From the NCBI GenBank assembly GCA_944363575.1, contig CALVUJ010000012.1, positions 1 through 33,182 of the forward strand: a stretch of 33,182 bases of DNA, read 5' to 3'. The number at the start of each line of letters is the position of its first letter. The stretch's first letter is position 1. The position numbers and the translations under genes were made by a program. The notes under the pieces were generated by a model that saw nothing but the letters and a program-made list of their open reading frames with translations, was not told the origin of the DNA and ran no database searches. Of this stretch, positions 1 through 33,182 are shown piece after piece. The DNA is from an uncultured Bacilli bacterium (GTDB lineage: Bacteria > Bacillota_I > Bacilli_A > RFN20 > DUOF01).

Positions 1-79
1 CCATTCCGAACACAGAAGTTAAGCACAGTAGCGGTGAATGTAGTTGGAGTGATCCTGCGAGAATAACACGTTGCCAGGC
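1..79 (+). rRNA. rrf: 5S ribosomal RNA, 3' portion
   Basis: The window opens inside a 5S rRNA. The stretch beginning CCATTCCGAACACAGAAGTTAAGC is the conserved loop B/helix III region, followed by GTAGTTGG and a 3' strand ending near TTGCCAGGC. The first roughly 30-40 bases lie upstream of the window. A T-run follows at once (80-85). No separate terminator hairpin and no tRNA genes follow, so this looks like the end of an rrn operon. Confidence 0.93.
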
Positions 80-83
80 TTTT

Positions 84-761
84 TTATTTTGCTCTCTTTT
101 TGTTTATAGTGATTAAATCTTCTTTTAAAGAAAACCATTTAAATTGTACGTAGTAACGTTTATATTCATAATATTTATCATATTTTAAATTTCTGTGCAA
201 AGATTGATAATAAAGTAAAGAAACATGAATGCTAGCAGAAAAACGATTTATTCTTAATAAATAATCCATTATTTCTTCTCTGCTAGCCCATAATCCTTTT
301 TCGACATCTCCATAATATATATAATCAACTATAGGTAAATGATAATATTCACCTTTAAAAAGAAGTCTATCAATTAACTTTCTGGCATTTTCTGGTTTAT
401 TTAATGATGAGTTTATTTCGCTAATAATAGTGGGGTTATTCATTTGAAAATCATTTGCACTTTTTCTTATTTTGCCAGAGCCATTATAGGTAGAATCGTT
501 AAAATGAAATAATTTTACATTATTTAGTAAATTCTCTGTAAAATTTAATTCTATATGTAAGAAATTTAAAAAAGAATACAGGTGTTCTTGATGTATGCTA
601 TTTGATCCTCCACTCTTAATACTAATATATCTAGAAAAACCATTGGCCGTTATAATTATATCTGGTTTATAATTATCTGCATATTTATATGCCTTTATTT
701 CAAATTTATTAAGGTCAAATTCAAATAGGCAACTTATAAATTTTTTCATATTATCATTCAT
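84..761 (-). CDS. PD-(D/E)XK nuclease-like protein, main frame (5' end is in another frame)
   Basis: I do not recognise a named family. Near residues 33-52 the protein has PDIII, about ten residues, then SIKSG on an apparent beta-strand. This resembles the PD...xxK core of restriction-type nucleases with Ser in place of the usual Glu/Asp. An HQEH stretch follows. The rest is rich in Tyr, Lys and Asn. ATG at 761 has no Shine-Dalgarno sequence and directly overlaps the stop of a 26-codon ORF (838-758) that does have a perfect AGGAGG. A -1 shift in the A7 run at 774-780 joins the two into one frame of about 251 residues. The gene may therefore use programmed frameshifting, be a pseudogene, or contain a sequencing indel. 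It converges on the 5S rRNA with only a few bases between them, which suggests insertion between rrn and the str operon. Nuclease function is inferred from a short motif only. Confidence 0.55.
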   Translation of the reverse strand: MNDNMKKFISCLFEFDLNKFEIKAYKYADNYKPDIIITANGFSRYISIKSGGSNSIHQEHLYSFLNFLHIELNFTENLLNNVKLFHFNDSTYNGSGKIRKSANDFQMNNPTIISEINSSLNKPENARKLIDRLLFKGEYYHLPIVDYIYYGDVEKGLWASREEIMDYLLRINRFSASIHVSLLYYQSLHRNLKYDKYYEYKRYYVQFKWFSLKEDLITINKKRAK

Positions 762-838
762 CTTATAAATAAATTTTTTTGATTTATATACTCAACTATC
801 TTTTTTTCATTAATTATACCATCATTAATAGTACTCAT
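758..838 (-). other. 5' segment of the nuclease-like gene in frame 0, ending at ATGA
   Basis: ATG at 838 is preceded by AGGAGG (851-846) with ideal spacing. It encodes 26 residues beginning MSTINDG and ending NLFIR, then TGA (760-758). That TGA overlaps the ATG of the 225-residue frame. In the coding strand the run at 780-774 reads as the heptamer A AAA AAT in frame 0, a known -1 slippery type. Slipping there continues as F-I-Y-K-M-N-D-N-M and avoids the stop. The frames are both open across about 31 bases around this site. Confidence 0.6.
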
Positions 839-915
839 TTTTATTCCTCCTATTATTATAAATTAGAGCGAAAACGAAAAAATAACGTTTTTTTATAAAA
901 AAGTACAAATAAGTG

Positions 916-944
916 TTGACTCTTTTAACAAGTGATAGTAAAAT
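916..944 (+). promoter_or_regulatory. Sigma-A promoter of the str operon
   Basis: TTGACT (916-921) and TAAAAT (939-944) are separated by exactly 17 bases. This predicts transcription from about 951, giving an 80-base leader before rpsL. Confidence 0.85.
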
Positions 945-961
945 CTATCATGTTGTTAAAT

Positions 962-1018
962 AGGCTTATTTAGCCTTTTTAAACGAACTATGTTGGCACA
1001 CCTGGAATTGTGTGCTAG
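962..1018 (+). promoter_or_regulatory. rpsL leader with two hairpins (possible ribosomal-protein autoregulatory leader)
   Basis: Hairpin 1 is AGGCT/AGCCT (962-966, 972-976) followed by TTTT, a weak terminator-like shape. Hairpin 2 pairs TGGCACAC (994-1001) with GTGTGCTA (1010-1017) around an 8-base loop, CTGGAATT, just before the AAAGGAG ribosome site. The position, between promoter and first ribosomal gene, suggests feedback control by S12 or S7. That role is inferred. Confidence 0.45.
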
Positions 1019-1031
1019 AAAGGAGAAAAAA

Positions 1032-1451
1032 ATGCCTACATTTAGTCAATTGGTTCGTAATAGTCGAACAAAGAGTGAATCTAAGTCAAAAGCTCCTGCT
1101 TTAGGCAAAGGAAAAAACTCTTTAAAGAAAAAAACTATTGAAACAAAAAGTCCTCAGAAAAGAGGAGTTTGTACACGTGTTGGTACAAAAACACCTAAAA
1201 AGCCTAATTCTGCATTAAGAAAATATGCTCGTATTAAATTAAGCAACGGCATGGAAGTTACTGCATATATTGGCGGTGAAGGGCATAATCTACAAGAACA
1301 CAGTGTTGTATTAATCCGTGGTGGTCGTGTTAAAGATTTACCTGGAGTTAGATACCATGTTGTTAGAGGTACATTAGATTGTGCTGGAGTAAACAATAGA
1401 AAACAAGGCAGATCATTATACGGCACAAAAAGGCCAAAAGAAGCAAAATAA
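1032..1451 (+). CDS. rpsL: 30S ribosomal protein S12
   Basis: S12 is the decoding-centre protein of the 30S subunit and the site of streptomycin-resistance mutations. The protein has 139 residues, the family's usual length, and shows PTFSQLVR at the N-terminus, the [10 protein letters not shown] block and [13 protein letters not shown]. An earlier in-frame start at 990 exists, but ATG 1032 sits 7 bases after AGGAG and gives the conserved MPTFSQL start, so 1032 is chosen. The extra 14 codons would lie over the leader hairpin. It is first gene of the str operon, 34 bases before rpsG. Confidence 0.97.
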
Positions 1452-1485
1452 ATTTTAAAAATAATTAAGGAAGGAGGAAGATGCT

Positions 1486-1956
1486 ATGCCAAGAAAAGGT
1501 TATGTTGCTAAACGTGATGTTTTGGCAGACCCTATTTACAATAGTAAATTGGTTACAAAATTAATAAATAGAATGATGGTAGATGGAAAAAGAGGAATAG
1601 CTCAATCAACTTTATATAGTGCCTTTGCAAAAATAGAAGAAAAGACTGGTAAACCAGCAAATGAAGTTTTTGAGCAAGCCTTAGAAAACGTTATGCCTGT
1701 TTTAGAACTTAAAGTACGTCGCGTAGGGGGACAAAACTATCAAGTCCCTATAGAAGTTAGTGATGAAAGAAGAAAAACTTTAGGATTAAGATGGCTAGTA
1801 AATTATGCTAGATTGCGTAATGAGAAAAATATGATTGATAAATTAGCTAATGAGATTATAGATGCTTCAAACGGCACAGGTCAATCTGTCAAGAAAAAAG
1901 AAGATACTCATAAGATGGCTGAAGCTAACAAAGCATTTGCTCATTACAATTGGTAA
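1486..1956 (+). CDS. rpsG: 30S ribosomal protein S7
   Basis: S7 binds the 3' major domain of 16S rRNA and nucleates assembly of the 30S head. The protein has 156 residues, the standard length. [29 protein letters not shown] and the [13 protein letters not shown] block are conserved signatures, and the C-terminus ends AFAHYNW as expected. AAGGAGGAAG precedes the start. It is second in the str operon, 21 bases before fusA. In other bacteria S7 represses this operon. Confidence 0.97.
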
Positions 1957-1977
1957 AATATAGAAGGAGGGGAAAAA

Positions 1978-4050
1978 ATGGGTAGAGATTGTCCTTTAGA
2001 GAGAACAAGAAATATCGGAATAATGGCACATATAGATGCTGGAAAGACGACGGCAACAGAAAGAATATTGTTCTATACAGGAATTAATCATAAAATTGGT
2101 GATACGCATGAAGGAACAGCTACGATGGACTGGATGGCGCAGGAACAAGAAAGAGGTATTACAATTACTTCTGCAGCAACTACTGCACACTGGAAAGATC
2201 ATAGAATCAATATTATAGATACGCCAGGACACGTTGATTTTACGGTAGAAGTAGAAAGATCGCTAAGAGTATTAGATGGTGCTGTAACACTTCTTGATGG
2301 AAAAAATGGTGTAGAACCACAAACTGAAACAGTTTGGGGCCAAGGAATTAAATATGGAGTTCCACGTATTGTTTTTGTAAACAAAATGGATGCAATAGGA
2401 GCTGATTTTGAAATGAGTGTCAAATCATTACACACAAAATTAGGTGCTAATGCTCATCCAATCAACTTCCCTATTGGAAGTGAAAATCAACTAAAAGGTG
2501 TAGTGGATATCATTACACGAAAAGCATACTATTATGAAGATGAAAAAGGTTTAGTAATAACTGAAAAAGATGTTCCCGCAGAACTAGTTGATCAATGTGA
2601 AAAATATCGTAAGGAATTAATAGAAGCTTTAGCAGAGTTTGACGATGAGATGATGATGAAGGTTCTTGAAGAACAAGAGGTAACTATTGATGAAATAAAA
2701 TCTACTATAAGAAAAGCAGTATTAACTGGAAAGTTTTTCCCAGTATTAGGCGGAAGTGCTTACAAAAACAAAGGAATACAACCTTTGTTAGATGCAGTAG
2801 TAGAATATTTACCATCACCATTAGATATACCTGCTGCTAGAGGCATTGATGAAAATGGTAATGAAGTTACATTGACAATAAGTGATGATTCGCCATTTGC
2901 TGCATTAGCATTTAAAGTTATGACAGATCCATTTGTAGGTAAATTAACTTTCTTTAGAGTTTATGCCGGAACAGCTCAATCAGGAAGTTATTTAATGAAT
3001 TCAACAAAAGGAAAAAGAGAACGTTTAGGAAGAATTCTTCAGATGCATGCAAACCAAAGAAAAGAAATTAGCGAAGTATACGCAGGCGATATAGCTGCAG
3101 CTGTAGGATTAAAAGATACAACAACAGGAGATACATTATGTGATGAAAATCATGAAGTAATTCTAGAAAAAATGGAATTCTCTGATCCTGTAATTGAATT
3201 AGCAGTTGAACCTAAAACTAAATCAGATCAAGAAAAACTAAGTGTTGCACTAGGAAAACTGGCTGAAGAAGACCCAACATTCAGAGCTTACACAAACAAT
3301 GAAACAGGTCAAACAATTATTGCTGGAATGGGAGAATTACACTTAGATATCATCATAGATCGTTTAAGAAGAGAATTCAAAGTAGAAGCAAACGTAGGTG
3401 CTCCACAAGTAGCATATAGAGAAACTATAAGACAAACAGCTGATTGCGAAGGTAAATTTATTCGTCAATCTGGTGGTCGTGGACAATATGGTCACGTTTG
3501 GTTAAAACTTGAACCAAATGAAGGAAAAGGTTATGAATTTGTTGATGCAATCGTTGGTGGTGTAGTTCCTAAGGAATATATCAAGCCAGTTAACGAAGGA
3601 TTACAAGAAGCATTAACAAAAGGTATCTTAGCTGGATACCCAGTTATAGACATAAAAGCAACATTATTTGATGGATCATATCACGATGTTGACTCAAGTG
3701 AAATGGCCTTCAAAATCGCTGCATCAATGGCACTTAGAGAAGCTGCTAAAAAATGTAAACCTGTTTTACTAGAACCAATCATGAAAGTAGAAGTTGTAGT
3801 TCCTATGGAATATCAAGGAGACGCAATGGGCGATATCAACTCAAGAAGAGGACGTATTGAAGGATTTGAAGCAAGAGGAAATCTTCAAGTTATTGATGGA
3901 TACGTTCCATTATCTGAAATGTTTGGATATGCAACTGATTTAAGATCATTTACACAAGGTAGAGGAAATTACACGATGAGTTTCTATCGATATGAAGAAG
4001 CACCAAAATATATTACTGAGCAAATAATAAAGAAGAACACAAATAATTAA
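1978..4050 (+). CDS. fusA: Elongation factor G
   Basis: Translocase GTPase that moves tRNA and mRNA on the ribosome and, with RRF, recycles ribosomes. It has 690 residues, full length. The G1 loop is AHIDAGKTT (near residues 17-25), followed by [11 protein letters not shown] (switch II region nearby), DTPGHVDF and NKMD. Domain IV carries the RGQYGHVW region (about residues 502-509). The target region for fusidic acid is intact by eye. AAGGAGG precedes ATG. It is cotranscribed with rpsL and rpsG. Its stop lies 81 bases before tuf, where a separate promoter occurs. Confidence 0.98.
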
Positions 4051-4059
4051 TTAGTTTTA

Positions 4060-4088
4060 TTGATTTTAATTGCAAATTGCTATATTAT
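4060..4088 (+). promoter_or_regulatory. Promoter upstream of tuf
   Basis: TTGATT (4060-4065) and TATTAT (4083-4088) are spaced by 17 bases in the fusA-tuf gap. It would add transcription of tuf beyond read-through from the rpsL promoter, fitting the need for excess EF-Tu. Confidence 0.6.
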
Positions 4089-4131
4089 AAAGTATAGTCT
4101 TAAAAAAGGAAAATAAGGAGGAAAAAATAAA

Positions 4132-5316
4132 ATGGCAAAACAAAAGTTTGACAGATCAAAACCACATGTAAATATTGGTACAATTGGGCACGTAGACCAC
4201 GGAAAAACTACATTAACAGCTGCAATTGCAACCATACTTGCAAGTAAATTTGGAGGAGAAGCAAAAGGTTATGCTGAAATCGACTCTGCTCCAGAAGAAA
4301 AAGCTCGTGGTATAACAATTAACACAGCACACATTGAATACGAAACAGCAAAAAGACACTATGCACACGTTGACTGTCCAGGACATGCTGACTACATTAA
4401 AAACATGATTACTGGTGCAGCACAAATGGATGGAGCTATCTTAGTAGTAGCTGCTACAGATGGACCAATGCCTCAAACTCGTGAGCATATCTTACTTTCT
4501 CGTCAAGTAGGAGTACCTTACATCATTGTTTATATGAACAAATGTGATATGGTAGATGACGAAGAATTATTAGAATTAGTTGAAATGGAAGTTAGAGATT
4601 TATTAACTGAATATGGCTTCCCAGGAGATACTACTCCAATTATTCGTGGATCAGCATTAAAGGCTCTTGAAGGAGATTCTAAATGGGTTGGATCAATTGA
4701 TGAATTAATGGATGCAGTAGATTCATATATTCCTGAGCCTACAAGAGATACAGATAAACCATTCTTAATGCCTGTTGAAGATGTTTTCACTATTACAGGT
4801 CGTGGAACAGTTGCTACTGGTAGAGTAGAAAGAGGTATGATTAAGATCAACGAAGAAGTTGAAATTATCGGTATCAGAGAAACTAAGAAAACAGTTGTTA
4901 CTGGAATTGAAATGTTCCGTAAACTATTAGACTTTGCTCAAGCTGGGGATAATATCGGTGCATTACTTCGTGGTGTTAACCGTGATGAAGTATTACGTGG
5001 TCAAGTTCTAGCAAAACCTGGAACAGTTAAACCTCACAGCAAGTTCAAAGCACAAGTATATGTATTATCAAAAGAAGAAGGTGGAAGACATACTCCATTC
5101 TTTGGAAACTATCGTCCACAATTCTATTTCCGTACTACAGATATCACTGGTACTATCAAGTTACCTGAGGGTGTAGAAATGGTAATGCCTGGAGATAACA
5201 TTGAAATGGATGTTGAATTAATTCACCCAATCGCTGTAGAAAAGGGTACTAAGTTCTCTATCCGTGAAGGTGGACGTACTGTAGGTGCTGGTAGCGTTAT
5301 CGAAATTGCTGAGTAA
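4132..5316 (+). CDS. tuf: Elongation factor Tu
   Basis: GTPase that delivers aminoacyl-tRNA to the ribosome. It has 394 residues, the typical length. Visible motifs are [10 protein letters not shown] (G1), RGITINTAH (switch I), DCPGHADY (G3), NKCD (G4) and the C-terminal [13 protein letters not shown]. Codons here include more C-ending codons (ATC, TAC, GAC) and CGT than in neighbours, consistent with selection in a very highly expressed gene. AAGGAGG lies 8 bases before ATG. Followed by a terminator at 5341. Confidence 0.98.
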
Positions 5317-5340
5317 TTAAATATTCACATTTATAAAGAA

Positions 5341-5365
5341 GGGTTATGTAAATAACTCTTTTTTT
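5341..5365 (+). terminator. Intrinsic terminator of the str operon
   Basis: GGGTTAT (5341-5347) pairs with ATAACTC (5352-5358) around GTAA, with one G-T pair, then seven T. Confidence 0.85.
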
Positions 5366-5382
5366 GTTCTCAAAAAATTAAC

Positions 5383-5410
5383 TTGAATTTATCAATATAC
5401 ATGTTAAAAT
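5383..5410 (+). promoter_or_regulatory. Promoter of the membrane-protein gene
   Basis: TTGAAT (5383-5388) and TAAAAT (5405-5410), spacing 16. It lies over the first codons of the longest possible ORF, which supports using the downstream ATG at 5434. Confidence 0.55.
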
Positions 5411-5433
5411 ATATACTAGAAGGTGGGTATTTT

Positions 5434-5997
5434 ATGTTAGAGAAAAGAAATGAAATAAAAAAGAATTTATTGTGTGGAATTATTTATTTAGTAGGAATGA
5501 TATCTATATCTATTTCTAATGCTTTTGGGGGCTACTATTGTTTTGGGGCGGCAATATGTACTATTTTGTTAACAGTGTTCCTTTATAACTTATTTGACAA
5601 AGGGGAAACTTTAAAAGAAAACATTATTAACTTAGTAGCAGCATCAACAATAACTGTATTAGAAATTATTTTTTGCGTTGTTAATGATATTTTTCGTGTA
5701 GAAATTTATACGAAGGCAAATCTAGGCTTTTGGGGAGTAGTTGCTATTTGTTCTCAAATTATTTCTGCATTGTCAATTGCCTATGTTGCAATACGCATTA
5801 TGCTTACATTAAAAAGTAAATCTCAAGTTGAGTTAATTGATCAACATGAGGAGAAAACAAAAGATATCGAAGTGCAAAAAGAAAATGTTAAGGAAAATAT
5901 TCCTAGAGAAACAAATGAATTTACTGAAGAAATTAAAAGTATACCTAATAGTGTAACATCATCTAAAGAAGCTCCATTTATGGAAGAAGAAAGGTAG
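5434..5997 (+). CDS. Small membrane protein of unknown function
   Basis: Not recognised. It has 187 residues from ATG 5434, which follows AAGGTGGG. An upstream TTG at 5383 is in frame but coincides with a -35 element. Four hydrophobic segments are visible, roughly residues 12-30, 33-52, 63-85 and 98-120: LLCGIIYLVGMISI, FGAAICTILLTVFLY, a segment around VLEIIFCVV, and VVAICSQIISALSIAYVAI. A charged, Glu/Lys-rich tail of about 65 residues follows and is probably cytoplasmic. It stands alone between two terminators, so it forms its own transcript. Confidence 0.75.
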   Translation: MLEKRNEIKKNLLCGIIYLVGMISISISNAFGGYYCFGAAICTILLTVFLYNLFDKGETLKENIINLVAASTITVLEIIFCVVNDIFRVEIYTKANLGFWGVVAICSQIISALSIAYVAIRIMLTLKSKSQVELIDQHEEKTKDIEVQKENVKENIPRETNEFTEEIKSIPNSVTSSKEAPFMEEER

Positions 5998-6331
5998 ATT
6001 AATGTACTGGCACAAATTCTTTTAATGGTAATTAATATGAATATGTTGTAGCAAAATTACATAGTTAAATACAATGTATCCTATATTTAAGGACACTAAA
6101 GAAAGATATTTGATATATAGTCGTGTAAGAAAATAAAAAATTAAGGAATTAAATAAAAGAATATAGCAATAGCTGTATTCTTTTTTTTGAAAAATTTTTA
6201 TGAAATATGAGTTTAATTAGATAATAGTTTATCCATGTTAAAAAAACATTTTAAAGCTTTAAGATATTTTCTAAAATAATACTTTAGCATCCTATAAATA
6301 AGATATGATCTTTTATTTATTAATATTTTTC
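5998..6331. other. Intergenic stretch between membrane protein and rplM promoter
   Basis: Very AT-rich. Apart from the terminator at 6159-6188 I see no ORF with a ribosome site, no RNA motif and no clear repeat. Confidence 0.6.
6159..6188 (+). terminator. Intrinsic terminator downstream of the membrane-protein gene
   Basis: GAATATAGC pairs with GCTGTATTC around AATA (nine pairs including one T-G), followed by eight T. It lies about 160 bases after the stop codon. Confidence 0.8.
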
Positions 6332-6360
6332 TTGACTTTAATTTGTAAATAAGATAGGAT
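6332..6360 (+). promoter_or_regulatory. Promoter of rplM-rpsI
   Basis: TTGACT (6332-6337) and TAGGAT (6355-6360) with 17-base spacing. Transcription would begin about 6367, at the start of the leader hairpin. Confidence 0.75.
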
Positions 6361-6366
6361 TATACA

Positions 6367-6413
6367 CGGCAGTATGCCTTATTGTAGCCCCGGTAAAGTT
6401 ACATTATAGGTAT
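6367..6413 (+). promoter_or_regulatory. Probable L13 leader RNA
   Basis: The short leader between promoter and rplM has a GGCA/TGCC hairpin (6368-6378) and then GTAGCCCCGG, GTAA/TTAC pairing and TTATAGGTA directly before GAAGGAGG. Position and sequence resemble the Firmicutes L13 leader, an RNA element thought to let L13 repress its own operon. The assignment is from memory of the family, not from a covariance search. Confidence 0.6.
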
Positions 6414-6430
6414 GAAGGAGGAAATTAGTC

Positions 6431-6871
6431 ATGCAACGTCAGACTACTATGTTAAAAAAAGAAGATGTAAAGCGTAAATGGTACGTTATAGATGCTCAAG
6501 ATAAGCCACTTGGTCGTCTAGCTTCAGAAATAGCTGAAGTATTAACAGGAAAGAATAAAGTTACTTATACTCCAAATGTTGATTGTGGGGATTATGTAAT
6601 TGTTCTAAATGTAAAAGGTGTAAAACTAACAGGAAATAAATTAGAAACAAAAAATTATTACAACCATTCACAATTTTCAGGAGGCCTTAGAACTAGAAGT
6701 GCTAAGACAATGATTGAAAACTATCCAGTAGAAATGTTTGAAAGAGCAGTATGGGGAATGTTACCAAAAGGCCGTTTAGGAAGACAAATCTACAAAAAAT
6801 TATTTGTATATGAAGGAAATGAGCATCCACATTCAGCACAAAAACCTGAATTATTGGATGTTAAATTATAG
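6431..6871 (+). CDS. rplM: 50S ribosomal protein L13
   Basis: Early-assembly 23S rRNA-binding protein. It has 146 residues, the normal length. Signatures are [17 protein letters not shown], the [16 protein letters not shown] region, [11 protein letters not shown] and the [14 protein letters not shown] end. GGAGG lies 9 bases before ATG. It is 11 bases before rpsI, forming the standard two-gene operon. Confidence 0.97.
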
Positions 6872-6882
6872 GAGGTAATAAG

Positions 6883-7335
6883 ATGCCAGCAGCTAAGACT
6901 ACAGCAACTAAGAAAGTTGCAACAAAGAAGAGTACTACTTCTGAAAAAATTCAATATTGTGGAACAGGTCGTCGTAAAAGTTCTGTTGCACGTGTTAGAT
7001 TAATTCCTGGTACAGGTAAAATTTTAGTAAATGGTGTAGATGTTAATGAATATATGCCATATCAAACATAAGTTGTGGATATTAAACAACCTTTAACTTT
7101 AACACAAACTGTTGATAAATTCGATGCATATGCTAATGTTAATGGTGGAGGAACATCTGGACAAGCAGGAGCAATAAGATTAGGTATTGCAAGAGCATTG
7201 TTGGTTGCATCAAATAATGAATATAGACCTGTATTAAAGGTAAATGGAATGCTAACAAGAGATGCTAGAAGCAAAGAACGTAAAAAGTACGGATTGAAAG
7301 CAGCTAGAAGAGCACCACAATTTTCTAAACGTTAG
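6883..7335 (+). pseudogene. rpsI: 30S ribosomal protein S9, interrupted by an in-frame TAA
   Basis: S9 contacts P-site tRNA through its C-terminal tail. From ATG 6883 (after AGGAGG) the frame gives a 22-residue Lys/Thr/Ala-rich extension, then [17 protein letters not shown] and NEYMPYQT, and stops at TAA 7069-7071. The same frame continues with [50 protein letters not shown]: the rest of S9, with an intact SKR tail. No base is inserted or lost. The TAA falls where relatives have Leu, so TTA to TAA is the simplest change. The C-terminal part could start at GTG 7075, but no ribosome site precedes it. S9 is normally essential or nearly so, so options are a sequencing error, read-through, a split protein, or a second copy elsewhere. 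Confidence 0.9.
7069..7071 (+). other. Premature ochre codon inside rpsI
   Basis: Codons read CCA TAT CAA ACA TAA GTT GTG GAT ATT. The reading frame is conserved on both sides, so a single base substitution explains the stop. Confidence 0.9.
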
Positions 7336-7342
7336 TTTTATG

Positions 7343-7365
7343 AAAAGCCCAATGGGCTTTTTTTT
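7343..7365 (+). terminator. Intrinsic terminator after rpsI
   Basis: AAAAGCCC pairs with GGGCTTTT around AAT, and the T-run continues to 7365. Confidence 0.9.
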
Positions 7366-7418
7366 ATGCATATTTATTTAATTATTTTATATATTAATTA
7401 ATAGGGTGAAAGTCGTAT

Positions 7419-8090
7419 ATGCACACAAAAAAAATTATAAGTTTATTCTTTATAATATCAATATGCTTTAGTTTCCTTTTTATGTATGTTAGCACTTCGG
7501 CACACAAAAAAGAAGAAAGCACATTAATTGGAAAAACAATTTTTATAGATGCAGGTCATGGAGGTAAAGATGATGGTGCTAGTGCAGATGGAGTATTAGA
7601 AGACTACATCAACTTAAAAATAAGTGGTTACTTATATGAAGCATTAATAGACTCAGGAGCATATGTCTTGGTTAGCCGAACTAGCGATTACGATTTAGCA
7701 TCAATGTATCAAAAAAACAGAAAAAGGGAAGATTTAAAAAATAGAGTAAAATATATAAATGCCAGTAAAACAGATCTTTTTATAAGTATTCATTTAAATG
7801 CTTATAAAACAGATAGTGTAAATGGAGCACAAGTCTTTTTTCAAGATAATATAAAAAGCAATTTATTAGCTACACATATTCAAAATCAATTAAATAAGAT
7901 AACCAAAAAAGAAAGAAAAATAAAAAAAGGAGATTATTATATTTTAAACAATAGCACTAGAGTAGGAGTATTAGTGGAATGTGGCTTCTTAAGCAATGAG
8001 TTAGAAAGAAAGAAATTAAACACGGAAGAATATCAAAGGCAAATTGCTAAAATGATAAAGAAAGGAATTGTTGATTTTTTTAATAGTTAA
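7419..8090 (+). CDS. cwlD: N-acetylmuramoyl-L-alanine amidase, CwlD-like
   Basis: Amidase_3-family zinc enzyme that cuts the bond between muramic acid and the peptide stem. In spore formers CwlD starts the making of muramic-delta-lactam in spore cortex. It has 223 residues. An N-terminal hydrophobic signal or anchor (residues 5-25) is followed by DAGHGGKDDG (His47), LEDYINLK (Glu61), SIHLNA (His125) and LVECGFLSN (Glu187): all zinc ligands and the catalytic Glu are present. A GGGTGA ribosome site precedes ATG. The size and the single catalytic domain without binding repeats fit CwlD. Its place right after rplM-rpsI also matches the Bacillus order (rplM-rpsI-ybaJ-cwlD, from memory). With GerQ and CotF-like genes in the same window this supports sporulation. 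Confidence 0.85.
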   Translation: MHTKKIISLFFIISICFSFLFMYVSTSAHKKEESTLIGKTIFIDAGHGGKDDGASADGVLEDYINLKISGYLYEALIDSGAYVLVSRTSDYDLASMYQKNRKREDLKNRVKYINASKTDLFISIHLNAYKTDSVNGAQVFFQDNIKSNLLATHIQNQLNKITKKERKIKKGDYYILNNSTRVGVLVECGFLSNELERKKLNTEEYQRQIAKMIKKGIVDFFNS

Positions 8091-8093
8091 AGT

Positions 8094-8122
8094 TTGCTTA
8101 ATTATACTCATTAAATTATAAT
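8094..8122 (+). promoter_or_regulatory. Promoter of the flavoprotein gene
   Basis: TTGCTT (8094-8099) and TATAAT (8117-8122), spacing 17, directly after the cwlD stop. Confidence 0.75.
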
Positions 8123-8140
8123 TGTCTTGAGGTGTCATGT

Positions 8141-9307
8141 GTGGAAAGATACAGGGTTGCTATCATAGGTGGAGGATGCTCAGGATTGTTCCTAGCAAGT
8201 TTATTAAATAAAGAGAAACTTGATGTTTTTATTTATGAAAAAAATAATAAGTTAGGAAAAAAGATTTTAGCAAGTGGTAATGGCAAATGCAACTTTACAA
8301 ATGTTAAGCAACTAGAAAATAAATACAATAATCAATTCGCTAATGAAGTCATAAAAAGATTTACTGTTGATACCACACTTTCCTTTTTTAAAAAATATGG
8401 GCTCGTTTTTAAAAGCGATGAATTAGGGCGATGTTATCCAGTTAGCGAGAATGCTAACAGTGTACTAGATTGCTTAAAAAGTAACTTGCTTGGATGCCAT
8501 ATCAAACTAGAAAGTGTTGTTAGCAAAATAGTAAAAAAAGGAAAAAAATATAGCGTAACAATTAATAATAAAGAAGAATTGTTTGATTATGTAGTTTGCA
8601 GCAGCGGAAGTGCGGCTTCTAATCTAGGCAGCTACAAAGCATATGATTATTTAAAAGATTTAAATGTTAAAATAGTAGAATTAAAACCATCTTTAACTCC
8701 AGTTCTAATTGAAGAAAATATAAAAAAATTAGAAGGCATTCGAGTAAAAGGGAAAGTTAGCTTAATAGATAGTAAAAATATTGTAGTTTATGAAGAGAAT
8801 GGAGAAATATTATTTAAAAAAGATGCTTTAAGTGGGATTGCTATTTTCAACATATCTAGTTATATAAATAGGAAGAAAGATAATTACAAAATACAATTAG
8901 ATTTAAGTGCAGGGATGAGCGAAAAAGAATTAATTAACTATTTTAAAAATAAAAAAGAAAAAGAATTATTTAAAGGTTTTTTAGATGATAAAATAGGCGA
9001 ATATATAATAGAAAATATAAAAGATAAAAAAATAGAAAACATAGCACAAGTAATCAAACATTTGAATTTTAAAGTAAAAGGAATGTATGAAATAAAAGAT
9101 GCTCAAGTTTGTGCGGGCGGTGTTTCTTTAGAAGAAATAAACGAAAACTTGGAATTATGCAAGTATCCAAATGTTTATGTGGCAGGAGAGTTATTGGATA
9201 TAGATGGAGTAAGTGGTGGATATAATATGCAATTTGCATGGTCTAGTGCTGGAATAATATATGAAGATATAGAAAGAAAAATAGGTGGAATAAATGGAGA
9301 AAAATAG
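8141..9307 (+). CDS. HI0933-family NAD(P)/FAD-dependent oxidoreductase
   Basis: Flavoprotein of the HI0933/YtfP/BaiN family. The physiological substrate in most members is unknown; BaiN has been linked to bile-acid reduction in a gut Clostridium, which cannot be assumed here. It has 388 residues from GTG 8141, close to the family's usual 400. VAIIGGGCSGLFLA is the FAD-binding dinucleotide fold, followed by GKKILASGNGKCNFTN, the family signature. The C-terminus has CAGGVSLEEI and AGELLDIDGVSGGYNMQFAWSSG-like residues (AWSSAG). GTG 8141 is preferred over GTG 8132 because GAGGTG ends 6 bases before it. The next gene starts inside its last codons (14-base overlap), indicating coupled translation. 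Confidence 0.88.
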   Translation: MERYRVAIIGGGCSGLFLASLLNKEKLDVFIYEKNNKLGKKILASGNGKCNFTNVKQLENKYNNQFANEVIKRFTVDTTLSFFKKYGLVFKSDELGRCYPVSENANSVLDCLKSNLLGCHIKLESVVSKIVKKGKKYSVTINNKEELFDYVVCSSGSAASNLGSYKAYDYLKDLNVKIVELKPSLTPVLIEENIKKLEGIRVKGKVSLIDSKNIVVYEENGEILFKKDALSGIAIFNISSYINRKKDNYKIQLDLSAGMSEKELINYFKNKKEKELFKGFLDDKIGEYIIENIKDKKIENIAQVIKHLNFKVKGMYEIKDAQVCAGGVSLEEINENLELCKYPNVYVAGELLDIDGVSGGYNMQFAWSSAGIIYEDIERKIGGINGEK

Positions 9308-10367
9308 CAAAAAAGGTAAATTGTTCTTTTATCTTATAAACTTATTAATAATCATAATAATTACAATAATGACAATTGATAAAATAATTGATGAACAAGG
9401 GGTAGATGTTTTTAAAAACATTAAAAATTTAAGTGCATTATCTATTGTTATTTTAACTTCACTCTTTTTTATAAATTATTATTTAGAAGGAATAGTAATT
9501 GCCCATGCTATGAATGAATATAATAAAGATTTCAAACCCCAGTATGGTTTTATTATTCAATGTGTTGGAGGACTTTTTTCAGCAATCACTCCATTAAAAA
9601 TTGGGTATCTCCCAAGTATAGGATATGCGTATTCTAGATTTAATGTCAAAGCAGAAGATGTTATAAAATCTATGGCTAAAACTACGTTCAGCTATCAAAT
9701 CTTGTGTTTAATTGTAAGTATAATATCAATAATTGTTTGTACCTGTAATGAAATAAAGATAGAAATAGGGGATACTAATCTGGACTTAAAGTATGTAGCT
9801 ATAATTGGATTACTATACAATATAGTACTAGTGATGGGTTATTTTATTTTAGTATTAGCACCTTTTCTACATGAATTTATTTTAAAAATAGGTGCCTGGT
9901 TTTTATTCAAATTCAAAAAAATCGATGATAAAGAAACTTATTTAAGTTATCAAAGAAAAAAAGCTGAATTAATGAGAAACGAATTAAAAAAATTTTTTAA
10001 AAATATAAAAGAAATAATGATTATTTTTATTCTTTATACGATAAAATTCCTTGTTTTTCAAGGATTACCATATATTGTGTATTTATTAGTAACAAACAAT
10101 TCTTTTTCAATAAACTTATGGTTATACACAATAATTTTAAATAATTTAATGTCTTATATTACTAATTTAATACCTATTCCTGGGGCAAGTGGGGCAGCAG
10201 AATTAGTATTCATAGCCGTTTTTTCACTAGTGTACACTCCAACAAGTGTTTTAACCAGTGTAATGCTAGTATGGAGAATGTTCAGTTATTTTATCAATAT
10301 CATTGTAGGTTTTATAGTATTTGTAATTTTATTAAATGCTAAAAAGAAAAAAGAGGTTACTCAATAA
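9294..10367 (+). CDS. LPG-synthase-TM / UPF0104 family integral membrane protein
   Basis: It has 357 residues and roughly eight membrane segments. It matches the flippase-like N-terminal part of MprF (YbhN/UPF0104 family): a cytoplasmic charged loop near residues 205-240 and the late motif [15 protein letters not shown], equivalent to the PTPGGxGxxE signature. There is no C-terminal aminoacyl-transferase domain, so it is not a full lysyl-phosphatidylglycerol synthase. It may move lipids between leaflets. It overlaps the flavoprotein by 14 bases and is convergent with clpP, sharing 11 bases at the 3' ends. Confidence 0.8.
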
Positions 10368-10932
10368 CTTTATCAATTAAACCATATTCAATTGCGTTAA
10401 CAGGATCCATGAAATTGTCTCTTTCAGTATCTCTTTCTATTTCTTCAAGCGAACGACCAGTATTGCTAGCTAGAATAGTATTAAGTTTCTTTTTTACTTT
10501 TAATAAACGATTAGCCATAATGTAGATATCAGTAGCTTGCCCTTGCCCTCCTCCTAAAGGTTGGTGAATCATTATTTCACTATTAGGAAGAGCATATCTT
10601 TTTCCTTTTTTACCTCCAGCAAGAATAAAAGCAGCCATGCTGGCACACATACCAACACAAATAGTAGAAACATCGCATTTAATAAAATTCATTGTATCAT
10701 AAATAGCCATTCCAGCAGTAATACTGCCACCTGGAGAGTTAATGTACAATGAAATATCTTTAGTAGCATCTTTAGAAGACAAATATAGTAACTGTGCAAC
10801 TACTAGTGCAGATGACGAATCATTTATTTCACTATTCAAAACAATAATTCTTTCATTTAATAATAAAGAAAAAATATCATAAGACCTTTCACCTTCTGAT
10901 GTTTTATAAGTAACGGTAGGAACAATATTCAT
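10357..10932 (-). CDS. clpP: ATP-dependent Clp protease proteolytic subunit
   Basis: Serine peptidase forming the 14-mer Clp chamber, fed by ClpX or ClpC. It has 191 residues, standard length without a long propeptide. The triad is Ser98 (GMCASMAA), His123 (EIMIHQP) and Asp172 (RDNFMDP), and INSPGGS forms the substrate-binding strand. AGGAGG lies just upstream of ATG 10932. No CtsR heptad tandem repeat is visible upstream; instead an AAATATT dyad (10953-10970) occurs. It is divergent from the Sel1-repeat gene. Confidence 0.97.
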
Positions 10933-10952
10933 AAAAAAACCTCCTCTTTTAT

Positions 10953-10970
10953 AAATATTGGTAAATATTT
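10953..10970. promoter_or_regulatory. Inverted repeat upstream of clpP (possible operator)
   Basis: AAATATT-GGTA-AATATTT forms a perfect 7-base dyad with a 4-base centre, just upstream of the clpP ribosome site. AT-rich sequence makes chance dyads common, so the role is uncertain. Confidence 0.3.
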
Positions 10971-11014
10971 TTAAAATATACCTTTTTTTAGCAAAAAGGC
11001 CTTAAAAAAATTGG

Positions 11015-11043
11015 TTGAATAAATACTTACAATAGTTTAAAAT
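11015..11043 (+). promoter_or_regulatory. Promoter of the Sel1-repeat gene
   Basis: TTGAAT (11015-11020) and TAAAAT (11038-11043), spacing 17. Transcription would begin about 11050, ruling out the in-frame TTG at 11048 as the start. Confidence 0.75.
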
Positions 11044-11071
11044 ATAGTTGAGTCTTTGGAGGTTGTTATAC

Positions 11072-12832
11072 ATGGATAAAGAATTAAAAGATATATTGAA
11101 AGAAGCAAAGAAAGATAATACAGATGCTAAAATGAAGGTTGCTATAGAATATGAAAAGACCGAACAATATAAAGAAGCTTTTAGATGGTATTTAGAAGTT
11201 GCTGGCGAGGGAAATCCAGTTGCACAAATTAAAGTTGGCGATTATTATTTGGAAGGAAAAGGAGTAAAGCAAGATCATAGCAAGTCATATTTTTGGTATA
11301 TGAAAGCATCAACTTATAATAATCCAGAAGCACTTTCTAAACTAGCAAATTTATATAAAGAAGGAAAAGGCGTTGAAAAAGATGTAGATGAAGCATTTGC
11401 TCTATATATGAAAGCAGCTTCTTTAAACGATGATCAAGCACAATATAATCTAGGAGTTATGTATAAAGATGGTATAGCTACTAAAAAAGATGCTGATAAA
11501 GCATATTATTGGTTTAGTGAAGCAGCAAAGCAAGGGAATGAAAAAGCTCTTTTAAATTTAGGAATTTGTTATGGCCTAGGAATAGGGACTGAAATAAATG
11601 AAAGTAAAATGATAGAATGTTACTTAGAAGCTATGAGTAAAGGTAGTGTAACAGCATTATTTAATTTAGGAATGTGCTATGAAAGCGGATATGGTGTAAA
11701 GAAAGATATTGGTAAAGCTATTGAGTATTTTGAACTAGCAGGGCAAAAAGGTCATGGTAGAGCATTAGATGAATTGGGTAAAATATATGAAAACGAAGTA
11801 GGATTTAGAAAAAATAGAGGATTTTCAATTGATTGTTATAAGAGGGCTATTGCTAACGGAAATTTAGATAGTTCTATTCGTTTGGCTCAGATTTTTATTG
11901 AGAAAAAGGAAATTAAAAAAGCTATTGAGTGTTTGAATGCGGCGATTGATAGTGTGAATGTGCAATATTTTTTGGGTAAATTATATTATGATGGAATAGA
12001 AGTTAAACAAGATTATTGTAAAGCAGCTAAAATGTTTAGTTCATCGGCAAGTAATGGACATAGAGATGCACAATATTACATGGGATTGATTTTTTATCAT
12101 GGGTATGGTGTAGAAAAAAATGTAGAAAAAGCGATAGATTGTTTTAGAATAGCAGGAGAAAATAATAGCATTGATGCTTTACTGGCATTGGCTAGTATAT
12201 ATGAACAATCTGGCAATGTAGAAGCAAGAGAATTATTAGAAAAGGCTGCCTCATTAGGAAATGATGAAGCAATGTATCGTTTAGGGTATGGTTATGCTCA
12301 TGGAAAGTTTAAAGAAAAAGATGAAAAGAAATCTTTTGAATGGTACCAAAAAGCCGCTAATTTAGATAATGCACAAGCTCAGTGTAATTTAGGAATGTGT
12401 TATTTAAATGGAAAAGGAGTAAATAAAAACTTAGCTTTTGGTGAGTATTGGTTTGAAAGAGCAGCTAGTAATGGGTCATTAAATGCTTTGTTCAATTTAG
12501 GGTATTGTTTTGAAGTAGGAGTAGGCGTAGAAAAAAATAATTATTTTGCTGTTAAAAATTATTTAAAGGCTGCTAATAAAGGACATGTAGAGGCTTCTTT
12601 AGCGGTGGCGAGAATATATAGAAACGAATATAAGGATTATGAACAGGCAATTTTTTGGTATAACAAGGCTATTGGGAAAAAGAAAGATGAAGCATATATT
12701 AATTTAGCGGACATGTACATTAGTGGTGAAGGTGTAGTAGTTGATAAAACAAAGGCGAAAATGTTATTAGATTGCGTTGAAAATAAAGATAATTTAGATT
12801 ATTTGTTAGTAATGGGAAAAGTAGAAAAATAG
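11072..12832 (+). CDS. Sel1-like repeat protein
   Basis: It has 586 residues made almost entirely of about 15 Sel1-type TPR-like repeats of some 36 residues, with the recurrent pattern A..LG..Y..G.GV.KD...A..WY..AA..G. Clear units include AQYNLGVMYKDG, ALFNLGMCYESGYGV, AQYYMGLIFYHGYGV and AQCNLGMCYLNGKGV. Around residues 285-300 and 375-395 the repeats are shorter and degenerate. There is no signal peptide or membrane segment, so it is likely a cytoplasmic scaffold for protein contacts. The partner is unknown. ATG 11072 follows GGAGG; the longer reading from 11048 would overlap the transcription start. It is a single-gene transcript with its own terminator, divergent from clpP. Confidence 0.92.
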   Translation: MDKELKDILKEAKKDNTDAKMKVAIEYEKTEQYKEAFRWYLEVAGEGNPVAQIKVGDYYLEGKGVKQDHSKSYFWYMKASTYNNPEALSKLANLYKEGKGVEKDVDEAFALYMKAASLNDDQAQYNLGVMYKDGIATKKDADKAYYWFSEAAKQGNEKALLNLGICYGLGIGTEINESKMIECYLEAMSKGSVTALFNLGMCYESGYGVKKDIGKAIEYFELAGQKGHGRALDELGKIYENEVGFRKNRGFSIDCYKRAIANGNLDSSIRLAQIFIEKKEIKKAIECLNAAIDSVNVQYFLGKLYYDGIEVKQDYCKAAKMFSSSASNGHRDAQYYMGLIFYHGYGVEKNVEKAIDCFRIAGENNSIDALLALASIYEQSGNVEARELLEKAASLGNDEAMYRLGYGYAHGKFKEKDEKKSFEWYQKAANLDNAQAQCNLGMCYLNGKGVNKNLAFGEYWFERAASNGSLNALFNLGYCFEVGVGVEKNNYFAVKNYLKAANKGHVEASLAVARIYRNEYKDYEQAIFWYNKAIGKKKDEAYINLADMYISGEGVVVDKTKAKMLLDCVENKDNLDYLLVMGKVEK

Positions 12833-12858
12833 TAAAAAAAAGATTAAAAATGTAAGAT

Positions 12859-12886
12859 AGTCACTATAAGCAGTGACTTTTTTTTT
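12859..12886 (+). terminator. Intrinsic terminator after the Sel1-repeat gene
   Basis: AGTCACT pairs with AGTGACT around ATAAGC, followed by a long T-run. Confidence 0.9.
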
Positions 12887-12910
12887 GCGTTTATTTATAT
12901 ATTCAAATAA

Positions 12911-12939
12911 TTGACCATAAAATATTATTGAATTATAAT
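12911..12939 (+). promoter_or_regulatory. Strong promoter of the glycolytic operon
   Basis: TTGACC (12911-12916) and a perfect TATAAT (12934-12939) with 17-base spacing. No cggR-like repressor gene precedes gap, and I see no clear operator repeat. Confidence 0.88.
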
Positions 12940-12977
12940 TAAGGTGTGTTAAAAAATATTGAAGGAGGAATATTAAC

Positions 12978-14006
12978 ATGGCAATTAAAGTTGCAATTAA
13001 TGGATTTGGGAGAATAGGTAGATTAGCATTTAGAAGAGCAGTTGATACTGGTGAATTTGAGGTTGTAGCGATAAATGATTTATCAAGTGCAAAAAACTTA
13101 GCATATTTATTGAAGTATGATAGTGCTCAAAAAATATTTAAGGGACATACTATTGAAGCAGATGATAAAAATATTATTTTTGATGGAAGAAAGATTCCTG
13201 TAATTGGAGAAAAAGATCCACATAATATTAAATGGTCAGATTATGGAGTAGAGCTTGTTTTAGAGTGTACTGGTCGTTTTAAAGGTAAAGAAGATGCCGG
13301 TGTTCACATTAGTGTAGGTGGTGCTAAAGGTGTTGTTATTAGTGCTCCTGCTGATAAAGAAACGCCAACATTTGTTTATGGTGTAAATGATAATGAATTA
13401 ACAAAAGATATGAAAGTTATTTCAGGTGCTAGTTGTACTACTAACTGCTTAGCTCCTGTTATGAAAGTATTAGAAGATAAGTTTGGTGTTGAGGGTGGGT
13501 TCATGACTACTGTTCATGCATACACTAACGATCAAACAACATTAGATTTAGTAAAAGAAAAAGATTTTAGAAGAGGAAGAGCAAGTGCTTCAAATATCGT
13601 TCCTACTAGTTCAGGTGCTGCCAAAGCTTTGCATTTGGTTTTACCTTCTTTAAAAGGAAAAATGAGTGGAGGTGCACTAAGAGTACCTGTTATTGATGGC
13701 TCTTTAGTTGATTTATCTTTAACTTTAAAAACAAAAGTTACTAAAGAAATGATTAATGAAGCGATGAAAGAAGCTAGTGAAACAACATTAAAAGATGTTT
13801 TAGGGTATACTGAGGATTTAGTTGTTTCTAGTGATATTATTGGAATAACTAATGGATCATTGTTTGATGCTACTCAAACATTGGTTTTAGATTTACCTGA
13901 TGGGAAACAATTTGTTAAAGTTGTAGCTTGGTATGATAATGAATATTCTTATACATGTCAATATGTACGTTTGGCTAAAAAATTAGCAGAAGTTTTAGGC
14001 GTTTAA
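12978..14006 (+). CDS. gap: Glyceraldehyde-3-phosphate dehydrogenase
   Basis: Converts glyceraldehyde 3-phosphate, phosphate and NAD+ to 1,3-bisphosphoglycerate. It has 342 residues. INGFGRIGRLAFR is the NAD-binding start, Asp34 in AINDLS favours NAD over NADP, the catalytic Cys153 is in SGASCTTNCLAP, and His180 is in TTVHAYTNDQ. AAGGAGG precedes ATG. It is first gene of a five-gene lower glycolysis operon, 21 bases before pgk. Catabolic GapA type by sequence and context. Confidence 0.97.
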   Translation: MAIKVAINGFGRIGRLAFRRAVDTGEFEVVAINDLSSAKNLAYLLKYDSAQKIFKGHTIEADDKNIIFDGRKIPVIGEKDPHNIKWSDYGVELVLECTGRFKGKEDAGVHISVGGAKGVVISAPADKETPTFVYGVNDNELTKDMKVISGASCTTNCLAPVMKVLEDKFGVEGGFMTTVHAYTNDQTTLDLVKEKDFRRGRASASNIVPTSSGAAKALHLVLPSLKGKMSGGALRVPVIDGSLVDLSLTLKTKVTKEMINEAMKEASETTLKDVLGYTEDLVVSSDIIGITNGSLFDATQTLVLDLPDGKQFVKVVAWYDNEYSYTCQYVRLAKKLAEVLGV

Positions 14007-14027
14007 GATATTTGAAAGGAAAAAAGT

Positions 14028-15239
14028 ATGAAAAAAACAATTAGAGATTTAGATTTGTCAGGAAAAAATGTGCTTGTTAGAGTAGATTTTAATGTGCCTT
14101 TAAAAGATGGAGTAGTAAAGGATAACAATCGTATTAAAGAAGCTATTCCAACAATAAAATATTTAATGAATCAAGGTGCTAAAGTTGTTTTATGTTCGCA
14201 TTTAGGGAAAGTTGATCATAAAGATCCTGATAAGTGTGAAGCTGATAAAAAGAAAAATGATATGAAGTATGTTTTACCTGTTTTAGAAGAATTGTTGGGT
14301 AGTGAAGTATGTTATGTTGATGAGGTTTGTGGAAGTAAAGTTATTGATGCTTTGAATAATTTAAGCGATGGTGGAGTTATGCTTGTTCAAAACACGAGAT
14401 ATGAAAAAGGGGAAAGTAAGAATGATCCTGAGTTAGCTAAAGAAATGGCTAAAAATATTGATGTGTTTGTGATGGATGCTTTTGGTAGTGCTCATAGAGC
14501 TCATGCTTCAACATATGGAGTTCCTGAGCTATTAAATAACGAAGGTAAAGAAACAGCAATTGGCTTTTTAATGGAAAGAGAAATTGAAGCTTTAAGTAAG
14601 TGTGTGGAAGCAGATGAACATCCTTATGTTGCTGTTTTAGGTGGAGCTAAAGTTAGCGATAAGATAAAGGTTATTGAAGGTTTATTAGATAAAGCTGATA
14701 AGATTATTATAGGTGGAGCGATGGCGTATACTTTCTTAAAAGCTAAAGGGGTAGAAGTTGGTAAGTCTTTAGTGGAAGATGAGCAATTAGAGTTTGCTAG
14801 TAAGTGTTTAGAGAAAGGTAAAGATAAAATTATTTTACCTATTGACCATATTGTTTCTTTTGCTTTTGAGGGAGAAGAGTATATGCCTACAATTAATGAA
14901 AATATCCCTGATTTGTTTATTGGCTTAGACATAGGACCTAGAACAAGAGAATATTTTGCTAAAGAGTTAGCTAATGCGAAAATTGTTTTTTGGAATGGTC
15001 CAATGGGAGTGTTTGAAAATCCTTCGTTTGCTGAGGGTACTAAGAGTGTGTGTGAAAGCATTGCTAAGTTAGAGAAAGCTTTTAGTGTTATTGGTGGAGG
15101 AGATAGTGCTTCAGCAGCAAAAGAGTTAGGTTATAAAGAGAGGTTTAGTCATGTATCAACTGGTGGAGGAGCTTCTTTAGAAATGATTGAAAATAATGGA
15201 AGTTTACCAGGAATAGATATTATTCAAAATAAAAAATAA
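14028..15239 (+). CDS. pgk: Phosphoglycerate kinase
   Basis: Transfers phosphate from 1,3-bisphosphoglycerate to ADP, a substrate-level ATP step. It has 403 residues, about normal. N-domain motifs are VLVRVDFNVPLKDG and LCSHLGK; the C-domain has VLGGAKVSDKI, the FWNGPMGVFE loop and GGGDSASA near the nucleotide site. It begins MKKTIRDLDLSGK after GAAAGG. It is 9 bases before tpiA. Confidence 0.97.
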   Translation: MKKTIRDLDLSGKNVLVRVDFNVPLKDGVVKDNNRIKEAIPTIKYLMNQGAKVVLCSHLGKVDHKDPDKCEADKKKNDMKYVLPVLEELLGSEVCYVDEVCGSKVIDALNNLSDGGVMLVQNTRYEKGESKNDPELAKEMAKNIDVFVMDAFGSAHRAHASTYGVPELLNNEGKETAIGFLMEREIEALSKCVEADEHPYVAVLGGAKVSDKIKVIEGLLDKADKIIIGGAMAYTFLKAKGVEVGKSLVEDEQLEFASKCLEKGKDKIILPIDHIVSFAFEGEEYMPTINENIPDLFIGLDIGPRTREYFAKELANAKIVFWNGPMGVFENPSFAEGTKSVCESIAKLEKAFSVIGGGDSASAAKELGYKERFSHVSTGGGASLEMIENNGSLPGIDIIQNKK

Positions 15240-15248
15240 GGAGAATAT

Positions 15249-16007
15249 ATGAAAAGGAAAATACTTGTAGGGAACTGGAAAATGAACAAAACAATTGCTG
15301 AAACAATTGATTTTGTAAATAAAGTAAATGAGAAAGCATTGAAAGTAAGAGAAGAAGAGTTAATTGTAGGGATTGCTCCTTCTTTCTTGTGTTTACCTGT
15401 TCTTAGAAAGTTGGCTAATGGAATTGTTTGCTTTGCTCAAAATGTTCATTTTGCAGATAATGGGGCTTATACAGGAGAAATTAGTCCTTTGATGTTACAA
15501 GAAATAGGGGTTAATGCTTCTTTAGTAGGACATAGTGAAAGAAGACAATATTTTAATGAGACAAATGAAACTTGTAATAAAAAATTGAAAACTTTAGAAA
15601 AATATAATTTTAATGGATTATATTGTGTAGGTGAAACATTAAAAGAATATGAGGAAGGTTTAACGAAAGAAGTTATTAAAAAACAAGTTTTAGAAGGAAT
15701 TGAAGGATTATCAGTAGAATATATCTCGAGGCTTACTATAGCATATGAACCTGTTTGGTCAATAGGAACTGGTAAGAATGCTAGTAAAGAGATTGCTAGT
15801 GAAATATGTTGGTATATTAGTGAAGTTATTAGTGAAAAATATGGTAAAGAAGTGGGAGATTTAGTCTATGTTTTATATGGAGGTTCAGTAAAGCCTGAAA
15901 ATATTAAAGATTATGTTAATGATAGTAATATTGATGGTGCTTTAGTAGGTGGAGCTTCTTTAAAAGCAGAGTCTTTTCTTCAAATGATTGATAATTTATT
16001 AGAATAG
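15249..16007 (+). CDS. tpiA: Triosephosphate isomerase
   Basis: Interconverts dihydroxyacetone phosphate and glyceraldehyde 3-phosphate. It has 252 residues. Catalytic Lys11 (GNWKMNK), His95 (GHSERRQ) and Glu167 (AYEPVWSIGTG) are present, as is the phosphate-binding LYGGSVKPEN. The AAGGAGA ribosome site overlaps the pgk stop. It is third in the operon. Confidence 0.97.
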   Translation: MKRKILVGNWKMNKTIAETIDFVNKVNEKALKVREEELIVGIAPSFLCLPVLRKLANGIVCFAQNVHFADNGAYTGEISPLMLQEIGVNASLVGHSERRQYFNETNETCNKKLKTLEKYNFNGLYCVGETLKEYEEGLTKEVIKKQVLEGIEGLSVEYISRLTIAYEPVWSIGTGKNASKEIASEICWYISEVISEKYGKEVGDLVYVLYGGSVKPENIKDYVNDSNIDGALVGGASLKAESFLQMIDNLLE

Positions 16008-16025
16008 TTAAAGGCAGGTGAGAGT

Positions 16026-18883
<2,858 letters not shown>

Positions 18884-20479
18884 TTATTTAAATAAGTTTT
18901 TAATCTTTTTAAAAATAGAAGAAAAGAAAGTTTTAATGGCCGTTTTAATTTTATTAAATAAATTTTTTAGAATGGTTTTAAAACTTTTTTTGTTATTAGT
19001 AACATTAGTAGGTGTCGTTTCACGATAATCATTTATTTCTACTTGAGTTTGAATAATTATCTTTTCTCCATTTTCATATTCATAACTTAATTCAATTAAA
19101 TAATTTCCATTTTTATTTTTATTAGGAGTGTATTCATCAGTAAGAATAGTTGTTTTTAATAAACTAGTTTTATTTACATTATTAGTTTCTTCAATTATAT
19201 TAATTAGTTGTTCTATTGGTATTTGTAGGGAATTATCAAGTCCAATAAATTTCTTACTTATATAAAAGATGGGACTAGTAATATCTTTTACTTGTATATT
19301 AATGATAAAAGGATGTGATTCGTTATTGTTTTTGTCAAGAGCAGTAAAGGTTAGGGTGTATAGTCCTGTTTTAAAGTAGTTTTGGGAGTAAGTATCTTCT
19401 TTTAAAATAATTGTAGGAGATTTGTCTATATTATCATTAGCGATTAGTTGGTTTTTAATGTTTTCAATATCTAGTTTATTTTTATTAGATATAGAGTAAT
19501 TTTTTTCTCCATCAATTATAGGAGAGATATCGTCGTAAGTGGTTACTTTTACGGTAAAAGGTTCACTTTCATTATTAGAATTATCGTTTACTTTAAAGGT
19601 AATAGTGTAAGAACCTTCTTTTTGTTCGTTGGAAGTGAAGTTGTCCTCAAGAAGTTGAAGGTTAGATGAAAGGTTATGATCATAATTATCAATGATAATT
19701 AATGTTTGCTTAATTTGAGTAATAGTTAAAGGGTTAGACATGTAACTAGTAAGGGCTTCTTCTCCTTGAATGGTAGGCTTCGTGTTATCTACGACTTTAA
19801 TAGTTATTTCTAGGTATGAAGTATTATCACTGTTATCAGTAGCACTAAAAATGATAGGGTATTCTCCTAAAAGATGATTATTATTTTTGTAGTTATTTTC
19901 ATGGATTTTTACTTCTACTTTTCCATCTACTTCATCATAAGCTATTATTTTATTTTTTAATACATTAGCATTTAATATATAATCAACAGAAACAATTATT
20001 AGGGGATTTAAATCCTGGCTTACTAAAATAGGTGGGGCATTATCTAATGATAAGTAAGTGCTACTTATGGTGTAATCACCAGTTGAAGCGAAATCTATCG
20101 GGGTATTGAAAGTTTCTAGTGCTTTATTGTAGATATATTCACTATTGTTTAAGGGGTTAGAAGTATAGTAAAAAGAGATTATGTTATTGCTTAAGATATT
20201 TTGAGTAATTGTAAAACTAGGCGATGACTTATTAATGTTGGAACATGTTTCTTCATTATTTATATAAGTTTCTTGATGATAATAGTTAATAGTGGTAGAT
20301 AAGGTGTCACTGGTGTTTGTTTCTTTTGTTACTTTATACCAATAAAAAGGGACAGTAACTTCATAACTTTTATCTTGTTGTTTAAGAATACAAGTTCCTG
20401 TTTCAAGAGCTTTAGTGTTCATAGATTTTAATAATAGTGTTAGTAGTAAAATGCTAAAAAAATAAAAGTATTTTTTCAT
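18884..20479 (-). CDS. Secreted Ig-like-repeat protein with a basic amphipathic tail
   Basis: It has 531 residues. The N-terminus MKKYFYFFSILLLTLLL is a signal peptide or uncleaved anchor. Residues about 140-480 hold roughly four 80-90-residue units resembling DUF5011/HYR-type bacterial Ig-like domains: each ends in Y.I.F...D..NN.S..F.I.I.V.D...P.I. Asn, Ser and Thr are abundant. There is no LPXTG motif. The last 35 residues are unusual: KKSFKTILKNLFNKIKTAIK and then FFSSIFKKIKNLFK, a Lys/Phe/Ile-rich amphipathic helix with no acidic residue. That tail could bind anionic lipid or teichoic acid, or be membrane-active; this is inference. AAAGGAAG precedes ATG. The gene is convergent with eno and divergent from the DedA gene. 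Confidence 0.82.
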   Translation of the reverse strand: MKKYFYFFSILLLTLLLKSMNTKALETGTCILKQQDKSYEVTVPFYWYKVTKETNTSDTLSTTINYYHQETYINNEETCSNINKSSPSFTITQNILSNNIISFYYTSNPLNNSEYIYNKALETFNTPIDFASTGDYTISSTYLSLDNAPPILVSQDLNPLIIVSVDYILNANVLKNKIIAYDEVDGKVEVKIHENNYKNNNHLLGEYPIIFSATDNSDNTSYLEITIKVVDNTKPTIQGEEALTSYMSNPLTITQIKQTLIIIDNYDHNLSSNLQLLEDNFTSNEQKEGSYTITFKVNDNSNNESEPFTVKVTTYDDISPIIDGEKNYSISNKNKLDIENIKNQLIANDNIDKSPTIILKEDTYSQNYFKTGLYTLTFTALDKNNNESHPFIINIQVKDITSPIFYISKKFIGLDNSLQIPIEQLINIIEETNNVNKTSLLKTTILTDEYTPNKNKNGNYLIELSYEYENGEKIIIQTQVEINDYRETTPTNVTNNKKSFKTILKNLFNKIKTAIKTFFSSIFKKIKNLFK

Positions 20480-20571
20480 TATAATCTTCCTTTCATTAAT
20501 ATCTATACGATTCTTTTTTTATTTGTAACGATAAAAAAGATAGTTAGTTCATATAATTGAATGGTGATAGT

Positions 20572-21183
20572 ATGAAGTTTATATTGAATTTATTTGGTGA
20601 ATGGGGGCTACTTGGTGTTTTTATTTTAATTGTGTTAGAGTATGCGTGTTTTCCTATTCCTAGTGAGGTTGTTTTGCCGTTTGTGGGTTTTATAGCAAGT
20701 CTTAATGAGTATAGTTTAGTTGGAGTTATTTTGATGAGTGTTATTATGGGATATGTAGGGAGTTTAATTTGTTATTTAGGTGGGTATTATGGGGGTAGTT
20801 ATCTATATAATAAAATTTATAATAAATTTAATAAGTTACAAAAAGGAATGGATGAAGCAAATGAAAAGTTTACAAAGTATGGTAACTTATCCGTTTTTAT
20901 TTGTAGAGTTATTCCTTTATGTAGAACATATATTTCTTTTCTAGCAGGGATTTTTAAGCAAAGTCTTTTTAAGTATTCTATATATTCAATATTGGGTATT
21001 AGTGTTTGGAATTCAATTTTAATAGTGCTTGGTTATTTTTTAATGAATAATTGGCAGTTAGTTTCTTTTTATTATGATAAATATAAAATTATATTACTTA
21101 TTATTTTAGTGATGGTAATGTTTTTTTTATTGATAAAGAGTATAAAAAAAAGAAAAAAAGTAAAAGATATTAATGGTGATTGA
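20572..21183 (+). CDS. DedA-family (VTT domain) membrane protein
   Basis: It has 203 residues with about five hydrophobic segments. The N-terminal part EYACFPIPSEVVLPFVGFIA and GYVGSLICYLGGYYGG, then FICRVIPLCRTYISFLAGI, are DedA family features, including the conserved Arg pair. Recent work links some DedA proteins to recycling of undecaprenyl-phosphate or phospholipid carriers; which lipid applies here is unknown. ATG 20572 follows GGTGAT, better than the in-frame TTG at 20557. Its TGA stop abuts the ATG of the next gene. Confidence 0.9.
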   Translation: MKFILNLFGEWGLLGVFILIVLEYACFPIPSEVVLPFVGFIASLNEYSLVGVILMSVIMGYVGSLICYLGGYYGGSYLYNKIYNKFNKLQKGMDEANEKFTKYGNLSVFICRVIPLCRTYISFLAGIFKQSLFKYSIYSILGISVWNSILIVLGYFLMNNWQLVSFYYDKYKIILLIILVMVMFFLLIKSIKKRKKVKDINGD

Positions 21184-21378
21184 ATGCCATATTTTAATTA
21201 TCATGGAAGAAATAAAAAGCTAATAAAAGAGGGGCAACTTAGCGATTATTTTTATGAAGATAAAGAGGGTAAAAGATTTCTAGTTCTTGTTTTTAAAGAT
21301 GGTAGGAGATTTCCAGTTAAAGAAGATAGATGGATTGAGTATTATAAAGTAATTAAAGATTCTGCAAAGGAATATTGA
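21184..21378 (+). CDS. Small conserved-looking protein of 64 residues
   Basis: Not assigned to a family. MPYFNYHGRNKKLIKEGQL, then DYFYEDKEGKRFLVLVFKDGRRFPVKEDRW. It looks like one helix followed by beta strands, with many basic residues. No signal or membrane segment. It starts at the base after the DedA stop, so translation is probably coupled, with ATGGTGAT-like bases (21174-21180) as ribosome site. The N-terminal pattern YFNYH..KKLIKEG recurs in my memory of small Firmicutes proteins, but I cannot name them. Confidence 0.7.
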   Translation: MPYFNYHGRNKKLIKEGQLSDYFYEDKEGKRFLVLVFKDGRRFPVKEDRWIEYYKVIKDSAKEY

Positions 21379-21745
21379 TAAGAAAGATGTAAGTGGCTTT
21401 AGTAGTGTATTCTTGGGTAATTATGGAGTTATAATTTGAAGTATTTATTAATAATTAATTAGATATGGAGTAGAAATTAATAGTTTAAGAAGGGGTATTA
21501 GCCCTTTTTTTAATATAAAAATAGTATGAGGAATAGGGTATGGATGAGAAAAGTTTGATTGTAGTTTAAGTTTTGAAATATTGGGGTTATGAATTGAGTT
21601 ATTAGTAGGACAAAGAAATAATTGTTGAAGAAAATAATTAGAAGTAAATTAATAGTTTTTGAAAGAGTATATTTTTATAAATAAAAGTGAAGTTTTGTTG
21701 TAAAAAAAGGGTACAAATAGTATTATTTAAAGGAGGAGTGATTTT
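21379..21745. other. Intergenic stretch before lemA
   Basis: Holds the terminator at 21490-21511 and, near its end, a weak promoter-like pair (TTGTTG 21695-21700, TAGTAT 21718-21723). No ORF with a ribosome site and no recognisable RNA. Confidence 0.5.
21490..21511 (+). terminator. Intrinsic terminator downstream of the DedA pair
   Basis: AAGGG pairs with CCCTT around GTATTAG, followed by a T-run. Confidence 0.65.
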
Positions 21746-22315
21746 ATGATTAAATGGATTGTTATAGGTATTGTAGTTGTTTTAGTTATTGCGATTATTG
21801 TGTGGTTTATTGGTGTTTATAATAAGTTAGTTACATCTAGAAACAAAGTTAAGAATTCTTGGAGTCAAATCGATGTACAATTAAAGAGAAGATTTGATTT
21901 AATTCCAAACTTAGTAGAGACTGTTAAAGGGTATACTAATCATGAGGGTGGCATTTTAGAAGAGTTTGCTAAGGCTAGAAATGTGTATAATCAAGCTAGT
22001 GCAAGTGGCAATGTTGGTGAAATGTCTAATGCTAATAATATGTTAACGGGTGCTTTATCTAAGTTAATTGCTGTTAGTGAGGCATATCCTGAGTTAAAGG
22101 CTAGTGCTCAATATACTAGTTTAATGACTGAGTTATCAGGTACTGAAGATAAGATTGCTTATACTAGACAATTTTATAATGATGTAGTTATGACTTATAA
22201 CAATTTAAGAGAAGTTTTTCCTAGTTCGATTGTAGCATCAATATTTAAATTTAAAGAAGCAGAGTTATTTAAAATTGATGAAGAAAGTAGGCAAAACGTT
22301 AAAGTTCAGTTTTAA
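21746..22315 (+). CDS. lemA: LemA family protein
   Basis: It has 189 residues, the usual size. An N-terminal membrane segment (residues 3-24, WIVIGIVVVLVIAIIVWF) is followed by the typical helical domain: YNKLVTSRNKVKNSWSQIDVQLKRRFDLIPNLVETVKGYTNHE, and ARQFYNDVV-like residues (TRQFYNDVVMTYNNLREVFPSS). The function of LemA is not settled; the domain would be outside the cell in the usual topology. AAAGGAGG precedes ATG. It is a single gene between two terminators. Confidence 0.95.
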   Translation: MIKWIVIGIVVVLVIAIIVWFIGVYNKLVTSRNKVKNSWSQIDVQLKRRFDLIPNLVETVKGYTNHEGGILEEFAKARNVYNQASASGNVGEMSNANNMLTGALSKLIAVSEAYPELKASAQYTSLMTELSGTEDKIAYTRQFYNDVVMTYNNLREVFPSSIVASIFKFKEAELFKIDEESRQNVKVQF

Positions 22316-22343
22316 TTATTAGATTAAATTAGATTAAAAAGGG

Positions 22344-22380
22344 AAGAATTAGTTTATAAAAGTAAATTAATTCTTTTTTT
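22344..22380 (+). terminator. Intrinsic terminator after lemA
   Basis: AAGAATTA pairs with TAATTCTT, with an inner TTTA/TAAA extension, followed by seven or more T. Confidence 0.8.
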
Positions 22381-22418
22381 ATTAGATAATTAAAGTTAAA
22401 ATGGAAATGGTGATAAGG

Positions 22419-23282
22419 GTGAAAGAGTCAAGTTTAATTTTAGAAGGTGGAGGCATGAGAGGGATGTATACGAGTGGAGTTTTGGATGCCTTCATGGATA
22501 AGGGATTATATTTTAAAAATATATATGCAGTTAGTGCAGGGTGTTATAATGCTTTGTCTTATTTATCTAGGCAAAGGGGGAGATCTTATCGGGTTAACAC
22601 TACTTTTTTAAATGATAAACGTTATATTAATTTTAGAAGTATGATGACTAGAGGTAGTGCGGTAAATACCGATTTTATTTTTGAAGAAGTATTTAAGAAT
22701 TTAGATCCTTTTGATTATGAGGAGTTTAAAAAGAATTGTCATTATTTTTATGCAGTTAGCACTAATTGTGATACGGGAGAGGCTCATTATGCGTTAGTTA
22801 AAGATTTAGATAAAGATGTAGAGTATGTTAAGGCTAGTGCAGCATTACCTTTATTTACAAAGTTAGTAAAGGTAGATGGTTTAGTGCTTACTGATGGTGG
22901 GGTAGCAGATTCTATCCCCGTTAGTAGAGCTTTTGAAGATGGTTTTGTTAATAATGTGGTTATTCTTACTAGGCCAAAAGGTTTTTTACTTGGCGAAAAT
23001 AAGTTTATGAAACTTAATAAAATTAAATATAAAAAGTATCCTAAGTTAGTTGAGGCGATGGGTAATAGGCATTTTAAGTATAATGATACTTTATCTTTAA
23101 TTAATGAGTTGGAAGAAGAAGGTAAAGTTATTGTTATAAGGCCTAAAGAGAGTTTAAATATTGCTAATTTAGAGAAAAATAAAGAGAGAATAAAAGCAAT
23201 TTATGAGATGGGTTATAAAGATGGGTTAGAGTATGTTGATAAAGTAAAAGAGTTTATTAAAGGTAATGAAGATGTTAAGTAA
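22419..23282 (+). CDS. Patatin-like phospholipase (YjjU/RssA-type)
   Basis: Predicted serine lipid acyl hydrolase. It has 287 residues from GTG 22419. LEGGGMRGMYTSGVLDAF provides the oxyanion loop, AVSAGCYN the nucleophile Ser (first Gly of GxSxG is Ala) and TDGGVADSIPV the Asp of the catalytic dyad. The SRQRGRSYRVN segment after the nucleophile is typical of the YjjU group. GTG 22419 follows GGTGAT with 5 bases spacing; an ATG at 22401 has no ribosome site. It overlaps the phosphodiesterase gene, with a lipid kinase next, so it probably feeds phospholipid turnover. No signal peptide, so cytoplasmic. Confidence 0.88.
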   Translation: MKESSLILEGGGMRGMYTSGVLDAFMDKGLYFKNIYAVSAGCYNALSYLSRQRGRSYRVNTTFLNDKRYINFRSMMTRGSAVNTDFIFEEVFKNLDPFDYEEFKKNCHYFYAVSTNCDTGEAHYALVKDLDKDVEYVKASAALPLFTKLVKVDGLVLTDGGVADSIPVSRAFEDGFVNNVVILTRPKGFLLGENKFMKLNKIKYKKYPKLVEAMGNRHFKYNDTLSLINELEEEGKVIVIRPKESLNIANLEKNKERIKAIYEMGYKDGLEYVDKVKEFIKGNEDVK

Positions 23283-24021
23283 GAGAGTGAAAGAGTTTAG
23301 TGATAGGGCTTATTGGTTAAAAGAAGGGGTTTTGTATCATCGTGGTAAATATAGTGATAGTGTTAAAGAGAATACGATGGAGGCTTTTTCTTTAGCAATT
23401 AATGATAAATTAGGTATAGAGTTAGATGTTAGGTTAAGTAAGGATAATGAAGTGGTGGTTATTCATGATGGTAATTTGAAGAGAGTTTATGGGGTAGATA
23501 AGGATGTTAGTGAGTGTAGTTTTAAAGAACTTAGTGATTATAGTGATGGAAAGATTCCTTTATTAAAAGATGTGTTAGATTTAGTAGATGATAGGGTAGG
23601 GTTAATGATTGAAATTAAGTCTAATAAGGTAGGTGTGTTAGAGGAAAAGACATATGAGATATTAAAAAATTATAGAGGGAGATATGTTGTTGTTAGTTTT
23701 AATCCTTTTAGTTTAAAGTATTTTAGAAAGAGGGATAGTTCAATTATAAGGGGGCAATTATCTTATAGTTATGATGGTAGTGGATATCCTTGGTTGGTTA
23801 GGGTGTGTTTAAGGAGATTATGGTTTAATTTTATTAGTAAGCCTCATTTTATTAGTTATGGGATTGATAATTGTAATATTAATTTTTTGAAAAAAGTTAG
23901 GAAGAAAGGGTATTTTATAATAGGGTGGACATATAAAAATAAAAAAAATGATGAAATTTTAAAGCAAATATACGATAATATGATAGTAGAGAAGATAGAA
24001 ATGAGGAGTTTTAAAGAATGA
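23272..24021 (+). CDS. Glycerophosphodiester phosphodiesterase
   Basis: Cuts glycerophosphodiesters to glycerol 3-phosphate and an alcohol. It has 249 residues. YHRG with KENTMEAF, then GIELDVRLSKDNEVVVIHDG and LKRVYG reproduce the GDPD active-site set (His, Arg, Glu, Asp, His). IEIKSNK carries the later metal-binding Glu. No signal peptide. ATG 23272 is 8 bases after AAAGG; ATG 23266 is too close. It overlaps the patatin gene by 11 bases and the kinase by 4 (ATGA), giving translational coupling. Confidence 0.92.
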   Translation: MLSKRVKEFSDRAYWLKEGVLYHRGKYSDSVKENTMEAFSLAINDKLGIELDVRLSKDNEVVVIHDGNLKRVYGVDKDVSECSFKELSDYSDGKIPLLKDVLDLVDDRVGLMIEIKSNKVGVLEEKTYEILKNYRGRYVVVSFNPFSLKYFRKRDSSIIRGQLSYSYDGSGYPWLVRVCLRRLWFNFISKPHFISYGIDNCNINFLKKVRKKGYFIIGWTYKNKKNDEILKQIYDNMIVEKIEMRSFKE

Positions 24022-24905
24022 AATGTTTATTTATTTATAATCCTATAAGTGGGAAAAATAAAAAACTTATGAAAAAGTTAGATTATATAAAAGAGAAGTT
24101 AGAGGAGAAGTATGAGGTAGTGGATATTGTGCCTACAGAGTATGCAGGGCATGCGATTAAGTTAGCTAGTGAAGCATGTGGGAAGTACGATAGTTTGCTT
24201 TTTTCTGGAGGAGATGGCACTTTTAGTGAAGTAATTAAGGGTATTGGAGAAAATAAGATGGCTCCGACATTAGGCTTTATTCCTTCAGGTACCGTTAGTG
24301 ATATGGCGAACAATTATAAAATACCTAGAAATATTAAGAGGGCTTTAGATATTTGTTTGAAAGGGAATAAGACTAGAATTGATGTGTGTAAGATTAATGA
24401 TAGTTATTTTGCTTATGCAGGGGCTTTTGGGACATATACCGATTCAACTTTTAAGACTAGTGTAAAGATGAAAAAGAAATTTGGGAGAATGGCTTATTTT
24501 TTACAAGGTGCAAAAGAGGCTTTTAAAGTAAATGTTAGTGATTTAAAAATAAGTGTTGGTAAGAAGAATTTTACGCAAGAGTCATCATTAGTTCTTCTTT
24601 TAAATACGAAGTCTGTTGGAGGGTTTTCTAGGTTTAATTATAAAAATAAATTAGGTGATGGTAGGTTTGATGTTGTTATAGTTAAGAAGCCTCAAATAAA
24701 GACTCCGATTGGGATTTGGAAGTTGTTTGTAGGTGGGGTTCATAAAGTTAGTGATAATGATAATTATATGGTTTTTAGTACGGATAATATTGTGATAGAT
24801 GCTGGGAAGGAAGTAAGTTGGAATTTAGATGGTGATGAATATCATGCTTCTAAAATAGATGTTAAATGTTTAAAAAGAAGATTGAATCTTTTTGTTAAAG
24901 ATTAA
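24018..24905 (+). CDS. Lipid kinase, diacylglycerol kinase (DgkB/YegS) family
   Basis: Phosphorylates diacylglycerol or a related lipid with ATP. It has 295 residues, the usual length. IYNPISGKNKK is the N-terminal signature, LLFSGGDGTFSEV the nucleotide-binding GGDGT motif and LGFIPSGTVSDMANN the following loop. The C-terminal VSWNLDGDEY matches the family's conserved D-G-E. In Firmicutes DgkB returns diacylglycerol, released by lipoteichoic acid synthesis, to phosphatidic acid. It overlaps the phosphodiesterase by ATGA. Confidence 0.92.
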   Translation: MKCLFIYNPISGKNKKLMKKLDYIKEKLEEKYEVVDIVPTEYAGHAIKLASEACGKYDSLLFSGGDGTFSEVIKGIGENKMAPTLGFIPSGTVSDMANNYKIPRNIKRALDICLKGNKTRIDVCKINDSYFAYAGAFGTYTDSTFKTSVKMKKKFGRMAYFLQGAKEAFKVNVSDLKISVGKKNFTQESSLVLLLNTKSVGGFSRFNYKNKLGDGRFDVVIVKKPQIKTPIGIWKLFVGGVHKVSDNDNYMVFSTDNIVIDAGKEVSWNLDGDEYHASKIDVKCLKRRLNLFVKD

Positions 24906-24919
24906 AAATATAATATAAT
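24892..24919 (+). promoter_or_regulatory. Possible promoter before the Rel-like gene
   Basis: TTGTTA (24892-24897) and TATAAT (24914-24919), spacing 16. A second TATAAT overlaps at 24909-24914. The -35 lies in the last codons of the kinase gene. Confidence 0.5.
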
Positions 24920-24942
24920 GGTTTATTATTGAGGTGATCATG

Positions 24943-26415
24943 ATGGATGAGATGGATATTTTGTTTAGTAAAGTATACGATCTAGCTAAAAAATACATCA
25001 CGAAGTATGATGACCTTTTTCTTATGCAGAAGGCATATTGGTTTGCTAAAGAGAAGCATGCGGGTTCTTTTAGGGTAGATGGGAGTCCATATTTAAAGCA
25101 TGTTATTGAAACGGCAGAAATTATTGTTTCTTTACATGCAGGGCCTCATACGATAATAGCAGGGATTTTACATGATGTTGTAGAAGATGTTAAAGATGTT
25201 AATGAAGAAATGATTATAGCACTTTTTGGTAAAGATATAGCAGAGCTTGTTATGTCCGTTACGAAGGTTAGTGAAGATGAGAGTGCTTCTTATAGCGATA
25301 GCAAAAACAAAACAATACAAAAAGTTTTTCATGCGATGAGTAAAGATGTTAGGACAATTATTATTAAGTTAGCAGATAGGTTAAATAATATGCGTACTTT
25401 AAATGTGATGCCTAAAGAGAAACAAATAAGGATTTCTAATCAAACGTTAGAGTTATATGCTCCAGTTGCTAGATATATAGGTTTAAATAAGATAGCACAG
25501 GAACTAGAAGAGTTATGTTTATTATATTTGAATGAAGAGATGTATTATGAGATTAAATGCTATGTTATGGATCATAATAGTAGGTATAAAGAGAGTATTA
25601 ATTCCATGTGTAAAAATATTGAGCAGGCTTTATTAGCTATTGGGATTAATAATAAAATATTTGTTTCTAATAAAGAGATTTATAAGATATATAAGTTTAT
25701 AAAAGATGGTAAGCATACTTTAGATGAAATAGATGATTTAGATGTGATTCATGTTTTAGTGGAGAAAAATATGGATTGTTATGTTGCATTAGGGGTAGTG
25801 CATTCTATTTATATGCCTTTAATAGGTAGACTTAAAGATTATATTACTTCTCCTAAATTTAATTTATATCAAGCTATTCATACGATTGTTATTAATCCAG
25901 CAGGTAATCCTAGTAAGATTGCTATTTCGACTAAAGTAATGGATGATTTATTTAATTTTGGGGTTGCTAGTAAGTGGCAGTATGATGAGAATAAGGGTTA
26001 TGATAAAGATAAAGAGCAAGAGGATATTCGTAAGCATTTGAATATTATTAGGGAGTTAGATAGGATTAATAGTGATGATAAGGTTAATCCTTCGGAGTAT
26101 GTTAAGTTATTGCAAGAAGATATTTTTAATCATAATCAATATATTTATGTTTATAATACGATAGGAGAAGTTATTGTGTTGCCTGTTGGTTCAACAGTGT
26201 TAGATTTTGCTTTTAAGTTATCTGATAAAATAGGTAAGGGGTTAAAGGAAGCATATATTAATGGGATTCCAGCGAGTTTTGATACAAAATTGAAGAATGG
26301 GACAATAGTAGCGGTAAAAAGTGATAATCGTTGTTATGTGAAAGAAGAGTGGTTAGATTGGGTTGTTAGTAATTATGCTAAAATTAAGATTAAAGAAATA
26401 TTAGATAATAAGTAA
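24943..26415 (+). CDS. Rel/SpoT-like protein: hydrolase domain intact, synthetase domain degenerate, no C-terminal regulatory half
   Basis: It has 490 residues against about 730 for Rel. The HD hydrolase domain is preserved: Arg in SFRVDG, His53, His77-Asp78 and Glu81-Asp82 (ILHDVVED), and KLADRLNNMRTL. The next domain aligns with the ppGpp synthetase (CYVALGVVHSIYMPLIGRLKDY, YQAIHT), but the ExQIRT block is KIAIST at residues 325-330, so the catalytic Glu is Lys. The usual AIRVIV is VIHVLV, and the Arg of RPKHIYSIY is Ser. A TGS domain (about 400-460) and a short tail follow; the helical, zinc-finger and ACT parts are missing. I infer a ppGpp-degrading enzyme. ATG 24943 is 6 bases after GAGGTG. 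The gene is not known to be relA or spoT proper. Confidence 0.85.
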   Translation: MDEMDILFSKVYDLAKKYITKYDDLFLMQKAYWFAKEKHAGSFRVDGSPYLKHVIETAEIIVSLHAGPHTIIAGILHDVVEDVKDVNEEMIIALFGKDIAELVMSVTKVSEDESASYSDSKNKTIQKVFHAMSKDVRTIIIKLADRLNNMRTLNVMPKEKQIRISNQTLELYAPVARYIGLNKIAQELEELCLLYLNEEMYYEIKCYVMDHNSRYKESINSMCKNIEQALLAIGINNKIFVSNKEIYKIYKFIKDGKHTLDEIDDLDVIHVLVEKNMDCYVALGVVHSIYMPLIGRLKDYITSPKFNLYQAIHTIVINPAGNPSKIAISTKVMDDLFNFGVASKWQYDENKGYDKDKEQEDIRKHLNIIRELDRINSDDKVNPSEYVKLLQEDIFNHNQYIYVYNTIGEVIVLPVGSTVLDFAFKLSDKIGKGLKEAYINGIPASFDTKLKNGTIVAVKSDNRCYVKEEWLDWVVSNYAKIKIKEILDNK

Positions 26416-26445
26416 TTTGTGTTATAATTTGTTGGGGTGTTTAAA

Positions 26446-27549
26446 ATGAGTTTAAAAGCGGGTATTATAGGGCTTCCTAATGTGGGAAAGTCAACGTTAT
26501 TTAATGCGATTACGTCTTCAAATGTAGAGGCTAGTAATTATCCTTTTGCAACGATTAGTCCTAATACAGGAGTTGTTGAAGTAAAAGATATAAGAATAGA
26601 TAAAATGATTCCTCTTTATAATCCTAGAAGAGTGGTGAGGGCTACTTTTGAGTTTTGTGATATAGCAGGGTTAGTTAAGGGGGCTAGTAAAGGTGAAGGG
26701 CTAGGTAACCAGTTTTTAGCTAATATTAGGGAAGTTGATGCTTTGTGTCATGTTGTTAGATGTTTTGAGAGTAGTGAGATTGTACATGTAGAGGGTAGTG
26801 TTAATGCTTTAAGAGATGTGGAAATAATTAATTTGGAATTAGTTTTTGCTGATTTAGAAGTGATGGAGAAAAGGTTAGCTAAGATTGAGAAGAAAGCTCA
26901 AACTAGTAAAGATAAAGATGCGGTGTTTGAAGTTAATCTTTTACATAAGTTTATTAAGGTTTTGAGTGAGGGGAAAAGAGCTAGTGTTTTAGAACTTAGT
27001 GAAGAAGAGAGATTACTTTCTAAGAGTTTTAATCTTTTAACTTTAAAGCCTATGATTTATGTGGCTAATATTAGTGAAGCAGAGATTAAAGATCCTTTAA
27101 GTAATAAAAATTATCGGGAGTTAAGTAAATTAGCGGAAAGTGAGAATACTATTGTTATACCGATAAGTGCTCAGATAGAGGCTGATTTGGCTAATTTGGA
27201 AGAAGATGAAAAGAAAATGTTTTTAGAAGAGTTAGGGTTAGAGTGTTCAGGGTTAGAGAAGTTAACTTTGGCTACGTATTCTTTATTAGGGCTTGAGACT
27301 TTCTTTACTGCAGGGAGTGATGAGCTTAGGGCTTGGACTTTTACTAAAGGGATGAAGGCTAGTGAATGTGCAGGTATTATTCATAGTGATTTTGAAAGAG
27401 GTTTTATTAAGGCAGAAGTTTATACTTATGAGGATATTATGGAGTATAAGAGTGAAGTTAAAGTTAAGGAAAATGGGAAGTTAAGAATTGAGGGTAAAGA
27501 GTATTTAGTTAAAGATGGAGATATTATGTATTTTAGGTTTAATGTATAG
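26446..27549 (+). CDS. ychF: Ribosome-binding ATPase YchF
   Basis: Obg-family P-loop protein that prefers ATP and binds ribosomes. It has 367 residues. IIGLPNVGKSTLFNAIT is the P-loop, followed by DIAGLVKGASKGEGLGNQFL (G3). The specificity loop reads ANISEAE rather than NKxD, the YchF hallmark for ATP. The C-terminal TGS domain shows FTAGSDELRAWTFTKG and AEVYTYEDIMEY. ATG 26446 follows GGGGTG; the in-frame GTG at 26437 lies inside that site. TATAAT at 26423-26428 may mark a promoter. Confidence 0.96.
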   Translation: MSLKAGIIGLPNVGKSTLFNAITSSNVEASNYPFATISPNTGVVEVKDIRIDKMIPLYNPRRVVRATFEFCDIAGLVKGASKGEGLGNQFLANIREVDALCHVVRCFESSEIVHVEGSVNALRDVEIINLELVFADLEVMEKRLAKIEKKAQTSKDKDAVFEVNLLHKFIKVLSEGKRASVLELSEEERLLSKSFNLLTLKPMIYVANISEAEIKDPLSNKNYRELSKLAESENTIVIPISAQIEADLANLEEDEKKMFLEELGLECSGLEKLTLATYSLLGLETFFTAGSDELRAWTFTKGMKASECAGIIHSDFERGFIKAEVYTYEDIMEYKSEVKVKENGKLRIEGKEYLVKDGDIMYFRFNV

Positions 27550-27558
27550 GAGAATAGT

Positions 27559-28446
27559 ATGAGAAAGAAGCAAAAGATAGGGCTTGTTTTAGGTGGTGGA
27601 GGAGGTAAAGGAGCTTATCAAATAGGGGTTTGGAAGGCTCTTAAGGAGTATAAGATTGATAAGTATATTACCTATATAAGTGCAACTTCGATAGGTTCTT
27701 TGAACACGCTTCTTTTTTTAACGGGTGATTTGGATAGGGCAATGAATATTTGGAGTAATGTTTCTAAAGATATTGCTTTAACGAAGATGAGTTTGAAGAG
27801 TGTTATTAGTAAGAAAAGTCTTTTTTCTAGAGAAGGGTTTATTAAGCTTGCTAATGATAATGTGGATTTTGAGAAGGTTAGTAATTCTTTTGTTAAGTCT
27901 TTTGTAGTGGCTACTCCTGTTAGTAAGAAGATGGAGAATGCTCCTTCTGTTTTTTGTTTGAATGGTAGAAGTAAGGAAGAGATTTTAAATATTGTGTTGG
28001 CTAGTTCGGCGATTCCTGTTGTTTTTGAGCCAGTAAATATTAATGGTGTTTTGTATCGTGATGGGTATATGGTGGATAATAATCCTGTTAGGGTTTTGAA
28101 GGAGAAGGGGTGTAAGTTAATCTTTGTGGTTCCTTTAAAGGAATATTCGATAGCATATGAGTGTGCGGATGATAAGACGACTATTATTGATTTTGTGTCT
28201 AGTTATAATGATTATGGGATAATTGATGGGACATTGGATTTTGTTGGTGATAGGGCGAAGATGCGAATGGAGCATGGTTATCAAGTAGCGAAACAATTAA
28301 TAGATGAAGTTATTAGTGAAGGAGTTATTGCGATAACTTTAAAGCAAAAGATTAGGGCTTTTTTTCTTAAAAGAAAGAAAAGAAAAGAGAATAAAAAATA
28401 CTATTATAGTTTAAGTAAAGAGGTTATAAGACATAAACCCCAGTAA
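27559..28446 (+). CDS. Patatin-like phospholipase, second copy
   Basis: It has 295 residues. VLGGGGGKGAYQIGVWKAL is the oxyanion loop, SATSIGSLNT contains the nucleophile Ser (again with Ala in place of the first Gly), and YRDGYMVDNNPV has the dyad Asp, with Tyr where DGG is usual. The C-terminal 35 residues are strongly basic. There is no signal peptide. It shares little with the patatin at 22419 beyond these motifs, so it is from a different subgroup. It starts 9 bases after ychF, behind AGGAG. Confidence 0.86.
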   Translation: MRKKQKIGLVLGGGGGKGAYQIGVWKALKEYKIDKYITYISATSIGSLNTLLFLTGDLDRAMNIWSNVSKDIALTKMSLKSVISKKSLFSREGFIKLANDNVDFEKVSNSFVKSFVVATPVSKKMENAPSVFCLNGRSKEEILNIVLASSAIPVVFEPVNINGVLYRDGYMVDNNPVRVLKEKGCKLIFVVPLKEYSIAYECADDKTTIIDFVSSYNDYGIIDGTLDFVGDRAKMRMEHGYQVAKQLIDEVISEGVIAITLKQKIRAFFLKRKKRKENKKYYYSLSKEVIRHKPQ

Positions 28447-28467
28447 TATAATTTGAAGGGGAGTTTT

Positions 28468-29271
28468 ATGGATAAACTTATAGAATTATTTAAATATATA
28501 ATATTAGCGATAGTGCAAGGGGTAGGCGAGATATTACCTATTTCTTCAAGTGGTCATTTAGTGCTTGTTAGTAAGTTATTGGGGATTGATAGTGAGGGTG
28601 TTGGGTTAGAGTTACTTTTACATTTAGCTTCTTTATTAGCACTTTTTCTTTTTTATAGAAAGGTTCTTTTTAGTTTAATAAAGGGCTTTTTTTTATATTC
28701 TTTTAAAAAGAAAAAAGAATATATTAAAGATTTTAAATATGTGATGGGAATGATGATTAGTTTAGTTCCTACTTGTTTATGTGGCTTTTTTTTGAATGAT
28801 TATTTAGATTATTTTATTAGTTATCCTATAATGGTAGGGGTTTTTTTAATATTTAATGGGGTTAATCTTTATTTAGTTAGAAAGAGTGAAAATTATAAGA
28901 GTGTGGAAGATCTTCGTGTGGGTTCTTTTTTTAAGATAGGTTTAGGGCAATGTTTAGGGTTAATTCCAGGTGTTTCTAGAAGTGGGTCTACTTTAGCGAT
29001 GTGTTATAGGGAGAAATTAAATAAGGAAGATAGTTCAAAGTTTACTTTTTTAATGCTTTTTCCTTTGGTAATTGGTTCAATTTTGCTTAATTTAGGAGAG
29101 TTTAGTTTTGAGGGGAATGTAACTTTATTAATGATTAGTTTTATTTTAACTTTTTTGATTACGTATGGTAGTTTGTTTTTTTTGAGTAAGATTATTAATA
29201 GTAATAAGTTGCATTATTTTGCTTATTATTGTTTTATTGTTGGTATAATGGTAATGGTGATTAGTTTATGA
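28468..29271 (+). CDS. uppP: Undecaprenyl-diphosphatase
   Basis: Integral membrane enzyme that dephosphorylates undecaprenyl pyrophosphate, recycling the carrier for wall polymers; overproduction gives bacitracin resistance. It has 267 residues, the usual length, with about seven or eight membrane segments. VQGVGEILPISSSGHLVL and LIPGVSRSGSTLAM are the two active-site signatures. ATG 28468 follows GGGGAG; TTG 28453 is in frame but lies upstream of that site. Its stop overlaps the start of the phosphoesterase (ATGA). Confidence 0.96.
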   Translation: MDKLIELFKYIILAIVQGVGEILPISSSGHLVLVSKLLGIDSEGVGLELLLHLASLLALFLFYRKVLFSLIKGFFLYSFKKKKEYIKDFKYVMGMMISLVPTCLCGFFLNDYLDYFISYPIMVGVFLIFNGVNLYLVRKSENYKSVEDLRVGSFFKIGLGQCLGLIPGVSRSGSTLAMCYREKLNKEDSSKFTFLMLFPLVIGSILLNLGEFSFEGNVTLLMISFILTFLITYGSLFFLSKIINSNKLHYFAYYCFIVGIMVMVISL

Positions 29272-30008
29272 TATGGTCTATAGTTTTAGGTGTTTTGTTT
29301 TTTGGTTTAGGGGCTATTTTAGTGTCTAATAAGGTTGTTAGGGTTAGAACAGTTGTGATAGATAGTAAGAAGATTGATAGGGATTTTAGTTTTGTTTTTG
29401 TTAGTGATTTTCATATAGGGAGAGATTTAAAGAGAAAAGAATTAGTTAAAATAATTAAAATGATTAATGAAATAGATGGGGATTTTTTGTTAATTGGAGG
29501 AGATATGGTTGGGAAAAGTATTTTAAAGTATTATAAGGAAGAAGAGTTAAAGGAAATTTTAGATAGTTTTAGGATTAAGAAGAGGTTTTTTGTAAAGGGT
29601 AATCATGATGATTATGGGTTATCTTTTTATGATAATTTTAGGGTTTTAGATAATGAAGTTATTGATTTAGGTGGTAATGTTAGTTTAGTGGGGTTAAGTT
29701 GGGTTAAGGGTGCTTGTTTAGATTATAAGTTAGATAGAGAAAGGTTTAATGTTTTGTTATCACATTATCCTGATAGGGTTATGGAGTATTCAAAGGTTGA
29801 TTTGGCTTTGGGGGCTCATTCACATGGTAAGCAGATTAATGTTCCTTTATTAAGACTTGATTTTCATAAGGAGAAGTATAAAAAGGGGTTATATAAGTTA
29901 GGTGAAGATAAGTGTTTGTATGTTAATAGTGGGTTAGGGTTTAGTTTTTTAAGAATTAGGTTTTTTTCTTTTAGAGAAATTGTTAAAATTGTGTTGAGGA
30001 AGTGTTAG
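29268..30008 (+). CDS. Membrane-anchored metallophosphoesterase (YkuE/YaeI-like)
   Basis: Calcineurin-like phosphoesterase. It has 246 residues. A single N-terminal membrane segment (about residues 2-19, IWSIVLGVLFFGLGAILV) is followed by the dinuclear metal motifs VSDFHIG, IGGDMVG, GNHDDYG, LSHYPD and GAHSHGKQ, in order. Relatives act on pyrophosphate-linked lipids or are of unknown substrate. Because it is coupled to uppP by a 4-base overlap, a lipid-pyrophosphate or wall-related substrate is plausible, but this is inference. ung follows after one base. Confidence 0.88.
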   Translation: MIWSIVLGVLFFGLGAILVSNKVVRVRTVVIDSKKIDRDFSFVFVSDFHIGRDLKRKELVKIIKMINEIDGDFLLIGGDMVGKSILKYYKEEELKEILDSFRIKKRFFVKGNHDDYGLSFYDNFRVLDNEVIDLGGNVSLVGLSWVKGACLDYKLDRERFNVLLSHYPDRVMEYSKVDLALGAHSHGKQINVPLLRLDFHKEKYKKGLYKLGEDKCLYVNSGLGFSFLRIRFFSFREIVKIVLRKC

Positions 30009-30009
30009 T

Positions 30010-30675
30010 GTGGAAATAGTGAATGGATGGAAAAGAATTATTGATGAAGAGAAGGAAAAAGAGTATTTTCAAGAGTTAAAGAAATTTTTGTTAGATGAGT
30101 ATTCTAAGTATAAGGTTTATCCTCGTAAGGGGGAAATTTTTAAAGCTTTAGAGTTAACGGATTTTAAGGATGTAAAGGTTGTTATTTTGGGGCAAGATCC
30201 ATATCATCAACCTTTTCAAGCACATGGATTGTGTTTTTCAGTTAATAAAGGGGTTAGGGTTCCTCCAAGTTTAGTGAATATTTATAAAGAGATTGTTAGT
30301 GATGTGGGGGGTAAGATACCAAGTCATGGCAACTTAACGAAATGGGCTAAGGAAGGTGTTTTGCTTCTTAATACGATTATGAGTGTGAGAGATTCTAGTC
30401 CTATGTCACATAGTAATAAGGGTTGGGAAGTGTTTACAGATCGTTTGATTAAGGAGTTAAATGATGATAATAACTCTAAAGTTTTTATGCTTTGGGGTGC
30501 TCCTTCTAGAAAGAAGAAAGCTTTAATTACTAATCCAAATCATTTAGTATTAGAAGCTAGTCATCCTTCACCTTTATCTGTTTATAATGGTTTTTTTGGT
30601 TGTAAGCATTTTTCTAAAGCTAATGAGTTTTTAAAGAGTAAGAATAGAGAAGTAATTGATTGGCAGATAGATTAA
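30010..30675 (+). CDS. ung: Uracil-DNA glycosylase
   Basis: Family 1 UDG that removes uracil from DNA, first step of base excision repair. It has 221 residues. Catalytic Asp63 in GQDPYHQPFQAHG, LLNTIMSVRD (LLN), and His185 in ASHPSPLS are all present. It starts with GTG one base after the phosphoesterase stop; GAGGAAG lies 8 bases upstream. It is the last plus-strand gene of this run. Confidence 0.96.
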   Translation: MEIVNGWKRIIDEEKEKEYFQELKKFLLDEYSKYKVYPRKGEIFKALELTDFKDVKVVILGQDPYHQPFQAHGLCFSVNKGVRVPPSLVNIYKEIVSDVGGKIPSHGNLTKWAKEGVLLLNTIMSVRDSSPMSHSNKGWEVFTDRLIKELNDDNNSKVFMLWGAPSRKKKALITNPNHLVLEASHPSPLSVYNGFFGCKHFSKANEFLKSKNREVIDWQID

Positions 30676-30700
30676 AAAAACCATATCATAGATATGGTTT
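30674..30700 (-). terminator. Intrinsic terminator of gerQ (minus strand), also between ung and gerQ
   Basis: AAACCATATC and GATATGGTTT form a perfect 10-pair stem around 3 bases. On the minus strand it is followed by a run of seven T. It overlaps the end of the gerQ coding region. For ung on the plus strand only three T follow, so it is weaker in that direction. Confidence 0.8.
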
Positions 30701-31118
30701 ACGCTAAAGGATATTCATAATTTATTTCTTCATTAAATTCTACCCAGTCTAAGTAAATATTTAATAAAATATATCTTTTTCCATCTCTTGGATCACTTAT
30801 AACGATGTGATCGATACCAGCAGCTTCAATAACTCCTTTATAAATACGATCTCGCCATTCATTGGAGTCACTGTAAGTCATGTAGAAGGTTCCTAGTTTT
30901 CCTCTATTTAATCTTAGGATGTTTTCGATGTAGGATTCTTCTACTCTTTTAGAAGGATTGAAGGGATTTGGGGAGTATGGTTGTTGATATGGTATTTGAG
31001 TAGTAGGATTAGGTGGTGCTATTTGTTGAGTAGTGGTTGGAGTAGGTGGATAAGGTTGAGGTATGTTTCCTTGAGTGTAAGGTAAAGCATACTTATAAGT
31101 TTGTTGTGTATTGTCCAT
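30699..31118 (-). CDS. gerQ: Spore coat protein GerQ
   Basis: Inner spore-coat protein needed for proper CwlJ function in germination; in Bacillus it is crosslinked by transglutaminase. It has 139 residues from ATG 31118. Residues about 1-60 are rich in Pro, Gln and Thr. The C-terminal domain is the conserved GerQ part: SYIENILRLNRGKLGTFYMT, then EWRDRIYKGVIEAAGIDHI, ISDPRDGKRYILL, and EEINYEYPLA. ATG 31118 follows AAGGAG; an upstream TTG at 31148 would precede that site. A CATACATT box (31159-31152) resembles a SigE -10 element. Located beside ung. Confidence 0.93.
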   Translation of the reverse strand: MDNTQQTYKYALPYTQGNIPQPYPPTPTTTQQIAPPNPTTQIPYQQPYSPNPFNPSKRVEESYIENILRLNRGKLGTFYMTYSDSNEWRDRIYKGVIEAAGIDHIVISDPRDGKRYILLNIYLDWVEFNEEINYEYPLA

Positions 31119-31151
31119 AATTTTGATTCTCCTTTTCTTTTTATTCAATAC

Positions 31152-31159
31152 AATGTATG
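31152..31159 (-). promoter_or_regulatory. Possible SigE-type -10 element before gerQ
   Basis: CATACATT on the minus strand matches the mother-cell SigE -10 pattern CATACAnT. I see no convincing -35, so this is tentative. Confidence 0.35.
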
Positions 31160-31186
31160 CTTGTGCCTAGAAAAAAGTTACAAAAA

Positions 31187-31218
31187 AAAATAATCTCTAA
31201 GAGAACTGAGATTATTTT
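31187..31218. terminator. Bidirectional intrinsic terminator
   Basis: AAAATAATCTC pairs with GAGATTATTTT around a 10-base loop. T-runs flank it on the plus strand (right side) and minus strand (left side). In the minus direction it would end a transcript coming from the CotF-like genes or from the structured region next to it. Confidence 0.85.
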
Positions 31219-31440
31219 TTTTATTTGTTTAATTACTTTTGTAGAATAACCCTGTCAATTTATCTTTTTTTTGTTTGTAAAGTCTTTCTATATGTTATCT
31301 TTAGCAATCCCCACAGACTTAGGTTAAGTATTAGTTTACAAACTCAATACAATCGTCTACAGCCTCCCTTTCATGCGAATAAGGATAATACTTAATTTAA
31401 GGCTTAGACCTGTGAAAACTCACCACATTTTGATTTTTTT
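31219..31440 (-). ncRNA. Unassigned non-coding region with long self-complementarity (candidate structured RNA)
   Basis: There is no credible ORF on either strand. Minus-strand TTAAGTATTA (31396-31387) is complementary to TAATACTTAA (31334-31325), and outside it CACAG (31415-31411) pairs with CTGTG (31317-31313). Between the two stems lies an asymmetric bubble, and the end loop of about 50 bases contains smaller hairpins. A rod with a central bubble and a downstream terminator recalls 6S-type RNA. I cannot match it to a known family by sequence. The strand is inferred from the terminator at 31187-31218; a long 3' untranslated region of the CotF-like transcript is the alternative. Confidence 0.35.
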
Positions 31441-31740
31441 TTAATAATTATTATCAATAGAGTAAGAATCTAGTTCTGTTTTACTTTTATTAAACATAGC
31501 TACTTGTTTAGATAGTTCGCTAGGTGATTGTTCTTTTATTTCATACCATCCTTTATTATATAAAAGGTTAAAGCAGTCTCTTTGTTCATCAAAGATTTCT
31601 TCTCTTAGATCACTTGAGATATCGAATACGAGATCATTACTGGCTTCTATACTGAAATTATGGTACAAGTTAGCTAGTGATTTAATTGATGTTAACACAT
31701 CAATTAAAATGTCTTTATCAGATATGTTAGTGTTGTTCAT
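31441..31740 (-). CDS. Spore coat protein, CotF family
   Basis: It has 99 residues. DKDILIDVLTSIKSLANLYHNF and later FDEQRDCFNLLYNKGWYEIK match the Coat F family (long helical hairpin ending in GWY). No Cys/His metal site is evident. It overlaps the upstream gene by 4 bases (ATGA), and AAGGAG in that gene serves as ribosome site, so the pair is translated together. In Bacillus several CotF-type genes belong to the SigG (forespore) regulon. Confidence 0.9.
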   Translation of the reverse strand: MNNTNISDKDILIDVLTSIKSLANLYHNFSIEASNDLVFDISSDLREEIFDEQRDCFNLLYNKGWYEIKEQSPSELSKQVAMFNKSKTELDSYSIDNNY

Positions 31741-31943
31741 TGTTGTTCTCCTTCCATTAGATTTAATAAGTCTTCATATTGAGCGGTCAATAAGACATTT
31801 ATGTCCTCTAGTAAGTCTTTTACTTCTTGATCTTTGCTCATTTCAAAATAATAGTTTGTTTTTTTTACTAAATTTAATGATTGGTTTAAGATGTCTTCAA
31901 TGTAAAGACAATCTTTAGGGGTTAATCCTGTTGGTTGTTGCAT
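31737..31943 (-). CDS. Small CotF-like spore protein
   Basis: It has 68 residues and is mostly helical: TPKDCLYIEDILNQSLNLVKK, then DLLEDINVLLTAQYEDLL. It resembles the short CotF-like partner often encoded next to a full CotF protein. AAAGGAAG precedes ATG. A SigG-like promoter lies upstream (32003-31974). Assignment rests on pattern and on its coupled neighbour. Confidence 0.78.
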   Translation of the reverse strand: MQQPTGLTPKDCLYIEDILNQSLNLVKKTNYYFEMSKDQEVKDLLEDINVLLTAQYEDLLNLMEGEQQ

Positions 31944-31973
31944 TTTTCTCTTCCTTTCTTTTGTTTATATGTT

Positions 31974-32003
31974 TATTATTGGTTAGTTTAAGTAGATTAT
32001 TCA
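31974..32003 (-). promoter_or_regulatory. Possible SigG/SigF-type promoter of the CotF-like pair
   Basis: TGAATA (32003-31998) and AATAATA (31980-31974) are separated by 17 bases, close to the forespore SigG pattern TGAATA and CATAnTA. No good SigA pair occurs here. Confidence 0.45.
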
Positions 32004-32062
32004 TAAAATGTTAGTTTTAGTTTGTCGAAATTTCCCACATTAAGGAGAAAAAAAAGGTGTAA

Positions 32063-32081
32063 TTATTGTTAAAAACAATAA
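32063..32081. promoter_or_regulatory. Perfect dyad overlapping the -35 of the next gene (possible operator)
   Basis: TTATTGTT-AAA-AACAATAA, with 8-base arms. The left arm contains most of the -35 hexamer, so a repressor bound here would block transcription. Confidence 0.4.
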
Positions 32082-32094
32082 GAGATTTTATAAT
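32066..32094 (+). promoter_or_regulatory. Promoter of the surface-protein gene
   Basis: TTGTTA (32066-32071) and TATAAT (32089-32094) with 17-base spacing. Confidence 0.7.
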
Positions 32095-32127
32095 TAAAAT
32101 ATATTAGTGTGAAAGAAGGAATGTTTC

Positions 32128-33182
32128 ATGGATTATAAGGGAAATTCTTTTGAAAATAATGGTTTTAAGATAATTAATTTTGTTAGGTATCTTGTTTTGA
32201 TATTTGCTTTTTTATTTGTTGGGATGTTATTTAAGGGAGCGAAGGTAGAAGGGTATTCCTATTGTACTGAAAAACCGGATATTGATGGTTTACTAACTGA
32301 AATAATAGGATCCTGTGATGACATAATTGTTCGTGATGATAATGGTGTGGAGTTTAATACACAAATAGTAATTGAAAAAGGGGAGAAAAAAACAATTACA
32401 TTTCAACAAGGTATAAGTAGGGGATCATCTGGTGGCTTGAATGTAAATGATGAGACTAGAAGAGGTTATTTGACAGGGTTTAGTGATGAGGCTGAGGATA
32501 TCTATGAGAATGGGATTCCTTTTTTAATAAAAGTTATGTCAGGAGGAACTTTGACGATAGTTTTTGATGATGCTAATTTTCACGGTTATGGTACAGACTT
32601 TGATAACATAGTTGGTTTCATTAAAAATGAGGGGACTCTAGAATTTATGGGCGGTAAACTTTTTATTGTTAGTGCTAGTTATTATGACTATGATATTGAT
32701 GACAGAGTTTATATGGGAGCACCTATATTTAACAAGGGAACAATAAAGATTTCGAATACATTTTTTACGGGGGCAATCAATCCTTTGATATTTTCAGTAG
32801 ATGGGTCTATAGAAATGTATGACACGGACTCGCAAGATGGATATGATACTGCAATTAACCATCAAGTTCAAAGAAATTCATATTCTGTGTATAATGGTGC
32901 AGGCTCTACACTTACAATAAAAGAAAATGTTTATTTGAGGTCTGTGTTTAATAAAGGAACACTTAAAATAACTGGGGGTTCAATTGGAACGACAGATTCT
33001 GATGACATTGGACAAGCGGATGTTGGTGTAATGAATAGAGGAAATATTTCTATTACTGGAAGTTCAACTATAAGTGGATTTATTTACGGAATACAAAATG
33101 ATGGAACTGTTACTGTAAATGGTTCATCGGCCGTTGTTGAAGCAACAGCAACACCTACTGAAGCAGAGCCTATTGATGATTG
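32128..33182 (+). CDS. Large surface protein, N-terminal part (runs off the window)
   Basis: The frame is open from ATG 32128 to the end of the window (351 codons) with no stop. GAAAGAAGGA precedes it. A cytoplasmic start of about 15 residues leads into a hydrophobic segment near residues 20-40 (FVRYLVLIFAFLFVGMLF), a signal or anchor. The rest is outside-type sequence with repeated short strands and Gly/Asn turns: GTLTIVFDDANF, FHGYGTDFDNIVGFIKNEGT, GTIKISNTFF, GTLKITGGSIG, GNISITGSSTISGFIYGIQN. Alternating F-N-K-G-T and I-K-N-E-G-T units suggest a right-handed beta-helix, as in adhesins. It is not seen to carry an anchor because the C-terminus is absent here. Function unknown; adhesion is inferred. 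Confidence 0.78.
   Translation, partial: MDYKGNSFENNGFKIINFVRYLVLIFAFLFVGMLFKGAKVEGYSYCTEKPDIDGLLTEIIGSCDDIIVRDDNGVEFNTQIVIEKGEKKTITFQQGISRGSSGGLNVNDETRRGYLTGFSDEAEDIYENGIPFLIKVMSGGTLTIVFDDANFHGYGTDFDNIVGFIKNEGTLEFMGGKLFIVSASYYDYDIDDRVYMGAPIFNKGTIKISNTFFTGAINPLIFSVDGSIEMYDTDSQDGYDTAINHQVQRNSYSVYNGAGSTLTIKENVYLRSVFNKGTLKITGGSIGTTDSDDIGQADVGVMNRGNISITGSSTISGFIYGIQNDGTVTVNGSSAVVEATATPTEAEPIDD

Follow-up and report, generated by a model that had tools for sequence, protein, structure and literature searches.

Rel locus and gene structure

The window analysed here is the entire 33,182-bp contig C12 of the genome (G000) of an uncultured, gut-type member of the Bacilli. On its forward strand lies an open reading frame (ATG at 24943, end at 26415) specifying a 490-amino acid Rel-type protein, which we call the short Rel. 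Other in-frame starts near this ATG are GTG 24934 and ATG 24940. The gene, its critical residues and its immediate neighbours are as follows:

24018..24905, + strand: diacylglycerol-kinase/YegS-type lipid kinase, adjoining the short Rel upstream, likewise in the related genome G001
24931..24938, + strand: Shine-Dalgarno-like GAGGTGAT, 5' of ATG 24943 (sequence reading)
24943..26415, + strand: short Rel paralogue, 490 aa, with HD hydrolase, pseudo-synthetase, core and TGS, without HEL, ZFD and RRM
25072..25101, + strand: R44, Y50 and H53, the guanine-stacking Arg, catalytic Tyr and metal His of the hydrolase (roles as in Acinetobacter SpoT, PMC9974481)
25171..25188, + strand: H77-D78 and E81-D82, hydrolase HDxxED (residue reading)
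25366..25398, + strand: hydrolase-site K142, D145, R146, N149 and T152 (residue reading)
25618..25998, + strand: pseudo-synthetase domain, residues 226-352 (Pfam RelA_SpoT)
25750..25752, + strand: His270, replacing the conserved synthetase Arg (DLxAxR / AxR Arg; residue reading)
25915..25932, + strand: KIAIST, residues 325-330, replacing E[IV]QIRT, with the catalytic Glu, the Gln and the Arg lost (residue reading)
26140..26322, + strand: TGS domain, approximately residues 400-460 (Pfam)
26221..26223, + strand: Ser427, replacing the tRNA-CCA-recognising TGS His (residue reading)
26446..27549, + strand: YchF GTPase, adjoining the short Rel downstream, likewise in G001

Around these genes (22401-24905 and 27559-29271) are several with lipid-related functions, namely two patatins, a glycerophosphodiesterase, the lipid kinase and BacA.

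Pfam recognizes HD_4 [1.7e-33], RelA_SpoT [2e-20] and TGS [2.3e-8] in the short Rel, all above their cut-offs and in the domain order of a long RSH. The NCBIfam model TIGR00691 scored 419.4, below its cut-off of 499.2, and aligned to only 451 of its 687 positions. As the initial annotation had it, the protein stops after TGS: the frame ends 30 residues past this domain, with no helical, zinc-finger/conserved-Cys or RRM/ACT domain following it. A small alarmone hydrolase (SAH), which consists of the HD domain alone, is ruled out by the pseudo-synthetase and TGS domains. With phmmer, residue 3 of the short Rel aligns with position 4 of the 1vj7 chain. The closest solved structures, by sequence and fold, include the Rel proteins of Bacillus and Staphylococcus and the SpoT of Acinetobacter, and a confident AlphaFold2 model (mean pLDDT 88.1) had Rel and SpoT as its top Foldseek matches.

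Active sites of the short Rel

The hydrolase residues named in the initial annotation (H53, H77-D78 and E81-D82) are present at the positions given there, and seven further residues of the site are intact. The synthetase, which had been described as dead, does read KIAIST in place of ExQIRT, with key arginines replaced by His270 and by Ser329, the latter at the position of the QIRT Arg. The RelA_SpoT domain scores 73.6 bits, against 150.1 bits for the other Rel of the same genome, which is described below. The hydrolase site of the short Rel is thus that of a bifunctional Rel[HS], but KIAIST, His270 and Ser329 exclude it from that class. These residues agree with a protein that would hydrolyze (p)ppGpp without synthesizing it, and lend good support to the earlier proposal of a dedicated ppGpp hydrolase with a dead synthetase.

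A full-length Rel in the same genome

The genome to which the window belongs (1.13 Mb in 26 contigs, 90.9% complete, contamination 0.09%) gave two matches above the cut-off in a RelA_SpoT search: the short Rel and a 722-amino acid Rel on contig C24, the long Rel. The initial annotation had suggested a RelP/RelQ-type partner, and had recommended a search of the genome for another long Rel. It is the latter that was found. No RelP/RelQ-type small synthetase was detected with the RelA_SpoT domain in this 90.9% complete assembly, and the putative synthetase is the second, full-length Rel. A RelA_SpoT match on contig C10 lies below the cut-off and belongs to a 538-amino acid protein of another kind.

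The synthetase motifs of the long Rel are intact (GRPK, GRFKDYI, YQSLHT and EIQIRT), and its hydrolase site is destroyed. In the HD domain a stretch that is IIVALLHDTVEDC in a bifunctional relative has become LLACVLSKTDN, and R44, Y50, H53, H77, D78, E81, D82, D145 and N149 are all missing. Its TGS His is retained, and so are the conserved Cys and His residues in the zinc-finger region. Full length, a dead HD, an intact SYNTH, the TGS His and the conserved Cys together make this protein RelA[hS]-like. A structure model of it reached a pTM of 0.52 and plays no part in the argument here. Since the long Rel has kept its synthetase and erased its hydrolase, and the short Rel has done the opposite, the two proteins are mirror images, and what began as one odd gene becomes a reciprocal pair.

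In both G000 and G001 the long Rel lies in the order secDF-recJ-rel-tlyA-recN, the neighbours being what we take, from reading their sequences, to be these genes; recJ-rel-tlyA is the ancestral locus. The two loci of our genome differ in composition. At third codon positions the window genes between 24943 and 27549 have G at 0.21-0.24 and C at 0.01-0.02, and the genes around the long Rel (L210) have G at 0.05-0.07 and C at 0.05-0.09; G001 shows the same contrast more weakly. Contig C1 of G000 also specifies a 281-amino acid HD_4 protein (L053, 1030-1875, - strand) with an HDVVED motif, a possible second alarmone hydrolase. G001 carries an unlike HD protein of 174 amino acids (L055, 1450-1974), and G002, a third genome of the family, has none.

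Conservation within the family and order

Four genomes of the family that includes our own (f1) were examined, G000 to G003. G001 is the Bacilli assembly RGIG6178, from sheep rectum, and belongs to another genus of f1. Orthologues of the short Rel occur in two other f1 genera, with 56-57% identity overall and 52-60% in HD, and the same residues are kept and lost in each: all 12 residues of the hydrolase site are present in the three genera, the catalytic synthetase Glu is Lys and the motif reads KIAIxT. Because the same pattern recurs in two other genera it is not due to chance. The G001 short Rel (KIAIAT, hydrolase intact) is 56% identical to ours, and its long Rel, also with an erased hydrolase, is 64% identical to that of G000. 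In the long Rels of both genomes nearly all 12 hydrolase-site residues are gone and every synthetase motif is present. Both genomes share the neighbourhoods lipid kinase - short Rel - ychF and secDF - recJ - long Rel - tlyA. The TGS His is replaced by Ser in our short Rel and by Asp in that of G001.

G002 has the short Rel; its long Rel was not found, the contig ending right after recJ, where rel would start. The gene that follows the short Rel in G002 (L057, 1908-2321) overlaps it by 14 bases and looks to be of NUDIX type; some NUDIX enzymes act on (p)ppGpp. In G003 (86% complete) neither Rel was matched. Locus L043 of G001 (contig C5) specifies a 431-amino acid protein of another kind; it has an EIQIHT motif and matches RelA_SpoT weakly, but was not accepted as a Rel.

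In the order's 94 remaining genomes the matches were lone long Rels, apart from a weak match to HD only in G050. Twenty-six long Rels were inspected at each position of the two sites, 24 of them from the order and two taken from named neighbouring records, and in every one both sites were intact. As a measure of wear we took, for each domain, the median identity to the 24 bifunctional Rels of the order. Between families of the order the bifunctional Rels themselves give 54% in HD, 67% in SYNTH and 69% in TGS. The f1 long copies give 22-26%, 63-67% and 62%, that is, a normal SYNTH, a nearly normal TGS and a collapsed HD. For the f1 short copies the values are 43-48%, 35-40% and 32-45%; these have diverged along their whole length, with the hydrolase site unchanged.

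A second family with short Rels

When 247 genomes from across the class were sampled, more than one strong match turned up only in our own genome and in family f17 (16 of about 30 f17 genomes in the sample); in a larger set of 117 f17 genomes, roughly half have at least two matches. The hydrolase site is kept in all 55 f17 short copies that were read, one of them with D82E, and the catalytic synthetase Glu is lost in each of the 54 that are readable there, being replaced by Gln and not by Lys as in f1. In one short Rel gene (L190, G382:C8) an in-frame TAG cuts the reading frame after some 201 codons, leaving a 201-amino acid fragment. Three genomes (G273, G332 and G333; L081/L090, L148/L149 and L151/L152) carry two short hydrolase-only Rels in addition to a long one. 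Over all the copies read, in f17 and outside it, the TGS His is kept by all 133 long ones and lost from 24 of 57 short ones (Fisher p = 4e-15, kinship ignored).

The long copies of f17 have an intact synthetase in 105 of 105 cases, and the hydrolase site is damaged in 57, usually with HD changed to HE and ED lost. Such damage is found in 33 of 54 long copies that are accompanied by a short one and in 24 of 51 that are not (p = 0.17, kinship ignored), counts which do not support the idea that loss of the long-copy hydrolase follows gain of the short copy. The family nonetheless contains apparent intermediates: short with intact bifunctional Rel, short with hydrolase-dead long Rel, and long Rel alone. 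Fourteen of the 24 genomes with a hydrolase-damaged long Rel and no short Rel show no other HD_4 protein; L204, L198, L203, L193 and L196 are examples of such damaged long Rels standing without a short one. A synthetase without a visible hydrolase could be due to a hydrolase that is still partly active, to gaps in the assemblies or to a hydrolase from a different family. According to a rule stated in PMC3153485, wherever a synthetase is retained a hydrolase is present too, and this rule would be broken if the hydrolase-less f17 genomes are real.

In phylogenetic trees the f1 short and f1 long copies fall with the Rels of the order, and the f17 short and f17 long copies form clades of their own. 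In the tree without proteobacterial rows our short Rel groups with the Rels of its own Bacilli order with support of 99/94, which speaks against descent from a proteobacterial SpoT; the long Rel of G000 groups there too. A single origin of the f1 and f17 short Rels was rejected (p-AU 0.004). Uniting f1 short and f1 long in one clade, as a duplication inside f1 would have it, gave a p-AU of 0.12, which neither rejects nor establishes such a duplication; the branches of the short copies are long, and their exact places inside the order are therefore unsure. On this phylogeny f17, which is distant from f1, evolved its putative hydrolase-only short Rel separately, and the best reading is that the split would be independent of that in Proteobacteria.

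Proposed function of the pair

We propose, with a probability of roughly 0.8, that a Rel was duplicated and split in these uncultured Bacilli, the short copy being a dedicated hydrolase and the long copy its matching synthetase, a RelA/SpoT-like pair. The short Rel would be an Mn-dependent (p)ppGpp 3'-pyrophosphohydrolase, its synthetase domain serving as a catalytically dead scaffold, so that HD, pseudo-SYNTH, core and TGS would make up a minimal hydrolase module. Having no ribosome- and tRNA-sensing C-terminal half, it would break down the alarmone independently of any signal from starved ribosomes. The long Rel would be the ribosome-linked, RelA-like synthetase still governed by them, and both proteins would act on one shared alarmone pool.

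The hydrolase-only SpoT of Acinetobacter offers a structural precedent. In that enzyme the inactive synthetase serves as a scaffold, the HD site is clamped in its active shape by TGS and the core, and the TGS His position is Ser407; deletion of TGS-HEL costs about 42-fold in activity, and loss of RRM and ZFD fivefold (PMC9974481). As the latter loss weakens the Acinetobacter enzyme, truncation after TGS may likewise lower the hydrolase activity of the short Rel.

The short Rel need not be the sole hydrolase, as the 281-amino acid HD_4 protein on contig C1, whose HDxxED looks intact, could also hydrolyze (p)ppGpp. We consider it unlikely that the alarmone is hydrolyzed mainly by this protein, with the short Rel as a minor or regulatory factor. 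An f17 genome, G406 (which appears to be the same as G377), does combine a hydrolase-dead long Rel with two such HD proteins and no short Rel, but within f1 it is the short Rel that is found in three genera, the HD protein of G001 being a different one and G002 having none. Quite unlikely, too, is a short Rel that acts mainly on another nucleotide, such as (p)ppApp or, as in animal Mesh1, NADPH. The HD_4 superfamily includes enzymes with other substrates, and the PDB matches of the short Rel include a (p)ppApp hydrolase and Mesh1-NADPH; against this, the short Rel descends from a (p)ppGpp enzyme, it has kept Arg44, which stacks on guanine, along with the ppGpp site mapped in Acinetobacter SpoT, and its partner synthetase no longer has a hydrolase of its own.

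A functionless paralogue in decay might be suspected from the loss of one active site and of the C-terminal third, but we regard this as very improbable when the reading frame is uninterrupted and preceded by a ribosome-binding site, and when 12 of 12 hydrolase residues are invariant across three genera whose short Rels are only 56-57% identical (52-60% in HD). That the pair is a binning artefact, with one gene from another organism, is hardly credible in spite of the 26 contigs and the third-position G of 0.21 versus 0.07 at the two loci, given that G001, which was assembled independently and belongs to another genus, carries both genes in the same two neighbourhoods with a composition difference in the same direction, that the two copies cluster with the order's Rels, and that contamination is 0.09%.

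A broader proposition must be put more tentatively and is, in our estimate, possible rather than probable: that the Rel of Bacilli has repeatedly (at least two origins) been split, yielding a synthetase that is coupled to the ribosome and a minimal hydrolase that does not depend on it, with some 12 f17 genomes apparently retaining a synthetase without a canonical hydrolase.

Comparison with known systems

A division of labour between RelA and SpoT is known from the Beta- and Gammaproteobacteria, E. coli included; the plant RSHs are a separate case. Our search of openly licensed papers found no report of a reciprocal Rel pair in Bacilli.

The short Rel resembles the SpoT[Hs] of the Moraxellaceae (A. 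baumannii, PMC9974481), which has an active HD, a dead synthetase kept as a pseudo-domain and no TGS His, and is the partner of a synthetase-only long RSH; in outline the two would operate alike. The latter SpoT is gammaproteobacterial and of full length, with HEL, ZFD and RRM, whereas the short Rel stops after TGS and descends from a Bacilli Rel. The long partner is like RelA[hS] of the Beta- and Gammaproteobacteria in being of full length with an intact synthetase and a dead HD, but it lies inside the Rel tree of its order and at the recJ-rel locus. Within the Bacilli a parallel is RshC of Bacillus (PMC3153485), a second-copy long RSH cut within the helical domain right after TGS. Compared by its description, RshC differs in being a Rel[HS] that is confined to six Bacillus strains, with no reciprocal loss reported. 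Duplicated long RSHs have likewise become specialised in RshB of the Bacteroidetes, which has a diverged HD, and in the plant RSH1 (hydrolase) and CRSH (synthetase) (PMC3153485, PMC5633626); these belong to other lineages and have other domain layouts, and RshB stands beside a Rel[HS].

A reciprocal split in Bacilli, together with an independent short hydrolase in f17, would make the RelA/SpoT division a repeatable outcome that can be compared across lineages. The short Rels moreover suggest a natural minimal hydrolase module, which bears upon how TGS keeps the HD site active.
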